In this document: positions 1 through 38,230 of the stretch, piece after piece | Position numbering within the stretch: the first letter of the stretch is position 1 | Layout: each line of letters starts with the position of its first letter | Source: a virus | Direction: 5' to 3' (one strand) | IMG/VR virus record: IMGVR_UViG_3300005347_000005 | Coordinates: 1-38,230 of that record | DNA: 38,230 nt | Made by a program: the position numbers and the translations under genes | The notes under the pieces: model-generated | Databases searched by the model: none | Told to the model about the DNA's origin: nothing | The model's input: only the letters and a program-made list of their open reading frames with translations

Positions 1-33
1 TAGCGGGCAGTTTCCCAAACGAGGAGACGCAAA

Positions 34-195
34 ATGCCGTTGAACGATCAGCCCTTCGTCCGGAAGGGCACCAGGGTCTATTTCGAGCGCGCTAACGACA
101 CGCCGGGGGATGGCCCATGCCTTGGGGAGGTCGAGCAGGTCATGGAATGGATGGCGAACTTTCTAGAGCAGCATGATTTTGGGGAGGACGCCTAA
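34..195 (+). CDS. Small acidic hypothetical protein, last gene of the right operon
   Basis: This 53-residue ORF starts at an ATG eight bases after a GAGGAG ribosome-binding site at 21-26 and ends in TAA at 193-195. It is soluble, rich in Asp and Glu, with no signal peptide or membrane segment, and I do not recognise the family. It points the same way as the operon that runs off the right edge. If the window ends are joined, the last right-edge gene ends in a TGA at 41-43, overlapping this start by 10 bases, as is usual in that operon. It is then followed by the convergent lysis operon. Confidence 0.6.
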   Translation: MPLNDQPFVRKGTRVYFERANDTPGDGPCLGEVEQVMEWMANFLEQHDFGEDA

Positions 196-208
196 TGCAG
201 CGTTCTGC

Positions 209-349
209 CTACCACTGCCCCTCACCCCAGCACTTAGGGCACTGTCGCGACTTTAAGCCCGTCTCGACTCCGCAGTACTCACATTTCCCTAAAGGCGGGA
301 CTAGAGCCCGCCAGAACGCGGCAAGCCAGCCGATGATGCGTGTGACCAT
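209..349 (-). CDS. Small zinc-ribbon protein with hydrophobic N-terminus
   Basis: This 46-residue ORF would be the last gene of the minus-strand late operon, 40 bases after the Rz1-like gene. An N-terminal hydrophobic stretch (about residues 5-20, IIGWLAAFWRALVPPL) is followed by two Cys pairs, CEYC and CPKC, separated by 11 residues, the pattern of a zinc ribbon. A TAA four codons upstream leaves the ATG at 349 as the only start. No clear ribosome-binding site is visible. The opposite strand carries a competing 55-codon ORF (195-362), but the paired CxxC motifs favour the minus strand. The role is unknown. Confidence 0.5.
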   Translation of the reverse strand: MVTRIIGWLAAFWRALVPPLGKCEYCGVETGLKSRQCPKCWGEGQW

Positions 350-389
350 CGTCGCGGCTTAAACGCGCCGGCGGCCGGCGTCCAGCGCG

Positions 390-674
390 TCAGGGGCAAG
401 ACAGCCCCGTAGCCCCGTTCGCCACGGCCCAGCGACATATCCGCGCAACGGTCAGCCATCCGCGCTCGCCCCAGCTTTCCAGCTTGATATCGTATTCCGC
501 CGCGGCCTGCGCTGACGTGACGATATCAGCCGGCGGCACCGGCTTTGGTTCAACCGCCAGGTCGGCAGACGGCGGGTAGAGCGGCTGGATTCGCTCCTGC
601 GGCGCGCAGGCGCTCACAGCCAAGCTTGACGCGCACAGCGTCAGGAGCAGTGTCTGGCGTATCTTCGATCGCAT
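390..674 (-). CDS. Rz1: Rz1-like outer-membrane spanin lipoprotein
   Basis: This 94-residue protein has a lipoprotein signal peptide: basic MRSKIR, a hydrophobic core, then the lipobox VSAC, with the modified Cys at about residue 23. The mature part begins Pro-rich, as Rz1 proteins are. It starts within the 3' part of the Rz-like gene in another reading frame (overlap 550-674), which is the usual spanin arrangement. AAAGGA precedes the ATG. In known spanin systems the outer-membrane lipoprotein pairs with the inner-membrane Rz partner to disrupt the outer membrane at the last step of lysis. The C-terminal half, with two Cys, is longer than in lambda Rz1. Confidence 0.8.
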   Translation of the reverse strand: MRSKIRQTLLLTLCASSLAVSACAPQERIQPLYPPSADLAVEPKPVPPADIVTSAQAAAEYDIKLESWGERGWLTVARICRWAVANGATGLSCP

Positions 675-933
675 CGATCAATCCTTTCTCGTTTTCGGAA
701 ACGGTGGTCGCGTCCTTGATCCGTTCGATCGCGGCTTGTTCCTTGGCGCCGCTATCCGTTTTCATGGCTTCGACGTTGGCCTCGGCACGCGCAGCGGCAG
801 CCTCTGAGCGCGCTTGGCGCTTTCCGGCGCAATTCCCTAGGTTGAAGCACAAAAGGCCCACAGCGAGCGCGACAACAAGAATGCGGGCATATTCGGCAAG
901 GTTGGCCGGAAGCAGCTTGGCAAATGCAAACAT
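550..933 (-). CDS. Rz: Rz-like inner-membrane spanin
   Basis: This 127-residue protein has one membrane segment (about residues 14-35) followed by a charged Ala/Glu-rich helical region (about 40-95) that is likely coiled-coil in the periplasm. The C-terminal LGCERLRAAG resembles the end of many Rz proteins. The ATG at 933 follows GGAGAATATC. It overlaps the Rz1-like gene out of frame and lies downstream of the muramidase and the holin candidates, forming a full lysis cassette. Partnering with the Rz1-like lipoprotein is inferred from this arrangement. Confidence 0.82.
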   Translation of the reverse strand: MFAFAKLLPANLAEYARILVVALAVGLLCFNLGNCAGKRQARSEAAAARAEANVEAMKTDSGAKEQAAIERIKDATTVSENEKGLIDAIEDTPDTAPDAVRVKLGCERLRAAGANPAALPAVCRPGG

Positions 934-942
934 GATATTCTC

Positions 943-1194
943 CTACAGAAGCCCGCCGAGCACTCCGCCCGCGATCCAGCCCGACAGATCGATCAGCGAA
1001 CCTCGTGACCACGGCCTGCCCTTCCCCGGCCCTGCATTTTGCCATTCGGTGATCTCGCGGTCGGCCCAGAGACAAAGGCCCAGGAACGCGCCCTGATACC
1101 AAGTGAGGTCGACGCCTAAGAGCCAGAGCCCGGCGACGACAAGGAAGCAGAGCGAGGCATGTGCGCCTTGGTCGCGGGCTTGTTTCAGGATCAC
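943..1194 (-). CDS. Small membrane protein of the lysis cassette, possible holin
   Basis: This 83-residue protein has hydrophobic stretches at about residues 13-30, 33-44 and 67-83. The start is a GTG at 1194 that overlaps the TGA of the upstream gene (GTGA), so translation is probably coupled. Its place between a two-span membrane protein and the spanins suggests a holin or antiholin, but no family signature settles it. Confidence 0.65.
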   Translation of the reverse strand: MILKQARDQGAHASLCFLVVAGLWLLGVDLTWYQGAFLGLCLWADREITEWQNAGPGKGRPWSRGSLIDLSGWIAGGVLGGLL

Positions 1195-1634
1195 TTGCCA
1201 GCGTCCTTCTTGATCGCCTTGGCCTCATCCACCGCTGCGTCCGCGACCTGATCTGCCGCATCGGCAGCGTCGACGCCATTCACGACAGGGATGCTTTCCT
1301 GCGCCGCCTTGATCGCATCGAACGCCTTGGCCGTGTTGTCGACACGCGCCGCGTCCAGTTCTTTCTCACCAGCCTTCTGGACGTAATGGAGTGCGACTAC
1401 CGCCGAGACGAAGCCCGAAAGCTGGCCCAGCATATAGACGATCAGCTGTTCGTTCGATGAGGGGATGCTCTTGTAGACTAGCATGAAGAGCATCGAGATA
1501 AAGGCGGCGATCATCGCGATGCCGATCGCGTCGCGGATGTTAGCGCTGCTGCCAGCCGGGTTTACTTCCCAGCGCTCACGGATGAACTTTGAACGGCGCT
1601 CTGCGCGACGGTCGAGATAGTCGAGGAGCTTCAT
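1191..1634 (-). CDS. Two-span membrane protein, candidate holin
   Basis: This 147-residue protein has a basic N-terminus (about residues 1-25), two membrane segments (about 35-55 and 64-84) and a long Ala/Asp-rich helical C-terminal tail. The ATG overlaps the muramidase stop as ATGA. Position directly after the endolysin gene and the two-span topology make it the best holin candidate. Either this gene or its downstream neighbour could be the antiholin. Confidence 0.65.
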   Translation of the reverse strand: MKLLDYLDRRAERRSKFIRERWEVNPAGSSANIRDAIGIAMIAAFISMLFMLVYKSIPSSNEQLIVYMLGQLSGFVSAVVALHYVQKAGEKELDAARVDNTAKAFDAIKAAQESIPVVNGVDAADAADQVADAAVDEAKAIKKDAGK

Positions 1635-2296
1635 CGCATCGCCCTCGCTAGCTTCTCATGATAATCGAAGTCCCGGTATGCCGGGCCGTTGTACGCCTTC
1701 GCAAAAGCCCGACAGGTCTCCGGGTCGGCCGACAGCGCCTTGATGGCCGTCTTCAGTCCGTTCGCTTCGATGAACCGGACCAGCAGCTCGTAATGAGCCG
1801 CTTCGCCAGTCACCGTGGAATATGCGAGATCGATCGGCGAGACGTAGTTGAGTGCGCGCCAATGCGTGCCCAGCACCTGGAACCGCCCCCAACTGGCCGC
1901 TGCGAACGCTGCATCGGCATCCTTGCATGCGGCCTGCGTCAGTTTTTCCCAGCTGTCTTCCTTATAGCCGCCGTTATCAGGGTTGCTGAATGACGCGATA
2001 CTCCATTTGCCTTCGGTCAACCGGTGAAATAGATGCCGCTCGAATAGCATCTTAGGACGCCCCTGACTGTCATAGGCCGTTCGGCCGCTCTCCACCGTAG
2101 CTACCGCGCGAACCTGCTTAGGGGTGCAGCCTAGGCGAAGCGCATAGGCCGCGACCTGACTGTCCGTGACGGATTCGGCGCAAACGTTCGTGAAGGCGGA
2201 GATGATCGCGGCGCGCGTGACTGGACCGGGCTTGCCGTCGACGACGACGGGCTGTCCGTGCGCGCCGAGCCATAGCTGCAGTTCGGTGGGCGTCAT
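1631..2296 (-). CDS. Endolysin: N-acetylmuramidase with peptidoglycan-binding N-terminus
   Basis: This 221-residue protein fits the DUF3380-type N-acetylmuramidase family. Residues about 5-36 look like a peptidoglycan-binding motif (DGKPGPVTRAAI). The catalytic region contains VATVESGRTAY with the likely catalytic Glu at residue 69, then FERHLFHR and ASWGRFQVLG, typical of the family. It would cleave the glycan backbone of peptidoglycan during lysis. There is no signal peptide, so release should depend on the neighbouring membrane proteins. The ATG overlaps the preceding stop as ATGA. Confidence 0.88.
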   Translation of the reverse strand: MTPTELQLWLGAHGQPVVVDGKPGPVTRAAIISAFTNVCAESVTDSQVAAYALRLGCTPKQVRAVATVESGRTAYDSQGRPKMLFERHLFHRLTEGKWSIASFSNPDNGGYKEDSWEKLTQAACKDADAAFAAASWGRFQVLGTHWRALNYVSPIDLAYSTVTGEAAHYELLVRFIEANGLKTAIKALSADPETCRAFAKAYNGPAYRDFDYHEKLARAMR

Positions 2297-2751
2297 TTCT
2301 TCGGCTCCTTCTTCGCGGCAGCTTCATCAATCCGAGCAAGGTCGTGCAAAGTCTGGGCCGGGTTGGCATCCAGTGGCTGGGCAAGCTGGATCAGTAACCG
2401 TGATGCCTGGTTGAGAATGATGCTGTCGGGATCGAGCCGCTGAAGCTCATTCATTACAAGTTGGACGATAAAGGTCAGATTATTGATGCGATCGCCGCGC
2501 CGCCGGCTCTCCGCTTCCGCCACTGCAAGGCGCCCAGACAGACCTTGAATCTCGGCTTTGTTGGCTTGCAAATCCTCGCGAAGCACGCCGATCTGGCGAG
2601 TATAATCTTCCCGAATGAGCGTGTTCTCGTCCTGGGCGAGCTTCTTGAGCGGCGCCCACGCGCGAATGAGCGTGACGAATGCCATCAGCACCAGCGATGC
2701 CAGCAACATTACGGTTGGGGTGATGCCTTCGATGCGGGGGATGACGGGCAT
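2293..2751 (-). CDS. Membrane-anchored coiled-coil protein
   Basis: The 152-residue protein has a single membrane segment at about residues 11-30 and a long charged heptad-like region (about 38-100), then a helical tail. I chose the ATG at 2751 because it follows GGGAG and overlaps the upstream TAA as TAATG; a longer in-frame reading would invade the upstream gene. It lies between the tail-fibre region and the endolysin, so it may be part of the lysis cassette, but no family is recognised with certainty. Confidence 0.7.
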   Translation of the reverse strand: MPVIPRIEGITPTVMLLASLVLMAFVTLIRAWAPLKKLAQDENTLIREDYTRQIGVLREDLQANKAEIQGLSGRLAVAEAESRRRGDRINNLTFIVQLVMNELQRLDPDSIILNQASRLLIQLAQPLDANPAQTLHDLARIDEAAAKKEPKK

Positions 2752-3377
2752 TAATTGCTCCCCTTCGGATGCTTCACCTTGACCGCCTCGACATGCGCCC
2801 GCCACACCTCTGGGTCGTGATAGAGCATGTCGAGCTGCTCGCTGATCGGCGCATAGTCAGCCGCGCGACGCTCGGCATAAGTCTGGAATTCGACGATGAA
2901 CGACCCGCGCTGCTTGCCGTGCAGTTCGATCGGCACGCGTCGGAACACATCGGATGATATTTTGATCTGCCCTGTGACCGGCTCGCCTTCGACCTCAGCG
3001 ACCACTCCATCGGGAAGTGGGATTGTCAGTGTCTCGCCGGCCGGGTGGGCTTCGGGGATTGATACCGTTGCGGGCTTAGTCTTGTTGATCCGGCCCGACT
3101 TCGTGTTGATTGTGACGTCGCTGATCCTGGTCCCCGGCGCGACGGGCTTGGAATATGCAAAGCCTTCAATCGGTGCGCTGGCGTCTCCAATAGTCCGACA
3201 GATGCCCTGCTCGTCGAAATAGGCGATGCTGGATCCGAGCGCGGCTAGCTCGGCAGCTTTCTTCGCCTGATGCTCAGCCTCGACGGCCGCCACTTCCTCG
3301 GCGCTTCGAACGTCCACGACAAAGTCGATCCCGCGCGCCTTATCGCGGCGCTTCTCGAGCCAAGGTTGGTCGGTCAT
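2751..3377 (-). CDS. Tail-fibre-associated protein downstream of J
   Basis: This 208-residue soluble protein starts with an ATG overlapping the J stop (ATGA), preceded by GGGAAGAG. The N-terminal third is helical and charged, and the middle has Pro-rich beta-like segments. The C-terminus (about residues 160-208) includes YAPISEQLDMLYHD and a following WRAHVEAVKVKHP, a motif frequent at the end of phage tail-fibre or fibre-assembly proteins. A tail-tip or fibre-assembly function is inferred from this motif and the position after J. Confidence 0.68.
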   Translation of the reverse strand: MTDQPWLEKRRDKARGIDFVVDVRSAEEVAAVEAEHQAKKAAELAALGSSIAYFDEQGICRTIGDASAPIEGFAYSKPVAPGTRISDVTINTKSGRINKTKPATVSIPEAHPAGETLTIPLPDGVVAEVEGEPVTGQIKISSDVFRRVPIELHGKQRGSFIVEFQTYAERRAADYAPISEQLDMLYHDPEVWRAHVEAVKVKHPKGSN

Positions 3378-6300
3378 CTCTTCCCCGGTGCGATTGTGAT
3401 CTTGCCTTCGCGAAAATAAGACCGCTGGGTCGAGCGACCGGGCATCCCGATCGCGCCGCAAACTATGCGCGCTTCGATCGAGGCATATCCGACGCCCGCT
3501 ACCGAATAGGTCTGGCACACTGACTGATAGGCATAGGCGGCGCCGCTGGTGACCTTGCTGCCCGCCCGCGTCGTCGCATAGCGCGTGTAGCTGCCGGTGC
3601 CGTTCAGCCTGATCTCGAGATGGATTGCCTGTCCGCTATCGTCGTCGATCGTACCGTCATACTGGCCCTGCACCGTCACCAGCGCCGAACCATAGACACT
3701 GTCGCCGATCGTCACCGAACCGGTCGTGCCGATCACCTGCTCGACGCCACTGCTCGGCAGCAGCACGTCACCGAAGGCGAAGGGCACCGGGGCAAAGATC
3801 GTTGCGCCCGCTATCTTCAGCGTCGAAACAACCGCATTGCCAAGCTGCGAGCTAACCGAGATCAGCGTCGTAGTCGCTAGCTCACGGCTGCTGATCGTCC
3901 CGGCGACGAACTTATTTGCGAGCACCGTGTCGGTCGTGATCTTCGACCCATCGATGATCGTCCCGCCGTTGGTGACGACCAGGCTCGTGCCGCCGCGATA
4001 GGTCGCCATGACGACGTTTTCGGGGGCATAGGCGGTAGCGATGTTGGTCGACGCGTTGAGGAAGGCGTTGCCCTTGACCCAATAGACATAGAGCGTGCCG
4101 CTGGTCCAAGCCGTACCGTCGGCAGGAATATTGACGGTCGTCGCTGTCCCGGCATCATTGATGTAGCTGATCGTGCCAGCCGTCCACCAGATGCCGTTGG
4201 TCGAAGGGACACCGGCAGCGCCGTTCCAGTTGGCTTGGAATTCAAGGCCAGCCATATCGAGACCGCGGGCGCCGACCTTTATCGAGTTGGCGGCGATGGT
4301 GTTTGCCGCGATCGAGCCGCCCTCGATCTTGGTATTGTCCGATCCGTTGCGCCAGTTCGCCAGCGTGGTCCCGCCGCTGATCAGCACCAGTCCCGGCACG
4401 ATCTTGGTCGTAAGCGTATTGGCGTAGGAGAGCGGATCGGCTGAACGTATATTTACGTTGCCGATCGTGGTCCCGCCCACTCCGACCGTGATTCCCGTCG
4501 CCAGTGCATCCAGCGTCGAATTACCCGCCACGTATAGCCGGTTGGCGTTGAGCGTGGCTGCGGTGATCCGGTCGCCAAGCAGCGAGCCGACCGCGACGTC
4601 GCCGCTGATCACATAGCCCGGCGTCGCGTTGATGACGGCTGTGAACGCGCTGCGATTACCCGACGTGTCGACGCTTTTTAGCCAGTAGAACTTCGGCGTC
4701 GACTGGTTGATATTCTCGTCGATGAAAAAGCTTTGATTATTGGGAATGCCGGCAACTGTCGTCGTGCGGGTCGACGTGCCGCTATTATTGACGGTGTTCA
4801 CATAGACTTCGACGTAGCTGAAGTCGGAATCGCTCGGGTTGACCCACTGGATCAGATTGCTTCGTACGCCGCCGGAGCCGAACAAATTATAGGGCAATCC
4901 CGGCGCCGCGCTGTCGCCGCCGACCGTGTAGCTGATGACCGCAGGCGGGGTCGGATAGGTGTTTGAGACATTGCCCGAAACGTCGATCGCCTGAAGCCGC
5001 GCCTCATAGGTTATGCCAGCGACGGCCGCGACTTCGTAGCGCGTGCCCGAGACCGGATATTCAACGAAATTCCCACCCGCCTGCCGGAGCAGGAGTCGAT
5101 AGCCGGCGAGATCATCGTCGGTGTTCGCCGACCATGTCGCGATCAGGCGCGCCTTTTGAGTGCCGTCCGTGTCAGTTTGGAGTGAGGAGGATAGCGCGAG
5201 CCCGGCTGGCGTTGCTGGCGGGTCGGTATCGACCGCCGTCGTGTCCCTTACCTTCGACAGCCGGAACGTGCGCTCGATCGTGACGGCGGAATATGCACCC
5301 GACCCGACCGCCTGCATCGTGAGGTTCGAGAAATCCGCCAGACCGTCGAATCCACCGGTCACGGCATATGCGCCGCCGACATAGGTCACAGACAGGCCAT
5401 CCGGGTTGCCGCCGGACTTGGTCCCGATCGTGAATTCATCGGTGACTTCGGTATTGCCGGCGCGGATATCCCATTCGCCCGACGCCGCGGAATAATCGAT
5501 GATGTTGCCGAAGAAGTCGGCTGGCAAGGTGACGGACGGATTCGTCAGGACCGCGGTCAATCCGGCGATCGTCGACCATTCGCCCGTCGTCACCGGGCCT
5601 AGGACCAGCCGCGCACCCTGCACTCCGCGCACGATGTACGAAACCGCAACCTCATAGGCTTGCGTCGGCGGCAGTCCGATGATTTCCTTAAGCGTGGTCG
5701 TCGGCGCTTCGGTGCCCGCCATCTTCCAGTCGGCGTCGGTCTCGCCATCCTTGCGATATTCAAAGACGATGCTGTCGATCGTCGTGACGCTGGCCTGGCC
5801 GATGATGAGAATAGCTGGCACCGCACCGCTGTCACTCTCGACAACCCCACCGGTCGCGGTCCAATCGCCCGAGGAGGGCGCCGAGACGTCGTTGATGTTC
5901 GGCGGCGTCAGTGATGGCGTCGGAGGCGCAACGCCCGTCTCGCCGAGCGCGAATGCGTGTTTGGCGTCCGTCTCGGTCTTGAACGCCAAAGTCGCCATGC
6001 CCGACGAAGGATCGAGCGAGCGGTTGATGATGATCGCGGTTTGCGATTCGAGCCCGGCTTCGTCGATATCGAGCGTCAGGCAGTCCCCCGGCTTGTAGCC
6101 CATCCACACCGGCTTGAGCGGAATCGTGATCGGCCCGAATTCGCGGCTGTTGCAGACTTCGTAAGTGGCCAGCTCGGCGGCCTGATCCTTGTCCTGGACC
6201 AGCTGATAATCGACCTCTCGAGTGCGCTCGTCGCCATCCTCAGCGAGATAAGTCGACGGCCGCACCACATCGAGCGGCACGACTTCCCAGCCATGCTCTT

Positions 6301-7471
6301 CGGAAGTGATGCGGGCGATCACGCCGTTGATCCGGTCGCGCCGTGCCTGCGTGGCAACGACTGTGACCTTTCCCACCGGATCCCGGCTGGTGATCGTTGC
6401 GAGGCTGACGCGCGGTGTATCGACCAGGCACGACAGTTTCGCGCCAAGGCGGATCGGCTCGCCGCCCCCGGCCTGCGCAAGCATCTTGAGCACCGACCAC
6501 TTGTCATCTGCGCTCGAGACCGTGCCGCCGCACGTCCACTCATTCGCGTCGGCGACGTTCGCAGCTTCGACAAAGGCGGCAATGTCGATCGCGGCGGCAG
6601 GCATTCCAACGCCGGCGACACGCTTTCCATTCTGCCATCGGCCCAACGCGAAGGTTAGCGCGTGCAGCCACGGATTTTCCGAATACACATAGGTCGATTC
6701 GTCGAGCGGCCGGCAGCTGCCCGACCCACCCGGATAGGTGCTGTCGAGCCTCGGATCGTAGACAAGGATGCCCTGAATGACGGCCTGCCCGAGAGGGACG
6801 CCAGCCGTGTACATCTTGGCCTTCTTGTCGAACCGCAGGCCCCACAGACCCGCCGCATAGCCGCTAAGCTTGTAATCGCTGCCCCAACCCGGAATGCTGT
6901 TGACCGGCGATGGGAGAGCCAGAGCGGCGCTTTCCGGACATTCGCCCAGCTGCGTCTTCAGCCACATGAACGGCGAGCTATCCTTGAGATAGTCGGCCGT
7001 CGTAACGTTGCCGCTGCCGTCGAAGGTGACTTCGACCTTGTCGACGAGGAACTTCTCGATCGCGTTGACCGGGCCACATCCGGACCAGACAACCGCAAAG
7101 ACCTGCCAAGGATTCTCGACGTCGTTCAGTTCGGGACCGTAGGCGACGCGGTGTACGATATATCCGCCCGCGATGGTGCGGCCGAAGATGATCGGGATTG
7201 ATGCCTGGGGATCTAGTTTGAATTTCTCTGGACTGCCCTCGACTGAGACGCCGGGTGGGCCGATCGCCATCGTCGCGGCTGTTGCAGTAAGGCTGGCGAC
7301 CAGCCCGATCGTTGAAAGTGTACTAAGCGCCGCCGCCCCGGCCGCCGCCGCCGTCGCAGCTGAAGCGCCAAGGAAAGTCCCGACCGCCGCAGCGCCAGCT
7401 AGCGCGCCGACGCCGCTCGCGACAAGTGCAACGGCGCCCACAATCATTGCCGCCGTCCGTACCACCTTCAT
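3374..7471 (-). CDS. J: Tail tip / host-specificity protein J-like
   Basis: This 1365-residue protein is the largest in the window and sits last in the tail-tip cluster, as lambda J does. It has an Ala/Gly-rich hydrophobic N-terminus (about residues 10-75), a conserved J-type body to about 500, three fibronectin type III-like stretches (about 525-625, 750-850 and 853-950), then a repetitive beta-rich C-terminal region with the style of DUF1983 tail proteins. It should form the central tip fibre and carry host-range determinants, which is inference from family and position. The ATG at 7471 is chosen; a TTG eight codons upstream is possible. A plus-strand gene lies just upstream. Confidence 0.88.
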   Translation of the reverse strand: MKVVRTAAMIVGAVALVASGVGALAGAAAVGTFLGASAATAAAAGAAALSTLSTIGLVASLTATAATMAIGPPGVSVEGSPEKFKLDPQASIPIIFGRTIAGGYIVHRVAYGPELNDVENPWQVFAVVWSGCGPVNAIEKFLVDKVEVTFDGSGNVTTADYLKDSSPFMWLKTQLGECPESAALALPSPVNSIPGWGSDYKLSGYAAGLWGLRFDKKAKMYTAGVPLGQAVIQGILVYDPRLDSTYPGGSGSCRPLDESTYVYSENPWLHALTFALGRWQNGKRVAGVGMPAAAIDIAAFVEAANVADANEWTCGGTVSSADDKWSVLKMLAQAGGGEPIRLGAKLSCLVDTPRVSLATITSRDPVGKVTVVATQARRDRINGVIARITSEEHGWEVVPLDVVRPSTYLAEDGDERTREVDYQLVQDKDQAAELATYEVCNSREFGPITIPLKPVWMGYKPGDCLTLDIDEAGLESQTAIIINRSLDPSSGMATLAFKTETDAKHAFALGETGVAPPTPSLTPPNINDVSAPSSGDWTATGGVVESDSGAVPAILIIGQASVTTIDSIVFEYRKDGETDADWKMAGTEAPTTTLKEIIGLPPTQAYEVAVSYIVRGVQGARLVLGPVTTGEWSTIAGLTAVLTNPSVTLPADFFGNIIDYSAASGEWDIRAGNTEVTDEFTIGTKSGGNPDGLSVTYVGGAYAVTGGFDGLADFSNLTMQAVGSGAYSAVTIERTFRLSKVRDTTAVDTDPPATPAGLALSSSLQTDTDGTQKARLIATWSANTDDDLAGYRLLLRQAGGNFVEYPVSGTRYEVAAVAGITYEARLQAIDVSGNVSNTYPTPPAVISYTVGGDSAAPGLPYNLFGSGGVRSNLIQWVNPSDSDFSYVEVYVNTVNNSGTSTRTTTVAGIPNNQSFFIDENINQSTPKFYWLKSVDTSGNRSAFTAVINATPGYVISGDVAVGSLLGDRITAATLNANRLYVAGNSTLDALATGITVGVGGTTIGNVNIRSADPLSYANTLTTKIVPGLVLISGGTTLANWRNGSDNTKIEGGSIAANTIAANSIKVGARGLDMAGLEFQANWNGAAGVPSTNGIWWTAGTISYINDAGTATTVNIPADGTAWTSGTLYVYWVKGNAFLNASTNIATAYAPENVVMATYRGGTSLVVTNGGTIIDGSKITTDTVLANKFVAGTISSRELATTTLISVSSQLGNAVVSTLKIAGATIFAPVPFAFGDVLLPSSGVEQVIGTTGSVTIGDSVYGSALVTVQGQYDGTIDDDSGQAIHLEIRLNGTGSYTRYATTRAGSKVTSGAAYAYQSVCQTYSVAGVGYASIEARIVCGAIGMPGRSTQRSYFREGKITIAPGKR

Positions 7472-7513
7472 GTGATTTTTGACTTTCTTCGGCAATTTGT
7501 AGAAACGGCCACC

Positions 7514-7813
7514 ATGACATTCATCCTTCTGTGGCTGGCCTGCGGTGTGATTTCAGCGATGGTGGCGTCCAGCAAAGGACGAAACAGCGGCGGCTGGTTT
7601 TTGATTGGAATCCTGCTCGGCCCGATCGGGCTGCTGGGTGCAGTGGGTGTCGGAAATCGGACCGAAGAACGGAAAACCTATTCTGGCTTGCAAAGCGGCA
7701 AGCTTCGTAAATGCCCTGTCTGCGCCGAGGCTATTCAGCGCGAGGCGAGAAAGTGCCGCTTCTGCGCATCGGACGTGGAACCGTTACCAACGCAACGCGG
7801 CATCCTCGGCTAG
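7514..7813 (+). CDS. Membrane protein with C-terminal zinc ribbon, inverted in the tail module
   Basis: This 99-residue protein is encoded opposite to all surrounding late genes. Two hydrophobic segments lie at about residues 2-18 and 28-46, followed by a basic linker and a zinc-ribbon motif, CPVC and CRFC separated by 11 residues. The ATG at 7514 is preferred; a GTG at 7472 in frame would overlap the start of the J-like gene. Its TAG overlaps the TAG of the convergent NlpC-like gene. A weak promoter-like pair, TTGACT at 7479-7484 and TAGAAA 15 bases later, lies just upstream. The inverted orientation suggests a moron, a gene expressed independently of the late operon. The function is unknown. 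Confidence 0.75.
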   Translation: MTFILLWLACGVISAMVASSKGRNSGGWFLIGILLGPIGLLGAVGVGNRTEERKTYSGLQSGKLRKCPVCAEAIQREARKCRFCASDVEPLPTQRGILG

Positions 7814-8226
7814 GCGACTCTCCACGCAGCAACAAATTCGTCAGGCTGCATTACACACGCCCCCGCGGCATCGGCATGGAAGCCGAGTAGACGCCCATTC
7901 GTCAGCGCCACCGTCAGCGCGCCTGGCCCATCCTCGCCGGGCAGCGCCACCACATCCCCAGGCCAGCGCATTGCCGGCGGAATCCTTTCAAAATGATCGT
8001 CCATCACCTCGATCAGGCTGTCATAGCCCAGTTTCTTGAGCCACCGCACGCCGCCCGCGATCGAGTGATATTTCCCTACCTTTGCCGCTTTCTTGATCGG
8101 CTTGCCCATCCGCAAAAGGTGGGTCTTGACCATTTGGCCGCAGTCGAATCGACCCGGAGCGAACGGCTGATCCTTGTACTTGTCGAGCGTTGCCTGTGCT
8201 GCCGCGACCCGTTCTTTCAGATCCAT
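7810..8226 (-). CDS. NlpC/P60-like tail assembly protein (DUF6950-type)
   Basis: This 138-residue protein has PFAPGRFDCGQMV near the N-terminus (about residues 21-33), where the Cys matches the nucleophile of NlpC/P60-like proteins, and a later GFHAD with a His that could complete the active site. It sits directly before the J-like gene, the place of lambda gpK. Related phage proteins are thought to act in tail-tip assembly or local peptidoglycan cleavage. Its stop codon overlaps the stop of the convergent plus-strand gene. Confidence 0.75.
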   Translation of the reverse strand: MDLKERVAAAQATLDKYKDQPFAPGRFDCGQMVKTHLLRMGKPIKKAAKVGKYHSIAGGVRWLKKLGYDSLIEVMDDHFERIPPAMRWPGDVVALPGEDGPGALTVALTNGRLLGFHADAAGACVMQPDEFVAAWRVA

Positions 8227-8227
8227 G

Positions 8228-8392
8228 TCAGATGATTTTCTTCAGTGCCGCCAGGGTGTTCCATGCGTCGGCATCGGCCTGCGCGTCTTCGGTCTTGTCT
8301 TTCGCGTGGGCCATCTTCCGAGTGCTGATCGTGAATGTCGCTCGTTCCTCCAGCGCAGCCATTGCCCGCTCGATCGCATCGCCGTTGTTCAT
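8228..8392 (-). CDS. Small helical hypothetical protein in the tail-tip cluster
   Basis: This 54-residue ORF starts with an ATG that overlaps the stop of the upstream tail gene as ATGA and ends one base before the start of the NlpC-like gene. The composition is helical and charged (many Ala, Glu, Lys, Asp) with no membrane segment. The tight fit between two real genes is the main evidence that it is coding. No family is recognised. Confidence 0.65.
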   Translation of the reverse strand: MNNGDAIERAMAALEERATFTISTRKMAHAKDKTEDAQADADAWNTLAALKKII

Positions 8393-9042
8393 ATGGAAAA
8401 GAGCCCCTGGAAAGCGCCTCGTATCTCAGGACTGAAACGCGACGGTGCAGCAGCGATCACCCCAGCCGGAGCATGGACGCCCCAATAGATCGTCTTCGTC
8501 AGTGCGGAGACGTTGAATAGGCCCTTTTCGCTGGGCCATATCTGTTGGTGCCAGCTGTCGGCTAAGCGGACGCCCTCCTGGTTCTCGAACAGCCGTTCCA
8601 TGTGGCTAACGCAATCATATTCCAGCTCGCGCGTGCCGCGATCGAGGCTCAGCGTCGGCTGATCGAGCGCGCCGAAGAATATCGGCAGCGGATCCGGGAT
8701 GATGGCCCCCGTCGCGCGATCGACGACGGCAAGCCACAGCTGCACCGGCGAGCCCTGCATTGTCGCGCCTGCCAGTTCGGCCGCTGCGGCATCGCTTGCC
8801 GGGTGAAACGTGAACCGCATCGCCGGCGCTTCGTCGCCCACACCGTCGCTGATATCGTCGACCGCTGCGAGCACGCCAAACACCGGGTCGCGACCGACAT
8901 AGGTTTCAGATGCAAACTGAATTTCGGATGCGCCGTCGATCACGGTTATGGTCGCGTCGGGCAGTTCGATCTTGAGCAGGCCGACAATGATCGGCGTGTC
9001 GGTCTGGAGAGCGGCTTCGGCGCCGGGTGTGAATTGGGTCAT
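8389..9042 (-). CDS. Tail tip assembly protein (lambda L-like position)
   Basis: The 217-residue protein carries features of distal-tail proteins: a beta-rich first half, then a region with YDCVSHMERLFENQEGVRL and SWHQQIWP at about residues 140-170. Its place between a preceding tail protein and the NlpC-like and J-like genes matches the tail-tip order M-L-K-J of lambda-like phages. Start and stop overlap neighbours by ATGA on both sides. The exact family assignment was not possible by eye. Confidence 0.72.
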   Translation of the reverse strand: MTQFTPGAEAALQTDTPIIVGLLKIELPDATITVIDGASEIQFASETYVGRDPVFGVLAAVDDISDGVGDEAPAMRFTFHPASDAAAAELAGATMQGSPVQLWLAVVDRATGAIIPDPLPIFFGALDQPTLSLDRGTRELEYDCVSHMERLFENQEGVRLADSWHQQIWPSEKGLFNVSALTKTIYWGVHAPAGVIAAAPSRFSPEIRGAFQGLFSI

Positions 9043-9221
9043 AGTGGCCGAAGGTCGTTAATCGTGGGATTAGTCAGAACTATGATCTTCGGGTTCAGAC
9101 GAATTGCCCACAGCGCTAGTCTCAACGACAGAGACACGCGGGTAGCGTCAATCAGGTTCGATATCGACGCTTTCAACCGCTTCCACGCCGCCCGTGTGTG
9201 TGGCCAATCGTATGCCATCAT
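9039..9221 (-). CDS. Small hypothetical protein between tail-tip genes
   Basis: This 60-residue ORF begins with two consecutive ATG codons that overlap the upstream TGA and ends in a TGA overlapping the next ATG. It is basic in the first half with a moderately hydrophobic segment at about residues 30-50. The overlaps on both sides argue that it is translated. No family is recognised. Confidence 0.55.
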   Translation of the reverse strand: MMAYDWPHTRAAWKRLKASISNLIDATRVSLSLRLALWAIRLNPKIIVLTNPTINDLRPL

Positions 9222-9811
9222 TCCCGCTCCACGATCCGGAAGCTGACCGTGCGATAGGGCTCGAGCATCATTTTCACCGCGGGATCGCCATCGAGATAGC
9301 CCTCGATCTTTGGCGTTGCGATCTCGATCACGTCATTATTGGCGAGCGCCGTTCGCAGCATCGTTTCCAGCGTCACGGTGACATTGCCACCGCTAGCCGT
9401 TGCGTCGGCCGCCACCGCATAGAGGTAGCGGCGGCTGCTGTGGATGATCGACAGGAACTGGCCCTGCTTGAGCGCATAGGTGCTGCTCAGCCCTTTGATT
9501 GAAAGGGACGTGCCGCCGGTATGGGCTCCATTGACCAGAGGTGTCCCCGGCGAACCGATCGTAAGGCCCGGTTGCGGGACTGTGAATATCGCGCCGAGCT
9601 GCTTCGCCTGCCGCAGTGCCGACGCCCATATCCGCGCGTTCGGCTCTTCCTTGACCGGCGGCAGTTCGACGGTGAGCGAATAACGGCTACCCATGCGGTT
9701 CACGCGCTGCACAGGTCCGCCAAGGATCGGCACCATGTCACTGCCGAAGTCTATCAGCATTGGATCGGCTACGCGCACGCTGGGCGTTGTCGGGAGCGTT
9801 ACGGCTGTCAT
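9218..9811 (-). CDS. Minor tail protein following the tape measure
   Basis: The 197-residue protein is beta-rich with no membrane segment or signal peptide. It follows the tape measure with an ATGA overlap, the position of the minor tail or distal-tail protein in lambda-like siphoviruses (lambda M). The N-terminal half contains RMGSRYSLTVELPPV, resembling other phage tail proteins of this position. The assignment rests mostly on context. Confidence 0.7.
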   Translation of the reverse strand: MTAVTLPTTPSVRVADPMLIDFGSDMVPILGGPVQRVNRMGSRYSLTVELPPVKEEPNARIWASALRQAKQLGAIFTVPQPGLTIGSPGTPLVNGAHTGGTSLSIKGLSSTYALKQGQFLSIIHSSRRYLYAVAADATASGGNVTVTLETMLRTALANNDVIEIATPKIEGYLDGDPAVKMMLEPYRTVSFRIVERE

Positions 9812-12102
9812 CGACCTAGCCTGCGCCGTCCGCTTCGCACAGCGCGCTCTTGGGCGAGGGAGGCGCCACTCATTGCGCCGGCCTGCACTGCGACTTGGAC
9901 GCCATCAGCAACCCAGCCGCGCACCGTATCAGCGAGCACGGCATCATTCGCGGCGACATTAACGGTGATCGACATCCCGCCCCCACTTGCTCGCGGCATC
10001 GATACGTTCGGCATATTCGGAATGATCATGCCGGATGTGGACGGGGCGAATATCTCTGGCCCCTTCTCCCCGACGAGATAGGCGCGGCCACCGGAGACAG
10101 GACCGCCGCTGGCACGCGCGCCAGCCAAGCCAAGGCTACCACCGCCGCCAGTGCTGCCACCGAAGATAGAGCCGAGCCCGCCAAGGGCACTACTGAGCGG
10201 CCCAATGATCGATTTCTGGATCTGAATCTTGATCAGCTCGGCGATTATCTGTTTGGCGACATTCTTGAACACATCGCCAAGGTTCTTCGCGCCAAGTATG
10301 GCGTCGGTAAGACCGTCCGTGAGGCTTTGCAGACCATCGGCGGCAATGCGCTGCAGCGCTTCATTCGCCTTGTCAGCGGTATCCGGCAAGGTCTTTAGAA
10401 ACTCCTCCATCGGCCCCATCGTCCCCTGCAGGACATTGCGCTGATCAAGTTGATACTGCGCCGGTAGCGCAGCTTCCCGGCGGCGCCCCTCTTCCTGATC
10501 GGCCGGGTCGCGGGAATTCTTCAGCCGCTCAATCTGGGCACGACGTTCCTCATAAACACCATCGAGAATCTGCAACTCAATCCGGCGCCGCTCAGCAGCC
10601 GTCTGGGCAAGCTGGTTCTGGACCTGAAGGCGTTCGCGCGTGATATCGAAATCGACGCCCTGCATGCGCGCATATTCCTGCTGCCGCTGCAGCTCCTGAT
10701 CAAGATTAAGCTTTTCCTTTTTCAGCACGGCGAGCGTGTCGTTTCGCGCCCTCAACTGTGCGCCGGCCGAAGCCGACATATCGCCCAGCTTCACGGCGAG
10801 GTCGATTTGAGCCGCACGCTGATCGTGCTCGATGTCGACCAACTGCTTGCCGATCTCGGTGCGATCCACATAATCCGCCTGCAGATCCTGCTGAGCAGAG
10901 AGTTCGTCCTGCCGCGCCCGGTTCAGGTCCGTGAGCATGTTGAAATCGTCGCGCAGCAGCTGCTCGCGCTTGCGGTTCGCCTCTGCCGCTTGTTCAGCCG
11001 CAGACTTACCGCCGCCACCGCCGCCACCTTCCGGAGCCAAGAAGTCGTCGACATCGCCGCCCACAGGTTTGGGGGCTGGTTTGGCGAGGGCGCGCGCCAG
11101 GTAAGCATCTATGGTCGTGCCGGTGTGGTCTTCGATCTGCATCCGCGAGATATTTTCGTCGGAGCGGATTTTAAGATTTGCTTGCTTGGAACGAACGGCC
11201 GGGGTGCCGCCCGTATATTGACCGATGGCGCCTTGCACCTGGTTCATGCGCTCGCGGAAATATTCGAGCTGACGAATGGCCTTTGACGCGAAGCCAATCA
11301 CTTTTGCAAATGCGTCAGCCAGTTGCAGGATGGAATCGGCGTTCTGCGCGACGGTCGACGCCCAGCTGACACGCAGCACGGTATTGAGTTGCGCGAACTT
11401 GTCCGATGCCTCGTCGGCGCGGCGGATGTCATCGTCGCTGAGGATCAGGCCCAGCCCCTGCGCCGCCCTCACATATTCGTTGATGCTGCGACTGCCCTGC
11501 GAAAGCACATTATCGAGCTGTGATCCCGCCTTGCCGAATAGAGCAACCTCAACCGCGGCGCGCTGGGCGCGGTCCGGTATTTTCTCGAGACCGTCGGCGA
11601 TCAGTCGGAATGCTTCGCCGGTATCTTTCCCGGCAACGTCGGCGGCGCTGATCCCGATCGCCTTTAGCGCCTTAGCGGGCGCCTCCGCGCCAGCTGCAAC
11701 CTGACCGAGCGTGATCGTGAGCTTGCTGAGGCCCTTTTCGAGCACGGCGCTGTCGACGCCGACCTGGGACGCCATATAGCGCAGCGCCTGCAAATCCTTG
11801 GCCGAAACGCCAATCTGCTGCGAAAGCTCGCCGAGCGACCCGGCATATTCCAGCGCGTCTTTAACGCCGCTGGTGAAGACGCCGACGGTAAGGCCGGCGA
11901 TCAGGCCGGCCAGTGTCGTCTTGAGGGTCCCGAATGCCGCGCCAACGCCACCTGTGCTCCTGCTGAGCCGCGAGAGCGAGCCTTCCATAGCGCTGACATC
12001 GGTAGCGACCGAATTCCGAAGCGCGCTCAGATTGCGCTGCGCCAATGCCACCGAAGCGTCGACCTGAAGCAGCAGCTGGGCAGTATCGCGGGTGGCTGCC
12101 AT
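9808..12102 (-). CDS. Tail tape measure protein
   Basis: The 764-residue protein has long Ala-rich helices, a conserved region with KALKAIGISAAD and RAQRAAVEVALFGKAGSQL (about residues 140-185) seen in phage tape measure proteins, a central coiled-coil part (about 370-560) and a Gly-rich hydrophobic C-terminal portion (about 630-690). It would set tail length and be ejected with DNA. If about 1.5 angstrom per residue applies, the tail would be roughly 110 nm. It follows the two chaperone genes and precedes the tail-tip genes. Confidence 0.9.
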   Translation of the reverse strand: MAATRDTAQLLLQVDASVALAQRNLSALRNSVATDVSAMEGSLSRLSRSTGGVGAAFGTLKTTLAGLIAGLTVGVFTSGVKDALEYAGSLGELSQQIGVSAKDLQALRYMASQVGVDSAVLEKGLSKLTITLGQVAAGAEAPAKALKAIGISAADVAGKDTGEAFRLIADGLEKIPDRAQRAAVEVALFGKAGSQLDNVLSQGSRSINEYVRAAQGLGLILSDDDIRRADEASDKFAQLNTVLRVSWASTVAQNADSILQLADAFAKVIGFASKAIRQLEYFRERMNQVQGAIGQYTGGTPAVRSKQANLKIRSDENISRMQIEDHTGTTIDAYLARALAKPAPKPVGGDVDDFLAPEGGGGGGGKSAAEQAAEANRKREQLLRDDFNMLTDLNRARQDELSAQQDLQADYVDRTEIGKQLVDIEHDQRAAQIDLAVKLGDMSASAGAQLRARNDTLAVLKKEKLNLDQELQRQQEYARMQGVDFDITRERLQVQNQLAQTAAERRRIELQILDGVYEERRAQIERLKNSRDPADQEEGRRREAALPAQYQLDQRNVLQGTMGPMEEFLKTLPDTADKANEALQRIAADGLQSLTDGLTDAILGAKNLGDVFKNVAKQIIAELIKIQIQKSIIGPLSSALGGLGSIFGGSTGGGGSLGLAGARASGGPVSGGRAYLVGEKGPEIFAPSTSGMIIPNMPNVSMPRASGGGMSITVNVAANDAVLADTVRGWVADGVQVAVQAGAMSGASLAQERAVRSGRRRLGR

Positions 12103-12104
12103 GT

Positions 12105-12227
12105 CTACCGCTCCGATACTTTGTTCATGGCTTCGTACGCCTCATAGGCGGCGAAGAATTCGTGGGCGGTGCATTGCCAGAAGTCTGTTGGGGACCAGTG
12201 GAAGGCAGCAACGGCCAGACCCATCAT
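12105..12227 (-). CDS. Small tail assembly chaperone (TIGR02216-like)
   Basis: This 40-residue ORF begins at the first of two ATG codons that overlap the TGA of the larger chaperone and ends two bases before the tape measure ATG. It contains AAFHWSPTDFW near the N-terminus, the motif of the short phage tail chaperone family found in alphaproteobacterial phages and gene transfer agents, followed by a helical AAYEAYEAM segment. It is probably the second chaperone, made by reinitiation and not by the lambda G/GT frameshift. Confidence 0.75.
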   Translation of the reverse strand: MMGLAVAAFHWSPTDFWQCTAHEFFAAYEAYEAMNKVSER

Positions 12228-12652
12228 TCGGCGCCTTGGGTCTCGTCCGTCGTCGTCGCCGCCTTTATTTCCCCCGACGCTTCATATCCCCCACTAAGCG
12301 CGCCCATCAGCACCGTTGCGACGCGGATGCAGACTTTCGGCTGTCCCGCTTCATAGATCAGCCGGGCCAGTGTCTCAGGCTTGCTGTGGAGGTAGGTCGT
12401 CTTCAACGGGTCGTTCGGATTGGCCTTGCCGAAGGCGCGCATAAATTCAGCGGTGATGATGCCGAGGTCATGCAGCGTAAGTGACCCAGCGACGGCCTCC
12501 TGCGTCAATGGCAAGAGCGGCCGCAACCGGGCCTCGATTGCCATAATCGCTTCCATGCTGGGACGCAGGACATACTCCTGCCCATCCAGCGGAAGCGATA
12601 TCTGGCCCCGAACATCGACCTCGGGGACTTCATCGGCTTTCTTATTCGCCAT
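12224..12652 (-). CDS. Tail assembly chaperone
   Basis: The 142-residue protein lies between the tail tube region and the tape measure, the position of lambda gpG. It has a beta-rich N-terminal part (PLDGQEYVLRPSMEAI) followed by helices, matching GTA-type tail chaperones by eye. It overlaps the upstream gene by 11 bases and its TGA overlaps the ATG pair of the small chaperone. I see no canonical slippery heptamer near its end, so a programmed frameshift is unlikely. Confidence 0.75.
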   Translation of the reverse strand: MANKKADEVPEVDVRGQISLPLDGQEYVLRPSMEAIMAIEARLRPLLPLTQEAVAGSLTLHDLGIITAEFMRAFGKANPNDPLKTTYLHSKPETLARLIYEAGQPKVCIRVATVLMGALSGGYEASGEIKAATTTDETQGAE

Positions 12653-12923
12653 CGGTCACCTGATCTTCGCCGGGCTCGCCGTAGAGCTTGACGACGTCGG
12701 CCAAGACTTCAACAACCCCGGTGGCCTGAATCTCCCCAGCCAATTCCGGCACGCTGGGCGCGTCTTTCAGGAAGGGGTGAAGCGCCGCTGCAACCTGCCC
12801 CGCAATCGGAGCGCCACTAAGCGCGCGGCGCATTTCCGCAGCACTAACCCCACGGTGGGCCAGTGCCTCGTCCAAGTCTTTCGGCTTGCTAGTCGGATAG
12901 GTTTTGTCGCCGATCTTGATCAT
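12642..12923 (-). CDS. Hypothetical protein between tail tube and chaperone
   Basis: The 93-residue protein is soluble and helical, with an ATG preceded by GAGGA. I do not recognise the family. It lies between the major tail protein and the tail chaperone and overlaps the latter by 11 bases, so a role in tail assembly is plausible but is inference only. Confidence 0.65.
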   Translation of the reverse strand: MIKIGDKTYPTSKPKDLDEALAHRGVSAAEMRRALSGAPIAGQVAAALHPFLKDAPSVPELAGEIQATGVVEVLADVVKLYGEPGEDQVTDGE

Positions 12924-12944
12924 ATCTCTGTCCTCGTCGAAGGG

Positions 12945-13382
12945 TTAGGCCAAGGCATCGGTCGTCGGCGCGGCGGCAGCGTAGAAGCTGAACGACACGG
13001 AAACCGGCTCATTCTGGTTGAGGTTCGTGCTCTCAATGTTGCCGTAGACCGAGCCTGCAAACACGACGTCGGAGCCATCGCCGCTCAGCGCATCCTTGCG
13101 GACTTGGATATTGAATGCTGCCTGGGGTGAGGCGAGCGCAAGCGTTTCCAGACGTGTGTAGCCATTGGCGTCGGGGAGATCGGGAATGCACTCCATCGTC
13201 ATGGTGAGATCGCGCAGGCCAGCGGCCGAGACGCCATAGCCGGCGTCAGTTTTCGACGTTAGATCGATCTTCGTTGCCGATCGCCCAACCGTCAGGCCGC
13301 GTTGGCCCTTCACGACATTGTACGTGCCCGGCGTGCTGCTTTCGACCCACAGCAGGTAGTCATTGGCGAGCTTCTTGCTCAT
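12945..13382 (-). CDS. Major tail tube protein
   Basis: The 145-residue beta-rich protein resembles the TP901-1-type major tail proteins: a short N-terminus naming a substrate-like strand (DYLLWVES), then VGRSATKIDLTSKTD and a repeated beta pattern ending in VSVSFSFYAAA. It follows the tail terminator gene and precedes the chaperones, as expected. The ATG has GGAGAA upstream, and a strong hairpin with a U tract lies directly before this ribosome-binding site. Confidence 0.85.
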   Translation of the reverse strand: MSKKLANDYLLWVESSTPGTYNVVKGQRGLTVGRSATKIDLTSKTDAGYGVSAAGLRDLTMTMECIPDLPDANGYTRLETLALASPQAAFNIQVRKDALSGDGSDVVFAGSVYGNIESTNLNQNEPVSVSFSFYAAAAPTTDALA

Positions 13383-13396
13383 GGTATTTCTCCAAT

Positions 13397-13422
13397 AAAA
13401 AAGGGCCGCGAAAGCGACCCTT
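13397..13422 (-). terminator. Hairpin with U tract directly before the tail tube ribosome-binding site
   Basis: On the minus strand a nine-base-pair stem, AAGGGTCGC pairing with GCGGCCCTT around a TTTC loop with one G-U pair, is followed by a run of T. It looks like a rho-independent terminator. However, GGAGAA and the tail tube ATG begin within about ten bases of the T run, which leaves no room for another promoter. It may therefore be a leaky attenuator or a 5'-protective, processing hairpin. Confidence 0.7.
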
Positions 13423-13475
13423 GTTGCGTTTATTGGCTCGCCTCCGGGTGACCCCGTTTGCCGTTGGCCGTCTCG

Positions 13476-13871
13476 TTAAGCTGGTTGTGCGAACATCGTG
13501 AAGCGCTGCGTTCCTTGGTAGGTCTGGCCGTCGTCGAGCAGCTGATCCTCGCTGCTATCTTCGACCGGTTTCAGCGCAACAAGACCGTCAGCCACTAGCG
13601 TTGTCCCGTCGAGCAGGGCCCGCACAGCTGCTTGCATGGTGTAGAGCGGACGCCGAGACGGTTCGCGAGAGATCGTCACTACGTCGACAGTCGTCCGATC
13701 AAGGCCACCATTTTTCAAGCCATAAGGCTCCACGACTATATCGGCGATAATCACCAGCGGTGGCTGCCAGTCTTCAGGAACATGCTGCACCAACGGCGCC
13801 AAATCGGTCACGGCAGGCACATTCAGGGCTGTGAATATCGCGTCCTGCACCGCCAGCTTCACATCAGGCAT
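13476..13871 (-). CDS. Tail terminator / completion protein (DUF3168-like)
   Basis: The 131-residue protein starts VQDAIFTALN, has PEDWQPPLVIIAD in the middle and ends in a beta-strand TQRFTMFAQ, matching the DUF3168 tail-completion pattern. It follows the HK97 gp10-like gene and precedes the tail tube, the usual place for the tail terminator. It would cap the tail tube before joining the head. Confidence 0.78.
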   Translation of the reverse strand: MPDVKLAVQDAIFTALNVPAVTDLAPLVQHVPEDWQPPLVIIADIVVEPYGLKNGGLDRTTVDVVTISREPSRRPLYTMQAAVRALLDGTTLVADGLVALKPVEDSSEDQLLDDGQTYQGTQRFTMFAQPA

Positions 13872-14367
13872 CGCTTACCCCGCGCGACGCCTTTTGCAGC
13901 GTCTCGTACCAAAGGCCGCGCAGATTGCGGCGGAACTGCTGCCGAAGAGCCTTGCTGGACCCGTAAACCATGTGCCGGCCCGGCATTGCCTTCACCCGCA
14001 GCGCGTATTGCGTCTTGCCGCCGCTGGGTGTCCGCCGGCGAACCGTGACTGTCTTCGACTTGCGCCCGCTTTCGATGATCCGGGCATAATAGAGCCGCTT
14101 ATTCACCGGCTTGCCGATCAGGCCAACCCGCAGCCGCAGCGAGCGCGGATAGAATTTCATCGACAGGCCGGCCCGCAAAGCTCCCGTGCGCGTCGGTGTG
14201 CTAGCCTGCATCAGCGGCAACAGCTGGTTGCCAAGGGTCTGCATCCGGCTCGCAATCTCGGTGCGAACGCCTTCGTCCATATTCTTGAGTAGCTTGCGGA
14301 ATGAACGGTCGCCGTAGACCCGCCTAGCCACGCTTGCCCACCACGACAGGGCGGACCTGAATTTCAC
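13864..14367 (-). CDS. HK97 gp10-like head-tail protein
   Basis: The protein is 167 residues if it starts at the GTG at 14367. It is basic, with TPTRTGALRAGLSMKF (about residues 58-73) followed by YYARIIESG, the signature of HK97 gp10-like proteins that join head and tail. The start overlaps the upstream gene by 44 bases; a later GTG at 14331 would reduce this to 8 bases and is a realistic alternative. It sits between the head-tail adaptor and the tail terminator. Confidence 0.78.
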   Translation of the reverse strand: MKFRSALSWWASVARRVYGDRSFRKLLKNMDEGVRTEIASRMQTLGNQLLPLMQASTPTRTGALRAGLSMKFYPRSLRLRVGLIGKPVNKRLYYARIIESGRKSKTVTVRRRTPSGGKTQYALRVKAMPGRHMVYGSSKALRQQFRRNLRGLWYETLQKASRGVSDA

Positions 14368-14521
14368 ATCCTTCGGGAATGGCCGTCCCTAAGATGACTG
14401 TAGGATTTTCCGCGGAGAATTTGCGCCAATCGGCCAGCGAAATTCGAGCCGGCATGATCCTTAAGGTTTCGATCTTGGCGCTTCCAGTTGCAGCCACAAT
14501 CACATCGGGGTTGTTAGGCAC
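14324..14521 (-). CDS. Small hypothetical protein in the connector cluster
   Basis: This 65-residue ORF starts with a GTG overlapping the upstream TAA by 8 bases and ends in TAG. It is soluble, and no family is recognised. Its place between the head-tail adaptor and the gp10-like gene implies a role in the head-tail connection or a small structural part, which is inference. Confidence 0.6.
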   Translation of the reverse strand: MPNNPDVIVAATGSAKIETLRIMPARISLADWRKFSAENPTVILGTAIPEGCEIQVRPVVVGKRG

Positions 14522-14852
14522 CCTGCGGACTCCCTGTATCGGCGAAGATCACCGTTGCATCGCGCCGGTTCTGGTAGTCGGGAGCAGACGAACGAATATT
14601 CAACTCTTTGTCGCCCCAGAGCACTTGATCGCTGGCCAAGATATTATCCCGCTTCCGAATGGTGATTTTATAGGACTCGATCCCCTGAAGCGCCGACGCG
14701 ACAAGCGCCTCACGCCCGCCCTGACTGATCACCTCCGCAGGAATGTCGGTCGCCACGCTGGTCCATCCCCTCGTGAAACCGCCCTTATTGTCGGGAATTA
14801 GCCCCTCACGCCGGATCGTGATCTTCTCGCGCAACCGGCCAGCGGCAAACAT
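14514..14852 (-). CDS. Head-tail adaptor (Phage_H_T_join-like)
   Basis: The 112-residue protein begins FAAGRLREKITIRR, followed by GGFTRGWTSVATDIPAEV, the typical pattern of SPP1 gp16-like head-tail joining proteins. The ATG at 14852 overlaps the preceding stop as TGATG, which decides the start. It follows the gp6-like connector as in HK97-type phages. Confidence 0.83.
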   Translation of the reverse strand: MFAAGRLREKITIRREGLIPDNKGGFTRGWTSVATDIPAEVISQGGREALVASALQGIESYKITIRKRDNILASDQVLWGDKELNIRSSAPDYQNRRDATVIFADTGSPQGA

Positions 14853-15397
14853 CAGAGCAGCGCCCCGCGGACCTGGTCGCAAAGCGCGTCGACACTGTGC
14901 GGGGCTTCCATTGAGGTGCCGAGAATGACATTTTCTCTATTGGCGAACCATGAGGCAATGAGGATTCTCATGGCCTGGATAAGGCAAATCGCATCCGGTT
15001 CTGTCGTCCACTGTTCCTCGGTATAGCCGGCGTGATAGGTGACTATGATGGGCGTGTTCGTGCGGACCGACGGCCACCAGCTGTTATAGGCCGGAAAGAC
15101 GCGAACCGGATAACGGCTGGTCGTTGCAACCACATCGGATATAGCTTGAGCCACACCGTCTGAATCCGTGTAGCTCACGGAAGTCCCGTCAATGATCGGC
15201 CGGCCGGTCAATTCCAGATATGCCGAGAACCGATCGAAGGTCTCCGAGTAGGAACCTTCGACCAATATCCGGTTTCCGCGCTTCTCCACATAGGCCCGCG
15301 CTGCAACGATATAGCCTGCAATCAGCGCATCCCATTGCGTGTCGTCGACAATCCCGAGTTGTTGCTTGGCTTCGTCGAGCCGGAGCGGTTCTGCCAT
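14852..15397 (-). CDS. Head-tail connector (gp6-like)
   Basis: The 181-residue protein opens with LRLDEAKQQLGI, followed by IAGYIVAARAYVEKR, the helical signature of gp6-type connector proteins that attach to the portal ring. The middle part is beta-rich, with ending helices. I chose the ATG at 15397, four bases after the stop of the preceding large gene, with a GGAATAGGG ribosome-binding site. It starts the connector cluster. Confidence 0.8.
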   Translation of the reverse strand: MAEPLRLDEAKQQLGIVDDTQWDALIAGYIVAARAYVEKRGNRILVEGSYSETFDRFSAYLELTGRPIIDGTSVSYTDSDGVAQAISDVVATTSRYPVRVFPAYNSWWPSVRTNTPIIVTYHAGYTEEQWTTEPDAICLIQAMRILIASWFANRENVILGTSMEAPHSVDALCDQVRGALL

Positions 15398-15401
15398 ATC
15401 C

Positions 15402-17888
15402 CTATTCCACGACCATACGGGCGAGCAACCTGCCGCCAGCTGCCTGTTCGATGATGCCGGGGTGGTTCGAGCCATTGGCCGCGCACAAGTCGGCCGAGGC
15501 GATACCGATCGCGCCGATATAGGATTTCATCAGGATCGCACGGAAGCTGCAGTAAGCCGCTCCCCCTTCATATGAGGCTTCGCGCAGCTGCATCGAAACC
15601 TTGTCCCAATTCGATGCGCTGCCGCGTGGACGCCATGCGCCGACAACCAGAACCTCAGCACCGACCGCCTTGAATGCGGCGATGATCGCAATCATGTTCG
15701 CGCGCGTCGTGCTGGCATCGACTTCGTTCATGCCCATGTGAATGACGACCAGGCTGACACTGTTCGCCGTGCAGTAAGCGGTTGCGTTGTTCAGCCAGGT
15801 CGTTGGTGCGCCGCTGGCCCACAAGCTCACAGAGGCGGTGCCGCTTACCGAGAAATTATCATAGAAGAGGTTCGTGCCGAGCGTGTGCAGCCCGCGTGCC
15901 TCGATCGCGTTCACGATCGACCAAATAAGCCCGACCCGCGTGTAGACCGAGCCATTGGCATCAGAAGCCCGCCCGATCTGGACATGGGTGTATACCGGGA
16001 TCGCATCGACCAGGTCGGAGCTTATGGCGTCGTCGAAGAACAAGCGGCCCTTGTCGCGCCCGCCATTCGGGGACGTCGTGCCATTTCCGTTGCTTCCCAG
16101 GGCGCTGATCGAATCTCCGATCGACAGGATGCGAAGCGAGCCTCCGGTGAATATCTTCGCGCGGGTCTTTGGAATCTGACGCCGCGCCCAGCGTCGTTCC
16201 TGCTCCATCTGCTCGACAGTTTCAGCGTGTTCGCCGTCGTAAACGTTCCAGACCGCAACCACCTGAGACCAGGTCGATGTGACGCGGACATTGAACAACG
16301 GCAGATACTGGCCCTGCGTCACCGCGGGGATACGTTCCATCGCATCTGCTGCCGCTTCTGTTCCGACCGCGACTCCGAACGTCATATCGTCCAGGTTCAA
16401 GTAAATCGTGTCATAACGCGGGTTGGATGTGCCCACGGTCAACGTTTGGGTCGTCGAGAAGGGAATGATCGTGCGGTTCAACGCAAGCTTGCCGGTGACA
16501 GTCACCACCGCGCCCGTGACGGCCGCACTCGCTTCGATCACTCGATAATCGAACTTACCCGTCGCCGCCGGCGCATAGCCGGTCAGACCGAAGCTGATCA
16601 CATTGGCGGTAGTGGCGCTGAACTGCCCATTTGAGCCCGAATACATGCCGCGGCGGGCAGGAATGGTGTCCGCCGAATTGAACGAACCAACCCCCATGAT
16701 AAGCAGGCCCTGGTTGGCGTTCCGGCTCGTCAGCACGACGATATAAGCGAAGCCCGCCTCAACCTCGAACTGGTCGGTGGGTATTGTCACCCGCGCGCCT
16801 ACGCCCGCGCTGATGCCGAGGTCCGTCAGCAACGCATTGCCCGTGAATAGAACAACGTCGTCGGCCTGGTACGGATAACCGTCGATATCCCCGGACGCCA
16901 GCGGACGGCGGAGCACCTTCCAGGCCAGCATTGTCGCCGAGGCATTGGGAATCACGTATCCCGAGATCCCGGTCACTATCATTCCGACCGGGAGTGTCAC
17001 GCCCGCATCCTGGCGGATCGCCCAGGCATAGAATCCCGCGGAAAGAAGATATTGACCCGAAACTGGCGCCGCGGAATTAAAGGCCACCTTGTCAACCGCG
17101 CTTTGGGCTTGTTCCGCCTCGATCTCGGCATCCAGGCCAGCGATCTCGCCCGCCATTGTCTCACCGATCGTGCGGATCGTATATTGCAGCGAGGCATTGC
17201 CGGTCTGCTCGGTGACGGGAACCACACTGCCGACGCCGCCGGTATAAAGCGTTGTCGTGAAATAGCGGCCGAGCCCGGTGCTATTGTAGAGCGTTCCGCC
17301 GGTGTCCGGATAATAATGGACGAAATCGCCCTTGAAGATCGGCAGCGAGGCAAGTGTGATAGTCGCGATCCCTGACGCCAGTGTGCCGCTTGAGACTGCG
17401 GTCTCGCTGCGCACGCGGCCGATTGGATCCAGGATCATGATCCTGCCCGTTCCGGTTGCCGCCAGGCGCATCTTTACTTCGATCAACTCGCCGTCCGCAG
17501 GGCATGGAAGATTATTGCCATAGGCGCGCGTCAGGCTGCCGCCGACCGCCGAGGAAGATGTGCTGCCCGTCGATTGCGTGGAGATCGTTGTTCGGTCGAC
17601 GCCGATGCGTGTGAATGGATCGTTGACGCTCGCCACTGCTGCGGTTGCAGCCACGACCGAGGCGGCAGCAGCAGCCGCGTCGGCATCCACCGCAGCAGCA
17701 ATCGCGGTGAAGTCCGGAATGTCGCCACCGCTCAGCGATGAAATATAATCGTCAACCGTTCCTGTGTTCCCGGCGTCGAGCCAAACCTGATAGGCTGACT
17801 TGCCCTCAGGACCACGGATCGCGGACGTAATCGTGACCTGCGCCGGCTCTCGATCGGCAACGGATACCTCGACGGTGACATCGCTCAT
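15402..17888 (-). CDS. Large structural protein with C-terminal SGNH hydrolase domain
   Basis: The 828-residue protein has an N-terminal phage-fibre-like motif (GPEGKSAYQVWLDAGN, about residues 28-43), an Ala-rich helical stretch, a long beta-rich middle and a C-terminal SGNH/GDSL-like domain. Its blocks are ILSIGDSI at about 590 (nucleophile Ser), VVIHMGMNE at about 718 and NHPGI at about 806 (His). This points to an esterase or deacetylase acting on surface glycans. The gene lies in the head region, between capsid genes and the connectors, which is unusual for a receptor-binding protein. ATGA overlaps link it to its upstream neighbour. Confidence 0.78.
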   Translation of the reverse strand: MSDVTVEVSVADREPAQVTITSAIRGPEGKSAYQVWLDAGNTGTVDDYISSLSGGDIPDFTAIAAAVDADAAAAAASVVAATAAVASVNDPFTRIGVDRTTISTQSTGSTSSSAVGGSLTRAYGNNLPCPADGELIEVKMRLAATGTGRIMILDPIGRVRSETAVSSGTLASGIATITLASLPIFKGDFVHYYPDTGGTLYNSTGLGRYFTTTLYTGGVGSVVPVTEQTGNASLQYTIRTIGETMAGEIAGLDAEIEAEQAQSAVDKVAFNSAAPVSGQYLLSAGFYAWAIRQDAGVTLPVGMIVTGISGYVIPNASATMLAWKVLRRPLASGDIDGYPYQADDVVLFTGNALLTDLGISAGVGARVTIPTDQFEVEAGFAYIVVLTSRNANQGLLIMGVGSFNSADTIPARRGMYSGSNGQFSATTANVISFGLTGYAPAATGKFDYRVIEASAAVTGAVVTVTGKLALNRTIIPFSTTQTLTVGTSNPRYDTIYLNLDDMTFGVAVGTEAAADAMERIPAVTQGQYLPLFNVRVTSTWSQVVAVWNVYDGEHAETVEQMEQERRWARRQIPKTRAKIFTGGSLRILSIGDSISALGSNGNGTTSPNGGRDKGRLFFDDAISSDLVDAIPVYTHVQIGRASDANGSVYTRVGLIWSIVNAIEARGLHTLGTNLFYDNFSVSGTASVSLWASGAPTTWLNNATAYCTANSVSLVVIHMGMNEVDASTTRANMIAIIAAFKAVGAEVLVVGAWRPRGSASNWDKVSMQLREASYEGGAAYCSFRAILMKSYIGAIGIASADLCAANGSNHPGIIEQAAGGRLLARMVVE

Positions 17889-18214
17889 TGGGAGTGTTCC
17901 GTGATGCCCTGCTCGACAGGGATTGCGAATATCTGGTCGGTGATCGGCAATTCGACATCATCGACAGTGACTATGACCAGGTCTGTGTAGTGGGTTCTAA
18001 GAACAAGATCGGCGGTCTGCTCTTCGGTCAGCGACAGGGTCACGGTGTCAGCATTCCGGTCGGAATCAAACGTCGCGGCGAGCGCATATCCCGGTGACGT
18101 GCGCAACTCGGCACGCACCGTCTCGCCTGCACCCAGGAAGCCGGACGCAAAATTGAATTCGATCGAGTAAGCGTAGCCAGTGCGGATCGGCGGGAGGCTG
18201 GTTTCCTGGGTCAT
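17885..18214 (-). CDS. Beta-rich hypothetical protein between two SGNH-like genes
   Basis: The 109-residue protein is chosen to start at the ATG overlapping the upstream TGA (ATGA at 18214-18211); a GTG three codons upstream is possible. It is beta-rich, with strands such as YSIEFNFASGFL and LVIVTVDDVELPI, and resembles small phage structural proteins that accompany tail fibres. It is translationally coupled on both sides to the two SGNH-like genes and may be part of the same appendage. Confidence 0.65.
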   Translation of the reverse strand: MTQETSLPPIRTGYAYSIEFNFASGFLGAGETVRAELRTSPGYALAATFDSDRNADTVTLSLTEEQTADLVLRTHYTDLVIVTVDDVELPITDQIFAIPVEQGITEHSQ

Positions 18215-19494
18215 GCCGGCCACGCCGCTATTGCTGTCGCCACCGGACCAGCCGCTATCGCAGCATATTCGGCAGCTGTGAGGTGAACGCCGTCCACCGT
18301 TGTCGCGGTCGGGCCGGACGTCACCCGATGCCGGTCGGTGTTGGTCGCGTCGGCATGGAACGCGCTGAGGGCAACAAACTGATCAATGCTAGTGCCTACC
18401 GACGCGAGGAGGTTCGTATTGAAGTCCTTTCGTCCACCTGAGTCCGCATTGGCAAAAGAGGTGATCGGAACCTGACTTGCGGGAACGGTGAGATTGGAGT
18501 TCGCCACCCGAGGGAGAACGTCGCCCCAAGCTATGTAAACGCCCGGACTGGCGGCACGAACAGCGGCACAGAGGATATCTCGATCAGCCGCCGTCTGTGT
18601 TGCGGTTCGTGCCAGCCCAGCCAGGTCGTTGGTTCCGGGCCCTCCGACGAACTTGTTGCAATATTGGTAGAACAGCGACCGCTTGGTGCTATTCGCAAGA
18701 TATTCGTGGATCGAGGTGCCAGGCCGCGCGATCGACACCCACGGAATGCCCGCCGTGTAGAGCGCCCGCTTCCAATAGCCGCCGCCTGCCGAGCCTTCAT
18801 CCTGACTGAGCGTTGTCTCGCCCTGCCCGTCGTCAATCGACATACCGTGGATCAGCGCGGCGTGGCCGTGATTGGACGAATAGCCGAGGATCGCTGAGGG
18901 AAGATGAAGCTGGGTCGCGGCGGTGATGCTTGTGGAGTTTAGGGCTCCAGAGTTCATCAGCTGATTGGTATTTGTGCCGGAGGTTGCGCTGGTATAGCTC
19001 GCCTCGCCCGCTGGAGTGCCGGTTCCGGTCGTGCCGTTGATGACCCGCGTGTCACCGGTTACACTGTCGCCCAAGTATCTGATCCAGAAAACAGTACCGG
19101 CCGCGAACGATGACAGCCCGAACGAAGCGGGCAGTATCTCGTCGCTCTCCTGCCAATCCTTGCCATCCGTCAGAGAAACGCTGTTCGCGCCACTCCATAG
19201 CACCCTCACCACCGGGGTTGGAGCGCCCGTTATCTCAATCGCCACGTTGATCGTCTTGGCAAAGCCTGGGCTTGTTTCGATGCTCGTGGTGGGGACGGAA
19301 TAGTTCGAATAGACCAGCTTGAGCTTGCTGTATGTTCCCGACCCGAGGAAGTGTTTGGTGCGGTGCTGGACGCGCTCGACGTTGACGTTCGAGACGCCTC
19401 CCGTGGAGGTCGGGATCTTGCCGCGCGAGCCGGCTATCATCCATGTGGATGCGCGTCGCTTCAACAACACCACCTGTCGCGCGGCCGGATTCAT
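18211..19494 (-). CDS. Structural protein with degenerate SGNH hydrolase domain
   Basis: The 427-residue protein starts at an ATG overlapping the upstream stop as TGATG. An in-frame extension upstream would lie over the previous gene and looks non-coding. The N-terminal 150 residues are beta-rich. The C-terminal half has SGNH-like blocks: GMSIDDG at about residue 219, where GDS reads GMS with the Ser kept; VGGPGTND at about 285; and DGVHLTAAEY at about 401, the expected catalytic Asp and His. It may be a second glycan esterase, active or reduced. Confidence 0.68.
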   Translation of the reverse strand: MNPAARQVVLLKRRASTWMIAGSRGKIPTSTGGVSNVNVERVQHRTKHFLGSGTYSKLKLVYSNYSVPTTSIETSPGFAKTINVAIEITGAPTPVVRVLWSGANSVSLTDGKDWQESDEILPASFGLSSFAAGTVFWIRYLGDSVTGDTRVINGTTGTGTPAGEASYTSATSGTNTNQLMNSGALNSTSITAATQLHLPSAILGYSSNHGHAALIHGMSIDDGQGETTLSQDEGSAGGGYWKRALYTAGIPWVSIARPGTSIHEYLANSTKRSLFYQYCNKFVGGPGTNDLAGLARTATQTAADRDILCAAVRAASPGVYIAWGDVLPRVANSNLTVPASQVPITSFANADSGGRKDFNTNLLASVGTSIDQFVALSAFHADATNTDRHRVTSGPTATTVDGVHLTAAEYAAIAAGPVATAIAAWPA

Positions 19495-20066
19495 CAGAGC
19501 ACAATGCCGTACAGGAGAACCTGCCTTGCAACGGCTGTTGCGGTGAACCCGGCGATCGTCTGCAGTTGGGCATAAAGACTCGACGTCGTGAGTTTGATGT
19601 CGAGATCGATGTTTGGCGACTTGATGTAGAGCGCGCCGCCGAGATCCACAGGAGTGCCAAGGCTGATCGATCCGCGGTAGGCTGTGAGGTCGCCAGACGC
19701 CAAGGTCCACGCCGCGTTGTCGGTTAAGGCGCTTGGAGGTGTTACATTGAAGCATTGCAGCGCATAAGCGGCCTCGCTCGCCTGTAGAGCGGATACGTCG
19801 ATTTTCATGATCGTGGTCAGAATGCGGATCAGTGAGCCGGCTGGGATCGCTGTGCCGTCCGCATAGGTAAACGCGAATTGCTTGGCGACATCCATAATAT
19901 CGAGCGCGGAATAGGCCGCAGCAGCGGGTGTGAAACTGGCGGATGCCGTGATGCCAGATGAAGAGTTGACCGGAAGGGGATGGGCGGCGTCGACTGCCTG
20001 TGCCTCACCTCCAGCTGAATATCCGATTGCCTGAAGGAAGGAATTGGCGCTCGATAGAATGCCCAT
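19494..20066 (-). CDS. Hypothetical structural protein after the capsid cluster
   Basis: The 190-residue protein is mostly beta-rich with Ala-rich stretches and no membrane segment or signal peptide. The ATG at 20066 is chosen; a GTG directly before it is possible. GGAG lies 9-10 bases upstream, and a strong hairpin with a U tract directly precedes that site. The gene starts the cluster that leads into the two SGNH-like proteins. I do not recognise the family; a head-decoration or fibre-base role is possible. Confidence 0.65.
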   Translation of the reverse strand: MGILSSANSFLQAIGYSAGGEAQAVDAAHPLPVNSSSGITASASFTPAAAAYSALDIMDVAKQFAFTYADGTAIPAGSLIRILTTIMKIDVSALQASEAAYALQCFNVTPPSALTDNAAWTLASGDLTAYRGSISLGTPVDLGGALYIKSPNIDLDIKLTTSSLYAQLQTIAGFTATAVARQVLLYGIVL

Positions 20067-20083
20067 CACTCAATTCTCCAAAG

Positions 20084-20115
20084 AAAAGGGCCGCCTCTCA
20101 TTAGAGAAGCGGCCC
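20084..20115 (-). terminator. Strong hairpin with U tract before the 190-residue structural gene
   Basis: On the minus strand GGGCCGCTTCTC pairs with GAGAGGCGGCCC around a four-base loop (12 pairs, one G-U), followed by TTTTCTTT. It has the form of a rho-independent terminator. As at the tail tube gene, the ribosome-binding GGAG begins directly after the T tract, so readthrough or RNA protection is likely. Confidence 0.75.
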
Positions 20116-20143
20116 AGCGCGACGCCAAACAAGCGCGCGTAGT

Positions 20144-20503
20144 TTACTTCTTGCGAGCGTGTGCCTTATGCGCCTCGCCTTCGGTCACGCTGGTTGTCGT
20201 AACGACCTCGCCGGGACCGGACGACGCGCGCTGCGGCGTGCCGTCAGGCAATGGCGCCTCGCGGGCATCCTCGCCGCCGTCCCGATTATCAGAGACATTG
20301 ACCAGAATAGCCGTGGCTTCTTCGTCAACGGCCTTGCCCTCATGGTCGATCAACGCCCCCTTTTCGCCGACGAAGGCAGCTACGCCTCGCCGAACGAAGT
20401 GAAGTGCCGATTCATCTGTCTCGCGCTCGACTACCTGACCGGCAGTGAAGCGTTCCGGGACAAGAGCGGAAGTTGCATAATCACGGAGAAATTTGATCTT
20501 CAT
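20144..20503 (-). CDS. Hypothetical capsid-region protein with disordered tail
   Basis: The 119-residue protein starts at the second of two ATG codons, which gives a five-base spacing from AGGAGG; the first ATG (20506) is a close alternative. The N-terminal half looks folded (IKFLRDYATSA, RRGVAAFVGE) and the last 45 residues are Gly/Glu/Thr-rich and likely disordered. It lies shortly after the capsid gene. The function is unknown; such small genes after the capsid often encode head-associated proteins. Confidence 0.65.
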   Translation of the reverse strand: MKIKFLRDYATSALVPERFTAGQVVERETDESALHFVRRGVAAFVGEKGALIDHEGKAVDEEATAILVNVSDNRDGGEDAREAPLPDGTPQRASSGPGEVVTTTSVTEGEAHKAHARKK

Positions 20504-20512
20504 CATCGCCTC

Positions 20513-20965
20513 CTAGCTTACGACTTCGTCAACGGTGGTGGCATCGACAGAAGTCGCGGCCCCGTAACGGTTGTCTGTTGCGACCACGACGGCCCCGGAA
20601 TCCGAAGCCGCTGTTGCAACGGTCATCGACAGGCGAACCCAACGAAACCCGTTGTTATAGTCGAGATCGGACTGGTGCAGATTGATAGCGACCTGCTTGT
20701 TGTCGTCTGTCCCGGCCTGCGTCAGCTGCGCGATTGCACTTCCGGTCACGTCCTTCACGCCAGCACCGCCGGAGCTTGTGGCCTGCTGGAACTTGGCATC
20801 GACGGTCGAGTTCGAGACCATGTCGCCAACCAGAACAATTCCCATCACAGAGAAATAGTCCTGCATGTCGATCCAACCGGTGGTGTACGTGCCCGCAGCA
20901 TATGCGTCAGGGTCGATCACCCCCACCACGCCAACGCGGGCAGAGGGATTGAGATTGCTCGGCAT
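20513..20965 (-). CDS. Small structural protein downstream of capsid
   Basis: The 150-residue protein is beta-rich, acidic and low in Lys. It starts at an ATG preceded by AAGGA, 24 bases after the capsid stop. It contains TGWIDMQDYFSVMGIVLVGD, similar in style to small phage capsid-associated proteins that recur directly after the major capsid gene. A decoration or head-completion role is inferred from position. Confidence 0.65.
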   Translation of the reverse strand: MPSNLNPSARVGVVGVIDPDAYAAGTYTTGWIDMQDYFSVMGIVLVGDMVSNSTVDAKFQQATSSGGAGVKDVTGSAIAQLTQAGTDDNKQVAINLHQSDLDYNNGFRWVRLSMTVATAASDSGAVVVATDNRYGAATSVDATTVDEVVS

Positions 20966-20989
20966 TTCGAATTTCCTTTCTGCTGAGGC

Positions 20990-22273
20990 TTAGGCGCGGT
21001 CTTCCAGGGCCACGAAGTGGCTCTTGGTCGAGCTGCCATTGTTGGGAGAAACGGGGGCCGAGAGAACAGGCTGGCCACCGATACGGAAGATCCACCGGAA
21101 CGCCCGGATGTTGTAGTCGAAGTAGAGGTGGATCGAGTCCGCAAAGCTGACGCCGTTTTGTTTCCGGAAAGCCTCATAACCATTCGGATTGACGAGCAGC
21201 AGATCGCCCTTGTCGCCGACCGTCTTCGAGTGTTCACTGAAGATGATCGGACGGCCAAGCAGGGTGCCACCAGGCGCTTGAACGTAATTGGGCTGCCAAA
21301 GAAGCGGCCCACTCGTCCCAGCCTGCATTGCCATTACGGTCGGCATGACGTCACCGTTGGCGAGCCATACAGCCTGCTGCGGATTGATCACGCGAGCGTA
21401 CATTTTGGCGATGTTCGCCGCGACGATCGAGTCCGCCGCCTGCCCGCTCTCTTTCGAGATCGTCACCAAGGCATCAGAGGCGAAGAAGCCAAGAGGCTTT
21501 TCGACACCGTCGCCATAGATGAAGGCGTCCGCAGCCTTCCAGCGAATGGCGCCGGCCGCTTTCCGGGTCAGGAGGTCCGAAATGCGAGGCGCATCCTCCA
21601 GTAGTTCCTCGGTCGCCAGCACGAAGGCATAAAGCTCATTGAGCTTCGTTTCGCGCGGGGTGAGGCCCATGCGGCTGGGCGTCATCTGTTCACCTTCGAC
21701 GCGCCATTTTGCCTGCACGCCGGACGTGCCCCAAGGGGTCGTTTCGTCACCCAGGCCAACCACGCGATTCGACGACGTCGGGGACGGATCGAACATGTTC
21801 ATGACCGGATCATCTTCGCCATAGACGAGATCGACGATCTGCATCCGAAACTCAGCGGGAACCAGATAGCTGCCGGCCGTGTCACCCTGCTCCATCACGA
21901 CATTGGTCGGAGCAGCCAGTCGTTCGTCGACACGGAAGCCTTGCCCAGCCGCAGGATTTGCTTGACGCACCGCCTGAGCAAATTCGGCAAGGTTGGAGAA
22001 CCCGCCATTGTCGTATTGAGGCCGCGCAGTCGCCGGGACCAAGCCCGGAGCGTTTATAACCGCAGGATCGGCACCGATCTGCGACGTCGAAGCCATAAGT
22101 GTCTCTACGCTCTGGATTCGGGCGAGCTGGCGCGCCAGTTTGGCTTGATCGCCATCCTGTTCGGCCTGCTCATCTTCAGTCAAATCGCGGTCTTCTGCGA
22201 TAGCAACGGCGAGACGGTCTTCTAGGCGCTTCGCAGTCTCACGCGCCTCTTTCTTCAACAGGGCGAGGTTCAT
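20990..22273 (-). CDS. Major capsid protein, HK97 fold
   Basis: The 427-residue protein has an N-terminal charged helical region (about residues 1-55) like the HK97 delta domain that is usually removed by the protease. The fold body follows, with motifs such as TPWGTSGVQAKWRVEGEQ, FIYGDGVEKPLGF and LLVNPNGYEAFRKQNGV that match Phage_capsid proteins. The ATG follows AAAGGAG. It comes after portal and protease, the standard HK97 order. Confidence 0.93.
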   Translation of the reverse strand: MNLALLKKEARETAKRLEDRLAVAIAEDRDLTEDEQAEQDGDQAKLARQLARIQSVETLMASTSQIGADPAVINAPGLVPATARPQYDNGGFSNLAEFAQAVRQANPAAGQGFRVDERLAAPTNVVMEQGDTAGSYLVPAEFRMQIVDLVYGEDDPVMNMFDPSPTSSNRVVGLGDETTPWGTSGVQAKWRVEGEQMTPSRMGLTPRETKLNELYAFVLATEELLEDAPRISDLLTRKAAGAIRWKAADAFIYGDGVEKPLGFFASDALVTISKESGQAADSIVAANIAKMYARVINPQQAVWLANGDVMPTVMAMQAGTSGPLLWQPNYVQAPGGTLLGRPIIFSEHSKTVGDKGDLLLVNPNGYEAFRKQNGVSFADSIHLYFDYNIRAFRWIFRIGGQPVLSAPVSPNNGSSTKSHFVALEDRA

Positions 22274-22322
22274 ATTGAACTCCTTTCAATTGCCCGCATG
22301 GAGGGCGCGTGCGCCCCAAATG

Positions 22323-22348
22323 AAAAAGGCGGCCCGAAGACCGCCCTT
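22323..22348 (-). terminator. Hairpin with UUCG loop and U tract between protease and capsid
   Basis: On the minus strand AAGGGCGGTC and GGCCGCCTT pair around a TTCG tetraloop (one bulged G, one G-U pair), followed by TTTTT. It lies in the 100-base gap between the protease and capsid genes, which also contains a smaller GC-rich hairpin nearer the capsid start. It may partly terminate, or define the 5' end of a processed capsid mRNA. Confidence 0.65.
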
Positions 22349-22373
22349 CCCGCTCCCGCTCGCGCGGAATTTC

Positions 22374-23252
22374 CTAGATTAAGGCTGCCATTCCTTGGAT
22401 CGTTGCTCGCTGGCGCATCAGGCCCAGGCGCGATCGGCTCGACGAATACTTCCCCACAACGTCCTTCAGGGTCATAATTCCGTCGATCGCGCCGTTTTCG
22501 GTGGCACGGCGAGCTGAAAACAGCCTGCCACGACCATGAACTGCGGCCACTTCGGAAGGCGACATGCCGCGGCCACGCGCGATAGCGGCAGCAAACTGTG
22601 CGTTGCTCTCGTCGACCGAATCCTGAATGTCCGCGCGCGCTTCGTCACTCAGCGGCTCGGAGCTATTGCCGCGGACCTTTTCCTCGTGTGAGGCAATCAG
22701 CGTCGTTCGCATTCCGAGCTTTTCTTCGAAGCCTGACATGTCGGTATGGCCGGCGTAGACGCCTACCGAACCAACATCGGAGCTGGGCGAGGCGTAAAAG
22801 GCTGATGCCTGGGTCGCCAGCCAATAGCCAGCGCTCGCCACCATCCAGTTCGACGCCACAGCCACGACCGGCTTCAGCTGGCGCACTTCGAAAATGGCAT
22901 CACCCGCTTCCTGCGTACCGTAAACGAGCCCCCCCGGCGTCGCCATATCCAGGATGATCGCCCCGATTTTGGGATCGTCGCCGAATTCACGGATCCGTTC
23001 CGCTATGCGGCCAGTGTTTCCAGCCGAGCCATATTGGCCGCGCGGGCTCAGTGTGCCGCTGATCGGAAGAATAACCGTGGCACCCTCGCGGATAGGGTCA
23101 GGTGCAGCCGCCGCAGATGCACCGCCAGTGAACCCGAGAAGCGCACGCAGCCCTTCCGGCACTAAGCCCTCGATTGTTCCGCGAGCAGCGATTTCCCCGA
23201 TCATATCGGGGGGCAAAGCCCAAAGGGCGAAGCGTCCAAGCCGTTCAGCCAT
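22374..23252 (-). CDS. Capsid maturation protease, S49 / ClpP-like
   Basis: The 292-residue protein matches S49-type phage head proteases (SppA/lambda C-like). Key parts are GAIILDMATPGG, NWMVASAGYWLA at about residues 131-142 with the likely nucleophile Ser, and SSDVGSVGVYAGH. A Lys in HEEKVRGN (about residue 190) is a candidate for the catalytic base. I chose the ATG at 23252 because AGGAAGG lies five bases upstream; a GTG two codons earlier is possible. It would trim the capsid protein during head assembly. Confidence 0.88.
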   Translation of the reverse strand: MAERLGRFALWALPPDMIGEIAARGTIEGLVPEGLRALLGFTGGASAAAAPDPIREGATVILPISGTLSPRGQYGSAGNTGRIAERIREFGDDPKIGAIILDMATPGGLVYGTQEAGDAIFEVRQLKPVVAVASNWMVASAGYWLATQASAFYASPSSDVGSVGVYAGHTDMSGFEEKLGMRTTLIASHEEKVRGNSSEPLSDEARADIQDSVDESNAQFAAAIARGRGMSPSEVAAVHGRGRLFSARRATENGAIDGIMTLKDVVGKYSSSRSRLGLMRQRATIQGMAALI

Positions 23253-24513
23253 TGTCACCTTCCTGCATGTCCTGAGGCGAGGTTTGCCCGCCAGATAGGG
23301 TGTCGGCGGCCCGATTGCTGTTCAGCGGCGCGCGCGGATCGTTGGCCCAAACCTCATTTATTTCCGGTAACCCGAACCAGCCCTTGCGAATTTCATTTGT
23401 CGAATGCGTGCCAGCGGTCCGTGCAAGGACCGCGTTCTTGAACTGCGTCGCGCTGTCTCCGCGTAGAAGCCCGTCTAGGTTCAGCTTCGCGCGGTATCGC
23501 TGCTGCTGATCTGGCGTGAAAAGTCTGCGGCTGATCGCCTGTTCAATGCGGCGCGTCCAAGGCCGGATGGTGTACTTCACGAACTCAAGTGCCTGCTGTT
23601 CCTGGCTGGCCGCGGTGCCGCCATCTTCACCGATCATGGAGCGCGGAATCCGCCAATATCGGGATAATTCCAGTGTGCGCTGCTTGATTAGTTCGGCGAG
23701 CTGGGAATCGATGTTCGTGGAGGCGACAGACTTGTACTCCAGCCCCTCCTCCAGGACCGGCGTAGAGCCATTTCGCCACGCGCGGATACCTTCTTTTAGG
23801 CGGCCGATCGCCTCTGGGCTCAGCTTCATCTTGCCTTGCAGCACGCCCGAAAGCTTCGTGCCGTTCTGAAAGAACGATCGGCCCTGTGTTTCCAGAGCAA
23901 GCGCGAAATCAAGCGACCCCTTCGCCATTTTCCACGGCACAAGCGGCTTCATGCATGCATCGGACAGTCCGGAAATCCAGAACAGCTGCTGCGGCGCCAG
24001 CCAGCGCTCTCGCGTGCCATCCTGCATATAGCGGACACGGAAACTACGTTCTTTCCATTCAACCTCGTAACGCTCCGGATGGAGCGGCCATAACTCGACG
24101 TCACCAGCGGCGCTTATGACCGGCTCGGCAAAGGATTGCCCGGCCAAGGCGGCGCGAAACGCCATTGACGCCCAGAATTCGGCGCCAGTCTGAAGCGGAT
24201 TCGGCGCATAAGCGATAACATCGGCTAGTTCGAAGTTGGTCGCCTCTTTGTCGCCGTCCATAACCGTGTGGGGCAGGCTGCCGATCGTCTCTGCGATCGT
24301 CGACACACAGAAATTGACCGCTGAAATCTTCGCCGCGTGATCCGCTGTCGCCGCGCACGTTGGAGTTAAGAAGCTCCAGATATCATCGCCGTAGAACCGG
24401 CCGTCGATCACGCTGTCGGGATCCATTACTTCGCTGGGCGATGGGCGGCTAGCAACCGCCAACGATCGTTCACGAGCCATCTGCTTATAATCATCGGGGG
24501 ACATCATGCTCAT
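23245..24513 (-). CDS. Portal protein, HK97 family
   Basis: The 422-residue protein follows the large terminase with an ATGA overlap. Motifs include AKISAVNFCVSTIAETIGSL, PNPLQTGAEFW and PRSMIGEDGGTAASQEQQ, typical of Phage_portal proteins of HK97 type. It forms the dodecameric ring through which DNA is packaged. The C-terminal 30 residues are probably flexible. Confidence 0.93.
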   Translation of the reverse strand: MSMMSPDDYKQMARERSLAVASRPSPSEVMDPDSVIDGRFYGDDIWSFLTPTCAATADHAAKISAVNFCVSTIAETIGSLPHTVMDGDKEATNFELADVIAYAPNPLQTGAEFWASMAFRAALAGQSFAEPVISAAGDVELWPLHPERYEVEWKERSFRVRYMQDGTRERWLAPQQLFWISGLSDACMKPLVPWKMAKGSLDFALALETQGRSFFQNGTKLSGVLQGKMKLSPEAIGRLKEGIRAWRNGSTPVLEEGLEYKSVASTNIDSQLAELIKQRTLELSRYWRIPRSMIGEDGGTAASQEQQALEFVKYTIRPWTRRIEQAISRRLFTPDQQQRYRAKLNLDGLLRGDSATQFKNAVLARTAGTHSTNEIRKGWFGLPEINEVWANDPRAPLNSNRAADTLSGGQTSPQDMQEGDNG

Positions 24514-26201
24514 ACCAGCACCATTCCCCTTTCTTCGTAGATTGAATGGCCAAGAGCGTCCGGATTCCGGCTCATCAACATGACAGCGTTAAAGCTCGCC
24601 ACCAGCGGGTCGATCTTTGCCTTGCCGGCCGTCTGCTTCGTGATCAGCACGTTGTTGCCCCTCACTTCCGCTTTCGCATTGCCGACGCACCAAGCCATCA
24701 GCGCCTGTCCGGCGTGGGCCATAGTTCCGTCTTTGAGCTTCCGCGGGATGCCCTGCACCGCGCTGTTCAATCGCCAGCCCTGTTGGACCGCGACAATTTG
24801 GGCGCCAGGTCCGTCGCTAGTAAAATCTCGAGCGGATAACGCTTCGACAATCGGCGTAATACCCGCAGCGTCGACCCCAATTGCGTTGCTTCCGGGAAGT
24901 AGACCAGCGTCACGGACAGCATCTGCAATGTCCGCCACCTCTTCCACGTCTTGCGTCGGCCATTCGCAGATGGTCAACTCGCCCGCCGCTTCGAAATCCC
25001 GCAACACGGGAACAATTTCTTTGCGCCGTTCCAAAACGTCCGGATGCGCCCAGGCATGATTCCATAGTAGCCAGCGCTGCGTTTCTTTGCACCGCCCGAG
25101 CACCGCCAGACCGAGCAAATCATCCAAGCCGCCGCCGTCTATGCCAATCACCGCGACTTCACAGCGCGCGATCAGGTCTTCCAGCGTCTTCAGGTTGGGC
25201 TCGGTGGCCTTTTGCCAGTGCGCCCCGCCAGCCCATGCGTCATTGCGAAGCGCCAGGCCGATCTCGACGTTGAAGTGCTGCGAGGCGAACAGCGCCAGCT
25301 CTTCCGGGCCGTTCCTATCCGCCGCGATCAATGCATTCTGCAGAAACTGTTTATCGACCGATCGACCCATATTCGGATTGACCAGCGGCCATGTCTTCTC
25401 GTCGCGCCAACCGTTATCGGCGGCGATCTCCTCGGGCAATTCGTACAGCACCGCTAGCCGGGGCAACCTCACAAGCCCGTCGCGCACGTCCCGCGCGAGC
25501 GCCAGCTCTGCCTTAAAAACCCCTGCTGGCGGCTCCTTCGACTGAGTCGTGATCTGAATCATGAACCCGTCAGGCCGCGCGGCCAAGGCGCCACGAATCT
25601 CGACAAATATGTCAGCCGCATTCGATTTCTTGGCAAAGACGTGTGTCTCGTCGACTAGGATTCCGGTCGACTTGGAACCGGTGATCACGTCGGTGTCGGC
25701 AGCCTTGATCTGCAATTCCGCGCCACTGTTTCGATGCACGATCGTTTTCACATGATCCCGCAGGTGGAACAGTTTGGATAATTCTTCGTCCGCCTTGATG
25801 ATCCCCTTCGCCTGACGGTAGGCGATGCCGGCAATTTCCTTTGTCGGCGCCACCAGCAAGAATTCTGCATTCGGTCTGCGGTTGACGATCATCGCCACCA
25901 CCATCACGGCAGCGGCATAACTCGATTTCCCGTTCTTCTTGGGGACTAGCAGAAAGGCTTCCTGCACCATGCGCCGATCGGCTTCGACGTCGTACGATCC
26001 AAACAGCGCCGCGACGATATCCCGAAACCAATCACCGGCCGCGCCTTCCATCGTCGGCGTTCCGATCACGTCGGGCAGCTTCAGCCGATTGAAGATCCGT
26101 AGCGCCTTGTCTCGTTCCTCAGGGAATAGTGGGAGGTCAGGAACCAGCGATTGACCGGTCAATAGCCGACGCTGCCAGTCCGGACAGGCGGTCGACCACA
26201 T
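24510..26201 (-). CDS. terL: Terminase large subunit
   Basis: The 563-residue protein has a packaging ATPase domain with Walker A VPKKNGKSS (residues 86-94), Walker B ILVDE (181-185) and a coupling motif ITTQS at about 215. The nuclease domain has acidic residues in VIGIDGGGLDD (about 350) and AIGVDAAG (about 441). It matches the HK97/Terminase_1 type. It cuts concatemers and pumps DNA into the prohead together with the small subunit and the portal. The start follows the small terminase gene by nine bases. Confidence 0.94.
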   Translation of the reverse strand: MWSTACPDWQRRLLTGQSLVPDLPLFPEERDKALRIFNRLKLPDVIGTPTMEGAAGDWFRDIVAALFGSYDVEADRRMVQEAFLLVPKKNGKSSYAAAVMVVAMIVNRRPNAEFLLVAPTKEIAGIAYRQAKGIIKADEELSKLFHLRDHVKTIVHRNSGAELQIKAADTDVITGSKSTGILVDETHVFAKKSNAADIFVEIRGALAARPDGFMIQITTQSKEPPAGVFKAELALARDVRDGLVRLPRLAVLYELPEEIAADNGWRDEKTWPLVNPNMGRSVDKQFLQNALIAADRNGPEELALFASQHFNVEIGLALRNDAWAGGAHWQKATEPNLKTLEDLIARCEVAVIGIDGGGLDDLLGLAVLGRCKETQRWLLWNHAWAHPDVLERRKEIVPVLRDFEAAGELTICEWPTQDVEEVADIADAVRDAGLLPGSNAIGVDAAGITPIVEALSARDFTSDGPGAQIVAVQQGWRLNSAVQGIPRKLKDGTMAHAGQALMAWCVGNAKAEVRGNNVLITKQTAGKAKIDPLVASFNAVMLMSRNPDALGHSIYEERGMVLV

Positions 26202-26210
26202 AGAATTTCC

Positions 26211-26546
26211 TTAATTCAGTGGCGCGTTCGGCGCCGCGAGGTCGTTTCCCCATTCCGTTCCAGCGCCAGCGCTGTCTGCTGCGTCCTGCGCCTGCTGCTT
26301 CTTGCCCGCCACAGTGTCCGCCGGCTTGGCATGAACGAAGGGCGCGGCCGCGATTGCCATGCGGTCCCGGCGACTATCGTCTGCGTCATCGTCATTCATC
26401 ACGGCGAGCATATAATCGAGAGGGGACACGCCGGATTTCCTTGCTGCAGAACGGATGTCGGCTGGCAACTTATTGAGCGGCACCGCCTTCAGCGACTTCG
26501 ATCCTTTTGGGCGCCCTGCGCCAGGTCGATATCCTGTTTTTGCCAT
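26211..26546 (-). CDS. terS: Terminase small subunit (candidate)
   Basis: The 111-residue protein opens with GYRPGAGRPKGSKSLK, a basic DNA-binding-like segment, followed by PLDYMLAVMNDDDAD and RRDRMAIAAAPFVHAKPAD, motifs common in small proteins annotated as small terminases. It lies immediately upstream of the large subunit. It should recognise the packaging site. No ribosome-binding site is evident directly before the ATG. Confidence 0.75.
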   Translation of the reverse strand: MAKTGYRPGAGRPKGSKSLKAVPLNKLPADIRSAARKSGVSPLDYMLAVMNDDDADDSRRDRMAIAAAPFVHAKPADTVAGKKQQAQDAADSAGAGTEWGNDLAAPNAPLN

Positions 26547-26624
26547 AGCTGGTTAATCCGTGAGACAGAAAAAAATCTCCAAATGCGGGGGATGCGGGTG
26601 TTGCGGCCACCAGTCCTGTGGACT

Positions 26625-26975
26625 TTAGACCCCCCGCCCCTTCTCCTCGCGCTGGATGACGCTGTCGTGGCATGGCTTGCAGGCCGTCTCGATGTTATCG
26701 ATCGACCAGAACAATCGCTCATTGCCATGATGTGGACGTTTGTGGTTGGCCACCAGCTGCGAGCTGTTAGCCTCCAGCCTGCCACATCGCTGGCACTTGA
26801 ACATGTCCCGCAGCAGCACGGTCCAACGCAGATCCTTCCACCGCTTCGAGTTGTACCACTTGCGCCAAGGCAGGTCGGCCCTTGCCTTGTTCCGCTCCTT
26901 CTCGCCTTCCGGCATGTACGCCATGCTAGGTCTGAGCGTGGTCAATCCTGACTTGAGGCTGGTGAGGCGACCCAT
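26625..26975 (-). CDS. HNH endonuclease
   Basis: The 116-residue protein has an HNH domain: CQRC at about residues 60-63, ANHKRPHHGNERLFW with the central His-Lys-Arg, NIETACKPCHD with the second Cys pair. HNH proteins next to terminase genes aid packaging in several HK97-like phages, and that role is inferred here. The start at 26975 has GAGG upstream and overlaps the previous gene by 50 bases; an ATG at 26924 directly after that gene is the alternative. Confidence 0.86.
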   Translation of the reverse strand: MGRLTSLKSGLTTLRPSMAYMPEGEKERNKARADLPWRKWYNSKRWKDLRWTVLLRDMFKCQRCGRLEANSSQLVANHKRPHHGNERLFWSIDNIETACKPCHDSVIQREEKGRGV

Positions 26976-27231
26976 TCTTGCACCCCTCGAACGCCGCGAT
27001 GAACTGCGCCACCGTCTCGTTGGCCAGTGTCACCAACCGGTTCAGTTCAGCCAGGTCCATAGCGACACACTCGAAGGCTGCAGCAACGCGGACCTCCTCG
27101 CGAGTCATGGGCATGAACCCCGTAGCGATGTGGGTTGGACATGAAAAAGCCCGGCAGCGATCCGCTCCGGGCATAGTTGTTCCGGGGCACTTTTGGCCGT
27201 TTGCGTAGCCACTTGCAAGAACTTTTTTCAT
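26926..27231 (-). CDS. Hypothetical protein upstream of HNH
   Basis: The 101-residue protein begins with an ATG overlapping the previous stop as ATGA. The first half contains several Cys and His (KCPGTTMPGADRCRAFSCPTH), possibly metal-binding, and the second half is a helix. I do not recognise the family. It lies between a helix-turn-helix protein and the HNH gene at the early-to-late boundary. Confidence 0.6.
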   Translation of the reverse strand: MKKVLASGYANGQKCPGTTMPGADRCRAFSCPTHIATGFMPMTREEVRVAAAFECVAMDLAELNRLVTLANETVAQFIAAFEGCKNGSPHQPQVRIDHAQT

Positions 27232-27785
27232 CGCAGCCGATCATTCAGTTCCTGGATATCGTCCCTGTCCACCTGCTTGCAGGCCCATTCGACACACTCC
27301 GGCCAGCGATCAATGGCGCCGATGAGATAGCGCTTGGCCTTGCGATTGTGGACGCCGTACCGCCGTGCCGCCACCCGATATCCGATAGGCTCACCAACGA
27401 TCATGTCGAGCACCAGACGCTTGGGCATGGGCAACATGATGCGCCACCTGGTGTAGGCCATCTGCAATCGCACCCAGCGCACACCCTCGATCAGCGCCAC
27501 ACCATGCGTTCCGCTACTGTCCACCCGTGCTTCCAGGCTGGCCGTGCGCACGCTCACGTCACGCTCGATGGCCTCGGCAACCGATGATATCTCGGCCGCA
27601 TATTCCAGCTGTTCCCGGTCTATCGCGCCGCTTTCGAACAGACGAGCAAGCGCACCCTGCTTGGTCTTTGCCGCATTGGCATGGGTCTCGGGTGTGCCCT
27701 CGTTTTTGTGGGACCAGTCGGCCAAGGTCTTAGCCCGTTCACGGCGGGCTTTGGCTTCATCCCAAGCTCGGGATGTGGCGTTCAT
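27228..27785 (-). CDS. Helix-turn-helix protein, candidate late-gene regulator
   Basis: The 185-residue protein starts at an ATG overlapping the previous stop (ATGA). The N-terminal part is a charged helix, and the C-terminal part has a sigma-like helix-turn-helix pattern, VGEPIGYRVAARRYGVHNRK (about residues 132-151), followed by another helix. Its place between the replication module and the packaging genes is where many phages carry an antiterminator or late activator. The regulatory role is inference; no specific family is proven. Confidence 0.6.
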   Translation of the reverse strand: MNATSRAWDEAKARRERAKTLADWSHKNEGTPETHANAAKTKQGALARLFESGAIDREQLEYAAEISSVAEAIERDVSVRTASLEARVDSSGTHGVALIEGVRWVRLQMAYTRWRIMLPMPKRLVLDMIVGEPIGYRVAARRYGVHNRKAKRYLIGAIDRWPECVEWACKQVDRDDIQELNDRLR

Positions 27786-28045
27786 GCGGCCACCCATTCA
27801 GCACCATCTACGAAGATAATCTTTGCGACCTGCCTCAACCCTCCCTCGACCGGATCCTTCACGTAAAAACAGGCCCTGCCGTCCACCTCGATCTCAGCGC
27901 CGAACAGTTCGATTTCCAGCCTCGGAAAATCACCAGCATCGTGGGAGAACCGGGCGCTCCTAACGCCGTGCAAATCGCTACCGCCGACTTTGACCGTTGT
28001 ACCCGAAGGACTGCCATCCGCCCTAAGGTTGACCTTCAGGTTCAT
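27782..28045 (-). CDS. Hypothetical beta-rich protein
   Basis: The 87-residue protein starts at an ATG overlapping the upstream TGA and its own TGA overlaps the next ATG. It looks beta-rich and acidic (RLEIELFGAEIEVDG) with no membrane segment. I do not recognise the family. The 4-base overlaps on both ends support coding. Confidence 0.62.
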   Translation of the reverse strand: MNLKVNLRADGSPSGTTVKVGGSDLHGVRSARFSHDAGDFPRLEIELFGAEIEVDGRACFYVKDPVEGGLRQVAKIIFVDGAEWVAA

Positions 28046-28236
28046 CTCACCCGCTCCCCAAATAACTTTTCCGCCAGGATCACCGCCTGCGCCCGATCCC
28101 ATTCGCCTAGCCATGCCGGGTTGATCAGAACTATCCCGTGCGTAATCCAAGCCTCCCTAGCTGCGGCCCTCGCAGCGTGCGGGTTGGGCTCGTTCCAGCT
28201 GCTGGCGTAGCGGGCGAGTGGGGAGTTCATTGACAT
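28042..28236 (-). CDS. Small hypothetical protein after the replication gene
   Basis: This 64-residue ORF starts one base after the stop of the replication gene (ATG at 28236 or 28230) and its TGA overlaps the next ATG. It is helical and contains several Trp and Ala residues. No family is recognised. Packing between overlapping genes is the main evidence. Confidence 0.58.
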   Translation of the reverse strand: MSMNSPLARYASSWNEPNPHAARAAAREAWITHGIVLINPAWLGEWDRAQAVILAEKLFGERVR

Positions 28237-28237
28237 T

Positions 28238-28888
28238 TCAGTGACTTGCTTCCCGAACGATTTGCTTGGCGACGTCTCCGATCGGTCGAGGTGGCCCGGT
28301 GCTTTCACGGCGGCCAATCCGTTCGAGCCGAGCTTCGTAATCGGCTTGGTTGAAGGGCTCGGCAGAGTGTGTGCTCGTGCCATCGGGGCGGAACGAGCCG
28401 TCGACCCAGTTCTGCCAGGTCATGAACCAGTCGAGCTTCGTCGCGTCCTTGCCGGTCTTGGTTTTCCAGTGGCGTGAGAACTTTTCGCCCTCGGCAACGG
28501 CATCGGATCGGGTCCACTTGCGTCGCTCCATTGCCCAAACCAGCCATTCCTCGGGAACGACAAAATCAGTCGGCAGTCTTGAGCCTTTCAATTTCGGTTT
28601 CGGTGGGCGGGCAGCACCTGACGAAACTTTAGTTTCGGAAGGTGCTTGGGGGTTAGATATACTATCATTAGGGGGTAAATCTGCCGACTCTGCCGATTTC
28701 TTGCCGGTTCGCTTATCCGCCTGATATCTCCTGTCGCGGGCCCTGCGGCGTTCTGCCGATCCGTCGATAACGAGACGGGGCAATGTGGCTTCAATTTCGG
28801 CGATCGCGGACAATAGCTCGTCGCCCTGAAGGCCGGCGGCCATCAGGTGCTTTAGCGCAACAGAGATAGTCCCTGCCGCTTCGCCCAT
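28238..28888 (-). CDS. Phage replication protein (O/DnaT-like)
   Basis: The 216-residue protein has an N-terminal helical part, a Ser/Pro-rich linker (about residues 55-100) and a C-terminal domain. The latter carries LPTDFVVPEEWLVWAMERRK and then FSRHWKTKTGKDATKLDWFMTWQNWV (given here across two segments, FSRHWKTKTGKDATK and LDWFMTWQNWV). Trp-rich W-x2-F-x2-W-x-NW endings are typical of phage replication initiators or helicase loaders. Repeats inside the gene may form an origin. Adjacent genes encode a DnaA-type domain and a nuclease. Confidence 0.68.
   Translation of the reverse strand: MGEAAGTISVALKHLMAAGLQGDELLSAIAEIEATLPRLVIDGSAERRRARDRRYQADKRTGKKSAESADLPPNDSISNPQAPSETKVSSGAARPPKPKLKGSRLPTDFVVPEEWLVWAMERRKWTRSDAVAEGEKFSRHWKTKTGKDATKLDWFMTWQNWVDGSFRPDGTSTHSAEPFNQADYEARLERIGRRESTGPPRPIGDVAKQIVREASH
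28590..28680. other. Candidate replication origin inside the replication gene
   Basis: On the plus strand TTTCGG occurs at 28592-28597, 28598-28603 and 28633-28638, with a further copy at 28795. The 11-mer TTCAATTTCGG is present twice (about 28589 and 28790). A perfect inverted repeat CGAAAC-TTTA-GTTTCG lies at 28622-28637, and an AT-rich stretch follows at about 28653-28680 in otherwise GC-rich DNA. Phage lambda places its origin inside gene O in the same way. No experimental sign of origin function can be read here. Confidence 0.35.
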
Positions 28889-29604
28889 CAGTCACACAGT
28901 CCGAGGATGATCTTGAATATTTCTTCCCAGACAGCGTCGGGATCGCGATAGATTTCAGATCCGGTGAACCTCAGAATGCGGTATCCGCGTCCCGTTAGGT
29001 ATCTGTCCCGCGACTTGTCTCTTTGCGCCTGGTCCTTGGTGCGTTCGTGGAAATCGTGTCCGTCACATTCGATTACGGCGTAGCTCGGCTTCTCTCCGTT
29101 GTGCCGGACAGCCGCGACCACGAAGTCAACGCGATATGGCCCGATCTTGATCTGTGGCCATAGATAGAACCCTTCCACAGGGGGTGGTTGACAGTGTTCA
29201 ATAGCGCCGCTTGGAGGGAATAGTATCTCGCATACAGAGCCCCATTCCTTACCCGTGTGCGGGTGGAGAAATTGTGCCAGGATGATCTTTTCGATTGGGC
29301 TCTCACATTTCTCTGCTGCCCAGAAATACGTTTCCTCAACTGCTACAGCAGCCGCCTCGGCTCCTTCCCTCATAATCGTCTCGGCGCGATCGGCGCTGGC
29401 GGGCCGATTGATCATCACCACGTTAGGTGATGGCTTGGAAGTGGCGACGAGCGTTCTTGCGCGGTGTATGGACTGCCTCCGCGCGCCCTGCACCCCAAAG
29501 CACTTATCGCCAATTGCCGCGCCACATTGAGGGCAAGCGACTTGCATGGCTATAATCCGAGCCGCCTGTTTGCGCGCGACTGCTAACGCGTGATTTTTCC
29601 TCAT
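28888..29604 (-). CDS. DUF559-type nuclease fused to a phage zinc-binding motif
   Basis: The 238-residue protein has an N-terminal zinc-binding motif, CPQCGAAIGDKC then H about 14 residues on (about residues 24-50), of the kind found in many phage DNA-interacting proteins. The C-terminal part (about 100-235) matches the DUF559/Vsr-like nuclease fold: CESPIEKIIL, IGPYRVDFVV, VIECDGHDFHERTKDQAQRD and RGYRILRFTGSEI. The expected acidic active-site residues are present. A role in replication or recombination is inferred from neighbours RusA, DnaA-like domain and replication protein. Confidence 0.78.
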   Translation of the reverse strand: MRKNHALAVARKQAARIIAMQVACPQCGAAIGDKCFGVQGARRQSIHRARTLVATSKPSPNVVMINRPASADRAETIMREGAEAAAVAVEETYFWAAEKCESPIEKIILAQFLHPHTGKEWGSVCEILFPPSGAIEHCQPPPVEGFYLWPQIKIGPYRVDFVVAAVRHNGEKPSYAVIECDGHDFHERTKDQAQRDKSRDRYLTGRGYRILRFTGSEIYRDPDAVWEEIFKIILGLCD

Positions 29605-29912
29605 TTCCCCTCCTTCATCTTCTCAGGAAGATACAACTCCGCCTCAATGCAGCTGGCAATCTCGTTTAAGCCCCCATCTAGCCGACGAAGGCTCGCTATT
29701 TGCCGGTAGGCATGAAGCACTGTGGTGTGATGGCGCCCGCCAAAGCTTCGGCCGATTTGGGGAAGCGAGTTTTTCGTGTGGACGTAAGCAAGGTGCATCG
29801 CCAGTTGACGTGGGCGGACGAAGCGCCTTTCACGACAGGACACCACCATGCAGCTGGAGTGAAGCTTGTATGCCGAGCAGACGGCGCGCTGAATGTCGGT
29901 GATCGTCGTCAT
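29601..29912 (-). CDS. Stand-alone DnaA domain IV-like protein
   Basis: The 103-residue protein resembles only the C-terminal DNA-binding domain of DnaA. It contains RFVRPRQLAMHLAY and then IGRSFGGRHHTTVLHA, close to the DnaA signature GGRDHTTVLHA. The AAA+ ATPase part is absent. The start overlaps the RusA stop as ATGA. It could bind DnaA boxes in the host or phage origin, or compete with host DnaA. That role is inference. Confidence 0.85.
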   Translation of the reverse strand: MTTITDIQRAVCSAYKLHSSCMVVSCRERRFVRPRQLAMHLAYVHTKNSLPQIGRSFGGRHHTTVLHAYRQIASLRRLDGGLNEIASCIEAELYLPEKMKEGK

Positions 29913-30244
29913 ATCCCGATACTCACGACAACACGCGCATCGCGGACTGGCTCTGCAAAATGGTAGGAAGGGAGAAATCGGCGGTCGTTGACCTTCAATG
30001 CATCAGCAATTCCATCGAAATAAGGTTTGATGCGTCCAGGGTAATTGACACGATCTCCCCGCCGATCAGGGGGGTAGAATGTAATCACCACACGTATATC
30101 ACCGTCATCCGGAACCGAGACGCGCGCGGCCAATGTGGCGTTCTTGGCCCACTCGCGATGCTTGGCGATGATGGGACGCATGACGCGGTAATGCTTGTCG
30201 CTGTGACCGGCGAGCGCGGATGAGGGCCAGGGAAGCTCGATCAC
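29909..30244 (-). CDS. rusA: RusA-like Holliday junction resolvase
   Basis: The 111-residue protein fits the RusA family: VVITFYPPDRRGDRVN, then YFDGIADALKVNDRRF with the conserved Asp residues of the metal site. It resolves branched DNA before packaging. I chose the GTG at 30244 because GGAGG lies five bases upstream and the GTG overlaps the stop of a small upstream ORF as GTGA; a TTG six codons earlier is less likely. Confidence 0.85.
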   Translation of the reverse strand: MIELPWPSSALAGHSDKHYRVMRPIIAKHREWAKNATLAARVSVPDDGDIRVVITFYPPDRRGDRVNYPGRIKPYFDGIADALKVNDRRFLPSYHFAEPVRDARVVVSIGI

Positions 30245-30336
30245 CTGCGCCTCCGATACCAACCACCGACACGCAGCCGCTTACGCTCAGCCAGTGCGCG
30301 GTTTATCTGCCAACGGAGGATGAGGCGCCTAATCAT
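30241..30336 (-). CDS. Very small Arg-rich ORF before RusA
   Basis: This 31-residue ORF starts at an ATG overlapping the stop of the GcrA-like gene by 8 bases and ends in a TGA overlapping the RusA GTG. The product would be very basic (11 Arg) with a hydrophobic start. No ribosome-binding site is obvious. The perfect fit between its neighbours is the only support, and it may be a coupling leader for RusA. Confidence 0.4.
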   Translation of the reverse strand: MIRRLILRWQINRALAERKRLRVGGWYRRRR

Positions 30337-30667
30337 AAGCTTGCCACCCGAGATCGGCGCGGACCTGCGCCATAAGCTGCGACCCGCGCTGGTGACTGAG
30401 ACCGAGAGATGCCGCCGCTGCCGCTATCGTGCCAAGCTCAGACAGTGCTTCGGCGAAGGCGTTGACCTTATCCCGGCAAGGAACGGGGCCAGGCTTGCGT
30501 TTGCGCGCGACGTGCGATCGTTTCGGGCTCTTGATGCCAAGCCTGTCCGCGCGGCCGACGCAGCTGTTCTTCGTGCGCCCTATCACCCTCCCGATTTGCT
30601 CGAATGTCTTTCCATCGGCGAGCTTGGCGCGCAGGATTGCGTCCTGATCTTCGGTCCAGAAGGTCAT
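30329..30667 (-). CDS. GcrA-like DNA-binding regulator
   Basis: The 112-residue protein opens with WTEDQDAILRAKLADGKTFE, followed by QIGRVIGRTKNSCVGRADRL. This matches the N-terminal helix-turn-helix of GcrA, the alphaproteobacterial cell-cycle transcription factor that acts at methylated GANTC promoters. A basic linker and a second helix-turn-helix-like segment (AAAAASLGLSHQRGSQL) follow. GcrA's C-terminal sigma-70 contact region is not recognisable. It may control phage or host promoters. Its start overlaps the preceding gene as ATGA. Confidence 0.72.
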   Translation of the reverse strand: MTFWTEDQDAILRAKLADGKTFEQIGRVIGRTKNSCVGRADRLGIKSPKRSHVARKRKPGPVPCRDKVNAFAEALSELGTIAAAAASLGLSHQRGSQLMAQVRADLGWQAYD

Positions 30668-31077
30668 CGAACGCCCTCCAGTTCGCCCAGCCGACGAATG
30701 AGGCGCTTGCGTTCGTCCTCGACACTCTCGCCACCTTCGACAGCGGCAAGCACCTTGGGCAACGGTATCTGACCGTCCATCAACTCGAATGCGCCAAGGC
30801 CGGAAAGCTCAAGGTAGGATGATGCGAAAGCGGCACCGAGAAACTTGGTGATGCTCGCCAATGCCTCATGGGAAAGCGGGCGATAATCTTCGCTGTCCAC
30901 GTCGCACATGGCGCTTTCGATCATGCGATCGGCAACACCCGTAGCGTTCGATAATTCCTTGACGGAATAACGTCGCCCGCGCCCGACGAACAGGCGCAGG
31001 GCGTTGCGTATGCTCTCACGAATAGAGTTGCGGGAAACGAGAATAAAATTGTCCGCTGAAACGGCCGAGGAAGCCAT
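30664..31077 (-). CDS. Putative DNA-binding regulator of the early left operon
   Basis: The 137-residue protein has a helix-turn-helix-like region at about residues 33-60 (YSVKELSNATGVADRMIESA) and a helical C-terminus. It lies early in the left operon, the place of CII-like regulators, and its ATG overlaps the stop of a small upstream ORF as TAATG. The function is inferred from these features; no exact family is named. Confidence 0.6.
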   Translation of the reverse strand: MASSAVSADNFILVSRNSIRESIRNALRLFVGRGRRYSVKELSNATGVADRMIESAMCDVDSEDYRPLSHEALASITKFLGAAFASSYLELSGLGAFELMDGQIPLPKVLAAVEGGESVEDERKRLIRRLGELEGVR

Positions 31078-31211
31078 TAGAGATCAACCTTGTCATGAGA
31101 GAGCACGGAACCACCGGCCGAATGACGCGAAATACCGGCTCCTGCCTTCCTCCCGAGGTGGGAGCCGGCTGTTCCGCGGACGGCGCCAAAGAGAAAAAGA
31201 GAGCGGCGCAT
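31077..31211 (-). CDS. Small ORF filling the gap before the HTH gene
   Basis: This 44-residue ORF starts three bases after the preceding stop and its TAA overlaps the ATG of the next gene (TAATG). The product is basic, with a hydrophobic RRSLFLFGAVRG start. The DNA contains an eight-base stem (31135-31142 with 31161-31168) that could act as an attenuator instead. No homology is recognised, so coding status is uncertain. Confidence 0.4.
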   Translation of the reverse strand: MRRSLFLFGAVRGTAGSHLGRKAGAGISRHSAGGSVLSHDKVDL

Positions 31212-31214
31212 CTG

Positions 31215-31400
31215 TCAGTTTCCAGCATTCTGCAGGATGGAGATGACGCGCTCGTCGAGCATGTCGTTTTCGGTGAGCAGCAGCTCATCTTCATCCGCAG
31301 GATTGATGGCGAACACCCTGCCCAGCGCGAGGCAGAACAGTATCGACAGGATCGTCCAGGCGACGGCGATCTGGATGGCGGTGGCGAAGAAGTCGGACAT
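31215..31400 (-). CDS. Small single-span membrane protein
   Basis: This 61-residue protein has one membrane segment at about residues 7-30 (AIQIAVAWTILSILFCLALG) and an acidic C-terminal tail with several Asp and Glu. The ATG directly follows the stop of the preceding gene (TAGATG). The family is not recognised; small membrane proteins in early phage operons often act in superinfection exclusion or host modulation, which is only a suggestion. Confidence 0.62.
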   Translation of the reverse strand: MSDFFATAIQIAVAWTILSILFCLALGRVFAINPADEDELLLTENDMLDERVISILQNAGN

Positions 31401-31688
31401 CTATGCGGCCTCCCTCACGAGAGGGCGGCAGGCCCGTATCTGCTGCTTGAACTCTTCAGAGGATGGGCGGATCGGCCGGAAGCGTTCGGGAAACCAGCCA
31501 CCAGCATACCCAGCCAATTGGACGCCCAGAAAACCGAAGCCGTGCAAGTCTGGACCAATCGCAGTGACGCGATAGGTGGCACGCTCCCTGAGGCGATAGC
31601 CGTAGCCGTTTTCAATCCAGACTGGCGTCTCTTTGGACGGCGACGCATCCACACACACCACAACATCGCCGGGTTGAATGTCGCTCAT
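31401..31688 (-). CDS. Conserved small early phage protein
   Basis: The 95-residue protein starts IQPGDVVVCVDASPS, a beta-barrel-like opening, then a YRLRERATYRVTAIG strand, and ends GGWFPERFRPI and FKQQIRACRPL. I have the impression this pattern recurs in alphaproteobacterial phages, but I cannot name the function. The ATG at 31688 follows GGAGG and overlaps the stop of the 57-residue ORF upstream (ATGA). Confidence 0.7.
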   Translation of the reverse strand: MSDIQPGDVVVCVDASPSKETPVWIENGYGYRLRERATYRVTAIGPDLHGFGFLGVQLAGYAGGWFPERFRPIRPSSEEFKQQIRACRPLVREAA

Positions 31689-31858
31689 CCCTGCCTCCAC
31701 TCGGCACAAGTCCGATGACCATTGAAAGGCATGTGCTCGGACGTGACTGTTGGTTTGGACGCCAGCGGGGTTGCCGTCCCACCTTTGGGGAGGGTGTTAC
31801 CCCTCCCCTCCGGCCCGGTGCCGTCCGTGGCGGGGGGCGCCTTCGACACCGAAGTCAT
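31685..31858 (-). CDS. Small Pro/Thr/Gly-rich protein between Cro-like gene and 95-residue gene
   Basis: This 57-residue ORF starts with an ATG overlapping the Cro-like stop (ATGA) and ends in a TGA overlapping the next ATG (ATGA). It is Pro/Thr/Gly-rich and probably disordered, with one Cys near the end. A perfect eight-base GC stem lies in its DNA at 31787-31794 and 31801-31808. The two exact overlaps are strong evidence for coding despite the small size. Function unknown. Confidence 0.6.
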   Translation of the reverse strand: MTSVSKAPPATDGTGPEGRGNTLPKGGTATPLASKPTVTSEHMPFNGHRTCAEWRQG

Positions 31859-32058
31859 GCTGCTTCTCGTCGGCGCGGTTTTACGCCAGCCACGAGTTCC
31901 GCGAGCGTAGCCATCTTAGCCTCCACAATGTCGGCCCAATGCTCGGAGGGAATGCTGTTGCGCTGTCCCCAGGAGCGCACGGTGTGGATCGAGACGCCAC
32001 GGAGGGTGGCAAGCTGATCACAATCCGCGGCGGCGATAATGTCGGTATGGCTTCGCAT
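31855..32058 (-). CDS. Cro-like HTH regulator
   Basis: The 67-residue protein has a helix-turn-helix near its start, QLATLRGVSIHTVRSWGQRN (about residues 14-33), like YdaS/Cro-type proteins. It diverges from the CI-like gene and heads the left operon. The ATG at 32058 lies six bases after a CATTAT -10 box, so the mRNA may be leaderless; the earlier in-frame ATG at 32109 would lie upstream of the promoter. It should compete with CI for the shared operator sites. Confidence 0.72.
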   Translation of the reverse strand: MRSHTDIIAAADCDQLATLRGVSIHTVRSWGQRNSIPSEHWADIVEAKMATLAELVAGVKPRRREAA

Positions 32059-32064
32059 CCCCCT

Positions 32065-32093
32065 ATAATGCATTTTGCACCACGGGTTGGCAA
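32065..32093 (-). promoter_or_regulatory. Left early promoter, possibly leaderless
   Basis: On the minus strand TTGCCA (32093-32088), a 17-base spacer and CATTAT (32070-32065) form a good sigma-70-like promoter. The Cro-like ATG starts six bases beyond the -10 box. An operator-like TGCATTTTGCA overlaps the -10 region and spacer, so repressor binding should block it. Confidence 0.55.
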
Positions 32094-32105
32094 GTGCCTT
32101 TTGCA
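32069..32105. promoter_or_regulatory. Two operator-like sites between the divergent CI-like and Cro-like genes
   Basis: TGCATTTTGCA lies at 32069-32079 and TGCCTTTTGCA at 32095-32105. Each has two TGCA (or TGCC) half-sites separated by three T. The 13-mer ATGCATTTTGCAC at 32068-32080 recurs exactly at 33978-33990 in the right promoter region. Binding by the CI-like and Cro-like proteins is inferred from position and repetition. Confidence 0.65.
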
Positions 32106-32130
32106 TCATAGAACCAGTTATGCCGATCTC

Positions 32131-32598
32131 ATGACTCAGGCATCGGATCGGTTACGAGAGGCGCGCGAAAAAGCCGGATACTCATCTGCCAAGGCAGCAG
32201 CAGAGGCGATGGGCATTCCCGTTGCGACCTATATACAGCATGAAAATGGTGGCCGTGGCTATCCGGCGAGCCGCGCCGATCGCTATGCGAAATTCTTTCG
32301 GGTGCAGGCTTGCTGGCTTCTATACGGCCAGGGTGAGGCGCCATCGGAGCAAGCGCGCCCGCCTAGTGCTGAACAGCTCCAGCAAATGATCGAGGCCGCC
32401 GTTCGGGATGTGCCCGCAGGTGCTTCCATCGGGGACTGGCCACGATACGTTGCTCCAGTGCTGCTTGACCAGCTAGAGCAATATCAAGCCGCTGGCGGAC
32501 TGAAGGGCAGTTCGGGCGGAGGGAACGTTCCCGACAAGCCTGTTCCACCTCCCCAGCCCACCAAGCGAGCCGGGAAGGTAGGATCGCGCACTCCATGA
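32131..32598 (+). CDS. CI-like repressor lacking a visible S24 domain
   Basis: The 155-residue protein has an N-terminal XRE-type helix-turn-helix (SDRLREAREKAGYSSAKAAA and then YIQHENGGRGYP) followed by YAKFFRVQACWLLYGQGE, as in CI repressors. The C-terminal part is helical, then Gly/Pro-rich; the Ser/Lys protease domain found in lambda CI is not seen. It diverges from the Cro-like gene with two operator-like sites between them. Without self-cleavage, induction would need another signal. No clear ribosome-binding site precedes the ATG. Confidence 0.8.
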   Translation: MTQASDRLREAREKAGYSSAKAAAEAMGIPVATYIQHENGGRGYPASRADRYAKFFRVQACWLLYGQGEAPSEQARPPSAEQLQQMIEAAVRDVPAGASIGDWPRYVAPVLLDQLEQYQAAGGLKGSSGGGNVPDKPVPPPQPTKRAGKVGSRTP

Positions 32599-32786
32599 GG
32601 CACGTAGAACAGCCGATTTCACAGGCGGGCTCTCGTAAAATTAGGTCGTCGGGCATCCACGACTCGCGATGGTTGTTCCATTTCTGTTCTCGTTTTGCTA
32701 GGTATTTTCCTACAATGCAAATGGAAATCCCTATGTCGGTGCCGCACACTCAGGGCCGGGTGATCTGGTTTGCGAGGGAATTGTGA
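32595..32786 (+). CDS. Possible small protein downstream of the CI-like gene
   Basis: This 63-codon ORF starts with an ATG overlapping the CI-like stop (ATGA). The sequence is basic, with aromatic stretches and no recognisable pattern, and lies in DNA that looks less coding than the surroundings. The coupling overlap is its main support. It could be noise. Confidence 0.3.
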   Translation: MRHVEQPISQAGSRKIRSSGIHDSRWLFHFCSRFARYFPTMQMEIPMSVPHTQGRVIWFAREL

Positions 32787-32979
32787 TAAAATCGAGTCGA
32801 ACCAACGACTTAACAAGGTCTTGATTCGCAAGCATAAATCTGAGATTCTGCGGGCGGCGGGATACGCCGGAACACTCTCTCAGCCTGCCTCCACGTAGGT
32901 AGGTTAACCAGCCCGACGGCCGCCCTTGTGGTGGCGACCTATAAGCCGGCTGGCGCAACGGAGACCGGGGCCCGCCAAC
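32787..32979. other. Non-coding stretch between CI-like and DUF3800 genes
   Basis: I see no convincing gene here. The stretch has locally AT-richer DNA at 32787-32850, a GGTTAACC palindrome near 32903, and short inverted copies of GGTAGGTT at about 32897 and 32977 that could form a weak long-range stem. It lies where two genes converge, so a terminator or a phage attachment site would be expected, but no clear signature of either was found. Confidence 0.35.
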
Positions 32980-33810
32980 CTACCATTTGAAGCCGTAGAA
33001 CCTAAATATCGGCCAAGATGCCGTAGGAATTGCGCCGTGATGCCTAAATGGCAGGGCGACAAGTCCCGCATCCGCCACGCATCCGCGCCGCTCCCCCATG
33101 ATAGGCGCGAGGGCTTGCGCCGGCCTGATATCATGCACCGGGGATTTTGTGTTGACCGCCTGCGCGAATGCGCTCGCGACTGTGTCCGCCAACTGGAGCC
33201 CAGCCAGTTCTTCCACAGGGCGCACCGACCAGTCTGATCGATCAAGCAAGACCGGGTTGAGGCCCTTTCCTTTTAGGTGCATCGTTCCAGTCTCGGCCTG
33301 CATCTTCAGCTTATCGATATATGCGAAGAAGTGATCGTAATCGTGGCCACCTCGCTCGGCCATGACGAGACTCAATGGTTGCAACTTGCCGGCTTCGCTG
33401 ATCTGCCATTCCTCGGCCCACTCGGTGACGCGTTCAAGTAGCATCCGAGTTGCCCAATTGTAGAATTTATCGCTGGCTACCTTAGAGCGCAGGCGGGGAT
33501 TAATGTACTCTCGCATATTGGATTTGTGCGAGGCCACCACAAATGCACGGACTGGTTTGGTCGCGAGTTCCGCGCACACGCCAGGTTTCCGTTCCTGAGT
33601 AATTCGGTGATAGTGCAACGCACCCGACTGCCAGGAGTTGGCGCGCGTGCGAAGATCCCTCACCCAATTTACTAAGTTGTCAGACCGGCTCGTCCGAACA
33701 GCAACCGCCGCAACGCAAAGCCATTCATAGCGATCATCGTAGAACTTTATACCGTCCTTAGTGCCAGGATCACCGGCCTCGTCGATGAATATTGTAAGAC
33801 CAGTCTGCAT
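32980..33810 (-). CDS. DUF3800-family protein, probable accessory gene of the prophage
   Basis: The 276-residue protein opens with LTIFIDEAGDPG, the acidic N-terminal motif of DUF3800, and has LAGLQLADTVASAFAQAV near residue 205, also typical. DUF3800 proteins have an RNase H-like fold by prediction and occur next to mobile elements and in defence regions; the activity is not settled. It lies alone on the minus strand between the repressor and the right operon, the usual place of lysogenic conversion or exclusion genes. A TACAAT box ends six bases before the ATG, so the mRNA may be leaderless. Confidence 0.75.
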   Translation of the reverse strand: MQTGLTIFIDEAGDPGTKDGIKFYDDRYEWLCVAAVAVRTSRSDNLVNWVRDLRTRANSWQSGALHYHRITQERKPGVCAELATKPVRAFVVASHKSNMREYINPRLRSKVASDKFYNWATRMLLERVTEWAEEWQISEAGKLQPLSLVMAERGGHDYDHFFAYIDKLKMQAETGTMHLKGKGLNPVLLDRSDWSVRPVEELAGLQLADTVASAFAQAVNTKSPVHDIRPAQALAPIMGERRGCVADAGLVALPFRHHGAIPTASWPIFRFYGFKW

Positions 33811-33816
33811 CGGGTC

Positions 33817-33822
33817 ATTGTA
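33817..33822 (-). promoter_or_regulatory. -10 box of the DUF3800 gene, possibly leaderless
   Basis: TACAAT on the minus strand lies exactly six bases before the ATG, with no ribosome-binding site between them. The -35 region is poor. A near-palindrome around ATCGAT overlaps the upstream side and might be a regulator site. The spacing equals that at the Cro-like gene. Confidence 0.45.
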
Positions 33823-33928
33823 TCGATAATCTCATACCGGAGTCGAATCGATCTTATGCCCATCACCCAGCTCAGCCTTGCCGTAGTCGGCGGTGATTCG
33901 CGCCGACCTTAGCCGCACCGCACACCGC

Positions 33929-34015
33929 AGCATTTTGCATCAATTTCCACCGCGATCGTAAAAATATTTCGCATATGATGCATTTTGCACTTGCATAGGT
34001 TTGATGCATAATGCA
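33929..34015. promoter_or_regulatory. Three operator-like sites before the right operon
   Basis: Sites of the TGCA-N3-TGCA type lie at 33929-33939 (AGCATTTTGCA), 33979-33989 (TGCATTTTGCA) and 34005-34015 (TGCATAATGCA). An additional TGCA-CT-TGCA lies at 33987-33996. The middle and right sites overlap the -35 and -10 boxes of the right promoter. The same motif stands twice between the CI-like and Cro-like genes, so one repressor probably controls both operons. Confidence 0.65.
33985..34012 (+). promoter_or_regulatory. Right early promoter
   Basis: TTGCAC (33985-33990), a 16-base spacer and CATAAT (34007-34012) form a sigma-70-like promoter reading into the plus-strand operon. Transcription would begin near 34019, just before a hairpin. 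Both boxes lie inside operator-like sites. Confidence 0.55.
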
Positions 34016-34020
34016 TTAGT

Positions 34021-34040
34021 GGCTCCACACCATCGGAGCC
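34021..34040 (+). promoter_or_regulatory. Leader hairpin enclosing the ribosome-binding site of the right operon
   Basis: GGCTCC at 34021-34026 pairs perfectly with GGAGCC at 34035-34040 around an eight-base loop. The only plausible ribosome-binding GGAG (34035-34038), eight bases before the ATG at 34047, is inside the stem. The hairpin would sit at the very 5' end of the mRNA and could limit translation of the first gene. Confidence 0.5.
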
Positions 34041-34046
34041 CTTCCA

Positions 34047-34289
34047 ATGCAAGCCGAACTCACCAAATCAGAACTGGCGATCCTGAAGGCGCTCGACGCC
34101 ACATCGGACAAGATCGCAGAGCCTCATGATCTGCAAATCGTATCGGGCCTGACCCAGCGCGGTTTCTGGATAGTCCTCCACAGGATGGAGGATAACGCAC
34201 TTCTCGCCCGCCTCGAAGGGTGGGGGATGCACTTCACCATCACGTTCAAAGGCATGCAGGTGCTGAAAGCCGCTCTGGTGTCGGCATGA
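34047..34289 (+). CDS. Small winged-helix-like protein, first gene of the right operon
   Basis: The 80-residue protein has the order helix, helix-turn-helix-like segment (DLQIVSGLTQRGFWIVLHRM), then a beta-hairpin-like end (GWGMHFTITFKGMQVL), as in MarR-like winged helices. It is the first gene behind the right promoter and is thus a likely early regulator. The ribosome-binding site lies in a leader hairpin. Confidence 0.65.
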   Translation: MQAELTKSELAILKALDATSDKIAEPHDLQIVSGLTQRGFWIVLHRMEDNALLARLEGWGMHFTITFKGMQVLKAALVSA

Positions 34290-34594
34290 CCCAGTTCACC
34301 CAAGTCCAACGCCTAGACGCCCTGATCGTAATGCTGGGCCGTGCGAGGAATGCCGCAGAAGCGCAATGCTTCTTCGCCTCACGTGACGGCTATCTGGCGA
34401 CGAAAGAGATCGAGCGGTTCCTCGAGATCGACCTGACCGATGCCCTGGCTGATATCGCATACAGTGGCGGCTTCACCTGTGACGAGCTGGACGCCGAACC
34501 GGTCCCCCAACCCCGCACCAACCCAATCACCGACTGCATAGCGAGGCACATCACCTCGGCGCGGTCCGGCCTGAAGCGGGAGTGGGCGGCGTGA
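34286..34594 (+). CDS. Hypothetical early protein
   Basis: The 102-residue protein starts at an ATG overlapping the previous TGA (ATGA). The first half is helical and the second half acidic and then Pro/Arg-rich. A segment YLATKEIERFLEIDLTDALA could be a helical pair. No family is recognised. Confidence 0.6.
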   Translation: MTQFTQVQRLDALIVMLGRARNAAEAQCFFASRDGYLATKEIERFLEIDLTDALADIAYSGGFTCDELDAEPVPQPRTNPITDCIARHITSARSGLKREWAA

Positions 34595-34881
34595 ACCGGG
34601 ACAGCAAACCTTTCGGCCACCACAAGCCTGCCCGAAAACAGCGCCTGTTCGCCGTGCCTGCGTCGGTCAAGCCGAAGCGCGTGAAGCGTGGCAAATGGGC
34701 TCGTCGACGCGGTGAATATGGCTGGCTCGATCACGGCGTCTATGCCGGAATGCAGCGCGGCCACTCGCCCAACATTGCGTCGAAGAGCGGTCGTGCGCCG
34801 TCAATATGGCCAGCCGACAAGGTTGCTAGAATGGAGCGCACTGCCTCACGCCTCGAAGCCGCGCTTGGGGGTGGGGAATAA
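34591..34881 (+). CDS. Basic hypothetical protein
   Basis: The 96-residue protein begins at a GTG overlapping the previous TGA (GTGA). Its N-terminal half is very basic (KPKRVKRGKWARRR), followed by a helix-turn-helix-like HSPNIASKSGRAPSIWP that may bind DNA. It overlaps the next gene by one base (TAATG). Function is unknown. Confidence 0.6.
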   Translation: MNRDSKPFGHHKPARKQRLFAVPASVKPKRVKRGKWARRRGEYGWLDHGVYAGMQRGHSPNIASKSGRAPSIWPADKVARMERTASRLEAALGGGE

Positions 34882-35132
34882 TGGCGCGCGACCATGACGC
34901 AGAAAAGGCGTTCTACGACCGCATTGGCAGTGGTTACGACCGCGCCCTGTTTGCCACGATGATGGAGCGCGCCGACCATGATAGCGCTTATGCTGGCGAA
35001 CTGGCTGTCTGGCTGAAGCGTGGCAGCACTTTGCGCCTTCGCGATCTCGTCAAGCCCTTCGGCGATTACTGGCGGAATCTCGACTTTGCGAACGTCGTGG
35101 ACAGCCTCGATAGCTTGAGGGCGAAGGCATGA
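34881..35132 (+). CDS. Hypothetical early protein
   Basis: The 83-residue acidic-helical protein starts at the ATG inside TAATG and ends overlapping the next gene as ATGA. No membrane segment, signal peptide or motif is recognised. Coding is supported by the overlaps at both ends. Confidence 0.6.
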   Translation: MARDHDAEKAFYDRIGSGYDRALFATMMERADHDSAYAGELAVWLKRGSTLRLRDLVKPFGDYWRNLDFANVVDSLDSLRAKA

Positions 35133-35341
35133 CGCGCCTTTCACCATCCGAACGCAGCCTGATCTATGCGGGCGCGATACTTGAGGCAACCGTGGCGCGC
35201 GACGGATTGGGCCGCTTTCGGCGCCTTGTTTGCGTGAACGCCCATGACCTTTGCTACGCGACCGATGAGTGCCCGTACTGTGAGTTCGCGCCCATTCGCC
35301 AACAAGGCTTTGCGGCGGGGGAGTTGGGCGATGCGGACTGA
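35129..35341 (+). CDS. Small Cys-containing hypothetical protein
   Basis: The 70-residue protein has four Cys in its C-terminal half (LVCVNAHDLCYATDECPYCE), which may bind a metal. It starts in an ATGA overlap and overlaps the next gene by 11 bases. I do not recognise the family. Confidence 0.57.
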   Translation: MTRLSPSERSLIYAGAILEATVARDGLGRFRRLVCVNAHDLCYATDECPYCEFAPIRQQGFAAGELGDAD

Positions 35342-35618
35342 ACAGCAAACGGTTCGCATTGGCGAGAACATGGGGCCGGTCGATTGGTCGCATAAGACCA
35401 CCAAGGACATGCCCGAGATATGGCGTGAGGCTGAGCAAAACCCAGATGCGTTCACGTTTCAGGGTCGGATGCTTCTCGCGATCTGCATGTACGACGGCTG
35501 GCCCTATTGGACGCCGACGCCGGCAATCCAATTCATAGGCCCGATGAATAGCCCAGAGTGGACGTTCTTCGACAGTTATTCCGTTCGACCGGAAGATATT
35601 CGGAGGCGGCCATGCTAA
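35331..35618 (+). CDS. Hypothetical Trp-rich early protein
   Basis: The 95-residue protein starts at the ATG at 35331 after a purine-rich GGGGGAG. It is rich in Trp, Pro and Glu (DMPEIWREAEQNPDAF, YDGWPYWTP). No domain is recognised. It overlaps the following membrane-protein gene by seven bases. Confidence 0.57.
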   Translation: MRTEQQTVRIGENMGPVDWSHKTTKDMPEIWREAEQNPDAFTFQGRMLLAICMYDGWPYWTPTPAIQFIGPMNSPEWTFFDSYSVRPEDIRRRPC

Positions 35619-35767
35619 CCGAAGCCCAATTCCGCCTAACCCGCGAACCCCTGCCCGCTGCGCAAACCATTTTGCCGACGTGGCGCCGCATAGCGTTCGA
35701 ATGCGCGGTGGCTGTGGCTGTGATCCTGATCCTTGCATCCACTCTTTATGCTATTGGGAGACTATAG
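35612..35767 (+). CDS. Small C-terminal-anchored membrane protein
   Basis: The 51-residue protein has a polar first half and one membrane segment at about residues 28-48 (FECAVAVAVILILASTLYA). The ATG has GGAGG close upstream. It lies just before the ERF recombinase gene. The function is unknown. Confidence 0.6.
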   Translation: MLTEAQFRLTREPLPAAQTILPTWRRIAFECAVAVAVILILASTLYAIGRL

Positions 35768-36385
35768 ATGGCCACCGCTGCCAAGCAACCTACTCTCGCC
35801 AGTGCAATGGCTTTGGCTTTTGCTGAGATTGAGGCCGCGACAAAGGACGCGAACAACCCGCATTTTAAATCGAAATATGCCGACCTTGGCGCGGTCATCA
35901 GCGCAGTGAAGCCGGCGCTGATCAATCACGGACTGTTCTTCACGCAGCATTGTCACCCAAGCGAGGATGGCGTGATCGTCGAGACATTCCTCGGACATAC
36001 GGACGGCGAGGAAAAGAGCCTCGGAAAGCTCTATGTCCCGGCCAATAAGAGGGATGCCCAGGGCTTCGGTTCGGCGCTTACCTACGCCCGCCGTTACGCT
36101 CTCATGACCGCGTTCGGAGTGCCGACCGAGGATGACGACGGCAACGCGGCGGTTCGCGCCGGGAATGGGGCCGCCAAGGCGAACGGCAACGGCTACGTCA
36201 GCGAGCAGCAGCTCAACACCCTTCAGGATACCGCCAGCGTCGTGGGCGCCGATCTCGCACGCTTCTGCGCCTATTTCAAAGTGCCGAGCCTGAAGCAGAT
36301 TCCCGCCGCGCGTTTCGATGAAGCGGTCGCGGCCCTGAACGCCAAGGCGAAGAAAACCCCCGAGCCAGTGAAGGAGGCCGCATAA
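35768..36385 (+). CDS. ERF-family single-strand annealing protein
   Basis: The 205-residue protein matches the ERF family: ATKDANNPHFKSKYADLG (about residues 24-41), PALINHGLFF, then GFGSALTYARRYALMTAFGV (about 98-117) and EDDDGN. The C-terminal part after a Gly/Asn-rich linker is a separate helical module. It anneals homologous single strands in phage recombination. The next gene encodes the partner exonuclease. GGGAG precedes the start. Confidence 0.92.
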   Translation: MATAAKQPTLASAMALAFAEIEAATKDANNPHFKSKYADLGAVISAVKPALINHGLFFTQHCHPSEDGVIVETFLGHTDGEEKSLGKLYVPANKRDAQGFGSALTYARRYALMTAFGVPTEDDDGNAAVRAGNGAAKANGNGYVSEQQLNTLQDTASVVGADLARFCAYFKVPSLKQIPAARFDEAVAALNAKAKKTPEPVKEAA

Positions 36386-37014
36386 TGGACCAGCGAACCG
36401 CTGAATGGTTCACCGCGCGCTGCGGAAAGGCGACCGCCTCCCGCATTGCCGACATAGTCGCCAAGACCAAGTCCGGCTGGGGTGCGTCGCGCGCAAATTA
36501 CGCTGCGCAGCTTGTCGCCGAGCGACTGACGGGAACACCGACAGAAGGATTCAGCAACGCTGCGATGCAGTGGGGCACCGAAACCGAACCGGAGGCTCGC
36601 CAGGCATATTGTTTCAGGCAAGACGTGGATGTGATGGAAGTAGGCTTTGTTGATCATCCAGTGATCGCAATGTCCGGCGCATCCCCTGACGGCCTGATAG
36701 GTGGGGACGGACTGTTGGAGCTGAAATGCCCGCAAACCGCGACGCATATAGCGACGTTGCTCGGCCAGTCCGTCCCCACAAAGTACATTCACCAGATCCA
36801 GTGGCAGATCGCCTGCACTGGTCGGCAATGGTGCGACTTCGCCAGCTACGATCCACGGCTTCCGGAATCGATGCGCCTGTTCGTTCAACGCGTCCACCGC
36901 GACGAGGAAATGATCGCTCAACTTGAAATGGACGTGGGAGATTTCCTTCGGGAGATCGGCGAGACCGTTTCTCAGCTTCGCGCAAAATATGAGCAGGCGT
37001 TGGAGGCCGCGTAA
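36385..37014 (+). CDS. YqaJ/lambda-exonuclease-type recombination nuclease
   Basis: The 209-residue protein has the YqaJ viral-recombinase pattern: EWFTARCGKATAS at the N-terminus, WGTETEPEARQAY, then SGASPDGLIG (Asp near residue 100), LLELKCP (Glu and Lys near 110) and HQIQWQIACTG (Gln near 132). This metal-dependent 5'-3' exonuclease makes single-stranded ends for the ERF protein encoded directly upstream (TAATG overlap). The last 40 residues are helical. Confidence 0.9.
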   Translation: MDQRTAEWFTARCGKATASRIADIVAKTKSGWGASRANYAAQLVAERLTGTPTEGFSNAAMQWGTETEPEARQAYCFRQDVDVMEVGFVDHPVIAMSGASPDGLIGGDGLLELKCPQTATHIATLLGQSVPTKYIHQIQWQIACTGRQWCDFASYDPRLPESMRLFVQRVHRDEEMIAQLEMDVGDFLREIGETVSQLRAKYEQALEAA

Positions 37015-37202
37015 TGGAACGCCCCCTTCGCTATCAGCCCGAAGAGATTGCCGTTCTGGAGCAATATCTGGACCGCGCGTTCCCGTTTCGCAGTCACTCC
37101 GAACTACTGCCGCATCGGGGCTACAAGAGCATCCAGAAGCGGTTGAACCGCATGCGGCGCGCACACGGCACACTCTACAGGGTGCGGAGGGATCATCTGT
37201 GA
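37014..37202 (+). CDS. Small basic DNA-binding-like protein
   Basis: The 62-residue protein is rich in Arg and contains a helix-turn-helix-like PEEIAVLEQYLDRAF and SIQKRLNRMRRAHG, similar in style to SANT/GcrA-type short DNA-binding repeats. It starts inside TAATG and overlaps the next gene as GTGA. The function is inferred only as DNA binding. Confidence 0.6.
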   Translation: MERPLRYQPEEIAVLEQYLDRAFPFRSHSELLPHRGYKSIQKRLNRMRRAHGTLYRVRRDHL

Positions 37203-37552
37203 GTTTGCCCGCCCGTCTCCCCAAAAAGCCAAAGCGCGCAAGTCGCTGGCGCAGTCAGGCGCATTGCAACTTCGTGCGCGGGCACGAGTGTAGTGTGCAG
37301 GGCTGCGATGGTCGGCCGATTGAGGTCGCGCACGTCCGGCTTGGGAGCGGGGCCGGGACCGGTCAGAAACCAGATGACTGGAACACGGTCAGCCTCTGCC
37401 AACATCACCACACGGAACAGCACAGGATCGGAGAACGCACCTTCTGGCAGCGCGTGGCGTGGCGCGATCCTGCGGAACTAATCGCAGAGTTCATCAAGGC
37501 CAGCCCACGTAAGCTCGAGATTGAGCGTGTTCAACGGGAGCGTTCGTTATGA
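37199..37552 (+). CDS. HNH-type nuclease, DUF968-like
   Basis: The 117-residue protein starts at a GTG overlapping the previous stop. It has RSQAHCNFVRGHECSVQGC, EVAHVRLGSGAG and SLCQHHHTEQHRIGERTF, the Cys/His pattern of DUF968 proteins found next to recombination genes in many phages. The His-rich segment is consistent with an HNH-like metal site. It completes the ERF/exonuclease cluster. Confidence 0.82.
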   Translation: MSLPARLPKKPKRASRWRSQAHCNFVRGHECSVQGCDGRPIEVAHVRLGSGAGTGQKPDDWNTVSLCQHHHTEQHRIGERTFWQRVAWRDPAELIAEFIKASPRKLEIERVQRERSL

Positions 37553-37878
37553 CCGACAGGATCGAGATCGCAATCGACGAAGCCGAACGGCTGTTTGTGA
37601 ACGCTGGCAGGGCAAAGGTCCAAGCCGAGGCGATGGATCTGAGACGCAAGCGCGTTCGAGCTACACTCTTCGTCAAATACAAAGGCGATGGGAACGCGGC
37701 CGGCGCAAGCGAACAGATGGCCGAAGCCGATCCGGTCTATGAATTGGCATGCTCCGATTGGGAAAGCGCCGCTTTGGAGGCTGAAACCCTGCGCGCCCAA
37801 GCTGAGGCAAAGCGGATGCGCTTCGACGCATGGAGAACCGCGAACGCAACCGAAAGAGCAAGGATGAATCTGCGATGA
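37549..37878 (+). CDS. Helical hypothetical protein
   Basis: The 109-residue protein is nearly all helix, with alternating Ala/Glu/Arg (EAERLFVNAGRAKVQAEAMD, SAALEAETLRAQAEAKRMRF) and could be coiled-coil. It overlaps both neighbours by ATGA. I do not recognise the family. Confidence 0.62.
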   Translation: MTDRIEIAIDEAERLFVNAGRAKVQAEAMDLRRKRVRATLFVKYKGDGNAAGASEQMAEADPVYELACSDWESAALEAETLRAQAEAKRMRFDAWRTANATERARMNLR

Positions 37879-38230
37879 CAAGCGATAGGGATCGCTGCGG
37901 CGAAGCCGTTGAGACAACGCAGATTGGCTCAACCGAAGGCAAGAGCCCGGGCCGTGAAACGGCATCGCCCGTAATCAGTACAGACACTAAGCTGGTCGAA
38001 ACTGTAGCGACCCTGTTCGACGCGATCAAACACGGTGACAGAGTACATCAGGCATGGCTGAAAGAGGCCATCGACAATCACTTTGCTGGGAAGCCAGTTC
38101 CGCCTCCCCGAGCAGCCCTCACCGCCATCCAATCTCAGACAGGCGATGCATCCCAGCTTTGCGAGCGGTTGCGTGCGCCTGAGTTTGCGGAGAAGGTCGC
38201 GCTGGCGATTGAAACCAACATAGGCGCACA
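37875..38230 (+). CDS. Hypothetical protein running off the right edge
   Basis: At least 118 codons are open from an ATG overlapping the previous TGA, with no stop before the edge. The visible part is polar, with helical segments (VATLFDAIKHGDRVHQAWL, LRAPEFAEKVALAIE). No family is recognised. If the window ends join, it continues for 14 more codons, counting the one split across the junction, ending at a TGA at 41-43, for 132 residues in total. Confidence 0.6.
   Translation, partial: MTSDRDRCGEAVETTQIGSTEGKSPGRETASPVISTDTKLVETVATLFDAIKHGDRVHQAWLKEAIDNHFAGKPVPPPRAALTAIQSQTGDASQLCERLRAPEFAEKVALAIETNIGA

What the first reader, a model, noticed from the sequence alone, without database searches (positions are those of the whole stretch)
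32980..33810. DUF3800 gene in the lysogeny region: candidate defence or exclusion gene
A solitary minus-strand gene with its own promoter-like box is placed beside the repressor, where phages often carry genes active in lysogens. DUF3800 proteins have no agreed function but have an RNase H-like predicted fold and recur near mobile elements. Nearby operator-like sites may tie it to the switch.
Basis: partly seen in the sequence, partly recalled or inferred. Interest (0 to 1): 0.65.

Follow-up and report, generated by a model that had tools for sequence, protein, structure and literature searches.

The report
Prophage nuclease-fold gene paired with RNA
Beside its repressor gene, this temperate phage carries a gene for an RNase H-fold protein that sits tail to tail with a previously unrecognised structured RNA gene; similar protein-plus-RNA pairs recur at varying places in other phages, plasmids and bacterial chromosomes and look like a compact RNA-controlled exclusion or toxin-antitoxin-like device of untested function.

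Summary
The gene is real: 276 codons, minus strand, 33810-32980, above Pfam's DUF3800 cut-off, with an own promoter-like box. It is not solitary. Directly behind its stop codon, on the opposite strand (32854-32979, +), lies a structured RNA gene. In 26 homologues it shows strong covariation (94% of cells paired against about 40% in slid controls) and a promoter-like box at its 5' end in most loci. Rfam does not detect it in the window. A model built without the window's sequence finds exactly this one site in 38 kb (E 3e-4). In relatives the same element is Rfam DUF3800-VII.

The protein belongs to a supported clade of DUF3800 in which the strand-4 Asp/Glu (27 of 27 in other DUF3800) is Ser/Ala (34 of 35). 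Its predicted fold is closest to type-2 RNases H. The pair lies in a slot between repressor and early operators that holds different genes in related phages. About 13 of 30 phage homologues also sit beside repressors.

Best reading: a lysogen-expressed RNA-protein cassette, most likely an RNA-restrained nuclease used for exclusion. Two-component architecture shown; mechanism inferred. New variant of a known, functionally unexplained kind.

The parts
32980..33810 (-). DUF3800-family protein, 276 aa, RNase H type-2-like predicted fold; variant clade with Ala/Ser instead of the strand-4 Asp (A151), invariant D10 E11 D14 H66 K96 R122 E126 R127 D209
   Evidence: ORF; Pfam; alignment; clade; model pLDDT 88.8; Foldseek
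32854..32979 (+). Structured RNA gene related to Rfam DUF3800-VII, convergent with the DUF3800 gene and abutting its stop codon; closing stem 32856-32861 / 32971-32976
   Evidence: 3'-flank conservation; leave-one-out covariance model R2, E=2.9e-4, only hit in the window; covariation; not reached by Rfam's own model in the window
32810..32849 (+). Weak promoter-like boxes for the RNA: TTGATT (32821)-17-GATTCT (ends 32849), or TTAACA (32810)-17-CATAAA (ends 32838)
   Evidence: weak in the window, p 0.10; strong across 33 loci, p=1e-7; second box read from the sequence
33817..33846 (-). Promoter-like box of the DUF3800 gene, TCGACT-18-TACAAT, -10 ends 6 nt before the ATG
32134..32598 (+). HTH_3 phage repressor without an S24 peptidase domain; left boundary of the cargo slot
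   Evidence: Pfam; close relatives L010 and L096 have HTH + S24
31855..32061 (-). Cro/CI-type HTH gene, divergent from the repressor
   Evidence: Pfam (Phage_CI_repr)
32069..32079 (.). Operator-like site TGCATTTTGCA overlapping the cro-side promoter-like box
33979..34015 (.). Operator cluster TGCATTTTGCACTTGCA...TGCATAATGCA over the early (+) promoter-like box 33984-34012; right boundary of the slot, conserved in L095, L097, L099 and, with variants, L010 and L096

Best explanation
A two-part mobile cassette, a DUF3800 protein gene plus a convergent structured RNA gene, has been placed as cargo in the lysogeny slot of an alphaproteobacterial temperate phage. Both parts probably remain on in the lysogen because no repressor operator overlaps the gene's own promoter box. 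The protein is an RNase H type-2-like nuclease with a rearranged acidic site. The RNA, made from its own promoter and folded on a closing stem, binds the protein and controls it in trans. Most likely the RNA holds the nuclease in check, as in RNA-antitoxin systems, and infection or host shut-off by another phage frees it, giving exclusion or abortive infection. Shown: the two-component architecture, RNA structure and strand, protein clade, predicted fold, slot variability, and co-occurrence. Inferred: expression in lysogens, RNA-protein binding, nuclease activity, inhibition rather than activation by the RNA, and the antiphage role.
For: RNA: DNA homology between DUF3800 loci in different contexts starts at the gene start but runs about 75-155 bp past the stop codon in more than ten pairs. 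Rfam DUF3800-VII matches 10 of these loci. 21 pairs, 94.1% of cells paired against 37-49% when slid, 93 double-change cells against at most 22. G-U 50 against A-C 6 cells fixes the strand opposite to the gene. The leave-one-out model finds the window site. One RNA per record in 21 of 23 records; no RNA of this type at the other, canonical DUF3800 loci searched. Promoter-like box with -10 ending 2-9 nt before the stem in most of 33 loci, mean score 9.1 against 5.3 shuffled, p=1e-7. Trans action rather than antisense: in L159 and L162 the RNA is on the same strand as the protein gene. Antitoxin-like behaviour: RNA stays intact where the protein gene is broken or split (L004, L161, L162), and one phage record has the RNA with promoter and terminator but no DUF3800 (L183). 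Protein. Slot and repressor adjacency. Precedent: prophage AbiF with RNA antitoxin RCd22 (PMC12373285).
Against: No experiment shows toxicity, RNA binding or phage resistance. The strand-4 Asp typical of DUF3800 is missing, so catalysis could be lost. Some intact homologues (L140/L142, L158, L169) have no detectable RNA, which a strict toxin-antitoxin pair would not tolerate. The window RNA's own promoter box and U-tract are weak, and its minimum free energy is not below shuffles. RNA outliving the gene is also what chance decay gives, and L183 is a single case. DUF3800 has no model in PADLOC.
Confidence: 0.45

Rival explanations
1. The RNA is a cofactor or scaffold that activates the nuclease: a constitutive ribonucleoprotein that attacks incoming phage or plasmid nucleic acid, with no toxin-antitoxin logic.
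For: Strict one-to-one pairing of RNA and protein; RNase H type-2-like fold; DUF3800 proteins occur with Cas12a2 and in VI-F loci (PMC10910872, PMC12669027).
Against: Intact homologues without RNA; the RNA persists where the protein gene is broken; an orphan RNA exists.
Confidence: 0.25
2. RNA-guided nuclease of the TnpB/IscB (OMEGA) type: the RNA carries a guide that directs DNA cutting or homing.
For: RNase H-family fold with a conserved RNA at the 3' end of the gene; scattered, context-independent placement.
Against: RNA is convergent, starts at the closing stem and in many loci ends in a U-tract, so no variable guide segment is evident; not strand-fixed relative to the gene (L159, L162); no close TnpB/IscB match in the fold search.
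Confidence: 0.08
3. The RNA only regulates the protein gene in cis, as an antisense or transcription-collision element at its 3' end; the protein is an ordinary accessory nuclease.
For: Convergent arrangement; the RNA's closing stem overlaps the stop codon in several loci.
Against: A conserved fold with compensatory changes is not needed for antisense action; in L159 and L162 the RNA is on the same strand; an RNA exists without the gene.
Confidence: 0.1
4. A selfish cassette (moron) with no benefit to lysogen or phage, spread by illegitimate recombination; slot position reflects tolerated insertion.
For: Cassette found in tail regions, plasmid and chromosome gaps; conservation stops at cassette edges.
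Against: Long-term purifying selection on both components: 14 invariant residues at 20-39% identity to the window protein, RNA covariation; repeated presence beside repressors.
Confidence: 0.12

Closest known systems
Rfam RF02967 DUF3800-VII RNA (family in Rfam; function not known)
   Same: Same position behind a DUF3800 gene, same closing stem and core hairpin; matches 10 homologous loci above gathering score
   Different: The window RNA is below Rfam's reach and has a longer insert with an extra hairpin, as in L133, L134, L175
PF12686 DUF3800 proteins
   Same: Scores above cut-off; DE motif and LQxAD helix conserved
   Different: Strand-4 Asp/Glu replaced by Ser/Ala; invariant D14, H66, K96, R122, E126, R127, Y164; separate clade
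Type-2 RNases H (RNase HII/HIII/H2A)
   Same: The top 18 of the PDB fold matches are all type-2 RNase H, the best with probability 1.00; DEAG start resembles the DEAGRG motif (motif from general knowledge)
   Different: TM-scores only 0.36-0.42; GRG becomes GDxG; third acidic residue absent
Phage-encoded AbiF with RNA antitoxin RCd22 in C. difficile (PMC12373285); type III toxin-antitoxin
   Same: Prophage-borne protein with a dedicated highly structured RNA
   Different: Different protein fold; their RNA precedes the gene and has repeats; here one unit, convergent, behind the gene; neutralisation not tested
TPR-DUF3800 proteins of Cas12a2 and type VI-F CRISPR loci (PMC10910872, PMC12669027)
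   Same: DUF3800 domain with RNase H fold and catalytic rearrangement, RNA-related context
   Different: No CRISPR array, Cas gene or TPR part noted here; own dedicated RNA instead

Membership tests
PF12686 DUF3800 | Score above Pfam gathering cut-off | tested here: met
   34.2 bits against 21
PF12686 DUF3800 | N-terminal hDE[SA]G and C-terminal LQxAD helix | tested here: met
   D10 and D209 in all 62 aligned sequences, E11 in 58 of 62
PF12686 DUF3800 | Acidic residue at end of strand 4 | tested here: not met
   A151 in the window; Ser/Ala in 34 of 35 of the clade against Asp/Glu in 27 of 27 others; hence a variant clade
RF02967 DUF3800-VII RNA | Score above Rfam gathering cut-off | tested here: not met
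   No match at E up to 5 and up to 10
RF02967 DUF3800-VII RNA | Same covarying secondary structure | tested here: met
   Leave-one-out model built mainly from DUF3800-VII-type RNAs: 27.8 bits, E 2.9e-4, at the expected place; 17 of 21 pairs formed in the window
Type-2 RNase H | Fold | tested here: met
   Foldseek on the predicted model, E 1e-4, probability 1.00, though TM-scores about 0.4
Type-2 RNase H | DEAGRG motif and the further catalytic Asp on the later strand | tested here: not met
   DEAGDPG and A151
Type III toxin-antitoxin | Tandem-repeat antitoxin RNA upstream of and co-transcribed with the toxin gene | tested here: not met
   Single-unit RNA, convergent, downstream
Type III toxin-antitoxin | RNA neutralises a toxic nuclease | not testable with these tools
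   Needs expression experiments
OMEGA (TnpB/IscB) | RuvC-type nuclease with a same-strand or upstream RNA carrying a variable guide | tested here: not met
   No TnpB/IscB fold match among the top hits; RNA convergent and starts at its stem
Known antiphage systems (PADLOC) | Match to a PADLOC model | tested here: not met
   No match at E up to 1

The most novel reading that the evidence does not exclude
DUF3800 plus DUF3800-VII RNA is an undescribed class of RNA-controlled immune cassette in which a single-unit, independently transcribed, convergent RNA restrains an RNase H-fold nuclease, and orphan copies of the RNA on phages such as the L183 record serve as counter-defence antitoxins.
Probability: 0.3. 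Interest if true: 0.85.

Novelty: new variant of a known kind. Interest (0 to 1): 0.62.

Why it matters
DUF3800 proteins and their RNAs have been listed in databases for years without a function. This locus gives a minimal, phage-borne, two-part version with defined ends, a confidently placed RNA strand, promoter-like boxes, candidate catalytic residues (D10, E11, D14, E126, D209) and a setting that points to a role in lysogens. That makes the question of what DUF3800 RNAs do directly testable, and it bears on how RNA-associated defence systems arise.

Tried and rejected
Close relatives of the window protein in genome and viral collections by single-sequence search: none; an alignment was needed. 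PADLOC, PHROGs and NCBIfam gave nothing for the window protein. PDB sequence search: nothing credible. Thermodynamic stability of the window RNA: no better than shuffles on either strand, so the case rests on comparison, not on folding energy. A divergent small gene next to DUF3800 in L140/L142/L143/L160 was considered as a partner but is absent in the window and most loci. Integron attC site: considered for the 3' palindrome and dropped, because the ends do not look like attC (judged by eye) and G-U against A-C counts show an RNA-level constraint. Type III toxin-antitoxin and OMEGA membership: features not met. RF02967 in 385 alphaproteobacterial genomes finds only one copy, beside a DUF3800. 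Repressor adjacency rests partly on inspection; with an unbiased profile alone about 10 of 30 loci have an HTH gene within 1.6 kb, 13 after Pfam checks, against a rough expectation of 10-15%.

Full report
Observation. The window is a 38.2-kb virus record of IMG/VR, with no host genome held. Its terminase is closest to phages of Roseibium and Agrobacterium, so the host is probably an alphaproteobacterium (inference).

Setting. A Cro/CI-type gene (31855-32061, -) and an HTH_3 repressor (32134-32598, +) diverge across an operator-like site TGCATTTTGCA at 32069. A second operator cluster, 33979-34015, covers the promoter-like box of the early plus-strand genes, which include ERF- and YqaJ-like proteins (gene names by inspection). 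The DUF3800 gene lies between repressor and second cluster, pointing toward the repressor. The closest syntenic relative, L010, has 60% Cro, 69% repressor N-terminus and 66% ERF identity, but no DUF3800: its repressor has an S24 domain and the second operator follows almost at once. Other relatives with the same operators carry other genes there: a GDSL-like protein (L095), a HIRAN protein (L099), and proteins without a Pfam match (L094, L098). The slot is therefore a cargo site of the immunity region. The DUF3800 promoter-like box (33846-33817) is not overlapped by an operator; its -10 ends 6 nt before the ATG. Expression in the lysogen is an inference from this.

Protein family. Alignment searches found 32 viral loci and 5 strong chromosomal homologues among 385 genomes of one class, against 65 genomes with any DUF3800. 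The 35 aligned members form one clade (SH-aLRT 99), the window with L133 (97). Fourteen positions are invariant: D10 E11 G13 D14 G16 H66 K96 R122 E126 R127 Y164 A208 D209 G249. At the end of strand 4, other DUF3800 have Asp or Glu (27 of 27), this clade Ser or Ala (34 of 35). AlphaFold2 gives pLDDT 88.8, pTM 0.90; the first 18 PDB matches are all type-2 RNases H, best E 1e-4, TM about 0.4.

Genomic company. In L133, the nearest homologue, the gene is again convergent with an S24-less repressor that is similar to the window's over its full length (E 4e-11). In L002 and L138 it directly follows an S24 repressor; in L134, L137, L148, L150, L151, L153, L161 and L163 a repressor-type gene lies within 1.6 kb. 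Others sit beside tail genes or in chromosomal gaps. About 13 of 30 loci is more than a rough 10-15% expectation, with the caveat that detection was partly by eye.

The RNA. Comparing loci in different contexts, DNA homology begins at the start codon but runs about 75-155 bp beyond the stop codon. That stretch holds a conserved element. Rfam calls it DUF3800-VII in 10 loci, on the strand opposite to the gene except in L159. In the window Rfam sees nothing, yet the sequence aligns. With 26 sequences, 21 pairs give 94.1% paired cells, 16 pairs with double changes and 93 such cells, against 37-49% and at most 22 cells when the partners are slid. G-U cells number 50 and A-C cells 6, which places the RNA on the strand opposite to the gene, plus in the window. 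A model built without the window (R2) has one hit in the whole window, 32854-32979 (+), E 2.9e-4, ending at the DUF3800 stop codon. The model R1 finds the element once per record in 21 of 23 homologous records and at none of the canonical DUF3800 loci searched; four of those carry a different Rfam RNA, DUF3800-VI. Upstream of the RNA, promoter-like boxes score 9.1 on average against 5.3 in shuffles (p=1e-7), the -10 usually ending 2-9 nt before the stem; U-tracts follow the stem in many loci. In the window both are weak. Note that the window's folding energy is unremarkable.

Mechanism. A conserved fold, an own promoter, orientation that can flip (L159, L162) and survival without the gene (L183: intact RNA with promoter-like box and U-tract, no DUF3800 in the 34-kb record) argue that the RNA acts in trans. 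Loci with broken or split protein genes but intact RNA (L004, L161, L162) fit an RNA that restrains a harmful protein, as RCd22 does for prophage AbiF (PMC12373285), but decay by chance gives the same picture, and intact proteins without RNA exist. I therefore favour RNA restraint over RNA activation, without excluding the latter; a guide RNA is unlikely. An antiphage or exclusion role follows from the slot, the repressor neighbours and the presence of DUF3800 in CRISPR loci (PMC10910872, PMC12669027), and is untested.

Comparison and novelty. The association of DUF3800 genes with RNAs is known (Rfam; PMC10910872), their function is not, as far as the searched papers show. New here: a divergent RNA beyond Rfam's reach, its strand and likely promoter, the variant active-site clade tied to it, the lysogeny slot, and an orphan RNA. 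Verdict: new variant of a known kind.

Noticed in passing
L183:1032-1121 (+): Orphan DUF3800-VII-type RNA with promoter-like box and U-tract in a phage record (34 kb) without any DUF3800 match; possible counter-defence RNA or a relic.
   Followed up: partly
window 32134-32598; L094, L095, L133: Repressors of this phage group come with or without an S24 peptidase domain on similar HTH domains; how the S24-less ones are induced is unclear.
   Followed up: partly
L010, L094-L099 between repressor and second operator cluster: Variable cargo slot with proteins without Pfam match, a GDSL-like protein and a HIRAN protein; could be mined for lysogeny genes.
   Followed up: partly
L140:4856-5020, L142:5805-5966, L143:5776-5985, L160:5733-5972: A small conserved gene (53-79 aa, '..KKFxxAARELxxD..') lies divergent to DUF3800 in one sub-branch; two of these loci (L140/L142) lack the RNA.
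   Followed up: no
L106, L108, L109, L126: Canonical DUF3800 genes of another branch carry a different RNA, Rfam DUF3800-VI, in front of the gene.
   Followed up: no
L159, L162: DUF3800-VII-type RNA lies on the same strand as the DUF3800 gene, the reverse of all other loci seen.
   Followed up: partly
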